From positions 86,705 to 146,990 of the forward strand of contig JAPLGS010000143.1 in the NCBI GenBank assembly GCA_026390015.1: a stretch of 60,286 bases of DNA, read 5' to 3'. The translations under genes were made by a program, and so were the position numbers. The notes beneath the pieces are model-generated. The model ran no database searches, was not told the DNA's origin, and saw nothing but the letters and a program-made list of their open reading frames with translations. Position 1 is the first letter of the stretch. Every line of letters starts with the position of its first letter. Shown here piece by piece: positions 1 through 60,286 of this stretch. This DNA is from Chloroflexota bacterium. Its GTDB lineage: Bacteria > Chloroflexota > Anaerolineae > Anaerolineales > Villigracilaceae.

Positions 1-1148
1 GGAGCGATTCTTTCCGATATGTAGTTGGGATCATCATCTTTATCGCTATTGTTGCGCTGTTGCTATACGCGCACGAAGCTGTTAAGGCGTTGATCATTGC
101 GGCATTTGTCGCATATCTCATCAGCCCTGCTGTCAGCTTATTAATGGAACGGACAAAACTCTCGCGCATTGCTGCGGTCAACATTGTATATTTCTCTTCA
201 TTGATCGTGTTGGTGGGCGTACCCTCCATCTTAACCCCGATCTTTTTTGACGAAATAAAAATTGTCGCGCAGGATTTGCTGGATCTTTCAAATGAGATCA
301 GCGTGGTACTTTCGCAGCCTGTGCAGTTAGGCGGAATGGTTTTTCATTTTGAACAACTTGGGGCCAGCCTGGCGAATGTGCAGAATGTAGTTCTGACGCC
401 GCTGCCTGAAAAAGCCCTGGCATTACTTGAGACAACCTCTGTTGGTGTCTTATGGTTTTTGGTGATCATCGTGGGCGTGCATTTATTCATGAGTGAATGG
501 CCGCAAATGCGTGTGCGATTATTGGAACTCGCTCCGCCGTTATATCATGATGATGTGCGTGAACTATACAGGCGCGTGCGCGGCGTGTGGATGGCCTACC
601 TGCGCGGGCAGATCGTGTTGATGATCATCGTTGGGATCGTGTTCACGATCGCGTGGTTGATCATGGGGATACCGGGCGCCTTGGTGTTGGGTGCCCTCGC
701 GGGGCTCTTCACGCTTGTTCCTGACGTGGGCCCTTTTGTGGCTGTTACGCTGGCAATGTCTGTCGCATTATTGGAAGGTTCCAGTTGGATTCCGCTTTCA
801 AATTTTCTGGTGGCGGCTATTGTTTTTGTTGTTTATTTGGTGTTGATCAATCTGAAAAATTTTTGGCTGCGTCCTTACATTATGGGACGCAGTGTCCACA
901 TGAATGAAGCGTTGATATTTATCGCCATTATGGCCGCGACTATTTTGGAAGGTATCATGGGCGCGCTTTTGGTCGTACCCATGCTGGCTTCGATGATGGT
1001 CATCCTCGAATATTTACGGCGCCGTGTATTGAAACTACCGCCCTTTGGTGATGAGGATGGTCAGCAATTATTTGATTCGCCGCAAAAAATTGGATCATTG
1101 CGTCGCACCTCCATCCGTGCGCAGGCTAAAGCAAAAAAAGACCTATGA
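1..1148 (+). CDS. AI-2E family transporter (PerM-like), 5' truncated by window edge
   Basis: The reading frame is open from base 3, giving SDSFRYVVGIII and onward, so the true start lies upstream of the window and the TTG at 60 should not be used. About eight hydrophobic segments are seen, with the family's central block around 'RGQIVLMIIVGIVFTIAW' and 'LAGLFTLVPDVGPF' and a basic, Arg-rich C-terminal tail. The AI-2E/PerM family (PF01594) are multi-pass inner-membrane proteins; some export autoinducer-2, others act as Na+/H+ antiporters, and the substrate cannot be told from sequence. The stop overlaps the start of the next glycosyltransferase by ATGA, which suggests translational coupling. 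Family assignment is firm; function is only at family level. Confidence 0.85.
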   Translation, partial: SDSFRYVVGIIIFIAIVALLLYAHEAVKALIIAAFVAYLISPAVSLLMERTKLSRIAAVNIVYFSSLIVLVGVPSILTPIFFDEIKIVAQDLLDLSNEISVVLSQPVQLGGMVFHFEQLGASLANVQNVVLTPLPEKALALLETTSVGVLWFLVIIVGVHLFMSEWPQMRVRLLELAPPLYHDDVRELYRRVRGVWMAYLRGQIVLMIIVGIVFTIAWLIMGIPGALVLGALAGLFTLVPDVGPFVAVTLAMSVALLEGSSWIPLSNFLVAAIVFVVYLVLINLKNFWLRPYIMGRSVHMNEALIFIAIMAATILEGIMGALLVVPMLASMMVILEYLRRRVLKLPPFGDEDGQQLFDSPQKIGSLRRTSIRAQAKAKKDL

Positions 1149-1834
1149 AAATTACATATTCCATTATTGCGCCTATCTATAACGAAATCGATAATCTCCC
1201 TGAACTCTATCGCCGCGTAAAAAAAGTGATGGACTCTTCCGGCGAGCCGTGGGAGCTTCTACTCGTTGACGATGGTTCAACAGATGGCTCGACCGAAGGA
1301 ATCCGCGAACTCGCGCAAAAGGATAAAACCGTGCGCCCGATCATTTTCGCGCGCAACTTCGGGCACCAGGTTGCCATCACCGCAGGCTGGGATTACGCGC
1401 GCGGCGACGCAATTATCATCATTGACGCAGACTTGCAGGATCCGCCAGAAACCATCCTTGAACTTGCAAAAAAATGGAAGGAAGGCTACGAAGTTGTTTA
1501 TGCTGTGCGCGGCGAGCGTGAAGGTGAATCATGGTTCAAAAAATTTACCGCCGCCATGTTCTACCGTTTGATCTACAGCATCACGGATGTGAAGATTCCC
1601 GTCGATACTGGAGACTTCCGCTTGATGGATCGCAAAGTGGTGAATGTTCTCAAGCAAATGAAGGAACGCCACCGCTTTCCGCGCGGCATGTCAGCCTGGG
1701 TTGGGTTTAAGCAAATTGGCGTGAAATACAAACGCGCCGCGCGCGTGGCGGGAGTGACGAAATATCCATTCAGCAAAATGCTCAATATTTTGGATTCGCT
1801 TCAGCGGGCGTTTCCATCCTTGCCATTCCAGTAG
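1145..1834 (+). CDS. GT2 glycosyltransferase, DPM1/GtrB-like, C-terminus lost by frameshift
   Basis: The GT-A catalytic domain is complete: N-terminal [10 protein letters not shown], nucleotide-binding VDDGSTDGS, and the DxD-type [10 protein letters not shown] motif that binds divalent metal and nucleotide sugar. Relatives transfer a sugar from UDP- or GDP-sugar to polyprenyl phosphate at the membrane. Members are usually about 310 residues with two C-terminal membrane helices. This frame stops at 229 aa right after 'KYPFSKMLN', and the last ~15 residues ([15 protein letters not shown]) are out-of-frame translation. The missing helices are encoded one frame over at 1792-2022. Roughly 20-25 residues of the amphipathic linker appear to be deleted at the junction. 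Start ATG at 1145 overlaps the upstream stop. It could be a real inactivating deletion or an assembly error. Confidence 0.82.
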
Positions 1835-2022
1835 TCATTTATATGCGTATCACGGGCTCAGGCGCATTCTTTGGCCAAGCTACAACCTTGATCGCGGTGC
1901 TATTCCTCGGCGGTGTCCAGCTTATCTCTTTGGGCATTCTCGGCGAATATGTTGGGCGTTTATATGATGAAGCCAAAGGCAGGCCGCTTTATATTGTCCG
2001 GGACGCGCCTGAGGATCAGTAA
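1792..2022 (+). pseudogene. Detached C-terminal membrane segment of the GT2 glycosyltransferase
   Basis: Translating from 1792 in the +1 frame relative to the upstream gene gives [17 protein letters not shown], then a [16 protein letters not shown] segment, then [19 protein letters not shown] and a stop at 2020-2022. This is the typical GtrB/DPM1-like tail: two membrane helices followed by the conserved GEYVGRxYxExKxRP motif. It has no start codon or ribosome site of its own. It is therefore the severed end of the gene starting at 1145, separated by a small deletion plus frame change near 1785-1795. Confidence 0.8.
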
Positions 2023-2094
2023 TCAGTGAACAGAAATCAGTCGGCGGTCTCACGAAAGTAGGCGCGACTTTTTTTATCATCCCCATCTTCCTCC

Positions 2095-3453
2095 ATGAGC
2101 CTCTCCTTCCTAAAAGACCGTACTTTTATCCGTGAATTGCTGGTGATCGCGATTCCCATTTCCTTTCAACAACTTATCAACGCCTCGCTCAACATGATCG
2201 ACGTCATCATGGTCGGGCAGTTGGGCGAGACAGCCATCGCCGCGCTTGGTTTATCCAACCAGGTTTTCTTTGTGTTAATTTTGATCCTTTTTGGTTTGAC
2301 GAGCGGCATGGCGATCTTCACCGCGCAATTTTGGGGCAAGCAGGAGATCGAACCGATCCGCAAAGTATTGGGTATAAGTCTGATCACATCCATATTGGTC
2401 GCACTTATCTTCACGTTCGCAGCGATCTTCATCCCGGAAACCGTACTTGGCTTTTATACAAAAGATGCCGAAGTCATAAAACTCGGCAGCAGTTATCTTA
2501 GCATCGTTGGCTTCACCTATATTCCCATCGCCATCGCCACCGCTTATATTGCGATTTTGCGCAGCATTCAATTGATCCGACTCACTGTCATCGCGACCGT
2601 CTCTGCATTGATCTTTAAGACGATTTTGGGATACGGATTGATCTTCGGAATTGGTGGACTTCCCGCGCTGGGAGTTCGGGGCGCTGCGATCGGCACTGCA
2701 TCAGGCTGGACCCTGGAATTGATCCTGCTTCTCATCTTTATCTACACCCAGAAGACTCCTCTCGCCGCCAACCCGTTGACATTTTTCTCTTTCGATCTGG
2801 CTTTCTTTACCCGTGTGCTTCGAACAGTTTTGCCCGCTGTTGCCAATGAGATGTTTTGGTCTTTGGGAATTACAACCTATAATGCCATCTATGCTCACAT
2901 CGGCACAGACTCGATCGCCGCGATCAATGTCAACGCGACATTGGAAGAGCTTGGTTTTGTTGTCTTTATCGGACTCGGCAATGCCTGCGCGGTACTGGTG
3001 GGAAACCGCATCGGCGCCGGACGAAAGAATGAAGCCTATGAAGTCGTTCGGCGGGTCATCATCCTGGGCGTTGCCTTCGCCCTGAGCGTTGGCTTGATCA
3101 TTTTTTTTCTGCGTGATGTTGTCGTTGGGCTTTATGATCTTTCCCCCAGCGGTGAAAATAATGTCCGCTGGTTGTTGCTGGTAATGGCAAGCACTTTGTG
3201 GATCCGCATGTTCAACTTTTCGATCTTCATTGGCGCGCTGCGCGCAGGCGGTGACACACGCTTTGCGCTGATCATGGAGATATGTTCCATTTGGCTGATC
3301 GGAGTTCCCGCCGCGTATGTTGGTGCGTTTGTGCTGCATCTGCCTGTTTATTTTGTTTATCTCATGGTGGTTTTGGAAGAGGTGGCAAAAGCCTTCGTCA
3401 GCGCGTGGAGATTTAGATCAAGAAAATGGATTCACGATCTGGTGAATATTTAA
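2095..3453 (+). CDS. MATE family efflux transporter
   Basis: The 452-residue protein has about twelve membrane segments in two similar halves, as in MatE (PF01554) proteins. N-terminal features include 'IAIPISFQQLINASLNMIDVIMVGQLGE' (read in two pieces), typical of MATE helix 1-2, with a matching 'VLPAVANEMFWSLG' start to the second half. MATE proteins expel cationic drugs or metabolites in exchange for Na+ or H+. The ATG at 2095 directly matches the family N-terminus (MSLSFLKDRTFIRELL). A strong hairpin terminator follows within 5 bases of the stop, and the convergent minus-strand array ends on its other side. Confidence 0.9.
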   Translation: MSLSFLKDRTFIRELLVIAIPISFQQLINASLNMIDVIMVGQLGETAIAALGLSNQVFFVLILILFGLTSGMAIFTAQFWGKQEIEPIRKVLGISLITSILVALIFTFAAIFIPETVLGFYTKDAEVIKLGSSYLSIVGFTYIPIAIATAYIAILRSIQLIRLTVIATVSALIFKTILGYGLIFGIGGLPALGVRGAAIGTASGWTLELILLLIFIYTQKTPLAANPLTFFSFDLAFFTRVLRTVLPAVANEMFWSLGITTYNAIYAHIGTDSIAAINVNATLEELGFVVFIGLGNACAVLVGNRIGAGRKNEAYEVVRRVIILGVAFALSVGLIIFFLRDVVVGLYDLSPSGENNVRWLLLVMASTLWIRMFNFSIFIGALRAGGDTRFALIMEICSIWLIGVPAAYVGAFVLHLPVYFVYLMVVLEEVAKAFVSAWRFRSRKWIHDLVNI

Positions 3454-3457
3454 TAAT

Positions 3458-3490
3458 AAAAAGGAGCCGCTGTTTTTGCGGCTCCTTTTT
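3458..3490. terminator. Bidirectional intrinsic terminator
   Basis: Perfect 13-bp inverted repeat (AAAAAGGAGCCGC / GCGGCTCCTTTTT) around a 7-base loop. The A-run on one side and T-run on the other serve both the MATE gene (+) and the end of the carotenoid array (-). Confidence 0.92.
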
Positions 3491-3493
3491 ATT

Positions 3494-3865
3494 CTAGGCC
3501 TGAATTTTTATGGCGGTATATTTTGCGCCTCCGCGCATTCTGCCGAGTAAACCGAAGATATAGAACATTACGCCATACTTTTTCTTCATCAATATTTCCA
3601 CCTGCTTGATCGCTTCGGGGGATTCATTGGTTTGGGCGCGGGCATCCAGCCACTCCCCTGTGGGTTCACCTGAAGCCGTCGAAGGCGCAACACGGACCGT
3701 GCCATTGTTGCGAATCCGCTTGGCTTTGCCAGACCCAGCCTGGGTCCAGATCTGAAGTGTTTCTTCATCCTGCACAAACCAAACGGGAGTTTTGACTCCC
3801 TGTCCATTTTTGCGGAAGGTTTCGATATTCAAATATTGCTGTTTTTCAAATTGTTTGAGAGTCAT
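3494..3865 (-). CDS. PPOX-class F420-dependent oxidoreductase-like protein
   Basis: The 123-residue protein resembles the short split-barrel flavin/deazaflavin proteins (TIGR03666-type): 'YLNIETFRKNGQGVKTPVWFVQD' near the N-terminus, the 'KAKRIRNNGTVRVAPS' strand-turn that contacts the cofactor phosphate, then 'GEWLDARAQ'. Members bind F420 or FMN and often have unknown substrates. Its start overlaps the lycopene cyclase stop by ATGA (3862-3865), so it is the last cistron of the carotenoid array and may act on a carotenoid or a redox by-product, though that is inference from context. Family confidence is good. Confidence 0.8.
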   Translation of the reverse strand: MTLKQFEKQQYLNIETFRKNGQGVKTPVWFVQDEETLQIWTQAGSGKAKRIRNNGTVRVAPSTASGEPTGEWLDARAQTNESPEAIKQVEILMKKKYGVMFYIFGLLGRMRGGAKYTAIKIQA

Positions 3866-4656
3866 GGGAGTCCTTTGTAGTGTTTTGATTTCCAGTCATT
3901 GAAGCGTTGCCGCCCAATGTTGGATAGTAGTAATGTCATGCCGAATGCGACGAGAATGTTGGTGATAAAAAAGAATACCACTTCTTCAAGCGGAAGGATG
4001 CCGAAGAATAGTATGCCGGTGGTCTGTTCTGGTGATATGGCCCAGGTTGTATTTGTGAGTGCGAAGATGTCCATCAGTGAGAGATAAATTCCAGGGACAA
4101 GTATTGTAAGCAAAACAAGTTTGCGATGATGCCAGAGAATATCTGCGCCATAAAGCAGCTGCGGGAAGATGGCGGGCAATGCCCAGAAGAGTGTGATGGA
4201 TAGATAGGTGATGGGTTGGTTGTCGCTGAAGAAAAGCGTTGTGAAGATAACCCATACAAAAAATAAAATGCCAGCTGAAATGATCCGCGCAGTTTTGGAT
4301 GACTGAAAAATTTCTTTTGGATCTGAAATTCTTCTTGCGAGGAACCACCACCACAATCCAGCGAGGATGGTTTCCAAAATAAAAAAAGTATATTCTTCGA
4401 TTGGCACATACCCAAAGATAATGCCAGTGACGAGAGCAGGGTTGTAATACCAAACGCCAGTAGCCACAAGATAATTATCCCATGGAGTGGTGTATACCAC
4501 AGCAAGGATAACATGCACGAGAATCGCGATCCACACGGCGCGTCCATTTTGGAAACCGTAAGCGGACTTGTTATTTTTATTATCCCACCATGCGATTGCA
4601 AGAAAGACGATAATGGGAATTACGAGAAAGCGAAGGAGAAAGCCGAAGTAGGTCAT
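3862..4656 (-). CDS. Lycopene cyclase, fused CrtYcd/CarR type
   Basis: This 264-residue membrane protein has two tandem ~110-residue halves, each ending in a conserved acidic motif: 'YVPIEEYTFF' in the first and 'ILPLEEVVFF' in the second. Such PxEE(Y/x)xFF repeats are the signature of the heterodimeric lycopene cyclases of Gram-positive bacteria (CrtYc and CrtYd), which are fused in fungi, archaea and here. They cyclise the psi ends of lycopene to beta- or epsilon-ionone rings in the membrane. 'TTPWDNY' is also typical. About seven membrane helices are predicted. It lies 51 bases after the P450 and overlaps the following PPOX gene. Together with crtI and crtB this completes a route to beta-carotene-like pigment. 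Confidence 0.88.
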   Translation of the reverse strand: MTYFGFLLRFLVIPIIVFLAIAWWDNKNNKSAYGFQNGRAVWIAILVHVILAVVYTTPWDNYLVATGVWYYNPALVTGIIFGYVPIEEYTFFILETILAGLWWWFLARRISDPKEIFQSSKTARIISAGILFFVWVIFTTLFFSDNQPITYLSITLFWALPAIFPQLLYGADILWHHRKLVLLTILVPGIYLSLMDIFALTNTTWAISPEQTTGILFFGILPLEEVVFFFITNILVAFGMTLLLSNIGRQRFNDWKSKHYKGLP

Positions 4657-4707
4657 TTTAGTCTGTTAGTCTTGTAGTTTACTTGTCTGAAAGTCAATCT
4701 CTACTGT

Positions 4708-5997
4708 TCACTGATTACTGATTACTGTTCTTCTCTTCACTTTCATCATCACCCCTGGATGTGGTTCCAGGGTCGCGCCCATGTGCGGGTGGATTTGAAA
4801 CGGGTTTACAGGTTCAAAGTTGAAGGTTTGCAGGAGTCTCGTCATTACGATGCGAGCCTCGGCTTGACCAAGCGCTGCGCCGATGCACGAGCGCGGTCCA
4901 CCTCCAAATGGGATGTAACTCATCGGCGGAGTTTTGCGCCCGTGGGCGAAACGCTCTGGGCAGAAGTCTTCCGCGTTTTCCCATATTTCAGGATCGCGGT
5001 GAGTGAGGTAAATGGAGTAAAACAGGCGCTCATCCTTTGGGACTTTGTCCCCATCGAAATCCATTTCTTCTGCGATGCGGCGGTTGCCAATGTGAATGGG
5101 TGGATAGAGACGCAAACTTTCTTTGATGACATGATCCAGCAGTTGTGGCTTGTCAGTTGTATCTACTTCGTTGATAACCTGTTTGAGCGTTTCAGGATGT
5201 AGACCTAACAATGCAAACACCCATGCCAGCAATGCTGTGGATGTATCATGCCCCGCGATCAGCATGGTCAACATTTGGTCGCGGATAACTTTGTCGGTGA
5301 GGCCAGCGTCGATCAAGTGCTGAAGCAAATCATTTTGACCGTGGACGGTGGGCGATAGACGGTCTTCGATCTTCTGTCTACGGTCTGATATGATTCCAAA
5401 CAAATAATCATCCAGTTCTTTCAGCGGCTTGCGAAAACCAAATCTCGGCATGTTCCGCCAGATGATCCATGCGCCAGGGGAGATGTACTCGATGGCTTTG
5501 AGGATCGGATTCCAAATATGTGGCAGATCATCCCAGGCATCTCTGCTGAATAATGTTTGCATGATGATGAGCAGGGCGATCTTGCGGCTTTCGATGAGCA
5601 TGTCCACAGTTTCGTTGTCCCGCCATTGGGAGGTGACTCTGTCAGTTTGGGAAATCATCATTTGGGTGTAATCCGCCAACCGCGCGGGATGAAGCGGCGG
5701 CTCCATCAATTTGCGATAATGATCATGTTCATCTCCATCCACGATCAGCACGCCGCGATCCAGTAGATCGGTGACAGGGTCGGTGTTGCGCCATAAAACT
5801 TTATGGCGTTCGGTCACCAACACTTTGCGGACAGCTTCTGGACCAAAGACAACATAGGGTTTGAACATGGGCAGGGGGATTTGAAAGAATCGCCCCACGT
5901 GCTTAGCCATCACTTTCAATGGGCCAAGCGGAGATCTTTCTATAAATAAGGCGCGCATCGCGGCACGGCCAAGTTCAGGTGAAATGGCTTTTTTCAT
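4708..5997 (-). CDS. Cytochrome P450, possible carotenoid hydroxylase
   Basis: A complete 429-residue bacterial P450. The I-helix oxygen-activation motif AGHDTS is at about 248-253, the K-helix ExxR (ESLR) at about 293-296, and the heme-ligand loop FGGGPRSCIG with Cys371. No membrane anchor is present, so it is soluble and needs partner ferredoxin and reductase, which are not encoded nearby. The closest functional analogy from context is CYP175A1 of Thermus, a beta-carotene hydroxylase lying in a carotenoid cluster; the substrate here is inferred. The ATG overlaps the stop of the upstream hydrolase (ATGA, 5994-5997), so expression should be coupled. Confidence 0.9.
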   Translation of the reverse strand: MKKAISPELGRAAMRALFIERSPLGPLKVMAKHVGRFFQIPLPMFKPYVVFGPEAVRKVLVTERHKVLWRNTDPVTDLLDRGVLIVDGDEHDHYRKLMEPPLHPARLADYTQMMISQTDRVTSQWRDNETVDMLIESRKIALLIIMQTLFSRDAWDDLPHIWNPILKAIEYISPGAWIIWRNMPRFGFRKPLKELDDYLFGIISDRRQKIEDRLSPTVHGQNDLLQHLIDAGLTDKVIRDQMLTMLIAGHDTSTALLAWVFALLGLHPETLKQVINEVDTTDKPQLLDHVIKESLRLYPPIHIGNRRIAEEMDFDGDKVPKDERLFYSIYLTHRDPEIWENAEDFCPERFAHGRKTPPMSYIPFGGGPRSCIGAALGQAEARIVMTRLLQTFNFEPVNPFQIHPHMGATLEPHPGVMMKVKRRTVISNQ

Positions 5998-6962
5998 TTT
6001 AGAGTGGCGAGAAATTCTGTCACAGCCTGCATGAATTCAATTGGTTTTTCTTCATGGGGAAGATGTCCACTTTGTGCTATTACTTTTAACATGGCATTGG
6101 GTATTTCATCCGCGAGGCGCAGCGACTGTTCGGTTGGGACGATGCGGTCATCGTCGCCTGTGATGACAAGCGTTGGCACGCTGATTTCAGATAGTCGTTC
6201 AACCAATCCACTTTCCTGGCTGGCGACTGTGAGCTGCCAGAGTGCTTTGTCCCAGTTTTCAATTTGAAGTGGTTTTTGATAGCCTTCGAAAATAGCGGGT
6301 GTGATCTTGGATGGATTGTGCCAGGCTGTTTTTATGAATTCAGTTCCCTGTGCCTGAAGTTGACGCGCGAGTAGTGGCCCGAGATGATTCATTTGCGGTG
6401 TATTCAAAATTGGTCTAACCCAGGTGGGCGCACCGCCGCCCGCGTAAACTGCCGCATCCACAAGGATCAACGCTTGCACGCGTTCAGGATATTGCAGAGT
6501 GACCTGCATGGAAACTGTTCCGCCTGCTGAATTGCCGATCAAAATTGCTTTTTCGATGTTGAGCTTATCCATTAATCCAATCACAAGATCGACCTGCGCC
6601 TGCGGGCTATAGGGATTTTCCCCTTCCCATTTCAGTGGGCGTTCGGTCAAACCGAAAGCGGGGCGGTCGTATGCAATCACGGTTCCAAATTTTGATAATG
6701 GTTCGGTGACTTCATGCCAGGAGAATAGGCTTGCGCCAAATCCGTGCAGTAGAATAAAAGTGGGTTCACCTTGTCCGTATGTTTTGTAATGTACTTTGAA
6801 TCCGCTCAGTTCAATGAATTGGCTGTCCGCGTCTGCTAATTGCTCAACGGATTTTGTGTTTTCGAGTGGCGGCACACTGACAAGAAATGGCCCGATTATT
6901 ACTGCAAGGATAAGTGTGACAAGGATAATTCCGGTGGCGCGTAAAATATTTTTGCTCTTCAT
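5994..6962 (-). CDS. Membrane-anchored alpha/beta hydrolase
   Basis: The 322-residue protein begins with a single hydrophobic anchor (residues ~8-30). The alpha/beta fold follows with the oxyanion 'LLHGFGASLFSWHE', the nucleophile elbow GNSAGG, the acid region 'TGDDDRIVP' and the catalytic His in 'SGHLPHEEKP'. All triad elements are visible. It is likely an esterase, lipase or C-C hydrolase acting at the outer face of the membrane. It overlaps photolyase upstream and P450 downstream by ATGA junctions. A role in carotenoid esters is possible but not shown. Confidence 0.85.
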   Translation of the reverse strand: MKSKNILRATGIILVTLILAVIIGPFLVSVPPLENTKSVEQLADADSQFIELSGFKVHYKTYGQGEPTFILLHGFGASLFSWHEVTEPLSKFGTVIAYDRPAFGLTERPLKWEGENPYSPQAQVDLVIGLMDKLNIEKAILIGNSAGGTVSMQVTLQYPERVQALILVDAAVYAGGGAPTWVRPILNTPQMNHLGPLLARQLQAQGTEFIKTAWHNPSKITPAIFEGYQKPLQIENWDKALWQLTVASQESGLVERLSEISVPTLVITGDDDRIVPTEQSLRLADEIPNAMLKVIAQSGHLPHEEKPIEFMQAVTEFLATLK

Positions 6963-8317
6963 TTATTTTCCTTTGAAATACTGTATGCTTTCAGTGTTCT
7001 TTCTTTTACGATTCCATGTTCCACGATCGGTTTATCAGGATAGCCCGTCACTTTGATTTTATTTTCCCAGGGCGCATGAATCTCTTTTGCATTTACCCCG
7101 CGCAATTCGGGAACCCACTTGCGGATGTAATCTCCATTCGGGTCGAACTTTGCGCTTTGTAAAACAGGATTAAAGATTCTAAAGTATGGCGCGGGGTCTG
7201 TGCCTGTACCCGCTGTCCATTGCCAGCCGCCGTTGTTCGCGGCTATGTCACCATCGAGCAGGTTTTCCATGAACCACGCTTCACCCCAACGCCAGTCGAT
7301 CAATAAGTCCTTTACCAAAAAGGACGCGACGATCATCCGCGCGCGGTTGTGCATCCAGCCAGTTTCTTTGAGCTGGCGCATGGCCGCATCCACAATCGGC
7401 ATACCCGTTAATCCATTTTTCCAAGCGCTGAATTCGGATTCGTTATTTCGCCAGGGGATGTTGGACAGCGCAGGATTGAACGCATTTTGACGAACCTGTG
7501 GGAATTGATGCAGGATTTGGATATAGAACTCGCGCCAGATGAGCTCGTTCAGCCAGATTTCCGCCCCAGATCTTTCTTCGGCGCTTTCTGACTTTGTCCA
7601 AGCCTGCTTCGCCGCACTGACGGCTTGTCTCAGTCCGAGCATTCCGAATCGCAGGTATGGAGAGAGTGCGGACGTTCCATCCAAGTCCGTGCGATTTCTG
7701 GTTTCAGCATATGCAAATATTCTTTCCGAAATAAAATCTGTTAATCGCCGCAGCGCTTCTGCTTCACCCGCAGGGAATAATGGATTGCTCTCAAAACCTG
7801 GAATGGATTCACTTTTAATTCCCGCGGGCGTGTTGAGATATTTTGGCGCAGGTATTAATTTTATGTCCTGTAATAATGATTTCCATACTTTTGAATACGG
7901 TGTGTAAATGGTGTAAGGTTTGCCGTCCACTTTTTTGACAAACTCGGGATGATGAACGGTTTGACCATGGATAAGTTGCAGTGGAAGTTGACTTGCCACA
8001 AGCGCGTCGCGTTTGCGGGCGTAGGATGTGTAATCTTCTTCGGCGAAAATTGTTGTTGAGTTGGTTTCTTGAATTAGCTGACATAACACGTCAACGGGTT
8101 TGCCTGCGCGGATGACAAGATATGATCCCCGCGATTGCAATTTTTTATTGAGGGAGGAAAGCCCTTCGTAGAGAAAACTTCGTCGGCGCGGAGATTGAGA
8201 GGCGAATGCAGGGTCAAGGATAAAGACTGGGATGACGTCACCAAGCCCGAGCGCGGAATGAAGCGCTGGGTTATCAGTCAGCCTTAAGTCGCGGCGAATC
8301 CACCAGATCGAAGTCAT
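6959..8317 (-). CDS. phr: Deoxyribodipyrimidine photolyase
   Basis: Class I photolyase/cryptochrome family: the N-terminal antenna domain begins TSIWWIRRDLRLTDNPAL. The FAD domain includes 'LNELIWREFYIQIL', 'GMPIVDAAMRQL' and the signature NNGGWQWTAGTGTDP followed by YFRIFNP. It repairs UV-induced cyclobutane dimers using blue light. I place the start at ATG 8317, where it overlaps the previous stop (ATGA, 8314-8317). A longer frame up to 8428 exists but its extra 37 residues are Arg/His-rich and lie within the upstream gene. Its place in a CarH-linked carotenoid array fits a light-stress response. Confidence 0.93.
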   Translation of the reverse strand: MTSIWWIRRDLRLTDNPALHSALGLGDVIPVFILDPAFASQSPRRRSFLYEGLSSLNKKLQSRGSYLVIRAGKPVDVLCQLIQETNSTTIFAEEDYTSYARKRDALVASQLPLQLIHGQTVHHPEFVKKVDGKPYTIYTPYSKVWKSLLQDIKLIPAPKYLNTPAGIKSESIPGFESNPLFPAGEAEALRRLTDFISERIFAYAETRNRTDLDGTSALSPYLRFGMLGLRQAVSAAKQAWTKSESAEERSGAEIWLNELIWREFYIQILHQFPQVRQNAFNPALSNIPWRNNESEFSAWKNGLTGMPIVDAAMRQLKETGWMHNRARMIVASFLVKDLLIDWRWGEAWFMENLLDGDIAANNGGWQWTAGTGTDPAPYFRIFNPVLQSAKFDPNGDYIRKWVPELRGVNAKEIHAPWENKIKVTGYPDKPIVEHGIVKERTLKAYSISKENK

Positions 8318-8976
8318 GCTGTTTTTCGTCGTTTGAAGATTCTGAAAATGATGAATCCTAAAATGACTGCCGCACCTGCGAGCAGATATGCGCCGTGCCC
8401 GAAGAAGAAATGAACTTGCAGCCACCAAATGGGGAAGAGGAAGAGATCACCGAAATCGAATACTTCGGCGCGGCCGCTGTCCATCACATATTTGCCCGCG
8501 ATGCCTTCGGGCTGCCAGATGACAAGATAATATTCACCATCGGCGGGCAGGGACATATCGAGGCTTTGGCGTCCCCAGTAAAGTGTTTGGGTGAACGGCT
8601 CGTAGAAATCGGCGCTAGCTTCGGAAGGGAAGATGAGCGCGCCGAGGTCTTCGGGATGTTCGGGCGGGAGTTGATCGTGATCAGCTTCGGGCAAGCCAAG
8701 ACCAAAGAGCGCCATGTTGACCGAATAATTTTCTAGACCTTTTACTGCGGGGATATTAACACCAGCATAAAGATTTTGTCCCTGCTTGCCTTCGAAGGTG
8801 TACACGTGGACTTTGTCTGCGGGCAGGCTGCGATAGAAGGCGAAGGATGTGGATAGGTTGTCGATGATAGTGACATCTTCATCGCCCCACATCGGACGAT
8901 GAGCAGAGACGCTTGAAACAGGAATCAATGAAACAAGCGCAATGATGATGAGAATCAACAATCGTTTGAGTTTCAT
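8314..8976 (-). CDS. Secreted/membrane-anchored protein of unknown function
   Basis: The 220-residue protein has a clear signal peptide (MKLKRLLILIIIALVSLIPV, cleavage near VSA-H) and a C-terminal membrane helix (~190-212) followed by RRKTA. The outer domain is about 160 residues and contains 'PADKVHVYTFEGKQGQNLYAGVNIP' and a 'WGRQSLDMSLPADGEYYLVIWQPEG' block, resembling the beta-sandwich pre-peptidase C-terminal-like fold in which a pressure of aromatic and DGEYY motifs is common. I do not recognise a characterised family. It is coupled by ATGA overlaps to the 212-aa protein upstream and photolyase downstream. Confidence 0.75.
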   Translation of the reverse strand: MKLKRLLILIIIALVSLIPVSSVSAHRPMWGDEDVTIIDNLSTSFAFYRSLPADKVHVYTFEGKQGQNLYAGVNIPAVKGLENYSVNMALFGLGLPEADHDQLPPEHPEDLGALIFPSEASADFYEPFTQTLYWGRQSLDMSLPADGEYYLVIWQPEGIAGKYVMDSGRAEVFDFGDLFLFPIWWLQVHFFFGHGAYLLAGAAVILGFIIFRIFKRRKTA

Positions 8977-9611
8977 ATCAATTGACCCTGAACGGTGTTT
9001 TGAGCCTGTACTTTCTTTCCATTGACTTCGAGATCGATCTTGTTGTTGCGATCCACGGTTAACTTGCCAGTGTTGTTGGCGTTGTCGTTGAAGTTGAGAA
9101 AACCATAAGCGCGGATGCGAGTGCGGCCAATGAGCGAGAGCGCGAGCTCGCTGGTGATAAGGCCGGTTAATTCGGCGGTGTAATCGCCTGACTTGAAATT
9201 GAATTTGGATGGCGCGGGCATGCCGAGTCCACGCAAGCCGACGGTGGTGCCTGTGATCTCTTCGCTGCCTGAGAAAATATCTCCATTGGGCATTGCGGCT
9301 GTATAGGTAATTAAATAGTGCGGCGATGTGGACACCAGTTTGGCTGTGACCATTGCGCCTGTCAGCGGATCTGCTTCGCTCACTTCATCACCTTTTGAGT
9401 TGAATTGCGGCTGATAGTAAGCGCGCCCGAAGGAAGTTGATGATGTGACAGCGCACATGGCAACTTGCGCGAGGGCTTCAGCGCTTTTGTTTTCAGCAAG
9501 TAGCTCAGGAACAAAGGTCAGCCATTGCGTTTTGTGCATACGGCGTACCACGTAACCGAGCAGGGTGATGCCATTTGGCGGTAATTCGTAACGGACAATT
9601 TGATCGGACAT
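8973..9611 (-). CDS. Conserved hypothetical protein in photobiology array
   Basis: A 212-residue soluble protein without signal peptide or membrane helix. The N-terminus (IVRYELPPNGITLLGYVVRR) and Thr/Gly/Asn-rich C-terminal half suggest a beta-rich fold. No catalytic motif is apparent and I do not recognise the family. It starts two bases after the MFS transporter stop and overlaps the next gene by ATGA, so it is part of the same transcript. Confidence 0.72.
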   Translation of the reverse strand: MSDQIVRYELPPNGITLLGYVVRRMHKTQWLTFVPELLAENKSAEALAQVAMCAVTSSTSFGRAYYQPQFNSKGDEVSEADPLTGAMVTAKLVSTSPHYLITYTAAMPNGDIFSGSEEITGTTVGLRGLGMPAPSKFNFKSGDYTAELTGLITSELALSLIGRTRIRAYGFLNFNDNANNTGKLTVDRNNKIDLEVNGKKVQAQNTVQGQLI

Positions 9612-9613
9612 GA

Positions 9614-10834
9614 TTAATCCGATGCGGGGGTTGGCACAGTTTTATTTTGTTTCAATGTGGCAACGATGGGATGATTGTAGATCGTGATGAAAACATAAAT
9701 GCTGACTCCAATCATAACGATGAAGCCAAATGCGCCAGGCGCCCACGTACCAACCTGTTGTAATAAGACGCCGCCAAGAAGCGGGGCAATAATACGCGTG
9801 GAACTTTCCACTGCCGTGGATAAACCAAGGATGCCGCCAATTTCCTGCGGAGCAACAGCTTTGGTGAGTGTGCTGGAAAGTAATGTATTGAGCAATCCGC
9901 CTGAAAGAGAGGTGGGGGTGAGAATAACCAAAAGCCAAAACACAGAAGGAGCGAATGCCCAGCCAAGTAATGAAATCCCCATTAAGACAACGGAGACGGT
10001 GATAAGTACATCTTCACGGAAACGATTGGTGAGGCGGCCAACGAGAAATCCCTGTACAATGACGGAGAGCACACCAACATAAGTCAACACAAAACCAGTA
10101 TCGCGCGCGGTGAGATTAAATTTCGCAAGCGCGTACAGCGAGAAGATGGTTTGGAAGATCGCGAATGCCAGGCCAAAAAAGAATCGTGTGATCAGGATCG
10201 AGCCAGTGAACGGACGTTGAAACGCGACCAGTAGTGCATTCAAAGAAACGGCAGGCCGCTTTTCGGTCATTTGACTGCGCTTCTCTGAGGTCAGTGATTC
10301 GGGAAGCCAGGCATAGATAAGTACAAGGTTGATCAAAGAGATGGCGGCTGCAGCAAAGGCAGGCACAGCATAGCCCCATTGACTGAGCAATCCGCCTGTG
10401 ACGGGACCGATGATGAAGCCGAGGCCGAATGCCGCGCCGATCATGCCTAACCCTTTTGAACGATCCTTTGCATCGGTCACATCGGAAATGTATGCTTGCG
10501 CCACGCTCAAGTTGCCACCCGTCAAACCGTCAATGATGCGGCTGGCGAAGAGCATCCACAAGGCGTTGGCGAAGCCGAGCAACAAAAAGCCAAGGAAAGT
10601 GCCGAAGACGCTGAGTAGCAAAATCGGGCGGCGTCCGAAGCGGTCAGAGAGTCGACCAAGGATCGGCGCGCCGATCAATTGCATCAACGCATAAGATGCG
10701 ATCAAAATTCCAGTAGTGGTTTGGTTGGCGTTGAAAGTTTTTGCGTAATACGGCAGGAGCGGCAGGATGAGGCTGAAGCCGAGCAAATCTATAAATACGA
10801 CTAAGATGATTGAGAAGAGACGTTTGTTATTCAT
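9614..10834 (-). CDS. MFS transporter, DHA1/TetA-like
   Basis: A 406-residue, 12-helix major facilitator. Signature motif A is present as GRLSDRFGRRPILL between helices 2 and 3, and motif C-like glycines (GPVTGGLL) lie in helix 5. The overall pattern, including 'LLGFSLILPLLPYYA' at the N-terminus, matches the TetA/Bcr-type drug:H+ antiporters. It overlaps the end of the SDR gene by 8 bases. The substrate is unknown; export of a hydrophobic compound would suit the neighbourhood. Confidence 0.87.
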   Translation of the reverse strand: MNNKRLFSIILVVFIDLLGFSLILPLLPYYAKTFNANQTTTGILIASYALMQLIGAPILGRLSDRFGRRPILLLSVFGTFLGFLLLGFANALWMLFASRIIDGLTGGNLSVAQAYISDVTDAKDRSKGLGMIGAAFGLGFIIGPVTGGLLSQWGYAVPAFAAAAISLINLVLIYAWLPESLTSEKRSQMTEKRPAVSLNALLVAFQRPFTGSILITRFFFGLAFAIFQTIFSLYALAKFNLTARDTGFVLTYVGVLSVIVQGFLVGRLTNRFREDVLITVSVVLMGISLLGWAFAPSVFWLLVILTPTSLSGGLLNTLLSSTLTKAVAPQEIGGILGLSTAVESSTRIIAPLLGGVLLQQVGTWAPGAFGFIVMIGVSIYVFITIYNHPIVATLKQNKTVPTPASD

Positions 10835-11696
10835 TTTTTCCTTTTATATGTTTTGGTTGATAGGCTTCCTGATAGTGCATTTCGAACTCAGGAGTTTTGC
10901 TAGTTTTTGTGATGTTTTCCCAGCCGACACGGATCAAGCCGAATAGGGGAGTCCATGGTTTGAACAACTGGAGTTCTGTAAATTCCTTGCGATTGTTGGT
11001 TATTGTTTTCACCAACTTATCCGCGGCATATTTGGGAGATGTGGCAAGAAAGCGTAGTACGAAACCGAAGTTTTTCATCATTTCCCTGCCGCGCTCGCCG
11101 ACCACGATTGGACTCGTAAGCATATCGGTGGTCATCATGCCGGGGCTGAATCCCAAAATTTGCACGCCGCTGCCTTTGAGTTCGGTCGCGAGAGTGCGCG
11201 TGAAAGACGTGACCCAAGCCTTCGTCGCACCATAGAGTCCAGTGGGTGAAGCGGGGCGCAGAAAACTTCCGTTGCCATAAATGTTGACTAGCAGTCCCTG
11301 CTTGCGCGGCAGCATGTAATGCAGGATCGCCTGTGTGCATTGCAACACGCCGAGATCATTCGACAGGAACATATCCAACGCGTCCTGCGGATCCATATCC
11401 AGCATCATGCCCGCGGCGTTGGAATAGCCGGCGTTGTTGATCCAGATGTCGATGCGCCCAAATTCTTTGACAACATCTTCAACTAATTTGTAAACTTGTT
11501 CCTCTTCGCGGACATCCATCACATATCCGCTCACGCGGCCTTTGGATTGGAGACTGGCTAAAGAGTTGTCGACTGCCTGTTGGCTTCTTCCCGTAACAGC
11601 GACAGTTGCTCCCGCTTCGAGAAGCGACTCGGCGATGGCGAATCCAAATCCGCGTGATGAGCCGGTTACTACAACGATCTTGTCTTTGATATCCAT
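10827..11696 (-). CDS. Short-chain dehydrogenase/reductase (SDR)
   Basis: Classical SDR of about 289 residues. The NAD(P)-binding TGSSRGFG lies at residues 10-17, NNAG near 87, and the catalytic Ser-Tyr-Lys region as 'YGNGSFLRPASPTGLYGATKAW', giving YxxxK (YGATK). I use ATG 11696, preceded by AAAGGAAA, rather than the longer frame to 11837, whose 47 extra residues overlap the upstream gene and look non-coding. The substrate is unknown. A C-terminal extension after the Rossmann core carries basic residues. Confidence 0.88.
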   Translation of the reverse strand: MDIKDKIVVVTGSSRGFGFAIAESLLEAGATVAVTGRSQQAVDNSLASLQSKGRVSGYVMDVREEEQVYKLVEDVVKEFGRIDIWINNAGYSNAAGMMLDMDPQDALDMFLSNDLGVLQCTQAILHYMLPRKQGLLVNIYGNGSFLRPASPTGLYGATKAWVTSFTRTLATELKGSGVQILGFSPGMMTTDMLTSPIVVGERGREMMKNFGFVLRFLATSPKYAADKLVKTITNNRKEFTELQLFKPWTPLFGLIRVGWENITKTSKTPEFEMHYQEAYQPKHIKGKNE

Positions 11697-11716
11697 AATT
11701 TTCCTTTGAATAAATG

Positions 11717-12727
11717 TCAGGAGACGTTTGTCCCTGCCATGATTTTCTTGCTTGCGAAACGTTCGTAAATCCAATGGAAGCCGAGGAAGAGTATGTAGAA
11801 CACCGCCACCAATCCATACTCGGTAACGGCAATCCACGTTACCTGATGGATCATCGGCAGGCGGTCAAGCAAGGTGTAGGTGGCGAGCGCGGTGATCAGA
11901 AAACCAATTGCGAGCAGACGTTTGGTGAGCGTGTTCAATCCCAGTCCGTGCATTTGAGTCAATATGATCAGCGCGCCGAAACCAAAGGCGAACATCGGCC
12001 ACATCCCCTTGCCCTGAAAAATGGCGACTGTTGTACCATGCGCCAGCACCAGCGCTTCGAGCGCAAAGGTCCACCATTTGTTGACGTGGGCGCGGTTGAA
12101 GATCAAGACAGATTGCGAGAGTAACAGGAACATATAGAAGAATCCTGCCAGGTGCCCGAAGGTGTTTTCCATCGGGTGATACCAGAAGGTGTAGATCACC
12201 GCCCACGAGAAGAGATATCCGTGATATTCGCGCACGATTTTCAGAAAGCGCTCGTGGAATTTAATTTTCTTGCCAAAGAACAGACCGCGTCTCGGTGCTT
12301 CCAGAATCAGGATGAAGACCAGCATCAAAATCACCGACCCTTGCGAGGTAACCTCTGGTACGGCAATTGCCAATCCGTCATACCAGATCTGAGTTTGGAT
12401 CCAGTGCAGACCGAAGAAGCCGACATTGACAGCTAACATCGTCCAATTGAACCATTGGAATCCGCTGGAAAATTTTGGTTTTTCCCGTTTTGCAAAGAAG
12501 ATAATGAGCCAAACGGTGATGTTGTGCAAAGCATAGCCCACCCATGCGGTGAGATAACTCATGAAAGTCGGGTTGCGCGTCTGCCATTGGTAAAAGAAGG
12601 CATAGTACTTTACATTGACAATATCGAAGCGGCTGTGCAGAACATCACCTGTCAACCAGACAATGGCCGTCAATGCTGCAGAGAGCAGAAAGGCGCTTAA
12701 AATATTATTCCGAGTTTGAGAGTTCAT
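11717..12727 (-). CDS. Polytopic membrane protein of unknown function
   Basis: A 336-residue hydrophobic protein with about nine membrane helices. It is rich in aromatic and His residues in loops and helices (for example 'LTAWVGYALHNITVWL', 'FYQWQTRNP', 'REYHGYLFSWAVIYTFWYHPMENTFGH'). The cluster of His (HGY, YHP, GH) could bind heme or a lipid, but I recognise no family. It sits 20 bases upstream of the SDR. Because it is inside a carotenoid/rhodopsin array, a role in a membrane lipid or pigment step is plausible. Confidence 0.72.
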   Translation of the reverse strand: MNSQTRNNILSAFLLSAALTAIVWLTGDVLHSRFDIVNVKYYAFFYQWQTRNPTFMSYLTAWVGYALHNITVWLIIFFAKREKPKFSSGFQWFNWTMLAVNVGFFGLHWIQTQIWYDGLAIAVPEVTSQGSVILMLVFILILEAPRRGLFFGKKIKFHERFLKIVREYHGYLFSWAVIYTFWYHPMENTFGHLAGFFYMFLLLSQSVLIFNRAHVNKWWTFALEALVLAHGTTVAIFQGKGMWPMFAFGFGALIILTQMHGLGLNTLTKRLLAIGFLITALATYTLLDRLPMIHQVTWIAVTEYGLVAVFYILFLGFHWIYERFASKKIMAGTNVS

Positions 12728-12742
12728 ATAAGTTTTTCCTTT

Positions 12743-12833
12743 TCAGGTATGTTTTCCAAGCCATAAATTGCGCCAGTCGTTTTCGCTGGATTGAAGTGTG
12801 ATAAAAGCGAGAGACTACCCGCGAAGAATCCTA
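12743..12833 (-). pseudogene. Relic of a DUF1475-like gene (paralogue of the gene at 14460-14786)
   Basis: Read on the minus strand, this stretch encodes LGFFAGSLS and then, after loss of one base, AFITLQSSENDW followed by RNLWLGKHT and a stop. The intact neighbour at 14460-14786 ends LGFFAGSLYAFITLQSSNGDW then RKFWLGKHA and stop, so the two are clearly related. Only the last ~30 codons remain, and the region upstream (12834-12873) shows no further homology. The relic occupies most of the 146-bp gap between the DUF1295 gene and the 336-aa membrane protein. Confidence 0.82.
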
Positions 12834-12873
12834 AATTTAAAAAACTATTAGCCCGTGATTGTGTAGATGAAGA

Positions 12874-13740
12874 TTACAATCGGGGAATCAACACAGGCGT
12901 ACTTTTCTTGTAGGACTCATAATCTGCCTGCCCGCCCCATTTTTTATCCGCTTTATTCTCAAGCAGTGGAACTCCGCTGACACGAGTCAGAAGCAATGTG
13001 ACAAACACAGGAGAGATCAATGCGACCCACTGCCAGCCTTGCAGAACGGGTAAGGCAATCATTGCCACGCCGACCCACACAATGATCTCACCAAAATAAT
13101 TGGGATGACGGGATCGTGACCATAGCCCTGTTTGAATAAACTTGCCTTTGTTTTCTGGATTTGCGCTGAAGCGGCGTTTTTGGGAGTCAGCTATAACTTC
13201 AATCGCAAAGCCGAAAATCCAAACCAGAAAACCGACAATGGCAAAAAGATCAAATTCCTTGCGGCTGGTGGTTGTGATGGCCACCAGTGCGGCAGCCATC
13301 GTGAAAGTTACCCACAAACCCTGGATGGTCCAAACATTTAAGAAACGGATAAAGGAAGGTTTGATCTCATCGAAGCGGTCATCCTTGCCCGCTTTTTGGA
13401 TGCGGCTGAACAGGAAACTGCCCAGGCGGATTGCCCAGATGACGACAAGAGCCGCCAGCAAAATCGATCTTCCATCAGCGCCTTTGCTAAAAAAAACCGC
13501 AATTGCGATGACGGAAATATAAGTGATACTTCCAGTCAGATCGAAGAATTTTTCAGTCTGCAGCAAATAAGCTGGGATAAAGACCAGCCACTGGATCAGA
13601 AAAGCCAGCCCGACTGACAAGGCAAATAATGGAACTCCAGCAATCGAAGTCCCACCCTGACTGCCCGCCAAAGCGACCAGAAGGCCGATCAATATCAAAA
13701 TAGGAAAAGCAATTAGTGCGTTGCGGTCTGTTGTCTTCAT
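12874..13740 (-). CDS. DUF1295 / steroid 5-alpha-reductase-like membrane protein
   Basis: 288 residues with about six or seven helices. The C-terminal half carries the family's conserved 'GLWSRSRHPNYFGEIIVWVG' block, including RHPNYFGE, which in related isoprenylcysteine methyltransferases and sterol reductases contacts the cofactor. DUF1295 (PF06966) proteins are usually annotated as putative steroid reductases, with NADPH as cofactor; the bacterial substrate is not known. An isoprenoid or long-chain substrate is possible here. It is 36 bases after the DUF3159 gene. Confidence 0.87.
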   Translation of the reverse strand: MKTTDRNALIAFPILILIGLLVALAGSQGGTSIAGVPLFALSVGLAFLIQWLVFIPAYLLQTEKFFDLTGSITYISVIAIAVFFSKGADGRSILLAALVVIWAIRLGSFLFSRIQKAGKDDRFDEIKPSFIRFLNVWTIQGLWVTFTMAAALVAITTTSRKEFDLFAIVGFLVWIFGFAIEVIADSQKRRFSANPENKGKFIQTGLWSRSRHPNYFGEIIVWVGVAMIALPVLQGWQWVALISPVFVTLLLTRVSGVPLLENKADKKWGGQADYESYKKSTPVLIPRL

Positions 13741-13776
13741 TGAATTTTATCCTTGTCTAATTTTTTTGATTACGAA

Positions 13777-14457
13777 TTAAAACCCGCGCCGCTGACTTTG
13801 CCATGGGGCCGGGGTGTCGTTGCGAAATTCGTCCACGCTGGGGCCGCGCAATTTCGCAAGCCGCCACGTTCCATATAGATAACTGACGATCAATAATAAA
13901 ATTGTCGCAGGCCAGCCGGTGACAAAGTTGGTGACCGCCAATGAGTTGACATTCTGATTTTCAAATAATGAAAATTGCAGAAACAATCGGGCGGCGAAGA
14001 ATACTGCCCATGCGAAGGTCACTTCACTGTAGGCTGGCCGGACTTGCGGATGCCAGTACCAATCCAGCGGCCAGCCGCGGGCGAGGTAGCTGCTCCACGC
14101 CAGCATGGGGCGGCGGATAATAAGACTTACGATCGTCAGCAGCAATGTCATACTTCCGCTGATGAGTCCGGGTAGAAAAAATCCTTCTGATTTTCCCAGG
14201 AACCATGCGATACCAATTGCGATTGCGACACTGCCAACGCCTGCGAGCGCGTACAACAAAGATTGTTTGCGGATCACCCGAACGATCGCGATTGCAACAG
14301 AGAGCGCCAAGGCGCTCCACATCGCGGCTTGAAATCCTGCCAGTCCGTTGATCACGAGAAAAATGATCGGCGGCAGGATCGCGTCAAGAAAGGAGTTGCG
14401 CCCTGCGAATACGATGCGAAGTTCATCCAGTAGTTCGCGCCATTTGTTTTGTTTCAT
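13777..14457 (-). CDS. DUF3159 family membrane protein
   Basis: 226 residues with about six membrane helices. The 'DAILPPIIFLVINGLAG' start, the 'GFFLPGLISG' segment and the 'RPMLAWSSYLARGWPLDWYWHPQVRPAYSEVTFAWAVFF' stretch (given in parts) match DUF3159 (PF11361), a family common in actinobacteria and Chloroflexota. Function is unknown. It starts two bases after the upstream 108-aa gene stop, so the two are probably co-translated. Confidence 0.8.
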   Translation of the reverse strand: MKQNKWRELLDELRIVFAGRNSFLDAILPPIIFLVINGLAGFQAAMWSALALSVAIAIVRVIRKQSLLYALAGVGSVAIAIGIAWFLGKSEGFFLPGLISGSMTLLLTIVSLIIRRPMLAWSSYLARGWPLDWYWHPQVRPAYSEVTFAWAVFFAARLFLQFSLFENQNVNSLAVTNFVTGWPATILLLIVSYLYGTWRLAKLRGPSVDEFRNDTPAPWQSQRRGF

Positions 14458-14459
14458 AT

Positions 14460-14786
14460 TTACGCGTGTTTTCCAAGCCAGAATTTACGCCAGTCGCCAT
14501 TGCTGGATTGGAGTGTAATGAAAGCATATAAACTTCCAGCGAAGAATCCAAGAGTCATCATTGCGACTGTCCATAGGATGGCGGCCGGCAGGGATTTTTC
14601 GCGGTAGATGATCCAGGCAGAGAAGAGCGTGAAGCCGGTGTACAAATCCACGAGCGAGACGATGCCCCACGGCATGGCAAACAGTTGACTGCCTTCGCCG
14701 AAGAAATCACCGCGTGTGAATCCGTTAATGAGAACGGCGGTCATGGCAAGCATTCCGAGTATGGAAATAAGTTTCGCGAGTTTCAT
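14460..14786 (-). CDS. Small DUF1475-like membrane protein
   Basis: 108 residues and three membrane helices. 'MPWGIVSLVDLYTGFTLFSAWIIYREKS' (in two parts) is typical of the DUF1475 family of small membrane proteins. Function is unknown. It starts 3 bases after the DegV gene stop with AAAGGAA as ribosome site. A decayed second copy lies at 12743-12833, showing that this gene was once duplicated within the array. Confidence 0.75.
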   Translation of the reverse strand: MKLAKLISILGMLAMTAVLINGFTRGDFFGEGSQLFAMPWGIVSLVDLYTGFTLFSAWIIYREKSLPAAILWTVAMMTLGFFAGSLYAFITLQSSNGDWRKFWLGKHA

Positions 14787-14789
14787 GAT

Positions 14790-15626
14790 TTATTCCTTTG
14801 AGATGCAGGCAAATCCCAGCGCGCCGATGCCGAGATGTGCCCCGAGAACGGGTGTGATTTGAACGATGGACACTACGCCTTGCGGGAAGAAAGAGTGAAC
14901 TTGTTCGTAGAGTGCTTCGGCTTCTTCTTGAACACCGGCGTGTAAGACTGCCAGTTTTTCATACGGAGCATATTCGGCCAGCCAAGCTAATAAACGTTCT
15001 GTGGCGCGCTTTTGTGTGCGTGTGCGGTGAGCGCTGGCTTTGCCCATATTCATATGTACCAAAGGTTTGACTTGTAATATTTCTCCAAACCTTGCAATGG
15101 CGAAGTTCATTCGTCCACTACGGCGCAGGTATTCAAGAGTTTTTAGCGATGCAAAGACGTACGTGCGCTTCATCACTTCCTGTAAGGTGGATATGATCTC
15201 TTCCATCTTTTTGCCTGACTGCGCCATCTGCGCGGCTCTTTCAACGAGGAAGCCGGTCCCGAGGCTGAGTTGACTTGAATCCAGCACAGTGACAGGAATG
15301 CGGGTAAATTGTTCGGCGGCGATGCGCGCTGATTGGATGGTGGCGCTTAAAGTTTCTGAGATGTGAATGGATAGAATGGCTTGCGCGCCTTCATCCGCGA
15401 GACGCTCGTAAACTTGAGTAAAAGCTTCGAGGCTGGGAGTGGCTGTCTTCGGGGATGATTCGTAGTTTGGCAATCGCGCGTAAAACTCAGCCCGTGACAG
15501 ATCTATTCCATCCAGAAAAGATTTGTCATCCACGTTAATATGCAAAGGGACAACTGTGATGGCTTGTTGACTCACAATTTCTTCCGGCAAGTCACAGGTA
15601 CTGTCGGTGACAATGGCTATTTTCAT
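14790..15626 (-). CDS. DegV family fatty-acid-binding protein
   Basis: 278 residues. The N-terminal 'IAIVTDSTCDLPEEI' and 'VVPLHINVDDKSFLDG' motifs and the 'SPKTATPSLEAF' loop are diagnostic for DegV (PF02645). FakB-type members hold a fatty acid for phosphorylation by FakA kinase; no fakA is seen in the window. Start ATG 15626 has a strong GAGGAGA site. It follows the heliorhodopsin C-terminal fragment by 30 bases. Its presence in a membrane-pigment operon hints at lipid supply, which is inference. Confidence 0.9.
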   Translation of the reverse strand: MKIAIVTDSTCDLPEEIVSQQAITVVPLHINVDDKSFLDGIDLSRAEFYARLPNYESSPKTATPSLEAFTQVYERLADEGAQAILSIHISETLSATIQSARIAAEQFTRIPVTVLDSSQLSLGTGFLVERAAQMAQSGKKMEEIISTLQEVMKRTYVFASLKTLEYLRRSGRMNFAIARFGEILQVKPLVHMNMGKASAHRTRTQKRATERLLAWLAEYAPYEKLAVLHAGVQEEAEALYEQVHSFFPQGVVSIVQITPVLGAHLGIGALGFACISKE

Positions 15627-15656
15627 GGCTTTCTCCTCAAGTAGCAGCGTTTCGTT

Positions 15657-16118
15657 TTATACCGGAGCCAGCGTGCCGGCAAAAATCATCCAGGCTAAAA
15701 CTGTCTTTGCAACCAGGCTGAGGATGATGAAGGCGCGCTCGCCATACAGGTAGTTTTTCCACGGCCCGATCTTTTTGTATTGAAGATACATATTGATCGC
15801 GAAGGTGTTGAAGAAAACAAACAACGTTGGGATGATGGCGTAAACAAAAGCGGGTGGTTTGGCTTCCCCGCCAGATGCGATGGAACCGAAGAAGTAGATG
15901 AAAATCACCAGCCACGGGATGATGCCGGCAATCGAACCGAAAGTGAACGGCGTCCAATCCAGTTTTTTCCTGCCTTGATTCAGGCTTTCCATCAACAGGC
16001 CGAGCAGGTTCATCATGGCATTCAAGCCGAACATCAAGATGATGGCGCCCAGATCCCAGACTCCGGCTAACATTCCAATCAGCACGATCATCAGCGATGA
16101 ACTGAGGGCATCAGTCAC
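15657..16118 (-). pseudogene. Heliorhodopsin, C-terminal fragment (helices 3-7) of an interrupted gene
   Basis: After eight residues created by the insertion junction (MTDALSSS), the frame reads LMIVLIGMLAGVWDLGAI and continues through helices 4-7, with 'LDWTPFTFGSIAGIIPWLVI', 'PPAFVYAIIPTLFVFFNTFA' and the retinal-binding 'ERAFIILSLVAKTVLAW'. The Lys in SLVAK is the Schiff-base lysine (Lys244 in the rejoined protein; heliorhodopsin 48C12 uses Lys241). A GTG at 16118 could start a short product, but helices 1-2 and the counter-ion are missing. Removing bases 16096-16340 joins it to the fragment at 16328-16681 as a 259-aa uninterrupted frame, the normal length of the family. Confidence 0.88.
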
Positions 16119-16340
16119 AAGTTAAGGAATTGAAAATCCTGTCAAGATACCAGTTTTCAAGCGCAAATTTGTCAATTTAGGTGTTTTGTGGCTTTCAGGC
16201 TTGGTCGGGTTGCTTTACGAGCAAGTTTTCCTGGATAACCAAACCATCGAAATGCCGATTTCAAGTTTTGAAGGCCAAAACTGCTCCAAATTTGCCAGAA
16301 AATGGCCTTGACATACGCCCAAAAACCTTAACTTGTAAGT
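16096..16340. mobile_element. MITE-like insertion (229 bp) plus one copy of a 16-bp direct repeat, inside heliorhodopsin
   Basis: A perfect 16-bp direct repeat (GATGAACTGAGGGCAT) occurs at 16096-16111 and 16341-16356, bracketing 229 bp of non-coding DNA. The inserted DNA has 11-bp terminal inverted repeats (ACAAGTTAAGG near 16117-16127; its complement near 16327-16337). Each is followed, exactly 13 bases inward, by GTCAAG, a second subterminal match. No open frame fits inside. The form is that of a non-autonomous element with a target duplication, although 16 bp is longer than most duplications. Precise removal restores the heliorhodopsin frame. Confidence 0.75.
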
Positions 16341-16681
16341 GATGAACTGAGGGCATATTCGTAGAAGCGGATGGGGTTCTTGTTCTGATTCAGGTTATCC
16401 ACATAGCTCGAGTAGCCGATGCTTGAAAGGTAAAAATGAGCCACCGCCGAAAGCAGCAGGAAGATAGCCACCGAGGGGCCAAGTGGTAATTCGTAGAACA
16501 GTTTGGCTTGTGGAGAAAGCGAGAAGGTTGTGGTATCAAAGCTGAGAAAATTTGTGAAGACTGGATAGGTGGTGTCGTTGCTGACGACCCACATAAATAC
16601 GCCCTGGATCAGGTGTAGGAATCCCATGATTAAGTTGAAGCGACGTAGCTTTGAATAGGGCTCATTTTTGTTTGTAGACAT
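16328..16681 (-). pseudogene. Heliorhodopsin, N-terminal fragment (helices 1-2 and start of 3)
   Basis: The 117-residue frame begins MSTNKNEPYSKLRRFN and continues LIMGFLHLIQGVFMWVVSND. It then has 'LGPSVAIFLLLSAVAHFYL' and ends RFYEYALSSSLTS. These are heliorhodopsin helices 1-2 and the start of helix 3; Glu108 in EYALSSS corresponds to the Schiff-base counter-ion (Glu107 in 48C12). The cytoplasmic N-terminus fits the inverted topology of this family. A good ribosome site (AAAGGAG) precedes the ATG. Translation runs into the insert and stops after three foreign residues. The downstream half is at 15657-16118. The product alone cannot bind retinal. Confidence 0.88.
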
Positions 16682-16731
16682 TGATATAACTCCTTTGGAT
16701 TTATGGATTGCTTGTTGTAGGTTTGTTCGAT

Positions 16732-18057
16732 TTAACTGGCTAATTGAGCCTGTTTCTTTAACCAGGTTCTGATCGGTTCGCCCTGATTGTTGATATGCTT
16801 ATCCACTGCTTGTGAATAAATTTCCATGAAGTATGCCAATTCCTGCGGCGGTCGTTCATGTGATTTGATCAGCATTTTTACCCATTCCATTTCATCGTTG
16901 ACGTGTTGCATGTCGCCGAGTTGCAGGGCGGCAGAGATGTTGTCGCCTAAAAATTGAATGCCGGTGTTCAGACCTTTAGGATTAATTGAGAAAGGTTGAG
17001 CTAATTCAGTAATGGTACTTTCGATATGAGTCCGATTTGAAATAAAAGCCTGATGCGCGGCTCGATATTCCTGTGAGGCGGTCTTTAGGTTATATGCTTT
17101 GACCTTGCCTTTCAATAATTTTTCAATTTCTTCAAGCGAAGAATCAACTGAGCTTCCCAGAAAATGCCCTGGGATGGTATCCACCAAATCTGGCCGCGTG
17201 TTGAAAATACGTCCGCCAAAACAGACGGGAAGGTGCTGCTTTGCAAAAATAAAAGCAGCGAGTTGCAGCGCGGCGGCGCTTGTCAAAGTTTGAGCGATGA
17301 GAACGACCAAATTACCCTTTATCGTTGAGACTGTCTCTTCGAAATAATCAGTAGGGACATTGGCTCCGAGGTAGATCACATTTAATCCGCGGCGGCGCAG
17401 AAGCAGGGAAAGCAGCAATGCTGTGAATGTGTGCCATTCATTTGGCGCACATCCTACGATCACAGTTTGATTGCGCGACGGGGCAGGCGACGCGCTGAGC
17501 AGTGAGTCGAGGCGGCGCATGGCCAGGCCGGAGGCGAAGTGTTCCTGTTGCACAGATGATTTATTTTCGTACCAGAGATTGCCGATCTCAGCCATGCCTT
17601 TTTGCAAAATTTCCATGCAAACAGATTCAACTGGGAACATCGAAAATGCCTGATTCAAGATCTGCTCGGCATTTGACTCGCTAAATTGCATGCAAGCCGC
17701 GATCCATTGCGCGCGCAAAGAATCAAGATTCATGCCAGGCGCGATGTAAATGGCAGGAGTCGTTTGGGCGGCGAAAAAGGTTGAAGGGGCAAAACCAGCC
17801 AGCGGGTCCGAACCTGATGCGATCTTTTCGTTCCACGAATCCACAGCGCGCGAGATCGAAAGTCCCTCGGCTTGACGCGCCAAAAGCCACTTGATCGTCT
17901 CAATATCATATTGCGAATAATGACGATGCCCGCCTGTTGTACGCTGAGGCATGGGTAATCCGTAGCGCCGCTCCCAGGCGCGCAAAGTGTCAGCGGCAAT
18001 ATTTGTTTCCTGCAGAACGGCTTTCAAGTTATACGCGGGATTTTTACTAAGGGACAT
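16732..18057 (-). CDS. CarH/LitR-type MerR regulator with cobalamin-binding photosensory domain
   Basis: 441 residues. A MerR winged helix spans ~8-77 (AADTLRAWERRYGLPMPQR, GGHRHYSQYD). A helical B12 cap domain at ~110-190 carries the W-x9-EH signature (W162, E172, H173) that in CarH shields the upper adenosyl ligand. A Rossmann B12 domain at ~197-310 keeps the lower-ligand His (EWH, H209). A ~130-residue helical tail of unknown role follows. Known CarH proteins bind their operator in the dark as AdoCbl tetramers and fall apart in light, derepressing carotenoid genes. It lies 17 bases after crtI with a GGAGAA site, and the symmetric operator at 19664-19709 is the likely target. Confidence 0.88.
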   Translation of the reverse strand: MSLSKNPAYNLKAVLQETNIAADTLRAWERRYGLPMPQRTTGGHRHYSQYDIETIKWLLARQAEGLSISRAVDSWNEKIASGSDPLAGFAPSTFFAAQTTPAIYIAPGMNLDSLRAQWIAACMQFSESNAEQILNQAFSMFPVESVCMEILQKGMAEIGNLWYENKSSVQQEHFASGLAMRRLDSLLSASPAPSRNQTVIVGCAPNEWHTFTALLLSLLLRRRGLNVIYLGANVPTDYFEETVSTIKGNLVVLIAQTLTSAAALQLAAFIFAKQHLPVCFGGRIFNTRPDLVDTIPGHFLGSSVDSSLEEIEKLLKGKVKAYNLKTASQEYRAAHQAFISNRTHIESTITELAQPFSINPKGLNTGIQFLGDNISAALQLGDMQHVNDEMEWVKMLIKSHERPPQELAYFMEIYSQAVDKHINNQGEPIRTWLKKQAQLAS

Positions 18058-18074
18058 CTTTTCTCCGAAATGAA

Positions 18075-19610
18075 TTAGTCTGTGGCAGCTAAAACTGCCC
18101 TCTTCATATTTTGTACAGATATTGTACCCATTTCTTTAAGAATTCGTTCAGTTGTTAATCGCGCTGAAAGAAGTACGATGGGCAGGCCTGTGCCGGGATG
18201 TGTGGATGCACCGGCGAAGTACAGGTTCTTATATTTATTATGGCGATTATGCGGACGCAGATATCCGACCTGCCAAAAATTATGACTCAACCCGAACGCC
18301 GATCCATTAATCAGATTGAAACGCTCTTTCCAAACCTTGGGTTGGTACGAGATCTCAAACTTGATGTGGCTCTCGAGATCGGTTGCTCCTAATTCGGTGG
18401 CGAGGCGGGTCAACACGGTCTGACGGGCGCGTTTAACCATCGCGTCCCAATCCTGTTCAGTCCGCGCGTCGAGATGTCCAACAGGGACTAAAACATAAAG
18501 CGTATCCTGACCTTCGGGTGCAGCAGATGGATCGGTGCGCTTTGGCGCATGAACATAGAACGACGGCACTTTGGGCAGCGTGTGATCATTAAATATCTCA
18601 TCAAAGGATGCCTTGTAATCGCCGCCGAGAAATACATTGTGATGTGCGATCTGCAAATACTCTTTATCCACGCCCCAGTAGAACATGATCGTGGAGCAGG
18701 TGTAAAGTTTATCTTCAACAAGTTTCTTCGCTTCGGCGCGGTCAGGGAGCAGTTGATCATAGATATAAGGCAGGTCTGCGTTGCCTACAAAAATATCTGA
18801 ATGGAATTGGCGGCCATCTTGAAGTTCAGCGCCAACTACTTTTGTATTATTCACGTGCAATCTTTTGACTGGCGCGTTGTAGATAAATTTAACTCCCAGT
18901 TTTTCTGCGACGTTTGTCAACGCCTGAATGCCTGCGTACATTCCACCCATGGGATACCAAACGCCTTCTGCCAGTTCTGTGTATTGAAGCAGTGAGTAGG
19001 TGGCAGGTGCATCGTAGGGGCTTAATCCCAGATACATGTTTTGAAAAGTGAACGCCGCTTTCAAACGTTCATCCTTGAAGAAGCGGCTTGTGTTCTTATA
19101 GTGTTTGCCCAATGCTTTGAGTTGAAAGATCAACGGCAAATTGGTCAGGCTGAAATATTCAAAGATGTTAAAGAAATTGCGTCCCACAAATTTATCAAGT
19201 GAAATTTTGTAATGTTTGCTTCCTTCGGCGATGTAATTCAGGAAACCTGTGAAAGCGGTCTTTTCAACTTTCTCAAGCTGAGTCTGCATTTTGCCTATAT
19301 CAGAAGTCAGCTCCAATTCCAGGCCATCATCAAAGCGGACTTTATATGTCGGGTCAATGCGGCGCAGGTCGAGGTGGTCGCTCATCTTTTCTCCAAGCGA
19401 AGCAAAGGTCTCCTCCCAAACTTCGGGCATGAGAAACAGAGTGGGGCCAATATCAAAGCGGTGACCGTCACGAATGATCTGGTTACAGCGTCCGCCTGGG
19501 GTTAATTCCTTTTCGACTACGGTCACATCGTATCCATTTTTAGCAAGGCGGGCGGCGGTGGCGATTCCGCCGATCCCTGCGCCGATTACCAAAGCAGTTT
19601 GTTTTTGCAT
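18075..19610 (-). CDS. crtI: Phytoene desaturase
   Basis: 511 residues. The N-terminal FAD dinucleotide fold GAGIGGIATAARL is followed by 'PGGRC' and 'HRFDIGPTLFLMPEVW', and the C-terminal CrtI signature reads 'NLYFAGASTHPGTGLPIVLLSA' (in parts). It introduces double bonds into phytoene, giving lycopene or neurosporene, at the membrane surface with FAD. The ATG has an AAGGAG site six bases upstream. It is first in the minus-strand array and is divergent from crtB, sharing a 161-bp control region. Length is normal for the family. Confidence 0.95.
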   Translation of the reverse strand: MQKQTALVIGAGIGGIATAARLAKNGYDVTVVEKELTPGGRCNQIIRDGHRFDIGPTLFLMPEVWEETFASLGEKMSDHLDLRRIDPTYKVRFDDGLELELTSDIGKMQTQLEKVEKTAFTGFLNYIAEGSKHYKISLDKFVGRNFFNIFEYFSLTNLPLIFQLKALGKHYKNTSRFFKDERLKAAFTFQNMYLGLSPYDAPATYSLLQYTELAEGVWYPMGGMYAGIQALTNVAEKLGVKFIYNAPVKRLHVNNTKVVGAELQDGRQFHSDIFVGNADLPYIYDQLLPDRAEAKKLVEDKLYTCSTIMFYWGVDKEYLQIAHHNVFLGGDYKASFDEIFNDHTLPKVPSFYVHAPKRTDPSAAPEGQDTLYVLVPVGHLDARTEQDWDAMVKRARQTVLTRLATELGATDLESHIKFEISYQPKVWKERFNLINGSAFGLSHNFWQVGYLRPHNRHNKYKNLYFAGASTHPGTGLPIVLLSARLTTERILKEMGTISVQNMKRAVLAATD

Positions 19611-19644
19611 AGTTTCTCCTTAAGTTCAAACAGTTATGTTAATC

Positions 19645-19672
19645 ATTATATTCATTGCACAGTATTTGTCAA
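19645..19672 (-). promoter_or_regulatory. crtI promoter
   Basis: On the minus strand, TTGACA (19667-19672) and TATAAT (19645-19650) are separated by 16 bases. Both boxes match the sigma-70 consensus exactly, and the -35 is embedded in one arm of the inverted repeat. Confidence 0.82.
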
Positions 19673-19709
19673 GGTTTACATTAAATTACTTTGCAAAACC
19701 TTGACAAAT
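19664..19709. promoter_or_regulatory. Symmetric operator between crtI and crtB
   Basis: A perfect 14-bp inverted repeat, ATTTGTCAAGGTTT (19664-19677) and AAACCTTGACAAAT (19696-19709), separated by 18 AT-rich bases. Each arm contains the -35 box of one divergent promoter. A third related half-site, AAAACCTGTACAA, lies at 19715-19727, about two helical turns from the right arm, over the crtB -10. This suits repression of both promoters by the MerR-type regulator encoded two genes away; the assignment to that regulator is inference. Confidence 0.75.
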
Positions 19710-19728
19710 AAGACAAAACCTGTACAAT
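19701..19728 (+). promoter_or_regulatory. crtB promoter
   Basis: TTGACA (19701-19706), 16-base spacer, TACAAT (19723-19728). The start would fall near 19735, leaving a ~37-base leader with AAGGAG before the crtB ATG. Confidence 0.82.
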
Positions 19729-19771
19729 ATGCTCTGTTGAACCAAGAATTACACTCACTAAGGAGATTAGC

Positions 19772-20719
19772 ATGCAGGTACAGGCAAACTGGGAAAATCA
19801 ACTTCTTGCTCTCGCGGGGCAAGTGCAACATCCATCCTCTCGTCCGTTTTTCTCTTATTGGGCAGGCGACGCTTCATTGCAAAAAGCCTACAAGCAAGCT
19901 GAGATCATCACGGCGGAACATAGCAAATCCTTTTATTATGCGTCTGGGCTTCTTCCTGAAGAAAAAAGGTCTGCTGTCCGCGCGCTGTACGCGTTTTGCC
20001 GTACCGTGGATGATATTGTGGATGAAGTCGAATCAAAAAAGGATCGGGATTTTGAGCTTAGCTATTGGCGTGAAATTGTACAAACCGCTTCTTCCCCGAC
20101 CGATGACCTGGTCGCCGCCGCATGGGCAGATACCCTTACCCGATACCATATCCCGCGCCACTACGCCCTGCAACTGATCGACGGCGTGGCGCGTGACCTG
20201 TCCCAAACGCGCTACCAAACCTTTGACGATCTTGCCACTTATTGTTATGGAGTCGCATCCACGGTGGGATTAATGAGCATGTATATTGTCGGCTTCAAGA
20301 GTCTCGAGGCTGTGCCTTATGCCATCAAGCTCGGCGTTGCCCTGCAAATGACCAATATTCTGCGCGATGTAGGTGAGGACTATCGCAACGGACGCCTCTA
20401 TCTTCCACGTGAAGAACTTGTCTTTTATGGTATTCAAGAATCAGATATTGCCAAAGGTCGCGTGACCGATAACTGGCGTCAGTTCATGAAATTCCAAATT
20501 GACCGCACACGCGAGTTGTATAAAGATTCGTGGGAAGGTGTCAAAATGCTTGAGCGTGAGGGGCAGCTCGCCATTGGCGCCGCCTCCACTTTTTATTCCG
20601 GCATTTTGGACGATATTGAGAAACACGACTACGATGTGTTCAGTCGTCGCGCAAGTTTATCTGCATTGGGAAAGGTCATCCGAATTCCAGGGTTGTGGCT
20701 GAGAGTCAACTCACTATAA
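19772..20719 (+). CDS. crtB: Phytoene synthase
   Basis: 315 residues of the squalene/phytoene synthase family. The two Asp-rich motifs that bind Mg2+-diphosphate are DDIVDE near residue 83 and DVGED near 205, and 'RALYAFCRTVDD' and 'QMTNILRDVGEDYRNGRLYLP' (in parts) are diagnostic. It condenses two geranylgeranyl diphosphates to 15-cis-phytoene. The ATG at 19772 has AAGGAG at a good distance. It is transcribed alone, divergent from crtI, and ends at a hairpin. No geranylgeranyl diphosphate synthase is present in the window. Confidence 0.95.
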   Translation: MQVQANWENQLLALAGQVQHPSSRPFFSYWAGDASLQKAYKQAEIITAEHSKSFYYASGLLPEEKRSAVRALYAFCRTVDDIVDEVESKKDRDFELSYWREIVQTASSPTDDLVAAAWADTLTRYHIPRHYALQLIDGVARDLSQTRYQTFDDLATYCYGVASTVGLMSMYIVGFKSLEAVPYAIKLGVALQMTNILRDVGEDYRNGRLYLPREELVFYGIQESDIAKGRVTDNWRQFMKFQIDRTRELYKDSWEGVKMLEREGQLAIGAASTFYSGILDDIEKHDYDVFSRRASLSALGKVIRIPGLWLRVNSL

Positions 20720-20735
20720 ATCCCAATGTCATTCG

Positions 20736-20771
20736 CCACACAGAGACATTCGCAAAAATGTCTCTGTGTGG
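20736..20771 (+). terminator. Hairpin terminator after crtB
   Basis: Perfect 15-bp inverted repeat (CCACACAGAGACATT and its complement) with a 6-base loop, followed by a short TTTAAT run. The T-tract is weak, so termination may be partial. Confidence 0.7.
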
Positions 20772-20783
20772 TTTAATCAACCA

Positions 20784-21461
20784 ATGCAGAGACTGGCATT
20801 AATTGCTTTTTTATTCCTGATCTCTTGCGGAGGTTCTGTGACCACAGCTGCTTCTTCAACTCAACCCATTCGTTATCTTGCTCTGGGTGATTCCTACACC
20901 ATCGGCGAAAGTGTCGCTGAAAACGAGCGCTGGCCAAATCAACTGGCGGCAATGTTTGACGGGAAAAATATTCAAACCGAAGTCACCATCATCGCCCGCA
21001 CAGGCTGGACAACGGATGAACTTTGGCAGGGGATTCAAGCCAATCCGCCTCAAGGGACATATGATCTGGTTTCTTTATTAATTGGAGTGAATGATCAATA
21101 TCGCGGATCAAATGTGGAAGATTATCGTGAACAATTTCGATCCTTGTTGAATAAATCGATTGAGTACGCGGGCGGAGATGCAAACCGTGTTATTGTTTTG
21201 TCCATCCCAGATTGGGGCGTGACACCCTTCGCCGCAGATCGAGATCATGAACAGATCGCAAAAGATATTGATGTTTTCAATTCGGTGAATCGCGAAGAGG
21301 CCGAGTCTGTCGGCGTGCATTATGTCGATATCACACCCATTTCGCGTCAGGCATTAAATGATTCTGCCCTGGTTGCTTTTGATGGATTACATCCATCTGG
21401 AAAAATGTATAAATTGTGGGTTGAGAAAGCCTTACCCATTGTGTTAGAAATTTTAAAATAG
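20784..21461 (+). CDS. SGNH/GDSL hydrolase lipoprotein
   Basis: About 225 residues. The lipoprotein signal MQRLALIAFLFLISCGG has lipobox LISC, so the protein is probably tethered outside the membrane. Catalytic blocks are visible: block I LALGDSYTIGE with the Ser nucleophile, block III IGVNDQ, and block V DGLHPSG with Asp and His. Such enzymes act on acyl or acetyl esters of lipids or glycans. A GTG at 20766 extends the frame, but it lies inside the crtB terminator stem; ATG 20784 gives the proper signal peptide. Confidence 0.87.
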   Translation: MQRLALIAFLFLISCGGSVTTAASSTQPIRYLALGDSYTIGESVAENERWPNQLAAMFDGKNIQTEVTIIARTGWTTDELWQGIQANPPQGTYDLVSLLIGVNDQYRGSNVEDYREQFRSLLNKSIEYAGGDANRVIVLSIPDWGVTPFAADRDHEQIAKDIDVFNSVNREEAESVGVHYVDITPISRQALNDSALVAFDGLHPSGKMYKLWVEKALPIVLEILK

Positions 21462-21489
21462 GAAGTAAAATCCAATCTATCGAGGAAAA

Positions 21490-21894
21490 ATGCCCAAGAT
21501 CACAGCTGTCAATCATGTCGCTATCGTAGTGGAAGATATGGAAAAATCCCTTTTATTCTGGCGTGACGCGCTGGGACTTCAATTACATGAACTGCGCGAT
21601 GTCCCTGCGGAACAATCGCAGGTGGCTTTTTTACCTGTCGCCGGCGCGAAAGTTGAACTCGTCATGCCCACAACCGGTGATTCTGGCATTGCCAAATATC
21701 TCGCCAAACGCGGGCAGGGTATGCATCATCTCTGCCTCGAAGTGGACGATATCGAAGGCATGCTGTCACAATTGAAATTGAAAAATATTCGCCTTATTAA
21801 TGAAGAACCGCGCATTGCGGCCGACGGAAAAAAATATGCCTTCATTCATCCTGAGTCCACTGGCGGGGTGCTGGTGGAGTTGTATCAGGTCTGA
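21490..21894 (+). CDS. mce: Methylmalonyl-CoA epimerase
   Basis: 134-residue glyoxalase/VOC-fold protein. 'AVNHVAIVVEDMEKSLLFWRD', 'HHLCLEVDDIEGML' and 'FIHPESTGGVLVELYQ' match the epimerase with metal ligands His in NHVA, His in HHLC and Glu in VELYQ. It interconverts the 2R and 2S forms of methylmalonyl-CoA in propionate metabolism. GAGGAAAA precedes the ATG. The mutase is not in the window. It is two bases from the tilS upstream frame. Confidence 0.92.
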   Translation: MPKITAVNHVAIVVEDMEKSLLFWRDALGLQLHELRDVPAEQSQVAFLPVAGAKVELVMPTTGDSGIAKYLAKRGQGMHHLCLEVDDIEGMLSQLKLKNIRLINEEPRIAADGKKYAFIHPESTGGVLVELYQV

Positions 21895-21935
21895 TTTTGT
21901 TGGAGGCCAACCTTTGGCTTTTCAAGCAAGGTCGT

Positions 21936-23387
21936 ATGGAAATCATGGAAGATAATATGGAAACAATTCTAAGTGATGAGTGCGGTCTTGTAAAAGATCG
22001 CCTGATCATTGTCGGCGTTTCAGGAGGAGCTGACAGCCTGTGCCTGATGGAGACATTGAGGCAGGCGGGTTATCCTATTCTTGTTGCCCACTTCAATCAT
22101 CAGCTACGGCCGGAGGCGGAACAGGATGCACTCCTGGTGGAGAAGATCGCCTCGCGTTTAATGCTCAATAGTGTCATGGATGGCGCTGATGTGCGCTCCC
22201 ATGCAGAGCAGGAAAAACTTTCCATTGAAGAGGCTGCGCGTAATTTACGTTATCGTTTCATGTTCAAACTTGCGCGCGAGCGGAACGCCCAGGCGGTTGC
22301 CGTGGGCCACACTGCAGATGATCAGGTTGAAACTGTGCTGATGCATTTTTTGCGCGGCAGCGCACTGACTGGTCTAAAAGGAATGTCGTTTCGATCTGTG
22401 ATAAAAAGCTTCGATCTGCATATCCCAATTGTCCGCCCACTGCTAAAGATGCGGCGGGAGGAAACAGTCGAGTATTGTGCGGTCCATGGGCTGGTTCCGC
22501 AATATGATTCAAGCAATGACTCGCTTGATTTTCAACGAAACCGCATTCGCCATCTTCTGATCCCCAACCTCGAAAGTTATAACCCAAAATTCCGTCAGGC
22601 TGTCTTACACATGGCTGATTCACTTAAGGGTGATTATGACTCTGTGACGGAAACTCTGGAGAAGGCCTGGCGAGAGACTGTAACGACCATGGATGAAAAG
22701 ATCATCACTTTTGACGCTGACATGCTCTCAAAATATTCGATCGGGCTCCAGCGGAATCTGGTGAAACAAGCCATGCAGATTCTGCGCCCCGCGGTGGATA
22801 TCAACTTCTCCATTCTTGAACGCGCAACCAACAGGATCAATGACAATTCTCATTCTATGCGGGTTGATCTTAAAGGCGGCTTGCGGTTGTTCCGTGAATT
22901 AGAGAATATCTATATTTGCACCTTGGATGCGGAATTGCCCTTCAATCTTTGGCCGCAAATTGTTGACGTGAACGCCGTGGCTGTTTCTGTTCACGGGCAG
23001 GTTGATCTTGCAGGTGGCTGGAAATTAAATTGCGAACGTTCGCCAATCCCTGCTTTGGCGAAGGAACAAGCCGAACGGAATGAGGACCAGTTCCAGGTCT
23101 GGTTGGATGCGGAAAATTTACCAGAATCGTTCGAGCTGCGTGTACGCCGCCAGGGAGATCGTTTTTCACCGTTAGGCATGGACGGCCATTCACAAAAACT
23201 TTCTGATTTCTTTGTGAATGAAAAGATGCCGCAGCGGGCGCGTGAACATTGGCCTTTGTTGTGTGCAGGTGCGGAGATTCTTTGGGTGCCCGGGTATCGC
23301 TCCGCTCATCCATATCGGTTGAAGCCTACAACGCGAAACGTTATATATTTTTCAGTGACTCATCCGCCTGATAAGATCGCAGAATAA
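21936..23387 (+). CDS. tilS: tRNA(Ile)-lysidine synthetase
   Basis: About 483 residues. The PP-loop ATP pyrophosphatase motif is VSGGADSLCLM, with 'AHFNHQLRPEAEQDA' and 'VAVGHTADDQVETVLMHFLRGS' as TilS signatures. The C-terminal TilS domain reads 'LRVRRQGDRFSPLGMDGHSQKLSDFF'. It adds lysine to C34 of the CAU-anticodon tRNA(Ile), and so is essential. I choose ATG 21936, preceded by AAGG four bases upstream; a TTG at 21897 adds 13 residues of low likelihood. A strong terminator follows. Confidence 0.92.
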   Translation: MEIMEDNMETILSDECGLVKDRLIIVGVSGGADSLCLMETLRQAGYPILVAHFNHQLRPEAEQDALLVEKIASRLMLNSVMDGADVRSHAEQEKLSIEEAARNLRYRFMFKLARERNAQAVAVGHTADDQVETVLMHFLRGSALTGLKGMSFRSVIKSFDLHIPIVRPLLKMRREETVEYCAVHGLVPQYDSSNDSLDFQRNRIRHLLIPNLESYNPKFRQAVLHMADSLKGDYDSVTETLEKAWRETVTTMDEKIITFDADMLSKYSIGLQRNLVKQAMQILRPAVDINFSILERATNRINDNSHSMRVDLKGGLRLFRELENIYICTLDAELPFNLWPQIVDVNAVAVSVHGQVDLAGGWKLNCERSPIPALAKEQAERNEDQFQVWLDAENLPESFELRVRRQGDRFSPLGMDGHSQKLSDFFVNEKMPQRAREHWPLLCAGAEILWVPGYRSAHPYRLKPTTRNVIYFSVTHPPDKIAE

Positions 23388-23421
23388 AAAATCCCCGCCA
23401 GTTTATGGGCGGGGATTTTTT
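23386..23421. terminator. Bidirectional intrinsic terminator
   Basis: Perfect 14-bp stem AAAAAATCCCCGCC / GGCGGGGATTTTTT with an 8-base loop. It serves tilS (+) and the convergent recombinase-like gene (-), whose stop lies at its edge. Confidence 0.93.
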
Positions 23422-24319
23422 ATTTTATTTCACCATTCAATTGTTTGATCTTCATGAACAACTCGCGCCATTGGATCTTTGATACGCCAAGTTTCTGGCG
23501 GATCGTATCTGATTCGATGCCTGCCTGATAATCGCGCAACGCACACGTCCAGCGGCACATGTCGAAGGATAAGTGTTTTGTAAGGCTGGCTTCGACACCA
23601 ATATCTTCCAACAAATATTCCAATCTGCGCGGCGACCATGCAAAGACCTGATCGGCCGGTTGATATTGCACGAGATATTCCTGATATGCGACGATCCAAT
23701 CCTCTTGCAGGTCTATCTTGCGTTCCTTATAGCGATTAGCCGGGCTGGCATAACGGATGAAAACATGCGGCCCGTTCTTTGCATTCAGGTCGACGTGATT
23801 GATATGGATGCCAAGACATTCGCTTTTTTTGATGCTGGTGGTCAGCAGAAGATAGACAAGCGTGTACATGCGGGCATCCGGTTTTACCTCGCGGCGGTGA
23901 CGGTCTGCGGCGAGCAATACTCTTTCATATTCATCATTCGTGAGCACTTGCGGAAGCGGGCTGATGGCAGAGCGTTGCAGAACTTTTTCGGCGGGATCGA
24001 TGGTCAGTGTGCCGTATTGATGCAGCCAGCGAAAGAAAGATTTGACCGATGTGATGCGCCGCGATAAGGTTTTGGGACTGCATGGTATTCCGCGATCTTT
24101 TTCCATCCACGCGAAGAAACGGTTGAGATCATCTGTCGTGATGTCGCCGATGGATTTATCAGGCGCGAGAAATTTTGTGAGCAGCCGAACATCCGAAAGA
24201 AAAGCTTTCACAGTGTGGTGCGAACGCCCCTGATCTTGCATGAACATTTCCCAGCCGTTGATGGCGGTGGGGAGCAGGGTCTTGGTGGTGAGATGTGCGG
24301 AATCAGTTACTTTTGCCAT
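23420..24319 (-). CDS. Tyrosine-recombinase-fold protein with degenerate active site
   Basis: About 299 residues. The N-terminal SAM-like core-binding domain is typical ('QGRSHHTVKAFLSDVRLLTKFL', 'TLSRRITSVKSFFRWLHQYG'), followed by the catalytic-domain fold. The usual catalytic set R-K-H-R-H-Y is not conserved. The first Arg (LRxSE) is Lys in TSIKKSE, HxLRH is replaced by DMCRW, the second His of LGH is Val in LGVSK, and the nucleophilic Tyr appears to be Phe in ELFMKI. It may bind DNA without cleaving it. ATG 24319 with GAGGTG upstream is preferred to ATG 24331. It has its own promoter with a palindrome over the -10. Confidence 0.82.
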   Translation of the reverse strand: MAKVTDSAHLTTKTLLPTAINGWEMFMQDQGRSHHTVKAFLSDVRLLTKFLAPDKSIGDITTDDLNRFFAWMEKDRGIPCSPKTLSRRITSVKSFFRWLHQYGTLTIDPAEKVLQRSAISPLPQVLTNDEYERVLLAADRHRREVKPDARMYTLVYLLLTTSIKKSECLGIHINHVDLNAKNGPHVFIRYASPANRYKERKIDLQEDWIVAYQEYLVQYQPADQVFAWSPRRLEYLLEDIGVEASLTKHLSFDMCRWTCALRDYQAGIESDTIRQKLGVSKIQWRELFMKIKQLNGEIK

Positions 24320-24349
24320 AAGGCACCTCATTTTTATAGCGCATAGTCT

Positions 24350-24386
24350 TTTCGTATAGTTTAACGAAAGTGGCGAGGATTGTCAA
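24350..24386 (-). promoter_or_regulatory. Promoter with operator-like palindrome for the recombinase-fold gene
   Basis: On the minus strand, TTGACA (24381-24386), 17-base spacer, TAAACT (24358-24363). A 6-bp inverted repeat TTTCGT...ACGAAA (24350-24355 / 24364-24369) frames the -10, suggesting a repressor site, possibly autoregulation. Confidence 0.6.
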
Positions 24387-24424
24387 CAGGAAATTTGAAA
24401 AATAATCTGCGGATGGAGGGGGCC

Positions 24425-25912
24425 TTAATGCGAAAGATCCTGCGGCTGGAAGCACGGCTCGTAGTCATAGCCGAGGATGACGCGGTATTGCACGGGGCTT
24501 TTTGCGTCGGGTTGGGAAATTATATTTGCAGAGAACAGGTTGAGGGTCGAGAGTATCGTCTGCCGTTGGTTTGGATCCTGTCCGGGCGTGAAATCCATTA
24601 GTACAGAGGTTCCGTAGTCGCGGCGGCTGGCATTCGAAATAATAGTTTGATAGCCGGCGTAATTGAGTCGTGATGCGGCGAGGGCATCCCATGTGTCGAA
24701 GGGGACTCCATTTTGAACTTCCACTTTGACGGATTTACGATCGACCGCAAACATGGAGAGGGTCGTTGCTTCGATCAGCATTTGACTCAGTTCGGCATCG
24801 TTCGGCAGAAGCACTGCCGCGCCACCGGGCGTTGTCCACGAACTGACATACGGCGGGCGGATGTAGTAGCCGCGAATATTTGCGTTGGTGAAGTTGAGCG
24901 CATAAGGCGCCATGCGAACTAAATCTGCCAGGCCAAGATCTGTAATGACTGTGCTGGAAAGATCGTTGTAAAGTTGTGGAATTTTTCCAAATGTGCTGGT
25001 CTGCAATGCCTGGCCAAAAATGGCGCGGATCACTTCCTGCTGGCGGCGTCCGCGGTCAAAGTCATTGGATTTGGAACGCGCGCGCGCATACCAAAGTGCG
25101 AGGTCACCATCCATGTGAATTTGTCCTGGGCCGACTGTGTAGAGCCACCAGTTATTTTCGTTATATTGATCGTAAGATGGGTCGATCAAACGCCAGTCGG
25201 TGTAGGAACATGCGATGGGAAGTTCCACACCGCCGAGGGTATCCACGATGCGGCGGAAACCGTCAAAATCAACCATGGCGGTATGATCAATGCGAATGCC
25301 AAGGTTATATGAGATGGTGTCTTTGAGCAAGCCCGGTCCGCCTCCGAGGTAGCCGGTAATCTCTCCGCTTTGATAGGCTGTGTTGACGCGTTGCATTCCC
25401 ACGGTGGGGATGTAGATCCACAAGTCACGCGGAATAGATATCAGCGAGACCTGTCCTTCCTTTGGCCAGACTACTGCGATAATGATCGTATCAGTGCGAT
25501 AAGATGATCCGGGCCGCAGATCCGAGCCGATCAGCAGGAAGTTGATGGTTTCGCTATCAGTGAGAGGTGGCAAGGCTGTCGGGTTGCCTGCCAGTGCATC
25601 AGCAGCTGGAGGTGCGGCTGATGTGGGGAAGAGTTGATTAATATCAACTGTGGCGGTCGCGTCTATTGGAGGCGTTGGCGAAGGGGACGGTGTTTCAGAA
25701 GGGAACGCGCCATTGTCAAATGACAAAAGAACTTGAGTCGGCGTATAAAGAGATGGTTGAAAGGGTGTTGGTGTGGGGGATGAATTCGGCGCAGACGTGA
25801 TCAACGTAAAAGGAAGCGGCGCTTGTTGAGGGGTTTGAGAAAACGCTCCACATGCTGATAACAAAATACCTAGAATTACAAGAGGTACATAATAATGGGG
25901 AGATGCTTTCAT
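24425..25912 (-). CDS. LCP (LytR-CpsA-Psr) family lipoprotein with LytR_C domain
   Basis: About 495 residues. A signal sequence with lipobox LLSAC (Cys near 20) is followed by a Pro/Thr/Ser-rich linker to ~110, then the LCP domain: 'INFLLIGSDLRPGSSYRTDTIIIAVVWP' (in parts), the 'SIPRDLWIYIP' strand and 'WYARARSKSNDFDRGRRQQEVI' with the Arg residues that bind polyprenyl pyrophosphate. A C-terminal LytR_C domain follows ('VKVEVQNGVPFDTWDALAASRL', in parts). LCP enzymes attach glycopolymers to the cell wall. ATG 25912 gives the correct signal; an upstream frame to 25978 adds 22 unlikely residues. No terminator was seen before the LysM gene. Confidence 0.88.
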   Translation of the reverse strand: MKASPHYYVPLVILGILLSACGAFSQTPQQAPLPFTLITSAPNSSPTPTPFQPSLYTPTQVLLSFDNGAFPSETPSPSPTPPIDATATVDINQLFPTSAAPPAADALAGNPTALPPLTDSETINFLLIGSDLRPGSSYRTDTIIIAVVWPKEGQVSLISIPRDLWIYIPTVGMQRVNTAYQSGEITGYLGGGPGLLKDTISYNLGIRIDHTAMVDFDGFRRIVDTLGGVELPIACSYTDWRLIDPSYDQYNENNWWLYTVGPGQIHMDGDLALWYARARSKSNDFDRGRRQQEVIRAIFGQALQTSTFGKIPQLYNDLSSTVITDLGLADLVRMAPYALNFTNANIRGYYIRPPYVSSWTTPGGAAVLLPNDAELSQMLIEATTLSMFAVDRKSVKVEVQNGVPFDTWDALAASRLNYAGYQTIISNASRRDYGTSVLMDFTPGQDPNQRQTILSTLNLFSANIISQPDAKSPVQYRVILGYDYEPCFQPQDLSH

Positions 25913-25989
25913 ATAGCTTTGCCGAATATTAAAACAATATTCATGAATGAAGGTTTTGTGCCTGAATATTTTATGCAAATAAGAAAAAA

Positions 25990-26796
25990 CTATGGGGTTG
26001 GAGATACAGGTGTATCTGTTGGGATCGGTATTGAAGTGGGGATGTCAGTCGGGGGGACTGTTGACGTAGGAATATCAGTCGGTGTGGCGGTTGATGTGGG
26101 TGTCACTGGCGTGTTGCTTGGTATGAAGGAAGTGGGGCTAGGAGTACGCGTGGCAATATTTGGAACCCAAAGATTTTCACCTGCATAGATCGTATCGCTT
26201 ACCCTGCAGTTTGCTTTTCGCATCAAATCTAATGTTGTGTAATGACTGTAGCCAATACGAAATAGAGTGTCGCCAGGTTGAACAATGTAGCTATGCACCC
26301 AGTCGGCTGCGCCGGGAATACACCTAGCAATGGTGCTGGCAATGGTGCTGGTAATAATAGTGCTGGTAGGGGTGGGAGGGACATATAGTTTTGAACTTGT
26401 GATTAAGGTATCGCTCAATAAACAATTTGCGCTTCGCAAGTCATCCTTGCTGACTCGATTCCGAATAGCAATGCTATCGAGAGTATCTCCAACCTGAACG
26501 GTGATCTGGTTAATCCATCCAAATGGAGGCTGACACGAAGTGGGGGGAGTGGCTGTATTTGTAAATGTTGCTGTAATGCTGGGAATGGGAGATTCAGGCG
26601 CGTTCGTTGGCACCAAACTGGGTGTCAATGTTGATGTCGCGGTGAGAGGTACTGGCGATGGGAGCAGGTTCGTGGTTGCTGTGGGTGATGATTCAGGTAC
26701 GAATTCCACCAATGAAATTGATAACGCTCCAATAATTAACCCGACAGAGATCAGTGCGACCACGATCGCATTCCTAAAGCCGAGCACGCCTTTCAT
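25990..26796 (-). CDS. Membrane-anchored LysM protein with Pro/Thr-rich tails
   Basis: 268 residues. An N-terminal membrane anchor (~10-32) is followed by a P/T/S linker and two LysM glycan-binding modules. The first contains 'ITVQVGDTLDSIAIRNRVSKDDL', the second 'YIVQPGDTLFRIGYSHYTTLDLM'. Each carries a Cys pair (ANCLLSDT and ANCRVSDT). A repetitive C-terminal tail rich in PTDIPTS-like units runs to the end. It probably binds peptidoglycan or another GlcNAc polymer at the cell surface. It starts at the base where the histidine kinase upstream ends (1-base overlap), so the two are co-transcribed. Confidence 0.85.
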   Translation of the reverse strand: MKGVLGFRNAIVVALISVGLIIGALSISLVEFVPESSPTATTNLLPSPVPLTATSTLTPSLVPTNAPESPIPSITATFTNTATPPTSCQPPFGWINQITVQVGDTLDSIAIRNRVSKDDLRSANCLLSDTLITSSKLYVPPTPTSTIITSTIASTIARCIPGAADWVHSYIVQPGDTLFRIGYSHYTTLDLMRKANCRVSDTIYAGENLWVPNIATRTPSPTSFIPSNTPVTPTSTATPTDIPTSTVPPTDIPTSIPIPTDTPVSPTP

Positions 26797-29168
26797 TAAT
26801 TGTCTACCTGGTTCTTTTGTTGTTTTTCAAGCGTTGCCGCTCCGGAAATTGGCAATAATACACTGAATGCCGAGCCGACCCCTTGCTCGCTTTCCACCCA
26901 AATCCGCCCGTGTTGTGCTTCGGTTAATTTCTTCGCAATGGAAAGCCCTACTCCAGTATCGCCGACACCTTGAATGAGAACATTTTCTGCGCGATAAAGA
27001 CGGGTGAAGACACGTGCCAAATCGTCAGCCGCGATTCCGCCGCCGCTATCCGCTACTTGAATGAGGATGAAATCCATTCCATCCTCGGTTTGAGTTTCTA
27101 CCTTGAGTTTGATCGTGCCTTCGAAGGGAGTTGCCGCTCCTGCGTTTTGCAGCAGATGTATGAGTATTTGTTGAAGCGCATCACGGTCTGCCTGAATAGG
27201 TTCAAGCGTTTTTGGTAATTCCAGGTGAATGGAAATATTCTTCTCGCGCACCTGTGTGCTGGTATAGGACATGGCATTATCGATGATCGAATTGAGATCA
27301 ACAGATTCGGTTTTGAGGTAATTCAATTCGGTTTCCAGGCTCGTGATCTGGATCAGGTCATCTGTCAAACTACGGATGCGTTCTGTGGAGTTTTTTACCC
27401 GCTCCACGAATTTACGCTGCAATGCGCCAAGAATCCCCACTGATTCACCAAGTAGCAGGTCTGTGTATCCAACGATGGAAGATAATGGCTGACGCAATTC
27501 CTGCGAAATGGAAGCAATCACCTCGGATTGCTCAGTGTTTTTGACAACCTCAGCATTCCCGTTTTCGATTTCGGCCGTTTTTACATTGGCTTCCATAAGT
27601 TGGTTTTGCAAGTGGGCGAGATCTTGCAATGCCTTTTTTAGTTCGTCATCGACTGCAGTGGGTGATGCTGACGAAGATGATGAACCTTGCAAAGTATTAT
27701 TGTTGCGCAATTCGGCATTCTCAATTTGTAATTGCTCAACAATGCGAATCGATTCTTCCTGTGCAACACGCAGTGATTCAATTTGGGATTCGATTTCCGT
27801 CGTTCCGCTATTTTGTTTTTCTTCGCGGGTTGCTTCCAATTGTGAAGTAAGTTCCTGTATGCGTTTTTCAAATTCAATGATTTGTGTACGTGCGTGATCG
27901 TTTTGTGTTTCAAGTTTATTGGTCTTCTGGCTGCGTTTGATGATCGGTACAAGTGAAGTGGCGATATTCGATAGGTAAGCCTGGTCTTCGGCAGTCCATG
28001 TGCGATCGGAATATGGGGAAAGTAAAAGCAGACCGCCCAGCGCTTCCTTTTCTGGAGTGAGGATGGGAACACTTAATAGATGACCTGGGTTTGTCAACCC
28101 GAGTACATCACCCAAACCCTTGATGTCTGCGGACGTGCTGCTGGAAGGCATCCGCAGCGGACGTCCACGCTGTAACGAATTTGCCAGCATGGGAATGGAA
28201 CTCTTTTTTAGCGACCCGCCTTCCAAAGTATCTTCGCGGATCAGGTCATATCCGCCGGCGATCACAATTTGATTGTTGTTATCTGTCAGGTAAACCATAA
28301 AACACAGGTCGGAGAGCATGGTTTGCGCGATGGCGCGCGTGATGGCCTGGCTAACCTTTGTTGGGTTTGACTCTGCCGCAAGCGCAAGCATGGCATGAAA
28401 TGTTTTCGGATCAGTGCTGTACCGTCGACGGTCTTGCGTCGCTATCTCTTGTTTAGCCAAAAGCGGAGTTTGCGGCGGCCCATCTACTGTCGATGTAATT
28501 GAAAAACGTTGCGGTAATGTGAGTAAGATCGGGAAAGCCGCCATGTATGCAAGGCGTACGATACCGGAATAATTTCCTTCCACTACAAAGAGCAGATGCC
28601 CCACATGGCCAAGGAAACCAATTGTCAGCAGGGTGATCCCATTCCACATTCCATCCGGTCTGCGGATGAACAAAATAGCGATGCCGATCAATGCTGCAGC
28701 CAGCGAACCGATCTGCCAGTACCAGTCATCGGCGGTCAGGTTGTAACTGGTCAACGAGATCTGCGGCTGCCATGTCAGCAGGCTTAATCCCAGTGCAGTA
28801 ATTACAAGCAAGCTGAGTAAGCTTGCTGCTGCGTCGGCCGCGCGGCTTGGCTCAGGGAATGCATACAGCCAGGTGATCCAGATAATTCCAAATAAAATAA
28901 AAGCGCGGTCCATCGGCGGCAGGATCGATTTTGGATCAACGATGTGCTGCCAGCCAAGTCCGCTGATGATGAACATGACGACCTGCGCAAGAAGCAAAAT
29001 GCCAAGTCCCATGAAAGCGCGGCGCGCCTGTGGAAATTCACTCGCGCGCCAATTGTTAAATGCGGATTGAAGAGCGCTCGCAACAGCGAAGACCAGCACA
29101 ACATAATAGATCAAGTCGCCGGGCGGTACGGTTAATTGTGTAAGAATTAAGCTGGTAAACGCGCTCAT
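26796..29168 (-). CDS. Membrane GAF histidine-kinase-like protein lacking the phospho-acceptor His
   Basis: About 790 residues: seven or eight N-terminal helices (~10-230), a GAF domain (~270-420), a Gln/Glu-rich coiled coil (~430-545), a HisKA-like dimerisation domain and a HATPase domain with N-box 'HLLQNAGAATPF', G1 'DSGGGIAADDL' and G2 'GVGLSIAKKL'. The H-box reads SISQELRQPLSS, so the His of SHELRTP is Gln (codon 27501-27503, residue ~556). ATP binding appears intact but autophosphorylation at this site is not possible. It could phosphorylate in trans or act as a scaffold. The start at 29168 is a guess; TATAAT lies only ~10 bases upstream, consistent with a leaderless message. Confidence 0.87.
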   Translation of the reverse strand: MSAFTSLILTQLTVPPGDLIYYVVLVFAVASALQSAFNNWRASEFPQARRAFMGLGILLLAQVVMFIISGLGWQHIVDPKSILPPMDRAFILFGIIWITWLYAFPEPSRAADAAASLLSLLVITALGLSLLTWQPQISLTSYNLTADDWYWQIGSLAAALIGIAILFIRRPDGMWNGITLLTIGFLGHVGHLLFVVEGNYSGIVRLAYMAAFPILLTLPQRFSITSTVDGPPQTPLLAKQEIATQDRRRYSTDPKTFHAMLALAAESNPTKVSQAITRAIAQTMLSDLCFMVYLTDNNNQIVIAGGYDLIREDTLEGGSLKKSSIPMLANSLQRGRPLRMPSSSTSADIKGLGDVLGLTNPGHLLSVPILTPEKEALGGLLLLSPYSDRTWTAEDQAYLSNIATSLVPIIKRSQKTNKLETQNDHARTQIIEFEKRIQELTSQLEATREEKQNSGTTEIESQIESLRVAQEESIRIVEQLQIENAELRNNNTLQGSSSSSASPTAVDDELKKALQDLAHLQNQLMEANVKTAEIENGNAEVVKNTEQSEVIASISQELRQPLSSIVGYTDLLLGESVGILGALQRKFVERVKNSTERIRSLTDDLIQITSLETELNYLKTESVDLNSIIDNAMSYTSTQVREKNISIHLELPKTLEPIQADRDALQQILIHLLQNAGAATPFEGTIKLKVETQTEDGMDFILIQVADSGGGIAADDLARVFTRLYRAENVLIQGVGDTGVGLSIAKKLTEAQHGRIWVESEQGVGSAFSVLLPISGAATLEKQQKNQVDN

Positions 29169-29230
29169 ATACGAGTGATTATAATGCCAGTTCAAAAATA
29201 TTGAGTAGGCAACGTATAATTACCGTTAAT

Positions 29231-30628
29231 ATGATGAACAGAAAACGACTGCCACTATTCGCTGGCGCAATATTAATTGCGGCTATTTTTTTTCCTGTCA
29301 TATTGACAGGCTATCTTTCCGCCAAAAAAGGGGAAATCGAACTCGCCGCGCATAATTACAAAGCCGCCTCAGATTCATTTGAACAAGCCGCGAGCTTCCT
29401 GCCGTGGCGTGACGATCTGTGGGAAAAGGCGGGCATCGCCGCAAGCGAAAATGGGAATCCATCAGACGCCATTATTTTTCTAAACCGTTCGCGCGGCCTT
29501 TCAGAGCAAGGCTGGCTGGCAAAGGGCTCGTCATATTTTAATACAGGCGATGTTTCATCCGCGCTTATAACATATCAGCAGGGATTGCAATTTCATGATT
29601 CAGCTGCTTTATACGCGGGGCTGGCTTTTATTTATCGCCAGCAAAAAGATTGGCTTGCCGAGAGTGACGCGCTTAAGAATCAATCACGATTAAATTCAGC
29701 GGATGCCTATGCCCATTACAGACTCGGCCTCTTGCAGACTTTGCTGGAGCCTGACAAAGCCCTCCCTGAATTGATGCGCGCTTCTGCTCTTAATCCTGAA
29801 GCTGATCCCGCAGTGCAGACATTGCGCACTGCCTTGAATGTATCTGCCACCCAATCCGCCGACCCGTCCCAACAAATGTTGACCATTGGCCGCGCTCTGG
29901 GATTGGTTCAGGAATGGGAATTGTCGATTGCCGCATTTGAGCAAGCCATCATGCTTAACGTGGATAATGCCGAGGCATGGGCCTGGCTCGGCGAAGCAAA
30001 ACAACATCTCGGTCAAAATGGAATCGCGGATCTTGATCAGGCGCTGGCGCTCGATAATAAATCCGTTATTATCCGTGCTTTACGCGGACTGTATTGGAAT
30101 CGCCAGAATAAATATCCGCAAATGCTGGCTGAATATTTATCGGCCGCAGAATCTGAGCCGCAGAATCCCGCGTGGCAGGCATCGATCGGTGATGCGTATT
30201 TCAAAAGTGGTGACATCATCTCTGCCCTGACAGCCTATCAACGGGCGACGGATCTCGCGCCGCAGGATTCCACCTATTGGCGCTTGCTGGCTATTTTTTG
30301 CGCAGACAATGGCGCGCATGTTGAGGATATCGGTTTGCCCGCCGCGCAAAAAGCTGTTGAGTTTGCGCCTGACGACCCCTTTGCCTTGGATGTTTTAGGT
30401 TGGTCTTATCTCTCTTCGGGCAGATATGCCAATGCCGCGCAAATTTTATCGGATGTGATCGCCCGCTTCCCGAATCATTTACCCGCGCACATTCATTTGG
30501 CGATGACTTATCTTGCGCAAGGGAATCGTGCCGCCGCGTTCGATGAATTGAATTACGTCCGCGCGGCAGATGCGAATGGGGCGGATGGTTTATTCGCCGG
30601 ACAATTGCTCAAGAAATATTTCCCGTAA
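29231..30628 (+). CDS. TPR-repeat membrane-anchored protein
   Basis: About 465 residues. An N-terminal anchor (LPLFAGAILIAAIFFPVILTG) precedes roughly nine tetratricopeptide repeats, for example 'AAHNYKAASDSFEQAASFLPW', 'DAEAWAWLGEAKQHLGQNG'-like units and 'PDDPFALDVLGWSYLSSGRY'. TPR arrays mediate protein-protein contacts; no enzyme domain is seen. ATG 29231 (or 29234) is preferred over TTG 29201, because a TATAAT box at 29215-29220 would place the transcript start within a few bases of the ATG. It is divergent from the GAF kinase-like gene. Confidence 0.82.
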   Translation: MMNRKRLPLFAGAILIAAIFFPVILTGYLSAKKGEIELAAHNYKAASDSFEQAASFLPWRDDLWEKAGIAASENGNPSDAIIFLNRSRGLSEQGWLAKGSSYFNTGDVSSALITYQQGLQFHDSAALYAGLAFIYRQQKDWLAESDALKNQSRLNSADAYAHYRLGLLQTLLEPDKALPELMRASALNPEADPAVQTLRTALNVSATQSADPSQQMLTIGRALGLVQEWELSIAAFEQAIMLNVDNAEAWAWLGEAKQHLGQNGIADLDQALALDNKSVIIRALRGLYWNRQNKYPQMLAEYLSAAESEPQNPAWQASIGDAYFKSGDIISALTAYQRATDLAPQDSTYWRLLAIFCADNGAHVEDIGLPAAQKAVEFAPDDPFALDVLGWSYLSSGRYANAAQILSDVIARFPNHLPAHIHLAMTYLAQGNRAAAFDELNYVRAADANGADGLFAGQLLKKYFP

Positions 30629-30679
30629 ACTTCAGCCTTCGTCCGGTTTGCTAGGCGGGAATTCCTTGTGCTAATACCC

Positions 30680-30740
30680 TTGACATAATATCAATTTGAT
30701 ACTATTATTGATTTATTAGTAGTACGAAATTGATACTACT
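30680..30740 (+). promoter_or_regulatory. Promoter and palindromic operators of the PadR operon
   Basis: TTGACA (30680-30685), 17-base spacer, TATTAT (30703-30708). A perfect palindrome TATCAATTTGATA (30689-30701) fills the spacer. A second inverted repeat, AGTAGTA (30718-30724) and TACTACT (30734-30740), lies just downstream. Autoregulation by PadR is likely. Confidence 0.75.
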
Positions 30741-30752
30741 GAAAGGAGTAGG

Positions 30753-31109
30753 ATGACTGAGATTAGTACACAAACCAAGAAGTTTCAGAAGGAATTGAAT
30801 TCAGGTACGTCCTCGCTTATGTTACTGAGTGTATTGAGCCGCAGCAAAGAGGCGATGTATGGCTATCAGATCGCGAAAATGCTGGAAGAGAGCGGACCTG
30901 ATTTCCCTATGATGAAGCAGGGCACATTGTATCCAGTGCTTCGTTCGCTTGAGGAGAATGGGTTGTTGGAAAGTATTGTCGAGCCTTCCGTTTCTGGCCC
31001 GCCGCGCAGGTATTATAAGATCACCAAAGAGGGTCGAGCTGAACTGGCTGAATGGCTTGAAATTTGGAAGCAGACCAAGAAATTCGTAGACGCAATTTTG
31101 AAAGGATAA
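30753..31109 (+). CDS. PadR family transcriptional regulator
   Basis: 118 residues. The PadR winged-helix domain is clear: 'LMLLSVLSRSKEAMYGYQIAKML', 'MMKQGTLYPVLRSLEENGLLES' (in parts) and 'GPPRRYYKITKEGRAEL'. These dimeric regulators repress their own operon and often respond to membrane or drug stress. It has a strong AAAGGAG site and starts 45 bases after the -10. The adjoining HAAS-domain membrane protein, four bases downstream, is the common partner of PadR and is its probable functional target. Confidence 0.93.
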   Translation: MTEISTQTKKFQKELNSGTSSLMLLSVLSRSKEAMYGYQIAKMLEESGPDFPMMKQGTLYPVLRSLEENGLLESIVEPSVSGPPRRYYKITKEGRAELAEWLEIWKQTKKFVDAILKG

Positions 31110-31113
31110 CCTC

Positions 31114-31998
31114 ATGTTTAATACAATTGAAGAATATCTCGAAGCTCTAAAAAATGAAATGAAGGCTGCCGACCCCGCTCTGGTACAGGATGCGCAGACC
31201 GACGCGCGCGAGCATTTGTCCACTGCGTTGATCGTTGCGCGCGAGTCAAATCCTGAAATCAGCGAATCTGAGGCGCTCAAGAAAATAATCGAAGAATATG
31301 GTGCGCCGGAAGAAACGGCATCTGCTTATCACGAGATCGAGCGGCGTACATCGCCTTCCCTGAAGCAGCCGGTCAAGCCGCAGTCCATGCTTGGACGATT
31401 CTTTGGCGTCTACATTGATCCGCGCACCTGGGGCTCGCTCCTGTTTATGTTCATCACCTTTGTCACAGGTATCATCTACTTCACCTGGGCGGTAACGGGC
31501 GTTTCTCTTTCCGTTTCATTCCTGATCCTGATAATTGGCATTCCGTTTGCAATTCTATTTTTGCTTTCGGTGCAGGGACTTGCTCTGCTCGAAGGTCGTC
31601 TTGTGGAAGCGTTATTGGGCGTGCGCATGCCGCGCCGTCCGCTGTTTGCTCAGCCTGCTCTAAAATGGATTGAGCGACTGAAGGCTCTTGTGACCGATAA
31701 GCATACATGGATGTCCCTTATTTATATGGTGTTGCAACTACCGCTCGGTGTGATCTATTTTTCAGTGAATGTAACATTGATTGCATTATCGCTGGGGGTG
31801 ATGTTTGCCCCCTTCGCACAATTGATCTGGAAGTTGCCCATGATCACTGTCGGCATGGACCGCATCTTCCTTCCTTACCCGGCTCTGGTTTTGTTAGCCA
31901 TTGGAGGACTCCTTACTCTCACCTTGACCCTGCATCTGGCACGCGCTGTCGGCTGGCTGCATGGAAAATATGCAAAGTGGATGTTGGTCAGCGAGTAG
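31114..31998 (+). CDS. HAAS-domain membrane protein (PadR partner)
   Basis: 294 residues. The N-terminal ~75 residues form a helical HAAS-type signalling domain ('IEEYLEALKNEMKAADPALV', 'EALKKIIEEYGAPEETASAY'). About six membrane helices follow with two related halves, each containing 'YIDPRTWGSLLFMF' or 'VTDKHTWMSLIYMV' then 'GVIYF' segments, which fits the putative-sensor domain (PF13796). Proteins like this accompany PadR or two-component genes and probably signal membrane state. The function is inferred from context. Confidence 0.82.
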   Translation: MFNTIEEYLEALKNEMKAADPALVQDAQTDAREHLSTALIVARESNPEISESEALKKIIEEYGAPEETASAYHEIERRTSPSLKQPVKPQSMLGRFFGVYIDPRTWGSLLFMFITFVTGIIYFTWAVTGVSLSVSFLILIIGIPFAILFLLSVQGLALLEGRLVEALLGVRMPRRPLFAQPALKWIERLKALVTDKHTWMSLIYMVLQLPLGVIYFSVNVTLIALSLGVMFAPFAQLIWKLPMITVGMDRIFLPYPALVLLAIGGLLTLTLTLHLARAVGWLHGKYAKWMLVSE

Positions 31999-32080
31999 AA
32001 TTTTACCAAATGTTCCGTAAAGCTCCCAGCTTTATCAGTGGAGATGTAAGGAACGGTTTTGCTTGTAGTATACTAAACAT

Positions 32081-32152
32081 AGAAGCTCTCGGACTAGAGA
32101 GCCCGGGCTTTGCCCTAGAAGCCCCCCGCCTTTAGGCGTGGGGAGTAGTCAC
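32081..32152 (+). mobile_element. Possible IS200/IS605-type right-end relic with serial hairpins
   Basis: Three short hairpins in series: CTCTC/GAGAG, GGGC/GCCC, and CCCC-GCC/GGC-GGGG, ending GGGGAGTAGTCAC. The last hairpin and the GTAGTCAC tail resemble the right ends of many IS200/IS605 elements, where the 3' end of a TnpB guide RNA also lies. No tnpA or tnpB frame is seen upstream, so this would be a remnant or a minimal element. Confidence 0.42.
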
Positions 32153-32178
32153 ATATTCCTCATGATAAAATCACGTTC

Positions 32179-32832
32179 ATGAATCGCCTACTCTCTTTTC
32201 TCTCATCCTTGATCCTTCTTTCGCTCGCCTGCTCCACAACAACAACCACGCCCGCTCCGCCGCAAGATCAGGGCGTGCCCTCGGGAAGTGTTTTGTTTCA
32301 GGATGCCTTTGCGAAGCCTGTATCTGGTTGGGATCGATTCTCAACTGCCGAGGGCACAATGGATTATGACGCGGGCGGTTATCGTCTTTTGGTTAATGCG
32401 CCTGAAACGAATTTTTGGTCGACTCCGCATAAAAATTTTGCGGATGTGCGCATGGAAGTAGACTCAGGAAAAATTGGCGGCCCTGACGAAAACCGCATCG
32501 GTTTGATCTGCCGTTATTCAGGCAGCGACTATTATTTCTTCATGATCTCCAGCGACGGATTTTATGGCGTTGGGATTTTTACTGGCGGAAAAGCTCAGCT
32601 GCTTGGTCAGAGTGAAATGCAGTCAGATGGTAATATCAAAACGGGACTGGCTGTAAATCATCTCCGCGCTGATTGTATGGGCGACACGCTTACCTTTTAT
32701 ATCAACGGTTCTCAAGTAGCCTCTTTAAAGGATACAACTCTAAAATCAGGTGATATCGGTTTGTTGGCTGGCACATTCGCTCAACCAGGAGTAGATGTGA
32801 TCTTTGATAATTTTGTGGTGCTGAAACCGTGA
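32179..32832 (+). CDS. Lipoprotein with jelly-roll (LamG/DUF1080-like) domain
   Basis: 217 residues. Signal peptide with lipobox LSLACS (Cys ~18), a short Thr/Pro linker, then a ~170-residue beta-sandwich containing 'LFQDAFAKPVSGWDRF', 'NRIGLICRYSGSDYYFFMIS' and 'GDTLTFYINGSQVASLKD', typical of concanavalin-like domains that bind carbohydrate or polymers. It is anchored on the outer face of the membrane. A TAAAAT box at 32166-32171 lies only 7 bases before the ATG, so the message may be leaderless. No close functional partner. Confidence 0.83.
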   Translation: MNRLLSFLSSLILLSLACSTTTTTPAPPQDQGVPSGSVLFQDAFAKPVSGWDRFSTAEGTMDYDAGGYRLLVNAPETNFWSTPHKNFADVRMEVDSGKIGGPDENRIGLICRYSGSDYYFFMISSDGFYGVGIFTGGKAQLLGQSEMQSDGNIKTGLAVNHLRADCMGDTLTFYINGSQVASLKDTTLKSGDIGLLAGTFAQPGVDVIFDNFVVLKP

Positions 32833-33024
32833 TGGATCATGCAGAGTCGGGGAGAAAATATTTCTGAAACTGCGCCGAAATTGGGAGATATCAAACTTTG
32901 TGAAAGCGTATTAATGAGTGGGGAATCATAGCCGTTGAATTCAGATTAACCGTTAATATACCTCCAACCATTATCCGACAATCGCAATGATAAAATAACT
33001 ACTGTATTCCTCCATCCACAAATC

Positions 33025-34572
33025 ATGCTCCCATCCAACTTGCTCCCCGATTTCCGCGTCCGTCAACGAGACTACTTGCTCGAAATCTCGCGCATGTTGA
33101 CTCAGGAATTAGATCTTGAGAAATTACTGGCGCGTATTTTAAATGTCTCCATTGAAATGCTGGCAGGCCAGGCGGGCATCATCGCGCTCAAACAACCGCA
33201 AGGCTGGCGCGTCTCCGCCGCGCATGGGATCGCTCCGGCATTTATGAGCTACCTCACACCTTTACTGGCAGAAGAAGTTGTCAGCGAATTGGATGTGCGT
33301 GAACTCAACCGCATGTTAAAAGAACTGACTTACACTGCGAGTATGGGATTGCTTAATGGAACAGGCCTGCCCCTCGCCGCACACGGACAAGTCATTGGCG
33401 TGATCTTCATCTTCCGCAATTACGCCGATTTGTTTACACCGAATGACCGCGTGCTTTTACAATCCTTCGCGGATCAGGCCGCGATTGCCGTCTTCAATGC
33501 CCAACTTTATGGGGATGTTTCTTACGAAAAACAACGCCTGGATGCGTTACTTGACTCCGCCGCAGACGGCATTCTTATTCTCAACGCCGAGTTGGTGATC
33601 GAACGCTGTAATGGTGCATTTGAAAAATTATACGGTCTCAGCCGCGATGAAATTGTCGGAAAAAAACATAAAGAGATCGTGCGCTGGCAGAAGGAGCCGC
33701 AAGGCACAACGCTTGAAGAATCAGTTTTAAGCGGATGGCCGCTCACACCCAACGCAACACTTTATGTGGAAGGCGATATCGCAAGACCTCTACCGCCGCA
33801 TCTTCCAGTCGGTATTACTTACGCGCCTTTGCTTTCAAGTGAACATAAATTACGCAATGTATTTGTCAGCGTGCGCGATATTACACACTTCCGCAATGCC
33901 GATGAGATCAAGGCCACTTTTATTTCAATTGTCAGCCATGAACTGCGTACACCGGTCGCGCTTATTAAAGGATATGCGTCCACATTGCGGCGTGATGATG
34001 CGCGCTGGGACAAACGTACCATCAGCGATTCACTGGCCGTCATCGAAGATGAAGCAGATCGTTTATCGAAGATGATCGATGATCTGCTTGACGCGTCGCG
34101 CTTGCAAGCTGGCGGACTGAGTTTGAATCAAGCCGATGTCTCCATCCCCAACCTTGCACACCGTCTGATCGAGCGTTTCGCGGCGCAGTCTCCGAAGCAT
34201 CAACTGGTCGCCGATTTTCCGCAAAACTTTCCAGTTATCATTGGCGATGAAACGCGCATCGAGCAAGTGATTGCAAATCTCGTTTCTAATTCAATTAAAT
34301 ACGCGCCCGCTGGCGAGATCAAGATCAGCGGAAGTGTGCGGCCTGAACAAATTATTATTTGTGTGAGTGATGAAGGCTCTGGCATCGAAGCCAAAGATCT
34401 GCCTCATATTTTTGACCGCTTTTATCGTTCAACGAATGCCGCCAAGCAGACGAAAGGCGCGGGGCTGGGACTTTATCTTGCGCGCGCGATCGTCGAAGCG
34501 CATGGCGGACGCATCTGGGCCGACGCTTCAACTGGTTCTGGCGCGAGGATCTGTTTCTCACTTCCGAGATGA
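33025..34572 (+). CDS. GAF-PAS sensor histidine kinase (cytosolic)
   Basis: 515 residues without membrane segments: GAF (~15-160), PAS (~175-290), HisKA with an intact SHELRTPVALIKGYAS H-box (~305), and HATPase with N-box 'NLVSNSIKYAPAG', G1 'DEGSGIEAKDL', F box 'FDRFYR' and G2 'GAGLGLYLARAIVEAHGG'. No response regulator is adjacent. The GAF/PAS pair may sense a small molecule or redox. The ATG at 33025 opens directly into the first helix (PSNLLPDFRVRQRDYLL). A 54-bp stretch (34078-34131) reappears inverted in the next gene. Confidence 0.92.
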   Translation: MLPSNLLPDFRVRQRDYLLEISRMLTQELDLEKLLARILNVSIEMLAGQAGIIALKQPQGWRVSAAHGIAPAFMSYLTPLLAEEVVSELDVRELNRMLKELTYTASMGLLNGTGLPLAAHGQVIGVIFIFRNYADLFTPNDRVLLQSFADQAAIAVFNAQLYGDVSYEKQRLDALLDSAADGILILNAELVIERCNGAFEKLYGLSRDEIVGKKHKEIVRWQKEPQGTTLEESVLSGWPLTPNATLYVEGDIARPLPPHLPVGITYAPLLSSEHKLRNVFVSVRDITHFRNADEIKATFISIVSHELRTPVALIKGYASTLRRDDARWDKRTISDSLAVIEDEADRLSKMIDDLLDASRLQAGGLSLNQADVSIPNLAHRLIERFAAQSPKHQLVADFPQNFPVIIGDETRIEQVIANLVSNSIKYAPAGEIKISGSVRPEQIIICVSDEGSGIEAKDLPHIFDRFYRSTNAAKQTKGAGLGLYLARAIVEAHGGRIWADASTGSGARICFSLPR

Positions 34573-34575
34573 TCC

Positions 34576-34594
34576 AGACCTGACAGGTCTTTTC
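34576..34594 (+). terminator. Possible weak terminator after the histidine kinase
   Basis: Palindrome AGACCTG-A-CAGGTCT followed by TTTTC. The stem is short and without a natural loop, so termination would be modest. Confidence 0.4.
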
Positions 34595-34639
34595 AAATGG
34601 TAAAATAACGTATCTTTATTTAGTAAGAAGGAAAATCAA

Positions 34640-36422
34640 ATGGCAAATGCAATTCCCCCACGAAGTAAAGTAAACAAGAAATTAACCTGGAATGCCGAGA
34701 GCCTTTTCACATCTGCCAGGGCCTGGGATACGGAAGTCAATAAGATCATCGCCGACATTCCTGTTGATTCAAACTCAGTCCGCCAGCTTGCAAGCGCGAC
34801 GCGTCAAGCAGATCATCTTGCGCGCGTCTCGCGCATTCATGTACGCGGGTTTCTCTCATGCGGTGGATACCACCAACCAACAATCCGCGGGCATGAGCGG
34901 CAAAGCTGGCGGCATGTTTGGGCAGGTCTTTGCCGCAGTCGCTTTTCTAAATCCTGAGCTGCTCACGATCGGAAAAATAAAACTTGATGAATGGATGGAG
35001 CAGAATCCCAGACTGGCAGTTCAACGCCATAATATTGAGAATCTGTTCCGCAAACAGGCGCACGTCCGCTCTGGCGAAGTGGAAGAAATCATCGGCATGT
35101 TGGCTGACCCGTTTCAAGGAGCTTCAACTTCCTCGAGCATGTTGACTAACGCTGATTTTAAATTTAATCCAGCCAAAGACAGCAAGGGCAAAAAGATCGA
35201 AGTGACGCAGAGCAACTTCCACACCGCTTTGATGGAACATCCTGATCGTAAGGTGCGCCAGAGCGCCTTCGAAAGTTACATGGACAAGCATCTGGAATTC
35301 AAGAACACGCTGGCGGCCAATCTCACCACATCCATCAAAGCCAATGTGTTCAACATGCGCGCCCGCAAACATGAAAATACATTGGCCGCGTCATTGTTCG
35401 ACCTGAATATTCCCACAGATGTTTTCTATAACCTGATCGATACCTTCAAGAAAAAACTGCCCGTCTGGCATCGCTATTTTGAAATTCGCCGCAAGGCATT
35501 GAAGTTGCGAGATGTCAACTATTACGATATGTGGGCGCCCATCGCAAAAAAGAAAGTCAACATCTCCTACGAAAAAGCAGTGGAGTTGATCTGCGACAGC
35601 CTCGCGCCAATGGGCAAGGAATATACTGATACCATTCGGCGCGGCGCACTCAAGGAACGCTGGGTCGATATGCAGCCGAATCAAGGCAAGCAGAACGGCG
35701 CGTTCTCATGGGGCGCGCCCGGCACACATCCATTTATTATGATGTCCTACACCGATGAAGTAGGCAGCATGAGCACACTGGCGCATGAACTCGGTCACTC
35801 GATGCACTCCTATCTCACATGGAAAAACCAGCCGCTCGCGTATGCTGAATATTCGCTGTTCGTGGCAGAGGTCGCATCTAATTTCCATCAAGCCATGATG
35901 CGCGGACATTTACTCAACACGGTCAAAGATAAAAACTTCCAGATCGCGTTGATCGAAGAAGCGGTGGGCGGCAACTTCTTTAGATATTTCTTTCAGATGC
36001 CGACTCTGGCACGCTTCGAATTGGAGATTCACAAACAAGTGGAACGCGGCGAATCACTGACAGCCGATTCAATGATGGAGCTGATGGCTGATCTGTTTAG
36101 CGAGGGATTTGGCCCCAGGGTGAAAGTAGATCGTCCGCGCGTTGGAATGGTTTGGTCCACCTTTGGGCATCTCTTCCAGGATTATTACGTGTACGCGTAT
36201 GCGACTGGCATCTCCGGTGCGCACGCGCTCTCTGGCAGAATCCTGCGTGCCGAGCCGAATGCTGTCGAAGATTATCTCGGCTTTCTTAAATCAGGCTCAT
36301 CCGCCTATCCATTGGATGTGCTCAAGAAAGCCGGCGTTGATCTGACCACGCCCAAAGCTGTTGAAGAAACCTTCGCTGTGCTGGAAGGCTATATTGATCG
36401 GCTGGAAGAATTGGTCGGGTAA
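34640..36422 (+). CDS. pepF: M3B oligoendopeptidase F-like metallopeptidase with frameshift near the N-terminus
   Basis: The gene begins at ATG 34640 (site AAGGAA) with ANAIPPRSKVNKKLTWNAES, the normal PepF N-terminus. It then changes frame: after ~45 codons the correct frame resumes at 'RAFMYAGFSHAVDTTNQQSAG' and continues to 36422. That frame also reads upstream to 34692, but the residues before RAFMYAGF are not PepF-like. The catalytic motif HELGHSMHS and the downstream Glu region are intact. Between the two frames lies a 54-bp perfect inverted copy (34764-34817) of the kinase gene next door, and ~20 codons appear missing. PepF cleaves short peptides in the cytosol. As written it is probably inactive unless the junction is an assembly artefact. 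Confidence 0.85.
34764..34817. repeat. 54-bp inverted copy of histidine-kinase sequence (source 34078-34131)
   Basis: The 54 bases are the exact reverse complement of 34078-34131, located 632 bp away in the previous gene. The two loci share GACAT just outside one edge, a possible microhomology. The segment sits exactly where the reading frame of pepF breaks. Confidence 0.9.
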
Positions 36423-36477
36423 AGAACGCCCTCTTCGCAACAACATAAATTAAAATCAAGAAATTGGAAAATCATAA

Positions 36478-37839
36478 ATGCCACAAACTCAAATCTCATG
36501 TCCTCGCTGTAGACAGATCATCCCGGCCAACGTTGAACAATTATTCGACGTCACTCACGAACCCGCATCCAAACAACGCTTGCTAAGCGGACAGTCGAAT
36601 CATGCGCGCTGTCAATATTGCGGATATGAAGGCCGCATTCCAACTCCCGTTGTATACCATGACAACGAAAAGGAATTGCTGTTAACCTTCTTCCCGATGG
36701 AATTGGGAATGCCCATCAACGAGCAGGAAAAAATGATTGGCCCAATGATCAGACAGGTCATGGAACGTCTGCCGTCAGAAAAACGCAAAGGCTATCTCCT
36801 CAACCCGCGAGCCAACCTGACGTACGAATCGATGATGGAAACTATTTTGAATAAGGATGGCATTTCATCCGAGATGATCAAAACCCAACAGGAACGTGTT
36901 CAACTTGTCGAACGTTTACTCAAAGTGACCACTCCGGATGTGCGCTCTGAGATGATCAAGCAGAACGAGAAGATCATCGATGAACAATTCTTTGGGTTGT
37001 TCAGCCGCATCGCGCAAAACGCCATGCAAGGCGGGCAGGAACCGATCGCGCGCGCGTTGATCGAATTGCAGAAACAACTTTTGGAAGAGACGGCGTTTGG
37101 CCGCCAGCTTAAGGAATCTGTCGGAGAAATAGAAGCAGCTACAAAGATATTACAAGATGCGGGGCAAAGTCTCAATCGCGAAAAGCTGCTCGACTTCGTC
37201 CTCGAAGCTCAGAATGATGCCCGTATCCGCGCGTATGTTCAACTGGCGCGCGGCGGTATGGATTATGTCTTCTTTCAAAATCTGACTGAAAAGATAGATA
37301 AGATTTCAGGCGATGAGAAGATTCGCCTCGAATCTATTCGCGAGAAATTATTGGGGTTCGTTGCCGAGATCGATAAACAATTGGAAGCGCGTTTCAAACA
37401 GGCAACGGATTTTGTTGAATCATTACTCACACATGATGACGTGGAGAAAATGACCCGCGAAAATATTGAAGGCTTTACCCAGGATTCTGTGGAAGTGGTT
37501 AATCAACTTTTGCGTCAGGCTTCCGAAAAGAATGATTACACACGCATGGGCAAGCTCCAGAAAATGGCGCAGGTTCTGCAGGAAGCCAGCGCGCCCCCGC
37601 CTGAAGTGGCTTTCATCGAACTGTTGATCCAGGCACCTGATGACGAGGCCGTTGAGAAGATGCTCGCGGATAACGACGCCGTGATCACTGACCAATTTCT
37701 CGAAGCCTTAAGCGGCCTCGCCACTCAAATGGACTCGCAAGCCTCACAGGGAAACCCTGAAGCGCAAGCGCTTTCGCAAAGACTTGGTGAAGTTTTTAAG
37801 ATCACGCTAAAGTATTCCATGAAAAAGAAAATGAAATAA
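36478..37839 (+). CDS. CpXC-domain protein
   Basis: 453 residues. The N-terminal CpXC domain (PF14353) has two Cys pairs: SCPRCRQ (residues ~8-11) and CQYCGYEG (~46-49), probably a zinc ribbon, then 'LLLTFFPMELGMPINEQEKMIG'. The rest is a long, highly charged helical region (~100-450) with several ~30-residue coiled-coil-like stretches and no known catalytic motif. Function of the family is unknown; it occurs widely in Chloroflexota and other bacteria. It stands alone between pepF and a palindromic terminator. Confidence 0.87.
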   Translation: MPQTQISCPRCRQIIPANVEQLFDVTHEPASKQRLLSGQSNHARCQYCGYEGRIPTPVVYHDNEKELLLTFFPMELGMPINEQEKMIGPMIRQVMERLPSEKRKGYLLNPRANLTYESMMETILNKDGISSEMIKTQQERVQLVERLLKVTTPDVRSEMIKQNEKIIDEQFFGLFSRIAQNAMQGGQEPIARALIELQKQLLEETAFGRQLKESVGEIEAATKILQDAGQSLNREKLLDFVLEAQNDARIRAYVQLARGGMDYVFFQNLTEKIDKISGDEKIRLESIREKLLGFVAEIDKQLEARFKQATDFVESLLTHDDVEKMTRENIEGFTQDSVEVVNQLLRQASEKNDYTRMGKLQKMAQVLQEASAPPPEVAFIELLIQAPDDEAVEKMLADNDAVITDQFLEALSGLATQMDSQASQGNPEAQALSQRLGEVFKITLKYSMKKKMK

Positions 37840-37851
37840 AAATTTCAACGA

Positions 37852-37884
37852 AGTTTGGCGCTGGTCTCAGACCAGCGCCAAACT
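37852..37884 (+). terminator. Long perfect palindrome, possible terminator
   Basis: 16-bp perfect stem AGTTTGGCGCTGGTCT and its complement around a single central C. There is no T-run after it, so it may be a processing or repeat-type hairpin rather than an efficient terminator. Confidence 0.55.
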
Positions 37885-37939
37885 GTAACGGGATAAATGT
37901 CGCTAACCTTTGAAAGAAAGTTTGGATATAAAAAAATCT

Positions 37940-38863
37940 ATGATACCAAATTCTACAAACCGCTCAGCACTTACACGCTTCGCATGGTTATCCATTGGCG
38001 CGGCAGTTCTCACCATTGCGCTCAAGTCAATTGCATACCTGCTGACAGGTTCAGTGGGTCTGCTTTCAGATGCGCTAGAATCATTGGTCAATCTGGTTGG
38101 GGCTTTGATGGCGCTGGCAATGCTTATCGTCGCTGCGCGCCCAGTGGATGAAGAGCATGCATACGGGCACAGCAAAGCTGAATACTTTTCCAGCGGTGTC
38201 GAAGGGACATTGATCCTGGTGGCCGCTGTCAGTATTATCGTGGCTGCCTTGCCACGGCTGATTACGCCGAAACCGCTTGAACAGATCGGGGTGGGATTGG
38301 CCGTTTCAGTTGGTGCTTCTCTGGTCAACTTAATTGTTGCGCTCATCATTCGGCGGGCGGGCAAACTCCATAATTCCATTACGCTTGAAGCCAACTCAAA
38401 TCATTTGATGACAGATGTATGGACTTCGGTGGGTGTGATTACCGGAGTTGGTATGGTGACACTTACTGGCTGGCAGCGATTGGACCCGATCGTGGCGATG
38501 CTCGTCGCCGCCAACATCATCTGGACAGGGTTTGGCATCGTTCGTAAATCTGTATTGGGATTGATGGATACTGCATTGTCGCTTGACGAGCAGAAATTAA
38601 TTCAAAAAGTGTTGGAACCTCATAGGCAAGGTGGAGTGGAATTCCATGCACTTCGTACCCGTCAATCTGGAGCGCGGCAGTTTGTGTCATTTCATGTGAT
38701 CGTCCCCGGCAGATGGACCGTTCAGCGTGGGCATCAATTATTGGAAAAAATAGAAGCCGACATTCGTGACGCACTCCCAATCGTTACTGTGTTTACACAT
38801 TTAGAATCGCTCAACGACCCCGCTTCATGGGATGATACAAATTTGGATCGCAAAGATAAATGA
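37940..38863 (+). CDS. Cation diffusion facilitator (CDF) family transporter
   Basis: About 307 residues with six helices and a C-terminal cytosolic domain. Metal-site motifs are LLSDALESLVN in helix 2 and 'HAYGHSKAEYFSS' between helices 2 and 3, then 'NHLMTDVWTS' in helix 5, giving the Asp/His set. Family members export Zn2+, Fe2+, Co2+ or Mn2+ by proton exchange. I prefer ATG 37940, but a TTG at 37910 would add ten residues and cannot be ruled out. A long hairpin follows immediately after the stop. Confidence 0.87.
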   Translation: MIPNSTNRSALTRFAWLSIGAAVLTIALKSIAYLLTGSVGLLSDALESLVNLVGALMALAMLIVAARPVDEEHAYGHSKAEYFSSGVEGTLILVAAVSIIVAALPRLITPKPLEQIGVGLAVSVGASLVNLIVALIIRRAGKLHNSITLEANSNHLMTDVWTSVGVITGVGMVTLTGWQRLDPIVAMLVAANIIWTGFGIVRKSVLGLMDTALSLDEQKLIQKVLEPHRQGGVEFHALRTRQSGARQFVSFHVIVPGRWTVQRGHQLLEKIEADIRDALPIVTVFTHLESLNDPASWDDTNLDRKDK

Positions 38864-38903
38864 ACAAAATCGGGGCTGGTTTCAGACCAGTCCCGATTTT
38901 GTT
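38863..38903. terminator. Bidirectional terminator between CDF and PIG-L genes
   Basis: An 18-bp stem (AACAAAATCGGGGCTGGT and its complement with one G-T pair) and a 5-base loop. It has an A-run before and T-run after, and it separates two convergent genes. Confidence 0.85.
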
Positions 38904-39713
38904 CTATCTTAATCCTTCGAACAAATCCGTCTCCGCTTTTCTGCCCCCATTGACCAAACTGAACGCCCGATAAAAAGTCCCTTGCATGGCGAGGACCGAG
39001 GCCGCGGATCCTTCCGGCATTTCAGCCAACGCGCCTATAGTGGATAATTGACTCTTATGGCATTGAATAGCCTTCCACGCGGCGCTGCAATACTCTGTCA
39101 TTTCAATGCGAGTTGTGATCATCCATTCCTTCCAGGGAAATTCTTCGCGAATCTGGTCATCTACTGGGAAGGTCATATCGTCCATGAACGGCGCGATGAG
39201 GTTGATGAAATTTTCGCCATCCACCATGTAATAAAGTTTTGAAACACGATGCGCGGGAAGATTTTCTGAATCTTTATAGCTTGAGTCTGCGGCGCAGATG
39301 ATGGCGGCGGAAGTGAATTGGCCCACGGCGATGTGATCGGGGTGGCCGTAATTTCCATCGGGAGGAAAAGTCACAACAACCTGCGGCTTGATTCGGCGGA
39401 TGTGGGTGACGATTTTGCTGATGGCTTCGGCGTGATCGGCTTTGTCCACGTCGCCGTCTATGTAATTGAGAAAACTCAACGATTTCATGCCGAGTTCTTT
39501 GATCGCGTTCTTCAATTCAACCGTGCGGATTTGACCGAGAATGCTCAATCCCGGATTCTGCTCCTCGGGACCGAACCAGCCTCTCTCGCCGCGTGAAGCG
39601 CAGACGAGGTGGGTGTCTACTCCTTCTGTAGAATACTTTGCCAGTGTTCCGCCCATGCCCATTGATTCGTCATCAGGATGTGCAAAAACTGCGAGGAGTT
39701 TTAAGACATCCAT
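38904..39713 (-). CDS. PIG-L family deacetylase (GlcNAc-type)
   Basis: 269 residues. The zinc-binding AHPDDE at residues ~11-16 and HPDH near 135 define the LmbE/PIG-L family, which removes acetyl from N-acetylglucosaminyl conjugates such as those in mycothiol, bacillithiol or lipid precursors. 'VCASRGERGWFG' and 'TFPPDGNYGHPDH' are characteristic. Cytosolic, no signal peptide. The product is followed 28 bases upstream by the PNPOx-like gene on the same strand. The exact substrate is unknown. Confidence 0.9.
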   Translation of the reverse strand: MDVLKLLAVFAHPDDESMGMGGTLAKYSTEGVDTHLVCASRGERGWFGPEEQNPGLSILGQIRTVELKNAIKELGMKSLSFLNYIDGDVDKADHAEAISKIVTHIRRIKPQVVVTFPPDGNYGHPDHIAVGQFTSAAIICAADSSYKDSENLPAHRVSKLYYMVDGENFINLIAPFMDDMTFPVDDQIREEFPWKEWMITTRIEMTEYCSAAWKAIQCHKSQLSTIGALAEMPEGSAASVLAMQGTFYRAFSLVNGGRKAETDLFEGLR

Positions 39714-39741
39714 ATTGACTCCAAAAACCAGATTTTTGAAA

Positions 39742-40215
39742 TTAAAGACTCGAAACCTTTAGGAGGGTTTCGGGCGAGATGTTATATCCCTTCGCAAGAC
39801 CCGCGACGAAACGTCCGCCTTTTGGATTGATCCGCCACAAACCAAAATCTTCAAGTTTGAACAAGGATTCTGATTCTGGAAAGCGTTCGATATACATTTT
39901 TTTGATTGGGGTAAAGCCTGGTTCGCCGTTTTGCATGAGCTCGGCCGAACCACGGATGGAAACTCGGCCAAGCGATTGGGGGTTGGTGCGACCGTCATCG
40001 GATTCAGTAATCAACAAGTCCATGCGTTTATTTTTTTGCAGATCCATGAAAAGTGGCATAAGGCGGCTGCCGAAAATATGAAATGTGGAAAAATCTTGCG
40101 TGACCACAAATTCAACCATGGATACATGCGGGGCTTCATCACGCAGTGTGCCAAGTGCGGCAATACGGGTGTTACGAATGATCTGGGCTAACAATTTTTC
40201 TGATTGAATATCCAT
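39742..40215 (-). CDS. Pyridoxamine 5'-phosphate oxidase-like split-barrel protein
   Basis: 157 residues. The N-terminal 'RIAALGTLRDEAPHVSMVEFVV' strand pattern and 'RVSIRGSAELM' are typical of the PNPOx-like/HugZ-type barrel that binds FMN or heme. The C-terminal 'DFGLWRINPKGGRFVAGLAKGYNI' (in parts) resembles the DUF2470-adjacent end of heme-utilisation proteins, with 'GGRFVAGLAKGY' conserved. A role in heme or oxidised-flavin metabolism is likely. It lies between the PIG-L gene and the FHA regulator on the same strand, with only 5 bases to the latter. Confidence 0.83.
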   Translation of the reverse strand: MDIQSEKLLAQIIRNTRIAALGTLRDEAPHVSMVEFVVTQDFSTFHIFGSRLMPLFMDLQKNKRMDLLITESDDGRTNPQSLGRVSIRGSAELMQNGEPGFTPIKKMYIERFPESESLFKLEDFGLWRINPKGGRFVAGLAKGYNISPETLLKVSSL

Positions 40216-40220
40216 GTTTG

Positions 40221-40877
40221 CTATTCACCATTTGGAGGATTTGTCAGACGAATACCATGACCACGTACTGTGTTGATAAATTGATGAGTTGGATCAAGCG
40301 CCGCGAGACGGTCGCGCAGGCGGCGGATGAGTGCATCCAAAGCCTGATCAGACACGCCTGCCATTTGATCCTCGCCCCAGACCATACTGACAATGTCGCT
40401 TCGGCTAATAACCTGACCTTGATGTTCGTACAACATCCATAACAATTTGAATTGCTGGGCTGAGAGCGGAGGTACAACTTGCTGTTGGTTGACCCATACT
40501 TGTCTCGATTTTTGATCCATTAGCAAACGGCCGGAACGCAAGCCGCCTTCAGCAAGCGGCATGGTGGCATCTGATGTCAGGAAAAGGAATTGTTGTGCAA
40601 GCGCGATGCCAAGCAGATCGCCATCCTGCAACATAATGGGCGTGGTTAATTCTGTCCCATTGTGATTGGTGCCGTTTTTGCTTCCAAGATCTTCAATCGT
40701 CACGCCCTCGGCTGTAGGAGTGACGCGCGCATGGAAGCGCGAGACCTGGCGGTCTTGAACATGTATCTCGCAGGTGGGATCTCGGCCGACCATTAATGTA
40801 TGGCTTAGTGACCATCGTTGTCCCTTTAGCGGACCGTCCTGCGCAACAAGGATGGGGTACTCTTCTTCGTGTTTCAT
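40221..40877 (-). CDS. FHA domain fused to OmpR-type winged-helix regulator
   Basis: About 218 residues: an FHA domain (~10-100; 'MVGRDPTCEIHVQDRQVSRFHARV', 'EDLGSKNGTNHNG') and a C-terminal Trans_reg_C winged helix (~120-210; 'LSAQQFKLLWMLYEHQGQVISRSDIV', 'QALDALIRRLRDRL'). FHA domains bind phosphothreonine, so DNA binding may be controlled by Ser/Thr phosphorylation. A divergent Ser/Thr kinase gene lies just 295 bases away. ATG 40877 with GAGGAATTTT before it is chosen over 40889. It resembles EmbR-like regulators in reverse domain order. Confidence 0.87.
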   Translation of the reverse strand: MKHEEEYPILVAQDGPLKGQRWSLSHTLMVGRDPTCEIHVQDRQVSRFHARVTPTAEGVTIEDLGSKNGTNHNGTELTTPIMLQDGDLLGIALAQQFLFLTSDATMPLAEGGLRSGRLLMDQKSRQVWVNQQQVVPPLSAQQFKLLWMLYEHQGQVISRSDIVSMVWGEDQMAGVSDQALDALIRRLRDRLAALDPTHQFINTVRGHGIRLTNPPNGE

Positions 40878-41172
40878 AAAATTCCTCAACTATTGCTTTT
40901 AGAAAAAATATTTCAGTAAAGATCATGTCACTTGACAATTTATCGCAGGTGACGGGAAGAACTTTCTCGTAATGGTGTAATGATAATTATATACTCTATA
41001 AGACTAAAGACGTTTATAATATAGCAGAAAAGTGGCATTCTGTGCATATCAAGCTCGTGTTTTTTTGGTCTTGATATATTTCTGCAAGTGATACACGCCG
41101 AAAACATCACTTCATTGAAGACCTTACATGTAATTGCCCAGGGAATCCACTTTCAGGCCACAAGGAGAAGAT
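40878..41172. promoter_or_regulatory. Divergent control region between FHA regulator and Ser/Thr kinase
   Basis: 295 non-coding bases, AT-rich. A TTGACA lies at 40934-40939 on the plus strand, TATAAT-like clusters near 40985-41027, and an 8-bp inverted repeat ATATCAAG/CTTGATAT at about 41045-41078 around a T-rich spacer. No gene or RNA structure was recognised. Confidence 0.45.
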
Positions 41173-42159
41173 TTGCCCCAACCATTGAAGAATGGGGAGA
41201 TTCTGCGTGACCGCTATAAGATCCGTGAACTGATCGGACAGGGCGGCACCGGCAGTATATACCTTGCAGATGATATCCGTCTGGAAGGTCGTTTGTGCGC
41301 GCTCAAGGAAGTAGAGCACAATCAGGCACTCCCACCTCAAGTCTTTAAACAGGCGCGCGAACAATTTTTTCGCGAGGCTTCTGTTCTTGCGCGTCTCGAT
41401 CATCCCAACCTGCCCAAAGTCTCAGATTTCTTTTCGGATGGGCCGCGTGATTATCTCGTGATGGATTATGTTCCAGGCAAAGACTTGCGCGAACGCATGC
41501 TGCAGGCACGTCGTGATAAAACCTTCCTGTTAGAAGCTGAAGTGATTCAATGGGCTGTACAAATTGCAGACGCTTTGAACTATCTTCACCATCAAGATCC
41601 ATCCATTATTCATCGCGATATCAAACCAAGCAACCTCAAGATCACACCAAGCGGAGTGATCAAACTGGTGGACTTCGGCCTCGTCAAAATCCTTGCTCCA
41701 GATGAAGTCACGATCACGATCATCCAGGGGCAGGGCACGGCAATTTATACCCCATTGGAGCAATATGGTGGTGATGACGCTCATACAGAAGCGCGGGCTG
41801 ATATCTTCTCCTTTGGAGCAACTCTCTATCACCTGCTGACGAACGAGCCTCCCACTGAAGCACGCAAACGCTTCCTCGACACCCGCAGCCTGACTCGGCC
41901 TCGAGAAATTAATCCAGGCATTAGCATTCAAGTAGAAAAAGCAATCCAGTGGGCAATGTCATTGCATCCGGATGAGCGCCCGAGGGATGTGCTTGAATTT
42001 CGTGATGCATTGATCGGCAGGCATGAATCCCCCGAGCGCATAGAGAAACGAACCAGTTTCGATGCTCCAACAATCTCCATTTTTCCGCAGGAACAGATCG
42101 CCGGCTACATTGGATTAGTATTATTCTTGATCGGGCTTGTGGCTACGCTTGTGAGATGA
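41173..42159 (+). CDS. Ser/Thr protein kinase with C-terminal membrane anchor
   Basis: About 328 residues. The Hanks-type domain has glycine loop IGQGGTGSIYLA, Lys in ALKEV, catalytic HRDIKPSN and metal-binding DFGLVK, with 'TPLEQYGG' in the activation segment; all catalytic residues are present. A single C-terminal helix (YIGLVLFLIGLVATLV) anchors it with the kinase in the cytosol and no outside sensor domain. I choose TTG 41173, six bases after AAGGAG, rather than TTG 41134. It may phosphorylate the FHA regulator encoded divergently; this is inference. Confidence 0.9.
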   Translation: MPQPLKNGEILRDRYKIRELIGQGGTGSIYLADDIRLEGRLCALKEVEHNQALPPQVFKQAREQFFREASVLARLDHPNLPKVSDFFSDGPRDYLVMDYVPGKDLRERMLQARRDKTFLLEAEVIQWAVQIADALNYLHHQDPSIIHRDIKPSNLKITPSGVIKLVDFGLVKILAPDEVTITIIQGQGTAIYTPLEQYGGDDAHTEARADIFSFGATLYHLLTNEPPTEARKRFLDTRSLTRPREINPGISIQVEKAIQWAMSLHPDERPRDVLEFRDALIGRHESPERIEKRTSFDAPTISIFPQEQIAGYIGLVLFLIGLVATLVR

Positions 42160-42166
42160 AAAATTG

Positions 42167-42183
42167 GATTGCAGCCTGCAATC
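42167..42183. terminator. Short hairpin between convergent kinase and ttuA
   Basis: GATTGCA-GCC-TGCAATC, a 7-bp perfect stem with three-base loop, preceded by AAAAATT and followed by TGTTATT. Weak but correctly placed for both genes. Confidence 0.4.
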
Positions 42184-42185
42184 TG

Positions 42186-43124
42186 TTATTCCGCTTCGGT
42201 CTTTGTTTTTTCGATCATCCTGCAGAACGAACAAAGATCGGGGGTGGATGTGGGTTGTCTGCACTTGGGGCATGGATGTAAATGCTGCATTTCAATATTT
42301 TTTTCAATGAACAAATTTCCGCTTTTTCTTGCTTCTAGAAAATTTAAATAAAAAATGAGCTTCGCGCCAGGGCGGACAGTTTCAAGTTGATTAAGCGTTT
42401 CCTTGTAAAAAATAGATTGTGAACCTTCGGCGAAGGGACATTCATCATAAATATAATCAATGCCGCGCGCGATGGCGTAGGCGGTCATCTCGCGTTCGTA
42501 AAAACGACAGAGCGGTTTGACTTTACGTGCCAGTCCGCCAGACGATGCGGGTAGAACAGGTCCCTGCCGCAAAAGGTATTCATTTATCCAGTTTAACGTG
42601 TTGCCGAATAGCACGGCGGCTTCATCATCAAGATTGTGACCTGTCGCGAGCACATCATAACCAAGGTCACGGGCAATGCGATTCATCTCGTGTCGTTTTG
42701 CTAATCCACAGACAGCGCACGGTTTTCCATATCCGCGATGAGTCCTTTCCGCGATCACAGGGATGGGCTGGCCGTATTCCTTTTCAATATCCACCACATG
42801 CAGTTTGAGATTATTTTCATTTGCGAATTTTTCTGCAAGGCGATGCGACTCGTTCGAATAATCGATCTCCCCGTCGATCCCGAGTCCGAGATAGAGACCA
42901 TCCGCCTGGTAACCCAGTTTGATGAGAATATCCCACAGCGAAAGAGAATCTTTGCCGCCTGAAACCGCCACGAGAATTTTTTCCTCGTGCGTGAACATTT
43001 CATATTTTTTGATAAAGCGTTCTGTTTGCTCGGGAATCCATTTGAGATAATGTTCTTTGCATAAAGCCAGCTTGTGCTGGCGCATGTGGACAGAAGCCTT
43101 GTTTTCACATTTTCGGCATTTCAT
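42186..43124 (-). CDS. ttuA: tRNA-5-methyluridine(54) 2-sulfurtransferase-like protein
   Basis: About 312 residues, TtcA/TtuA family. N-terminal zinc ribbon CRKC...CKEH, PP-loop SGGKDSLSL, the catalytic/iron-sulfur cysteines in CAVCGLAKRHEMN and later DECPFAEGS, then a C-terminal zinc ribbon CPKC...CSFC. TtuA adenylates tRNA and inserts sulfur at U54 (s2T54) using a thiocarboxylated carrier. The small MoaD-like gene next to it ends GG and is the probable carrier. ATG 43124 is favoured over TTG 43133, which overlaps the carrier stop. Confidence 0.87.
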   Translation of the reverse strand: MKCRKCENKASVHMRQHKLALCKEHYLKWIPEQTERFIKKYEMFTHEEKILVAVSGGKDSLSLWDILIKLGYQADGLYLGLGIDGEIDYSNESHRLAEKFANENNLKLHVVDIEKEYGQPIPVIAERTHRGYGKPCAVCGLAKRHEMNRIARDLGYDVLATGHNLDDEAAVLFGNTLNWINEYLLRQGPVLPASSGGLARKVKPLCRFYEREMTAYAIARGIDYIYDECPFAEGSQSIFYKETLNQLETVRPGAKLIFYLNFLEARKSGNLFIEKNIEMQHLHPCPKCRQPTSTPDLCSFCRMIEKTKTEAE

Positions 43125-43129
43125 TATTT

Positions 43130-43324
43130 TCAACCACCAGAGATCACCGCGATCAACTTGATCACGTCGCCGTCTCTTAGGACTATATCATCGGTGATCA
43201 TTTCGCCATTAAGCGTTGCGATGACAGATTCTGGCACGATGTTATTCTTCTTCAACGCGTCGACCAGCGCCATCCCCGCGCGCACTTCATATTCTTTATC
43301 TCGTAAGATCAACTTGACTGTCAT
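43130..43324 (-). CDS. ttuB: MoaD/ThiS-like sulfur carrier
   Basis: About 64 residues from ATG 43324: TVKLILRDKEYEVRAGMALV, then 'IVPESVIATLNGEMITDDIVL', ending in the diagnostic Gly-Gly that is activated and thiocarboxylated. The beta-grasp fold with GG end is that of TtuB, ThiS or MoaD; adjacency to TtuA makes TtuB most likely. Longer frames to 43390 add Arg/Lys-rich residues with no support. The stop overlaps the upstream end of ttuA, implying coupling. Confidence 0.85.
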   Translation of the reverse strand: MTVKLILRDKEYEVRAGMALVDALKKNNIVPESVIATLNGEMITDDIVLRDGDVIKLIAVISGG

Positions 43325-43361
43325 AGCGCTCCTTGAGAAATGGATTTTATCATCCTTCCGC

Positions 43362-43390
43362 TTGACATTCCCCCTGCCTTGACGTAGCAT
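43362..43390 (+). promoter_or_regulatory. Promoter of the GT4 gene, apparently leaderless
   Basis: TTGACA (43362-43367), 17-base spacer, TAGCAT (43385-43390). The expected transcript start coincides with the ATG at 43397, and no ribosome site is present. Confidence 0.6.
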
Positions 43391-43396
43391 AGTGGC

Positions 43397-44593
43397 ATGA
43401 AAATCGGAATGATGGTGGACTCATATAAACCGTATGTCAGTGGAATTACCAATTACGTTGACATTAACAAGCGTTACTTTGAAATGGCGGGACATGCTGT
43501 ATTTGTTTTCACTTTTGGTGATATTGACTATGAAGATGGCGAACCCAATGTGATCCGCAGTCGCGGCTTACCGCTGGCTGATTCTGGTTTCTACTTATCC
43601 ATGCGGTACTCAAGAGCGGCCAAAAAACTTTTGCAAACCATGGATGTTGTTCATGTTCAACATCCATTTCTTAGCGGACGGCTGGCTTTAAGATATTGTC
43701 GAGATATCCCCATCGTTTACACCAATCACACTCGTTACGACCTATACGCCCAGGCCTATCTGCCGATGATGCCTGAAGAAATGAGTCAGGGACTTTTGCA
43801 GGCCTACATGCCTTCTTTTTGCAAAGCAGTTGACCTGGTCATTGCTCCATCCGCTGGCATGGAAAAGGTTCTGCGTCAACTCAATGTAGACGGGAATATC
43901 GCCGTTGTGCCAAACGGTGTCGATTTGAAAAACTACTACTCGGCCGTCCCTCTTTCACGTGCCGAATTTGGATATAAGGATGATGATATTCTGCTTGTCT
44001 ATTCGGGCCGTCTTGCGCTTGAAAAAAATCTCCCATTCCTTTTGAAATCCTTTGTCGGCGTTGCAGAAGCTCTTCCTAATGCGCAGTTGCTGCTGATCGG
44101 AAGCGGAGTCAAGATATTTGAAGAAGAGATCCGAGCGCTTGTTGGCGAGTTAAATCTTTCGCAGCGCGTCCGCTTTACCGGGCGAATTGCCTATGATCAA
44201 CTGCCTGCGTATCTTGCCATGTGCGATATTTTTGTAACTGCATCTGTTACCGAGGTTCACCCACTTTCAGTCATCGAGGCTATGGGCGCGGGGCTGCCCG
44301 TGATGGGGATTCAATCTGTTGGGGTGGGGGATACCGTGCAGGATAAGATCACTGGCTATCTATCGACCAATGATCTGACCGCCTTTACCGCCAAACTTAC
44401 CCTGCTCTGTATTGATCCGCTTCGACGTGCCCAAATGGGCGACGCGGCTCGAAAGGCATCCTCCGCTTACGCCGTTGAACGAACCACAGATATCCTGCTT
44501 AAGCGGTATGAAAATCTGGTGGAAATTGCCAAGCCGCGAAAGGGCAACTGGTCTATTCGTCTGCGTAGGCTTATGGAAAATTTCATGCAATGA
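43397..44593 (+). CDS. GT4-family glycosyltransferase
   Basis: 398 residues. GT-B fold with N-terminal MVDSYKPYVSGITNYV, a Glu-x7-Glu motif in 'EVHPLSVIEAMGAGLPV' and a 'VPNGVDLKNYY' linker motif. It resembles diacylglycerol glucosyltransferases and mannosyltransferases (PimB, DgdA-like), which use a UDP or GDP sugar to glycosylate lipids on the cytosolic face of the membrane. The acceptor is unknown. It ends overlapping the yraN start by 4 bases (ATGA-type). Confidence 0.88.
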   Translation: MKIGMMVDSYKPYVSGITNYVDINKRYFEMAGHAVFVFTFGDIDYEDGEPNVIRSRGLPLADSGFYLSMRYSRAAKKLLQTMDVVHVQHPFLSGRLALRYCRDIPIVYTNHTRYDLYAQAYLPMMPEEMSQGLLQAYMPSFCKAVDLVIAPSAGMEKVLRQLNVDGNIAVVPNGVDLKNYYSAVPLSRAEFGYKDDDILLVYSGRLALEKNLPFLLKSFVGVAEALPNAQLLLIGSGVKIFEEEIRALVGELNLSQRVRFTGRIAYDQLPAYLAMCDIFVTASVTEVHPLSVIEAMGAGLPVMGIQSVGVGDTVQDKITGYLSTNDLTAFTAKLTLLCIDPLRRAQMGDAARKASSAYAVERTTDILLKRYENLVEIAKPRKGNWSIRLRRLMENFMQ

Positions 44594-44768
44594 CAAAGTA
44601 TAAAAAACAGATCGGCGCATGGGGTGAAGGCATCGCCGCAGATTGGCTTGCTGAACGCGGATACCGTATCGTTGCGCGTAACATCCGAACGCCATATGGA
44701 GAAATAGATATCATTGCAGAGCAGGGAGATGTTACGATTTTTGTGGAAGTTAAGACTCTCACTTCTAG
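44590..44768 (+). pseudogene. yraN: yraN (UPF0102), 5' half interrupted by IS
   Basis: The frame runs MTKYKKQIGAWGEGIAADWL, then the nuclease-like 'NIRTPYGEIDIIAEQGDVTIFVEVKT', and ends at the CTAG target site. YraN proteins have a restriction-endonuclease-like fold with the D/E-x-K motif (EIDI...VEVK) and are linked to DNA processing or replication restart. The rest lies at 46287-46461. Joining bases 44590-44768 and 46287-46461 gives 354 bases, a full 117-aa frame of normal length. Confidence 0.9.
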
Positions 44769-46282
44769 TATTACAGCGCAAGGTTGCGAGTGAAAAGCTC
44801 AAGTTGAGCGATTTTTTTCTTGCGGTGTGAACGGTAAGCGACGAAGTTGCGTTTTTGGTAATAGTGCACTCGCTCCATAGCTGATTGAATGTCCGAAATA
44901 AATGAAGGCAAAACGCTGCAAAGCAAAATACGAACTTGATAAATGGTAAGCGCAGGAGCCTGTTCTTGAAATTGAATTCTCAAACGCACCAGGAAATGAT
45001 GAGCCATCATTCCGCAAACTCTGACCAGCTCTGCCAGGGGAATATGGATAGGAGCATTGCTAAAAAAGTATTTGATCTCCGAAGGATCGTCCAGATTGCG
45101 GCGAATGATCAACCAGAGTTCACCAGCGGGCAAGCCTGCGCGCGATTCAGTCACGCGCAGAAATGCGAAATCACAAACAATGGGTCCCTTGCTGCCTTCT
45201 TTGATCACCGCTCGGGTCCAATCTTGCTTTTGTATCTTCTTCACCAAATCCTTGACCTGGATGGGATGCTTCCTCGCATCGCTCAATCGCAATTGAGTGG
45301 GATGATGTCCGTGACCGCTCCATTGGGGAATATGAACCTTAGGCGCACTACACCAGATCAGGCTGTTGTCCTTGATGGCAGTGAAATACCACTTTCCCAT
45401 AGCTGCGATACCGTCCCGAAAGGCGGAACTATCTCCATACAAAGCATCTGCCGCCACCCAGGAAAACGGCAAATTGCTTCGTTGGATGGCACTTTTCAAC
45501 AATTCCAGCCCGATTCCCGGCTTCGTTTTGAAATCCAGATCTTCCGGTACCCCGCAGGCTTGCCTTTGCTCGGCATATCCTTCTTCAAGCCACTTTTCTG
45601 GCATGAACAACCTGCCTTCGATCAAACTATATCCTTTGCGACTGGCGTATCCCAAATACACTCCGACTTGCCCGTTCGCGATCTTTCCCACCGACCCACA
45701 ATATTGAGCCGCCACCCCGACCGATGCTGTGCCTTGTTTGACCGAGCTCGATTCATCAATCAACATGACCCCGTCCTCTTCCCCCAAACTCTCCCCGATC
45801 AATTCTTGATGGGTCGCGATCACTGGCTCCGTCTCCCATTGGCTTTGCCCGACAAAGTATTGCAGACTGCGTACTTTCTCTTTCTGTCCCAGCGCCATCT
45901 GTTCTACATTCTTACGCGTCGTATTACCCAGCAAGCCATGCAGATAGGTCAGGCTTTTCTGGATTTGCTCCACTCGTTGAAAGGCAGACTTGAACAGCTT
46001 CATGTATTTTTTCGTTTCACTCAAGAACAACTTGACATCTTTCGTCGACAGATTGCACTCGGGGGCCGGGCATGTTTCAACTTGAATTCCACTAAGCTGC
46101 CTCTCGGTTTTCCTGATCAACTCCTTGGTTTGACTCGACAACTTTTCTCGTCTGGTTTCGGTTACAATTTCTTTCGGCATGGTTTTCTTCCTCTCCTTTT
46201 CACTTGGCAGTGATTGGAGAAAGATAACATGCTTTTTTCTCAGATTACCCTGTTTTTACACTCGCAACCTTGCGCTGTAATA
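44769..46282. mobile_element. Complete IS701-family insertion sequence
   Basis: 1,514 bp bounded by 24-bp perfect terminal inverted repeats (44769-44792 and 46259-46282, starting TATTACAGCGCAAGG). A 4-bp target duplication CTAG is present at 44765-44768 and 46283-46286, which suits the YTAR target of IS701 elements. It carries one transposase gene on the minus strand. The insertion is within yraN and appears recent, as the repeats and reading frames are undamaged. Confidence 0.95.
44771..46180 (-). CDS. IS701-family transposase
   Basis: 469 residues. The central 'GVMLIDESSSVKQGTASVGVAAQYCG' segment (in parts) followed by 'NGQVGVYLGYAS' is the typical IS701/SRSO17 DDE catalytic region; a later 'VAADALYGDSSAFRDGIA' supplies another Asp, and the third acidic residue lies in the C-terminal part. 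The stop codon TAA falls inside the terminal repeat. The protein looks intact, so the element could be active. Full length for the family. Confidence 0.9.
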   Translation of the reverse strand: MPKEIVTETRREKLSSQTKELIRKTERQLSGIQVETCPAPECNLSTKDVKLFLSETKKYMKLFKSAFQRVEQIQKSLTYLHGLLGNTTRKNVEQMALGQKEKVRSLQYFVGQSQWETEPVIATHQELIGESLGEEDGVMLIDESSSVKQGTASVGVAAQYCGSVGKIANGQVGVYLGYASRKGYSLIEGRLFMPEKWLEEGYAEQRQACGVPEDLDFKTKPGIGLELLKSAIQRSNLPFSWVAADALYGDSSAFRDGIAAMGKWYFTAIKDNSLIWCSAPKVHIPQWSGHGHHPTQLRLSDARKHPIQVKDLVKKIQKQDWTRAVIKEGSKGPIVCDFAFLRVTESRAGLPAGELWLIIRRNLDDPSEIKYFFSNAPIHIPLAELVRVCGMMAHHFLVRLRIQFQEQAPALTIYQVRILLCSVLPSFISDIQSAMERVHYYQKRNFVAYRSHRKKKIAQLELFTRNLAL

Positions 46283-46286
46283 CTAG

Positions 46287-46461
46287 TAGGGAATTTTTTC
46301 CTGAAAAGAATATCACACGCACAAAACAACAACACATGTTGAATGCGGCACAATACTACACTGCCGAGCATGAGATTGACCATATTCAAATTGACGCCAT
46401 TGCCGTGGAAGGTAAACCCGGTACAAAACCCATCATCACACATTTTGAAAATGTTATTTAG
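46287..46461 (+). pseudogene. yraN: yraN, 3' half displaced by IS
   Basis: Starting just after the CTAG duplicate (46283-46286), the frame reads REFFPEKNITRTKQQHMLN, then YYTAEHEIDHIQIDAIAV and a stop at 46459-46461. This is the C-terminal half of YraN (SxxxK and the DxxxxD/Q motifs seen). It has no credible start and cannot be expressed alone without readthrough from the IS end. It restores a 117-aa protein when joined with 44590-44768. Confidence 0.88.
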
Positions 46462-46506
46462 ACAGCCAAATATCTGATGGGTCTCTGAAACGCGTAATTT
46501 CTAGTT

Positions 46507-46515
46507 TGGTATAAT
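46507..46515 (+). promoter_or_regulatory. Extended -10 promoter of the GH25 gene
   Basis: TG-G-TATAAT (TGnTATAAT) at 46507-46515 with AAGGAG at 46535-46540 before ATG 46547. No strong -35 is needed for an extended -10. Confidence 0.6.
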
Positions 46516-46546
46516 TTCGTAGGTTAACTGAAATAAGGAGATTAGT

Positions 46547-48508
46547 ATGGCAAATATTATTGGCCCAGATGTTAGTTTTTATCAGGATGATCCCCAAACC
46601 CCGCAAGGGATTGATTTTGCCCAGATGCGTCAATCTACAGAGTTTGTAATTATCCGCGGGGGTCAAAACCTTTGGGTTGACTCAGACTTTAAAGCAAATT
46701 GGCGTGAAGCGAAAATTGCCGGGCTAGCGCGTGGTTCTTACTGGTTCTACGATAGTCGCGCAGATCCCAAGAAGCAAGCTGATTTATGGATACAACAATT
46801 TGACGGTGACTTCGGGGAACTTCCTATATTTGCAGATTTGGAAGAACGATATAACGGCGCGTTCAAGGGTTGGAAGAACTGGTACACGTTCCTTGAAAGA
46901 TTAAAAGTGTTGGTGCCGCAAAAGGAAATATTCATTTATACCGCCTATTATTATTGGCTTGAATTTGCACCGAACCCAGTCACACACAAAGCCAACTTGG
47001 AATATTTTCATAAATACCCATTATGGATAGCCAATTATGGATCTGCTCAGCCTTTGGTTCCCCCGCCCTGGGCAAAGACTGAATGGGCTTTTTGGCAATA
47101 TACCGATAATGGAGACGGCAAACCTTATGGCGTGGAAAGTCTTAATATTGACTTGAACTATTTCAATGGAGATATTGATGCTTTCCGCACAAGATTTAAT
47201 CTCATTGAACAGCCGCCACCACCACCTCCGCCGCCACCACCTCCGCCACCTCCGCCGCCGGAAACGGTTTGGCATCGGATTACTACATCTTCACTAAAAG
47301 TACGACAAGGTCCTGGGCTGACTCATCCTTCCATAGGTTTTCTTTTCTTTGGCGAGATCGTTGAGGAGATCGGTGCAAATTCAGATAGAACCTGGATTAA
47401 TATCCGCAGGTTGGATGGGAGTCTGGTTGGCTGGAGTTCAGCCGCCTACATGGTCAATGTGGATGGGTCAACTCCTCCGATACCTGAGGTACCGCCTTCC
47501 CCGATCCCAAATTATGATGATAAAAATTGGTACCGTGTAAACACAGACGTTCTCAACGTGCGTGAGACTCCTACTGTGAGTGGTGGGAAGATATTAGGCT
47601 TGGTGATGAAGAACGATACCTTGCCTGCCGTAGATGATACAACCAACCCAAATTGGGTACAGGTAGAGCGGTTGGATGGTTTGAAAGGCTGGTGCGCCAA
47701 GAACCTACTTGTCTTGATTGGCACTCCACGACCAGCATCAATAAGGCAGGTTTTATTTCCCGGTGTTACTTATCTGCGTAATGACCTGAAAACTCCACGT
47801 CCGATCGTTGTACATCTGATGGTTGTTGACATGCAGACTCCAAATCTTGAATTCCTTGTCACGCCTTCATCATTTTTAAACGGCACCATCTGTTCGCGAA
47901 CAACATCCAGTTTCCTGGATGAATTCAAATTACATTTTGCAATCAATGCAGATAGTTGGACTTATTTGGATGCCACCACATTTCCACCCGTTGTCTATTG
48001 TCCGAAGGGCGGTGAGCCTGTCAAGCTAAGTGGATTCGCCGCCTCCCGAGGGAATATCTACTCGCCGATAAAAACGATTCAACCTGAGATCTATATCAAT
48101 TCCCGCAATCAAGTGAATGTGGAGGCACCGACAGGTAATATTTTCAATTCTTTCGCCGGTGAGCGAAGGGTAATCGAAAAGGGAGTGATGGTTAAGAATC
48201 TGGCCGCCGCCCTCCCCAACCCGCGCACTGCACTGGGTTTGAATAAAAATGGACGTTGGCTCAGCCTGCTAGTGATCGACGGCCGGCAGGATGGCTACAG
48301 TGAAGGCATGACATTCCCCGAAATGGCTGGACTGATGCTTACGTACGGCATTTATACTGGTGTGAACCTGGATGGCGGCGGCTCATCCACAATGGCCATC
48401 AAAGGCGTGGATGGCAAGGCACGCGTGTTGAATTCACCTATCGACCTGAATGTACCCGGTAAACAACGGCAGGTTGCGAATCACCTTGGGCTTTATATCA
48501 AGAAATAG
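46547..48508 (+). CDS. GH25 muramidase-like, polyproline, two SH3b, NAGPA-domain protein
   Basis: 653 residues in an unusual order. Residues ~1-220 form a GH25 lysozyme-like domain ('GPDVSFYQDDPQTPQGIDFAQ' start; 'FADLEE' acidic pair; 'WQYTDNG'). A stretch of 16 prolines (47213-47260) follows, then two SH3b modules (~245-310, with 'SLKVRQGPG'; ~330-390, with 'VLNVRETPT'), and a C-terminal phosphodiester-glycosidase/NAGPA domain with 'NLDGGGSSTMAI'. No signal peptide is evident, so export is unclear; a phage-like or non-classical route is possible. It may cleave and bind cell-wall material. Start is supported by AAGGAG and an extended -10. Confidence 0.87.
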   Translation: MANIIGPDVSFYQDDPQTPQGIDFAQMRQSTEFVIIRGGQNLWVDSDFKANWREAKIAGLARGSYWFYDSRADPKKQADLWIQQFDGDFGELPIFADLEERYNGAFKGWKNWYTFLERLKVLVPQKEIFIYTAYYYWLEFAPNPVTHKANLEYFHKYPLWIANYGSAQPLVPPPWAKTEWAFWQYTDNGDGKPYGVESLNIDLNYFNGDIDAFRTRFNLIEQPPPPPPPPPPPPPPPPETVWHRITTSSLKVRQGPGLTHPSIGFLFFGEIVEEIGANSDRTWINIRRLDGSLVGWSSAAYMVNVDGSTPPIPEVPPSPIPNYDDKNWYRVNTDVLNVRETPTVSGGKILGLVMKNDTLPAVDDTTNPNWVQVERLDGLKGWCAKNLLVLIGTPRPASIRQVLFPGVTYLRNDLKTPRPIVVHLMVVDMQTPNLEFLVTPSSFLNGTICSRTTSSFLDEFKLHFAINADSWTYLDATTFPPVVYCPKGGEPVKLSGFAASRGNIYSPIKTIQPEIYINSRNQVNVEAPTGNIFNSFAGERRVIEKGVMVKNLAAALPNPRTALGLNKNGRWLSLLVIDGRQDGYSEGMTFPEMAGLMLTYGIYTGVNLDGGGSSTMAIKGVDGKARVLNSPIDLNVPGKQRQVANHLGLYIKK

Positions 48509-49937
<1,429 letters not shown>

Positions 49938-49957
49938 AACAACAGCAAGGAGCAAGT

Positions 49958-50386
49958 ATGCTTAACCCGATCATTATTCCATCCCCAGACAAGAAACGCA
50001 GGGTCGTTTTAAATTACCTTGGTAAAACTCAATCGGGCCATGAATACTATTCCCTGTCAATTGATGGGATCCCGCTTTCGCTGGAAAACCGTATCTTTGG
50101 AAGCGTCTGCATGTGGTCTCACGAATCCCGCTTCCTATCCCTGCAGGAATGGAAGGAAAACGATAAAGTTACCGGAGCAAAATCCTACCTGCTCTTGATC
50201 TTCGACCTGCTTACCAGAAGGGAATGCGTCGTCGCAGAGGTGGAGGGTGCAAAAAGCGAAATTATTCCCGAGGGATTTATCGGGGAAAGTTTGATGTATA
50301 GAGTCATCCATGACGGTCAATTTGGAACTACCCGTAATTTTGAAAGCAAGTTCCAATATCTAAATGGATGGCAAACCTTGAAATAA
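49958..50386 (+). CDS. Conserved hypothetical protein, WD40-like strands
   Basis: 142 residues from ATG 49958, with AAGGAG at 49947-49952. The sequence has several beta-strands, 'SPDKKRRVVLNYLGKTQSGHEYYSL', 'MWSHESRFLSLQEWKEN' and 'SYLLLIFDLLTRREC', that look like one or two propeller-type blades with periodic Ser-Arg-Phe. No known catalytic motif. A variant start at 49934, overlapping tgt, is possible. Its stop overlaps the uppP leader, so the gene may belong to the tgt-uppP transcript. Confidence 0.68.
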   Translation: MLNPIIIPSPDKKRRVVLNYLGKTQSGHEYYSLSIDGIPLSLENRIFGSVCMWSHESRFLSLQEWKENDKVTGAKSYLLLIFDLLTRRECVVAEVEGAKSEIIPEGFIGESLMYRVIHDGQFGTTRNFESKFQYLNGWQTLK

Positions 50387-50397
50387 AACAGGGTAAT

Positions 50398-51216
50398 ATG
50401 ACGATTTTTCACGCATTCATACTTGGTATCGTACAGGGATTAACCGAATTCATCCCCGTCTCCTCTACAGCACATTTGCTGATTGTAGAAAAACTATTGG
50501 GCTTTCCATCAGACGATCGGACTTTTGCATTCTCGATCATCATTCAACTGGGAACTGTTTTTGCGCTTCTCCTTTTTTTTCTGAAGGATATTTGGCAGAT
50601 CACAGAAGCCTTTTTTCTAGGGATCAAGAACCGTACCCCTTTCGAAAGTTTGAATTCCCGACTAGGCTGGCTCGTTATTGTGGCGACCATTCCCGCACTG
50701 GTCGTGGGGTTCTTCTTAAAAGATGTTGTCGAATCTATGTTCAGAGACCCCTTTACATTGGCCGGCGTCAGGCTGGTGATCACGGCAATAATACTGACTG
50801 CGGTGGAATATTTTGACCGCCGTCAGAGGACTCTGGAATCCGCTACATGGCAGGATGCTTTAACTGTGGGATTGTTTCAGGTACTGGCAATTTTCCCCGG
50901 CGCCTCGCGTTCTGGTACAACGATAGCGGGCGGCATGCTGCGTGGTTTTGACCGTCCTTCGGCGGCACGCTTTGCCTTTTTAATGTCTGCTCCGATTCTG
51001 CTCGCGGCTGGAGCGTACCAATCTTTAAAAGTTATTGATATGGCGGGGACTATTGATTTCCTCCCCATCCTTCTTACTGGCGTACTCACGGCCGCTATTG
51101 TGGGTTGGTTTTCCATAAAATGGTTAATAGGTTATCTCAATAACCATTCTCTTTATATTTTCGCCATCTATTGTGCTGTTGTCGGTTCCATTCTATTGCT
51201 TATTCAAAATAAATAA
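50398..51216 (+). CDS. uppP: Undecaprenyl-diphosphatase
   Basis: 272 residues from ATG 50398. The conserved 'ILGIVQGLTEFIPVSSTAHL' and 'FPGASRSGTTIAGG' motifs hold the catalytic Glu, Ser, His and Arg of BacA/UppP. Eight or so helices. It dephosphorylates undecaprenyl pyrophosphate outside the membrane, recycling the carrier for wall synthesis, and gives bacitracin resistance. The upstream frame to 50368 is an extension with no site. Its TAA overlaps the next ATG by one base, so M20 peptidase is coupled. Confidence 0.93.
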   Translation: MTIFHAFILGIVQGLTEFIPVSSTAHLLIVEKLLGFPSDDRTFAFSIIIQLGTVFALLLFFLKDIWQITEAFFLGIKNRTPFESLNSRLGWLVIVATIPALVVGFFLKDVVESMFRDPFTLAGVRLVITAIILTAVEYFDRRQRTLESATWQDALTVGLFQVLAIFPGASRSGTTIAGGMLRGFDRPSAARFAFLMSAPILLAAGAYQSLKVIDMAGTIDFLPILLTGVLTAAIVGWFSIKWLIGYLNNHSLYIFAIYCAVVGSILLLIQNK

Positions 51217-52310
51217 TGTTTAATTTACTCGAACAACTCGTAGAAACTGAATCCCCCTCACACGACAAATCTGCAGTGGACCGTGTTGGTGCGATCATTG
51301 CCGATCAGTGTCGCAAACTTGGCGCTCAAGTTGAAATTCATCCCCAAACCTCCACAGGCAACCACATCGTTGCGCGCTTCCCCGGGCTTATAGAAAAGAG
51401 CGGCATCTTAATTCTCTGCCATATGGATACGGTTTTCCCACTTGGAACTTTAAAGAAAATGCCTTTTTATCAGAAGGATGGAAAGATTTACGGCCCCGGA
51501 GTTTTGGATATGAAAAGTGGTATCGTTATCGCTTTGAATGCCATCTCCTCGGTTCTTTCTTCGGGAGGGCCTGCCACACTTCCCGTCACGGCTTTGTTCA
51601 CATCTGACGAAGAGATCGGAAGTCATTCCTCGCGCGCGCTGATAGAATCCCTCGCTCGCGAAGCAAGCTTGGTCTTCGTTATGGAGTCGGCATTAGTGGA
51701 TGGTTCGCTAAAAACATGGCGTAAAGGTGCAGGCGGATTTAATATCCATGTGAAGGGACGCGCCGCGCACGCAGGCGGTGACCATTCACATGGCCGCAAC
51801 GCCATTGAAGAGATGGCGCATCAAGTGATCGCGATCCAAAAAATGACAGATTACTCCAGACAAACCACGCTTAATGTTGGTGTTTTGCATGCGGGAACCG
51901 TCTCGAATGTTGTTCCTGAAGAAGCATTTGCTGAAGTAGATGTGCGCGTAATGCAGCCCGGCGAATGGGAACGGATCGAAGTTGAGATGAGAAATCTCAA
52001 ACCTGTTTTGGATGGCACAACACTTAATATCACCGGGGATCTAAATCGTCCGCCCATGCCCTATGGCGAACTTAATCAAATCGCGTTTGCAAAAGCGAAT
52101 CAGATCGCAAAAGAAAAACTCGGCATGGAACTAAAAGCCGGCGGCACCGGCGGCGCTTCAGATGGTAATTTTGTTGCGCCGTTGGGAATTCCTGTTTTGG
52201 ATGGAATGGGCGCTGTCGGGGAAGGCTATCACTCGGAACGTGAATATATATTTGCCGAGAGTCTTGATGAACGTTCAATATTGCTCGCCGCTTTGATCCA
52301 AAATTGGTGA
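51216..52310 (+). CDS. M20 family metallopeptidase (CPG2-like)
   Basis: 364 residues. Zinc-binding residues appear in order: His-Asp in CHMDTVFPLGT, Asp in GVLDMKSGI, Glu-Glu in TSDEEIGS, then Glu in MESALVD. The dimerisation domain contains 'GRAAHAGGDHSHGRNA', with the final zinc-site His in 'GYHSERE' near the C-terminus. Closest to glutamate carboxypeptidase-type enzymes that release Glu from peptides or folates. Cytosolic. Starts at the last base of the uppP stop codon. Confidence 0.9.
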   Translation: MFNLLEQLVETESPSHDKSAVDRVGAIIADQCRKLGAQVEIHPQTSTGNHIVARFPGLIEKSGILILCHMDTVFPLGTLKKMPFYQKDGKIYGPGVLDMKSGIVIALNAISSVLSSGGPATLPVTALFTSDEEIGSHSSRALIESLAREASLVFVMESALVDGSLKTWRKGAGGFNIHVKGRAAHAGGDHSHGRNAIEEMAHQVIAIQKMTDYSRQTTLNVGVLHAGTVSNVVPEEAFAEVDVRVMQPGEWERIEVEMRNLKPVLDGTTLNITGDLNRPPMPYGELNQIAFAKANQIAKEKLGMELKAGGTGGASDGNFVAPLGIPVLDGMGAVGEGYHSEREYIFAESLDERSILLAALIQNW

Positions 52311-52311
52311 A

Positions 52312-52941
52312 ATGAAAAAGGTGTTTTTTCTCCTTGTTCTTGCGTCTTTATTTATCCCTTCTTGTGTACCTGCAACACAAACTCCCCGAACGGAAATTAT
52401 CACAGTTTTCGCTACACCCGCCGCCCAACCCTGGTTGACGGAACTCTATGTTTGCGCAGCAGAGTCGTCGGTGGTGTTGAATATCACCGCAGAAGACCCT
52501 GATATTTATCTGCGCGTGGGCGAGCCTGAGAATATTATTTCCCCTATTTTTCAAATTGATCAGGAAGAAATTTTGATCGTAACAAATCGTGAAAGTCCCA
52601 TTAAGAATTTGACTCTCGCGGAGGCACAGGATCTGTTCGCGCAGGGAAATGCCTCGGCGCGGGTGTGGGTATATTCATCAGATACAGATGTGCAAGATGT
52701 GTTTGACCAGCTCGTGATGAAAGGAAGAAGAATCACTTCTCTGGCAGATGTCGCAATCAGCCCACAGCACATGTCCGACCTCTTAAACGCGGAAAAAGCT
52801 TCAGTTGGAATCCTCCCCAGACATTGGCTGGCTGGCAGCGTTCGCGATGTGTTTTCTGTGGGGGCTGCGCCTGTGTTGGCAGTCACATTAGAAGAGCCGC
52901 GGGGAGCGCTGCAAAATCTAATCTCCTGCTTGCAAAAATAG
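52312..52941 (+). CDS. Substrate-binding-protein-like lipoprotein
   Basis: 209 residues. Signal peptide with lipobox IPSC (Cys ~18). The core resembles a shortened periplasmic binding protein of the PstS/phosphate type: 'ITVFATPAAQPWLTELYVCAA', 'EEILIVTNRESPIKNLTLAEAQDLF' and 'GRRITSLADVAISPQHMSDLL', with 'ASVGILPRHWL' towards the end. It is smaller than normal (~300 aa) and has no adjacent permease. It may bind a ligand and signal. It follows the peptidase gene by one base. Confidence 0.8.
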   Translation: MKKVFFLLVLASLFIPSCVPATQTPRTEIITVFATPAAQPWLTELYVCAAESSVVLNITAEDPDIYLRVGEPENIISPIFQIDQEEILIVTNRESPIKNLTLAEAQDLFAQGNASARVWVYSSDTDVQDVFDQLVMKGRRITSLADVAISPQHMSDLLNAEKASVGILPRHWLAGSVRDVFSVGAAPVLAVTLEEPRGALQNLISCLQK

Positions 52942-53031
52942 GAAACGCCTGTAATTTCGGGGGTAAAATAAAGGTTGTATGGCACATCTACTTAAGGCGG
53001 TTGCCCCGGCGGCCGCTTTTGTGTGTAAATT

Positions 53032-53766
53032 ATGTCTTCCTCAATTATCGAATTACGCAACGTATCAAAAACTTACTCCACTGCGGCTGGTGACTTTATA
53101 GCGTTAACCAACGTGAACATGAACATCCTCGCCGGGGAGTTTCTTGGCATTGTTGGAAAATCAGGCGCGGGAAAATCTACTTTATTAAATATGATCAACG
53201 GTGTCGATCAACTCTCCAGCGGAGAAGTCATCGTCCGCGCAGATAATGAAAATATTTCAATCCATACCATGAGCGAAGACGAGCGCGCGCGCTGGCGCGG
53301 CAAAAAAATGGGCGTTGTCTATCAATCTTTTCAACTCCTGCCCATGCTCACGCTGATCGATAACATCACCCTGCCAATGGATTTATCTGATAATTACAAA
53401 CCGCGCGAGTCAAAAGAACGCGCCATGCAGCTTTTGCAGCTGATGGAACTCGAGGAACACGCCAATAAATTACCCGCCTTTATTTCTGGCGGGCAGCAGC
53501 AGCGCGTTGCCATTGCGCGCGCGCTCGCCAATGACCCTCCCATTCTCGTCGCGGATGAACCAACTGGCAGCCTCGATTCCATCACGGCCGATCACATCTT
53601 TGAAGTCTTTGAGCATCTCATCACCGACCAGGGAAAAACGATCGTCATGGTCACGCATGATGTCGGTCTGGTCAGTCGCTTCTCGCGCAGTTTGACGATC
53701 GCAGATGGAGAATTGCTTTCGGAATCAATACCAGACACAAAATTAAATCACGGGCGGAAGAAATGA
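53032..53766 (+). CDS. ABC transporter ATP-binding protein (MacB/LolD type)
   Basis: 244 residues. Walker [11 protein letters not shown]-loop 'VYQSFQLLP', signature [15 protein letters not shown], Walker [12 protein letters not shown], and H-loop THD are all intact. LolD/MacB-type ATPases power FtsX-like permeases for lipoprotein, peptide or macrolide export. Next to it are a second ATPase fused to a cyclic-nucleotide-binding domain (overlap ATGA), a 810-aa FtsX permease and an HlyD-type adaptor. Confidence 0.92.
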
Positions 53767-54920
53767 AAGTGCTTCGCGCCAAGCCGATAATTGATTCTGT
53801 CAAAAAGAATGAATCAGCATCTGAAGCCATGATCGAACTACGCGGCGTCGTCAAACGATTCAGCAATGCGGCGGGAGAGTTCACCGTCCTCAAAGGCGTG
53901 GACTTGACCATCGATCGCGGCGAATTTGTTTCTATCGTTGGAAAATCTGGCAGTGGGAAATCAACATTGTTAAATATGGTCACAGGCATAGACCATCCTA
54001 CCGATGGCCATGTAGTTGTGAATGGCTCGGATATTTATACCGGTGTGACCGAAAGCCAGCGTTCCAAATGGCGCGGTAAAAATTTGGGGATCGTTTTTCA
54101 ATTCTTCCAATTATTACCCATGCTCACACTTCTCGAAAATGTCATGCTTCCAATGGATTATGTGGACCTGTATGATTTCGATGAACGTCCCGCGCGTGCG
54201 ATGGAATTATTAAAACTTGTGGGTTTGGAAAAATTTGCAAATAAATTACCCGTCTTGGTTTCAACAGGACAACAGCAACTCGCGGCGATCGCGCGCGCCA
54301 TGGCTTGTGACCCGCCCCTGCTCGTCGCAGATGAGCCGACAGGAAATCTTGATTCGCGTTCGGCTGATACCATCATTCAATTGTTTGAAGGATTTGTAGC
54401 GCAAGGCAAAACCATCGTGATGGTTACGCATGACCCGTCGTTGACATCGCGTACAAATCGCAACATCATCATCTCTGATGGTGAATTGATCAATGAAACC
54501 ATTTCGAAATCATTGCCGCAGTTGAGGCATCGTCATATGCTCGAGTTCACGAAGATCGTGGAAGAGCATAGCTATCTGCCGCATGAGACTATCATCTCGC
54601 GCGATCAAAACATAGATTATTTTTTTATGATCCGCAAAGGTGAGGTGGATGTGGTTTTAGAGGATAAAAAGAAAAATGAAAGTTTGGTCTCGCGTTTACA
54701 GGCTGGCGAATTCTTTGGCGAAATGGAATTAATGCGCGGCGGTAAATCGATTGCCAATGTACGCGCAGGCGATCAACCTGTGGAAGTGCTGGCTCTTCCG
54801 CGCGCAGACTTTATTCGGGTGATGGCTGAATCGCCGGTTACCGCTGACGCGATCAGAAAGACTGTCCACAGGCGGTTGGAAGCTCATAAAGTAGCGGATC
54901 AACGCTCCACAATACCCTAA
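53763..54920 (+). CDS. ABC ATPase fused to a cyclic-nucleotide-binding (cNMP) domain
   Basis: 385 residues. The ABC domain (~22-250) has Walker A GKSGSGKST, Q-loop 'VFQFFQLLP', Walker [12 protein letters not shown] and H-loop THD. The signature is altered: VSTGQQQLAAIARA, in place of SGGQQQR. A C-terminal cNMP-binding/CAP-like domain (~260-375) has 'FFGEMELMRGGKSIANVRA', the phosphate-binding cassette. A pair with the previous ATPase would have one canonical and one degenerate site, with the cNMP domain probably gating. Overlaps the upstream stop by ATGA. Confidence 0.9.
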   Translation: MKVLRAKPIIDSVKKNESASEAMIELRGVVKRFSNAAGEFTVLKGVDLTIDRGEFVSIVGKSGSGKSTLLNMVTGIDHPTDGHVVVNGSDIYTGVTESQRSKWRGKNLGIVFQFFQLLPMLTLLENVMLPMDYVDLYDFDERPARAMELLKLVGLEKFANKLPVLVSTGQQQLAAIARAMACDPPLLVADEPTGNLDSRSADTIIQLFEGFVAQGKTIVMVTHDPSLTSRTNRNIIISDGELINETISKSLPQLRHRHMLEFTKIVEEHSYLPHETIISRDQNIDYFFMIRKGEVDVVLEDKKKNESLVSRLQAGEFFGEMELMRGGKSIANVRAGDQPVEVLALPRADFIRVMAESPVTADAIRKTVHRRLEAHKVADQRSTIP

Positions 54921-54971
54921 AGTCTATTTATGTTTTTACTTTTGTTTTATATCGAATTATGGAAATAAAAT

Positions 54972-57404
54972 ATGCGACCCAGATGGCGTAAAGTTTTGCA
55001 CGATCTAATAGATAACAAGGCGCGTACTTTGTTGGTGGTATTATCCATCGCGGTGGGCGTATTTTCCATTGGAGTGATCTCGGGCGCGTATCAGATCATA
55101 TCCAATGATATGAGCGTTTCATACGCTGCGAATCATCCAGCTAATGTTGAATTACGCATGGCAAATTACAACACAGATGTGCTGACTTCCATTCATAATG
55201 CGCAAGGCATCGGTGAAGCGGAGGGGCGGCGCGTTAACAATTTCCGCGTGCGGGCGCAGGGCAGTGATCAGTGGGTGGCGCTGGATGTGGTGGCGCTGGA
55301 AAGTTTTAGCAAGAATCAGGTCAATTTACTGGCACCAGTTTCAGGGGCGGTTGAAGCCGGGAAAGATGAAATTCTGCTGGAAAAAGATGCACTTAAGAAA
55401 TTAAATGCCGCGGTCGGTGAGAATCTCACATTAGAATTATCCGATGGAACTCTTAAAGAGTTAAAACTTGTTGGCATTGTGCAGGATGTCAGCACGGGCG
55501 CTGGCGATTTTCTTGCGCCGCCGTTTGCATATGTCGTGATGAAAACGCTGCCAACTTTACGTCAGCCTGAATTATTCAACCGCGCATACGTGACCGTTGC
55601 AGAAGGTCAGGATGATATTGCCAATATCCGCGAGGTGGGCACGGCCTTAAAAGATAGGCTGGATAAAAATGGCACAGCAGTTTCGCGCACGCGATTTTCA
55701 GAGACGCATAAACATCCGCTGGCAGATACGGTGAATGCCATTCTTGGTATTTTATTGGCGCTTGGAATTTTGATCGTGTTCCTTTCAAGCTCGTTGATCG
55801 CGAACACATTGAGCGCGTTGTTGAGTCAACACCTGCGGCACATTGGTGTCATCAAGTTGGTGGGCGGAAGAAACAAGCAGGTCTTCGCGATGTATCTCAC
55901 ACTCATCATGGCGTTTGGCGTGCTGGCTTTGTTGATCGCCGTTCCCTTGGGCGGACAGGGCGCATATGGTTTAGCGTTGTTCATTGCGAATAAACTACGA
56001 TTTAATTTACTCGGCTATCGCATCGTGCCAATGGCGTTGATGATACAGGTCGCGGTGGGGCTGCTCGTTCCGCTCGTGGCGGGGCTTGCACCCGTGATCA
56101 GCGGCTCGCGTATTACAGTACTGCGCGCCTTAAGCGGCGATCTGGCTGGAGATGAAAATAAACCGCAGGCAGGTCAACCAGACCGACTGCCGTGGTTTGA
56201 TTACATGCTGGTGCGCGTCACGCGTATTCTTGCGATGCGCGGCATTCATATTCCGCGCCCATTTATTATTTCCTTGCGAAATACATTCCGTCGCCGCGGG
56301 CGTTTAATGTTGACACTCTTTACATTAACCATGGGCGGTGCCATTTTCATTGCGGTATTCAATGTGCGTGTGACTTTGCATGACTACATCGGCGCGATCG
56401 GCAGTTACTTCCGCGCAGATGTTACAGTTGATTTTGATAAGACCTACCGTTTAAGCGAAATACAGAATTTCGGATTGCAGGTGGATGGTGTGGAGCGCGT
56501 GGAAGCCTGGCAATTCATCGGCACTGAGTTGTTGTATCCCGATGGCGCAGTCGCGGATAATTTAAATATGCTCGCGCCGCCCGCCAATAGTAAACTGGTG
56601 AATCCCATCATCGTTGCCGGCCGCTGGATCCGCGCGGATGATGTCCGCAAATTCGCGGTGAGTGAAGCCATCCTTAATTTTTTCCCGGATCTCAAACCCG
56701 GCGATCCGATACATCTCAAGATCAAGGGACGTACAGAAGTGTGGGAAGTTGTTGGAATTTTCAAGTTCGTTGGCCGTGAAGGGATCCTGGCCTACACACC
56801 TTTTGAATATTCTTCACAGGTGCTCAACCTTACGAATCGCTCCTCCTCTTATCGCTTCGTCACCACCCAGCATGATCGCGCCACCCAGGATTTGATGGCT
56901 GAACGGCTGGATCACTTTTTCCGTGGCGCGGGATTTAAAGTACGACAAGCCGAATCAGGCCTGGCTTCGCTGGATACTGCTTCAGAGAGTTTGGATACGC
57001 TGGTGGTTTTTCTGCTCATCATGGCCATCCTGACAGCGATCGTCGGCGCGATGGGCTTGACTGGCACAATGGGTATGAATGTCTTGGAGCGCACTCGTGA
57101 GATCGGCATCATGCGCGCCATTGGCGCAGATGACCGCGCTGTGATGCGCACCGTCATCGCGGAAGGATTTGTGATCGGCGCCATGTCTTTTGGGCTGGCG
57201 ATCATTCTGTCGATTCCATTTACTTATTTGCTGTCCACCATTGTCAGCCTGGCTGTATTTGAAACCCCCATTGACGTGGTATTCACGTACATGGGCTATG
57301 CAATTTGGTTTGGATTGATCCTCGTACTTTCCGTGGTGGCTTCCATTCTACCCGCGCGTAACGCCGCACGGTTAACCATTCGCGAAGTGTTGGCGTACGA
57401 ATAA
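54972..57404 (+). CDS. FtsX-family ABC transporter permease
   Basis: 810 residues. An N-terminal membrane helix (~16-40) precedes an outer domain, then a four-helix FtsX bundle; this is repeated (helices near 260-400 and 440-460, then 665-800), so it is a double FtsX permease like LolCE/MacB fused in one chain. 'RTREIGIMRAIGADDRAVMR' and 'LARNAARLTIREVLAYE'-like ends are characteristic. The outer domain ('MacB_PCD') recurs twice. Probably exports lipids, peptides or antibiotics, or transmits mechanical signals. Confidence 0.9.
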   Translation: MRPRWRKVLHDLIDNKARTLLVVLSIAVGVFSIGVISGAYQIISNDMSVSYAANHPANVELRMANYNTDVLTSIHNAQGIGEAEGRRVNNFRVRAQGSDQWVALDVVALESFSKNQVNLLAPVSGAVEAGKDEILLEKDALKKLNAAVGENLTLELSDGTLKELKLVGIVQDVSTGAGDFLAPPFAYVVMKTLPTLRQPELFNRAYVTVAEGQDDIANIREVGTALKDRLDKNGTAVSRTRFSETHKHPLADTVNAILGILLALGILIVFLSSSLIANTLSALLSQHLRHIGVIKLVGGRNKQVFAMYLTLIMAFGVLALLIAVPLGGQGAYGLALFIANKLRFNLLGYRIVPMALMIQVAVGLLVPLVAGLAPVISGSRITVLRALSGDLAGDENKPQAGQPDRLPWFDYMLVRVTRILAMRGIHIPRPFIISLRNTFRRRGRLMLTLFTLTMGGAIFIAVFNVRVTLHDYIGAIGSYFRADVTVDFDKTYRLSEIQNFGLQVDGVERVEAWQFIGTELLYPDGAVADNLNMLAPPANSKLVNPIIVAGRWIRADDVRKFAVSEAILNFFPDLKPGDPIHLKIKGRTEVWEVVGIFKFVGREGILAYTPFEYSSQVLNLTNRSSSYRFVTTQHDRATQDLMAERLDHFFRGAGFKVRQAESGLASLDTASESLDTLVVFLLIMAILTAIVGAMGLTGTMGMNVLERTREIGIMRAIGADDRAVMRTVIAEGFVIGAMSFGLAIILSIPFTYLLSTIVSLAVFETPIDVVFTYMGYAIWFGLILVLSVVASILPARNAARLTIREVLAYE

Positions 57405-57492
57405 CGCATCACGCCTGCACTTGCGTCAAGTGCAAGTGTCGGGCAACTGCAAAGATGCCTCGCAACGATAAATAAAAATAATAAGGTGCAAC

Positions 57493-58617
57493 ATGAAAAA
57501 ACAAATATCAAACATCATTGTATTACTCGTCATTCTCTCCATTGCGCTCTCTGCATGTGGAAATCAACCAGCCACAGCCACGCCTGCGCCAGTGAATATT
57601 GTCTCCTCCAATAATGCGGTGGCGGAAGGACGCTTGAAACCTGTGCAAGGTACCAACCTGTCATTTCAGGTGCGTGGGCTTGTGGAGGAAATTCTCGTCA
57701 AGGCCGGGGATTCCGTCAGCCAGGGAGATATTCTCGCGCGCCTCGCAAACGCGGGCGGTGCCCAAGCGCAGATCGTCGTCGCGCAAAATGTATATGACAC
57801 TCTCATCCGCACTGAAAATGGGAATCGCGCAAATCTATGGCAGGCTTATTTAAACGCGCAAATTGCCCGCGGCGTAGTTGAAAAAACATGGGATGATCTG
57901 AATGTTACTGATATTGAAAATCGTATCGAAGATGATAAAGCCACAGTTGAAGACCGCCAGCAGGATGTGATAGACAGACAGGCTGATTTCGATAAATATA
58001 AAGATCTTGATAAAGATAATTCCAAACGCAAAAAAGCCAAGGATGATCTTGATAAGGCGCGCGCGGCTTTAAATCAGGCGGTGCGCACTCTCGAAGATAC
58101 AACTCGTGAACGTGATGGCGCGCGCGCCGCGTATGATGCCGCGCTTGGTTTGGAAGCCGAAGCGAAACACCAATACGATATCAGCGCTGATGGCCCGAAC
58201 GCAGATCAACTTACACTTGCCAAAGCCAATCTAGAGGCGGCGAAAGATGCGCTTTCCAATTATGTGTTGACTGCACCTTTTGACGGTGTTGTGGCAGATG
58301 TCAACGTGAAACTGGGCGATCAGGTCGGCATTGAAACGCGCGCAATTAGCATTGCAAATTTCAATTCATGGGTCGTTGAAACGACCGACATTACCGAACT
58401 TGAAGTGGTGAAATTAAGCATCGGTCAAAAAGTAACACTTGTGCCGGATGCTTTGCCTGACGTGACTCTCAATGGGATTGTTACTGATATCAGCCAGGCA
58501 TACGTTCAACAAGGCGGCGATATTCTTTACATGGTGCGTATCAGTCTGACAGACAGCGATCCGCGTTTGAAATGGGGTATGACCCTGGAAACAACATTCG
58601 CAGAAATTCCGCAATAA
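57493..58617 (+). CDS. HlyD/MacA-type membrane-fusion lipoprotein
   Basis: 374 residues. Lipobox LSACGN (Cys ~20), then 'EGRLKPVQGTNLSFQVRGLVEEILVKAGDSVSQGDILARL' (in parts), the lipoyl-like hairpin; a long coiled coil (~105-245) rich in Lys/Asp/Ala; a beta-barrel region with 'VLTAPFDGVVADVNVKLGDQV'. It would bridge the FtsX permease to an outer envelope partner. It is last in the MacAB-like group, and 70-100 bases later the riboswitch array begins. Confidence 0.9.
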   Translation: MKKQISNIIVLLVILSIALSACGNQPATATPAPVNIVSSNNAVAEGRLKPVQGTNLSFQVRGLVEEILVKAGDSVSQGDILARLANAGGAQAQIVVAQNVYDTLIRTENGNRANLWQAYLNAQIARGVVEKTWDDLNVTDIENRIEDDKATVEDRQQDVIDRQADFDKYKDLDKDNSKRKKAKDDLDKARAALNQAVRTLEDTTRERDGARAAYDAALGLEAEAKHQYDISADGPNADQLTLAKANLEAAKDALSNYVLTAPFDGVVADVNVKLGDQVGIETRAISIANFNSWVVETTDITELEVVKLSIGQKVTLVPDALPDVTLNGIVTDISQAYVQQGGDILYMVRISLTDSDPRLKWGMTLETTFAEIPQ

Positions 58618-58677
58618 AAGAAGTTCCAACATTTCGCTAAAAGCGATTCGTAATTAGAACATCTGAGTGATTGAATT

Positions 58678-58704
58678 TTGAATTTATTCGTGCAATAATA
58701 TAAT
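58678..58704 (+). promoter_or_regulatory. Likely promoter of the tandem riboswitch RNA
   Basis: TTGAAT (58678-58683) and TATAAT (58699-58704), spacer 15 bases. The start would be ~58711, the first base of the aptamer. Confidence 0.55.
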
Positions 58705-58710
58705 TGCTCC

Positions 58711-58794
58711 GAGAAAGAGCAAACCCGAGGAAACTCGGCGACGCAAAGTTATGGGCCTACCGCTGAACTGAGCCAGGGCCGCCAGACTACCGAC
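58711..58794 (+). ncRNA. c-di-GMP-I (GEMM-I) riboswitch aptamer 1 of 3
   Basis: GCAAACC, stem CCGAG-GAAA-CTCGG with GNRA loop, conserved GACGCAAAG at 58739-58747, then the second stem-loop and the ending CCAGACTACCGA. These are the core features of GEMM-I, which binds cyclic di-GMP (or cGAMP in some variants). Confidence 0.88.
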
Positions 58795-58882
58795 AAAAGC
58801 AAAACCGCCAAAAGACGGTGACGCAAAGCCAAGAGTCTAAAACCAGTAAAAATTTCTGGTCAGGGCCGACCGGCTGACCGAA
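58795..58882 (+). ncRNA. c-di-GMP-I (GEMM-I) riboswitch aptamer 2 of 3
   Basis: GCAAAACC, stem CCGCC/GACGG with AAAA loop, GACGCAAAG at 58819-58827, CCAG...CTGG third stem and GGCTGACCGA end. It abuts aptamer 1 with no spacer. The GNRA loop is less regular than in the flanking copies. Confidence 0.85.
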
Positions 58883-58968
58883 AGGCAAAATCAGGGAAAC
58901 CTGATGACGCAAAGTCATGGGTCTATGGTTACATTTTATTTGTGATCATGATCGCCAGACTACCGAAG
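58881..58968 (+). ncRNA. c-di-GMP-I (GEMM-I) riboswitch aptamer 3 of 3
   Basis: GCAAAATCAGG-GAAA-CCTGATGACGCAAAG (in parts): perfect ATCAGG/CCTGAT stem with GAAA loop and the conserved GACGCAAAG at 58906-58914. GTCTATGG...CAGACTACCGA closes the domain. Confidence 0.88.
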
Positions 58969-58981
58969 AGCAATCTTTTTT

Positions 58982-59012
58982 CATGGATGACCCGTACGCG
59001 GGGTCATCCATG
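58982..59012 (+). terminator. Hairpin after the triple riboswitch
   Basis: Perfect 12-bp stem CATGGATGACCC / GGGTCATCCATG with a 7-base loop, followed by TTTGATATAAAA. A 7-base T-run also precedes it. It can act as a terminator or the expression platform. Confidence 0.65.
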
Positions 59013-59145
59013 TTTGATATAAAAACAGTCCTGATGTTATATTCTGATCAAGTCTTGACAAGATATAATATTTTTGGCGTGAGTGGGTTGTTGCACGTTT
59101 AGGAACTTAGAAATTAAATGCTTGCTTTTTGTACAAGAATTTTTG

Positions 59146-59212
59146 AACCGCAGAGGCGCTGAGTTCGCGGAGAAAACCTCTTAAACTCTGCGCTCTCTGC
59201 GACTCTGCGGTA
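59146..59212. repeat. Palindromic repeat, ACCGCAGAG type
   Basis: 67-bp imperfect palindrome, arms ACCGCAGAGGCGC and GCGACTCTGCGGT with one mismatch. Related sequences of ACGCAGAG units are common intergenic repeats in many bacterial genomes. No coding potential. Confidence 0.6.
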
Positions 59213-59296
59213 AATCTTTTTCGGCTTGTCCGAGTTAGGAATACACAGTTAGTTTTATGATCTAAAATCCCCTTCATTAATTAGAATTTGCTTTTC

Positions 59297-59902
59297 CTAT
59301 ACAATTTTATAAAGATGTTGCTTTCGCTTCTCAATTTCATCTAACATAGGCTTATAGTTGTTTCTATAAAACGTATCACGCTTGACTAGCAGACCCAAGC
59401 CGGCAATAATGGATATTCCGCCAGCCATTAAAAACACACTGCTGTTTATAGCAAGAGGAAGAATGTAGATACCGCCAATAATAAGTAATAAAATAAACAT
59501 GAGAGACCAATTTGGCATCTCTTGCTTTAATTTTCCAATATCATGATTCAAAGCTGAGATTTCGTTGTCTATTTGATAGATTCTTTGCTGTCGCTCATAC
59601 TCTGCCCTACACAGATTTTCCGCCTTTTTTCTATTTTCCTGTTGATGTTGCACTTGGTCGCCTTTTGAAGCGGCGGGTGTTCTTCGAAGAAACTCATTGT
59701 TATATTGTTCCCTCTTTGTTGGATCTGCCAGAATTTGATAAGCCTCATTGATTTTCTTGAATTGTTCTTCCGCTAGTTTCTTATGCCCCAGCGTGGCAAA
59801 TTTGTCAGGGTGATAAGCCTGAGCCAGGAACCTATAGCGTTCCTTGGTTTCTTCCGTTGTCGCATTAGGAGCGACGCCTAAGATATTATAGAAGTTTTCC
59901 AT
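59297..59902 (-). CDS. DnaJ-domain membrane protein
   Basis: 201 residues. The N-terminal J-domain (~4-68) has the HPD motif in 'LAQAYHPDKFATLG', so it can stimulate an Hsp70. A Gln/Lys/Arg-rich coiled region (~75-130) leads to two adjacent membrane helices (~133-150 and 155-172), then a basic cytosolic tail (KRKQHLYKIV). Function unknown; it may recruit DnaK to the membrane. It is placed about 100 bases after a GEMM-I riboswitch and terminator, hence probably controlled by cyclic di-GMP. Confidence 0.87.
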   Translation of the reverse strand: MENFYNILGVAPNATTEETKERYRFLAQAYHPDKFATLGHKKLAEEQFKKINEAYQILADPTKREQYNNEFLRRTPAASKGDQVQHQQENRKKAENLCRAEYERQQRIYQIDNEISALNHDIGKLKQEMPNWSLMFILLLIIGGIYILPLAINSSVFLMAGGISIIAGLGLLVKRDTFYRNNYKPMLDEIEKRKQHLYKIV

Positions 59903-60002
59903 GATTTCAGAGGTTCCCTGAATTACAGGGTGGGCTATCGGCTTGTGTTATTCGTGGTCGCGGGTAGAAGTGGATTCTGCCTGAGAGCGAAAAGACATCT
60001 GA

Positions 60003-60036
60003 AATAAAAAAGCAGGTCTGGCTAAACCAGACCTGC
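60003..60036 (-). terminator. Intrinsic terminator of the dnaJ-leader riboswitch
   Basis: On the minus strand: GCAGGTCTGG-loop-CCAGACCTGC followed by TTTTTT. A perfect 10-bp stem with U-run, positioned between aptamer and gene; the likely expression platform. Confidence 0.9.
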
Positions 60037-60065
60037 CGAAAGGTGGATAAATAAGGTAGAAATTT

Positions 60066-60153
60066 GGCGGTCTGGCGATCATAATCGTGGCGTACACGAT
60101 GTTAGATCCATGACTTTGCGTCTCTGTCTTTCGACGGATTTGCTATTTTCGGT
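60066..60153 (-). ncRNA. c-di-GMP-I (GEMM-I) riboswitch leading the DnaJ-domain gene
   Basis: Minus-strand GCAAATCCGTC-GAAA-GAC stem with GAAA loop, then GACGCAAAG (60114-60122) and TCATGGATCTAA, an ATCGTG/CACGAT stem, and GATCGCCAGACCGCC at the end. It matches the same consensus as the plus-strand copies. A terminator lies 29 bases downstream and a promoter (TTGCAT-N16-TACAAT, 60165-60192) upstream. Confidence 0.88.
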
Positions 60154-60164
60154 TCTCTAATTTC

Positions 60165-60192
60165 ATTGTAGCACGAACTAACAAAAATGCAA
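60165..60192 (-). promoter_or_regulatory. Promoter of the dnaJ riboswitch transcript
   Basis: Minus-strand TTGCAT (60187-60192), 16-base spacer, TACAAT (60165-60170). The start falls about 60158, at the 5' edge of the aptamer. Confidence 0.65.
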
Positions 60193-60272
60193 GGTGCTGC
60201 TACGCCAAGGGTGTGGTCTAAAGTTTCGGGAAATAGGAGTAAGATGGGGGAAAAGGAAGAAGGAGGCACCCG

Positions 60273-60286
60273 ATGAAAAAAGGCAA
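60273..60286 (+). CDS. Start of an unidentified gene, cut by window end
   Basis: ATG at 60273, six bases after GGAGG (60262-60266), begins Met-Lys-Lys-Gly. Only four codons are visible. The preceding TGTGGTCTAAAGTTTCGGG (60212-60230) could be the left end of another insertion sequence, which would make this a transposase; this cannot be settled here. Confidence 0.4.

Follow-up and report, generated by a model that had tools for sequence, protein, structure and literature searches.

The plus strand of the window analyzed here carries at 58708-58967 three abutting c-di-GMP-I (RF01051) aptamers, which are rather likely to belong to a free-standing noncoding RNA of ~310 nt and not to the leader of a gene. 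With its 60,286 bases the window forms the right-hand part of a contig of 146,990 bases from a 4.3 Mb draft genome of a Chloroflexota bacterium, and the end of the window is the end of the contig. The proposed RNA would have a promoter and a terminator of its own and three cores under a shared outer helix (P1), and it would act in trans. By comparing sequences we could demonstrate the three aptamers, edges that look like a promoter and a terminator, a conservation that is limited to this unit, neighbouring genes that change from genome to genome, and the outer helix. Taken together, the comparative data favour a free-standing RNA over a gene leader. A fourth aptamer with a terminator on the minus strand, the promoter immediately upstream of the array and the outer helix that closes it were not part of the original prediction and were found in this analysis.

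The three aptamers

It was originally predicted that the array consists of three GEMM-I aptamers, and a covariance search of the whole genome bears this out. All three domains lie on the plus strand and exceed the RF01051 gathering score of 35: domain 1 (58708-58794) with 65.0 bits, domain 2 (58788-58881) with 54.1 bits and domain 3 (58874-58967) with 72.2 bits, with E-values of 1.4e-9 to 5.3e-14. Each of them covers the whole 87-position model, and the genome holds 11 RF01051 matches altogether. When the window was searched with cmscan only domains 1 and 3 were returned, and domain 2 is taken from the whole-genome search; the probable reason is that cmscan discards overlapping matches of the same clan. 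The domains do abut without spacers, as predicted; the model matches of neighbouring domains overlap by 7 and 8 nt. The number of cores was also right, with GACGCAAAG starting at 58740, 58820 and 58906, but the intervals between them are 80 and 86 nt and not 84-88 nt. A terminator scan found no internal terminator on the plus strand between the domains of the array. The fold z-score of the array is -4.2, and this value together with the covariance scores and the genus-wide conservation excludes a chance origin.

Not all domains of the array are under strong selection, given that domain 2 has the lowest score of the three and that the core of domain 1 is altered in one genome of the set (G021), and this counts against a free-standing RNA. 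The 11-nt P3 tip of domain 1 (GCTGAACTGAG; 58762-58772, plus strand) is invariant in 17 of 17 aligned arrays, and the P3 tips of domains 2 and 3 vary freely across the same arrays. Three of the 41 matches to the domain 1 tip in the genus are one base off the search pattern, and the tip is not preserved in the sister genus. This invariant loop may be a contact site.

Occurrence in related genomes

The relatives used for comparison are mostly draft assemblies. Based on the covariance match list, three abutting matches exist in 17 of 25 genomes of the genus, the window's own genome included, and in an eighteenth (G020) the contig breaks off within domain 2, after the promoter and domain 1. A domain 1 marker, accepted with at most one mismatch, was found in 40 of the 57 genomes of the genus, and among the 32 that are highly complete and little contaminated it occurs in 26; a control pattern occurred in none. 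The 17 of 57 genomes without the marker, some of which are incomplete, count against reading the array as a free-standing RNA.

In the sister genus of the same family the unit of promoter motif, three domains and hairpin is present in two of four genomes (G271 and G335), the middle domain there being recognized from the sequence and from the domain 2 pattern and not as a listed covariance match. Searches with the domain 2 pattern and for covariance matches showed no such array in the other two (G129 and G343). Across the class the domain 2 pattern, which served to locate further loci, matches 21 of 396 genomes, many of these matches being ordinary aptamers at 2-3 mismatches. A junction pattern for abutting arrays was applied to the order, and no counts from it are used since its reversed control also matched many genomes. 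Arrays from other families were chosen among the matches listed and are therefore described without a count.

Promoter, hairpin and limits of the conserved unit

The 5′ edge of the putative RNA is marked by a promoter-like sequence, TTGAAT-17-AATAAT, with an extended -10 box. The -35-like TTGAAT (58671-58676) is part of a longer upstream motif, TAGAACA-nn-TGAGTGATTGAAT (58655-58676), and the extended -10 box (TGC-AATAAT, 58694-58699) follows it after 17 nt, all on the plus strand. Both the upstream motif and the -10 box are present in 22 of 22 parsed arrays of the family. The script measured a spacer of 17 nt in 20 of these 22; it is 16 nt in G406 and 22 nt in G271, where a TTGAAA read by hand gives 17. 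The upstream motif has one exact site in the window's genome and another site with two mismatches. The promoter scan scored the match with 9 of 12, which is modest and counts against the reading as a free-standing RNA.

At the other edge, the predicted 12-bp hairpin at 58982-59012 (plus strand) was found exactly, with 12 pairs and a loop of 7. It is followed by TTTGATAT and is probably the terminator, and with it the 3′ end of the RNA. Across 17 genomes 97.9% of the cells in the hairpin alignment are paired, and four of the 12 pairs are changed on both sides at least once. The tail behind the hairpin is in the genus a weak U-run of the TTTGATTT type, a further point against a free-standing RNA.

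The mean pairwise identity was profiled over 15 arrays whose flanks are complete; the other two of the 17 run into a contig end and were dropped. At its end the upstream neighbour, the HlyD-type adaptor gene of an ABC efflux operon (57493-58617, plus strand; named from Pfam and synteny), which lies outside the RNA, has an identity of 0.55, and the 28 nt that follow the adaptor stop have 0.04. The upstream motif (TAGAACA..GATTG) reaches 0.88 and the -10 box 0.87, with 0.48 in the spacer between them. Within the RNA the domains reach 0.79-0.81 and the linker 0.75, the hairpin stems 0.82 and 0.79, the hairpin loop 0.32 and the U-rich tail 0.62; past this tail the values are 0.26-0.32. Judging from this profile, conservation is confined to the unit that runs from the promoter to the hairpin, and the flanks are not conserved. 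The spacer is fixed in length and not in sequence, as is expected of a promoter. Transcription would then start from the conserved promoter at ~58703-58709 and end past the conserved hairpin at ~59013-59020.

Directly 3′ of the hairpin there is another promoter-like match (59014-59043, plus strand; 10 of 12) with no gene behind it.

The outer helix

One short outer helix, P1, is predicted to close all three aptamers. Its 5′ strand, ATTGCTC (58703-58709), lies at the expected transcript start and pairs with GAGCAAT (58968-58974) directly after domain 3, both on the plus strand. RNAalifold recovered five pairs of this helix unprompted. Within the genus the helix shows no compensatory change, and in four of 16 genomes one or the other of its two outermost pairs is disrupted. 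In other families the outer strands are different yet complementary, with GGTGCATCC/GGATGCATT in the three-domain array of G518 and AAAGCACTC/GAGTGCTTT in the two-domain array of G514. Over seven loci the cognate outer strands form 47 pairs, whereas 20,000 shuffles gave 2.9 on average and never more than 17; for this count the strands of G432 and G506 were re-anchored by eye. Automatic anchoring had given 1 and 3 pairs for these two because a degenerate first domain lies outside the span. The 5′ strand of G506 makes 8 pairs with the 3′ strand of G432 and 6 with its own. Since most outer strands of the GCTC type cross-pair in this manner, it is mainly G518 and G514 that support covariation. The minimum-energy fold contains a local TTGCTC/GAGCAA pairing inside domain 1 that competes with the outer helix in the genus; this local pairing was not found by eye in the arrays of the other two families.

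Downstream genes and control in cis

The absence of a plus-strand gene after the hairpin, which had been noted from the beginning, extends to the contig end; the only plus-strand ORFs of at least 40 aa between the array and this end are of 61 aa, beginning inside domain 3, and of 79 aa. The next gene is on the opposite strand, again in agreement with the prediction, and encodes a DnaJ-domain protein (59297-59902, minus strand; PF00226, 77 bits). It is preceded by a single c-di-GMP-I aptamer (60063-60154, minus strand; 71.1 bits), and the terminator scan places a terminator between the two (60011-60037, minus strand). This stretch (60154-59297, minus strand) of aptamer, terminator and a DnaJ-domain gene with a hydrophobic C-terminal part is an ordinary riboswitch arrangement, which is also found in G008. 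Between the array and the DnaJ gene lies an imperfect inverted repeat rich in CTCTGCG / CGCAGAG (59148-59210), which by eye resembles a dispersed repeat.

One possible option is that the array is a conventional riboswitch array, in which the hairpin is a ligand-controlled terminator for a downstream gene and in which the target has here been separated by the inserted DnaJ-domain gene. We regard this as unlikely, even though a hairpin with a U-rich tail comes right after the last aptamer and 14 of the 16 arrays with visible downstream sequence share their strand with the next gene. The first gene downstream of the 17 arrays is ruvB in nine, a receiver-ParA gene in four, an MBOAT gene in one and DnaJ on the other strand in two (the window's genome and G008), and in one the contig is cut. 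Receiver-ParA, MBOAT and DnaJ were named from Pfam, each on a single example, and RuvB was named by eye; the count leaves aside three short ORFs overlapping the start of ruvB. Two of the products, receiver-ParA (with a BcsQ match above the cut-off) and the MBOAT acyltransferase, suit control by c-di-GMP. It was reported that c-di-GMP-I riboswitches do not keep to homologous genes (PMC2864571), and for this reason variable neighbours alone prove little.

The commonest neighbour speaks against such control, because ruvB has its own in-frame box of the leaderless type: a TATAAT, 6-7 nt and an in-frame ATG were found in 27 of 27 genomes. Four of these have no array (G004, G012, G015 and G024, with neither the domain 1 marker nor an array at the sites seen), and in G004, G015 and G024 ruvB directly follows the adaptor gene. 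Control of ruvB by the array is therefore disfavoured; that ruvB adjoins the array in both genera examined could still reflect a link that escaped detection. The receiver-ParA genes also have boxes of their own by eye, TATACT-like in G000, G008, G002 and G019 and weaker in G022 and G016, with an AGGAGA-type site in all six. In several genomes a second hairpin is seen by eye between the array and ruvB, and the array hairpin itself lies outside all aptamer strands and overlaps none of them. In G518 the triple array is followed by a terminator-like stem (by eye) and then, at a distance of 178 nt from the array, by the start of a TPP riboswitch, so that the array there is unlikely to be the leader of the gene that comes next. 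A regulated gene in the same transcript, as a cis-regulatory riboswitch would have, was found neither in the window nor, judging from the ruvB boxes, in the relatives.

As a separate observation, the TATAAT spacing at ruvB in the 27 genomes points to a leaderless mRNA (for example at locus L112 in G000).

The suggestion that the RNA is an orphan left by gene loss was not upheld by synteny in relatives, where the neighbours vary. This candidate is disfavoured by the promoter box of ruvB and by the position of the DnaJ-domain gene, which separates the array from receiver-ParA in G008 and, as the contigs suggest, probably also in the window's genome. One contig of G008 carries the DnaJ gene, its aptamer, receiver-ParA and ruvB, and another carries the array and the DnaJ gene, so that an insertion or rearrangement of DnaJ between the array and receiver-ParA fits better than the loss of a target. 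The window's genome has receiver-ParA and ruvB on contig C106, and its gene order is likely the same.

Binding site and ligand

Analysis of the aptamer cores indicates that GACGCAAAG and ACCGA are present in all three window domains; these contain what we take to be the equivalents of the ligand-contact bases A47 and C92 of Vc2. At the Rfam position that presumably corresponds to G20 in Vc2 numbering, the window has A, A and G in domains 1, 2 and 3. A similar distribution is found in the 24 three-domain arrays that a hand-tuned pattern could tally (G219, G432 and G514, with two domains parsed, were left out): domain 1 has A in 20 arrays and G in the other 4, domain 2 has A in all 24, and domain 3 has G in 21 and C in 3. 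Single aptamers, 45 in number and taken from 66 loci chosen mostly for high score, have 39 G, 5 A and 1 T.

This pattern raises the alternative of a mixed-ligand sensor, in which domains 1 and 2, with their A, bind 3′,3′-cGAMP and domain 3 binds c-di-GMP. Published effects at this position agree with such a sensor. In a Geobacter aptamer the A20G change is described as shifting selectivity from cGAMP to c-di-GMP (PMC6456294), and an A variant of a D. acetoxidans aptamer is described as having gained affinity for c-AMP-GMP (PMC9481103). The position, which is equivalent to Cd1 G11, is however presented as a selectivity factor and not as a hard filter (PMC9262584).

The enzymes of the window's genome also argue against a sensor of this kind. 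Among its 13 GGDEF matches eight have GHxxGD, one GHxxGN, none GHxxGS and four are unscorable. We take the serine of GHxxGS to be the Hypr position, and no Hypr-type cGAMP synthase was seen among the nine scored motifs of this draft genome. We consider the mixed-ligand sensor rather improbable and infer that c-di-GMP with two weaker sites is to be favoured. A GGDEF domain with GHAMGN, as against GHxxGD in eight others, was observed at locus L127 (G000, contig C34).

For the free-standing RNA the following picture emerges. The transcript would fold into three c-di-GMP-I cores without spacers, held by the single outer helix P1, and could bind up to three cyclic dinucleotide molecules. Domain 3 keeps the G that favours c-di-GMP, and the A in domains 1 and 2 should weaken or broaden the choice of ligand. 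Because no expression platform was seen that overlaps a core and no target gene was found, a role in trans appears most likely, which may be the buffering or titration of c-di-GMP, or a ligand-dependent stability or partner binding of the RNA.

Upstream genes

Another hypothesis is that the RNA is a 3′ element of the ABC efflux operon, that is, the tail of the transporter mRNA, where it would control termination or stability. It would fit the position of the adaptor gene, which is the upstream gene in 16 of the 17 genus arrays (in the remaining one it is not visible), in the same direction and ending 34-101 nt before the array. Yet the promoter motif lies between the adaptor and the array, the sister genus has a different upstream gene (a guaB-like ORF, named by eye), G379 keeps the array with a permease upstream and no adaptor, and five of six further genomes examined have the adaptor without the array. 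We therefore hold this reading to be very improbable. Least credible of all is a decaying relic of a duplicated riboswitch, to which the missing target gene in the window and the lowest score in the middle domain might point, since the promoter, the three cores, the outer helix and the hairpin are conserved across the genus and into the sister genus and the hairpin shows compensatory changes.

Two features of the operon itself were noted. Upstream of the permease and adaptor genes an ABC transporter ATPase is fused to a cyclic-nucleotide-binding domain (53763-54920; PF00005 and PF00027), and at locus L051 (G017) the adaptor gene upstream of the array is split into two or three reading frames.

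Comparison with known RNAs

By its sequence the array is filed as c-di-GMP-I aptamers and not as a cis-acting riboswitch; it is merRNA-like in kind, a likeness drawn from descriptions. From the RF01051 riboswitch it differs in the shared outer helix, in that no gene or expression platform is seen, and in that two of its three domains have A at the G20 position.

The original prediction had called three aptamers in a row unusual, which is roughly right: a review of 2022 counts 12 c-di-GMP-I triplets against 347 doublets and lists the class with multiple expression platforms (PMC9481103). Triplets were nevertheless already known, and one of them, Bc3-5 of B. thuringiensis, was tested and is reported as three independent riboswitches upstream of an operon (PMC4759541). 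Bc3-5 resembles the array in having three c-di-GMP-I aptamers in a row. Its elements are however described as independent, with terminators, in the cspABCDE 5′ UTR, whereas the array has a single closing helix and lacks both a gene and internal terminators; a terminator with each aptamer is at odds with both the domain overlaps and the terminator scan. In the literature on tandem c-di-GMP-I riboswitches covered by our search, a single helix closing three cores was not found.

The merRNA of Bdellovibrio bacteriovorus is a noncoding RNA with a c-di-GMP riboswitch and, like the array, has no conserved ORF downstream, and its authors call the reservoir role yet to be validated (PMC3627812). The relatives of the window's genome likewise share no single first gene downstream, ruvB being the commonest. 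As described in that report, merRNA has one riboswitch in 445 nt with no conservation found outside Bdellovibrio, whereas the array has three domains in ~310 nt and belongs to Chloroflexota (PMC3627812). The GEMM-Ib cGAMP riboswitches of Geobacter are reported with A at nucleotide 20, as in domains 1 and 2 of the array (PMC6456294), which differs from them by the G in domain 3, by the lack of any Hypr-type GGDEF among those seen and by the lack of a downstream gene. The dual-aptamer glycine riboswitch is presented as having, like the array, adjacent aptamers with at most one platform (PMC9481103), but it belongs to another ligand class, and glycine arrays are described as regulating a gene in cis.

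What is new about the array is that a self-contained unit, three cores and one closing helix come together with conservation throughout the genus. More tentatively, the array could represent a class of RNAs in Anaerolineales that are free-standing and multivalent for cyclic dinucleotides, with two or three cores under a shared helix and their own promoter, and that work as buffers or ligand-gated small RNAs; the conserved A/A/G would give a graded or mixed response, and the loop of domain 1 might contact a partner. We would put this generalization at clearly less than an even chance.

Riboswitches are usually regarded as mRNA elements. If a conserved RNA consisted of nothing but aptamers, it would follow that RNA can serve as a cell's means of holding or counting a second messenger, and merRNA is the sole such case for c-di-GMP that our literature search returned. 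A genus-wide family, together with related architectures elsewhere, would make the reservoir idea directly testable.

Other multi-aptamer loci were seen along with the array. At locus L057 (4085-4343; G000, contig C134) two aptamers, separated from each other by a strong terminator, lie upstream of a predicted protein gene, and doublets of this type are also present in G003 and G021 (L059 and L060), the one at L060 being called c-di-GMP-I-GGC. Cobalamin and TPP riboswitches were found near multi-aptamer c-di-GMP-I arrays of other families, at L202 (1402-1615) and L201 (3627-3738).
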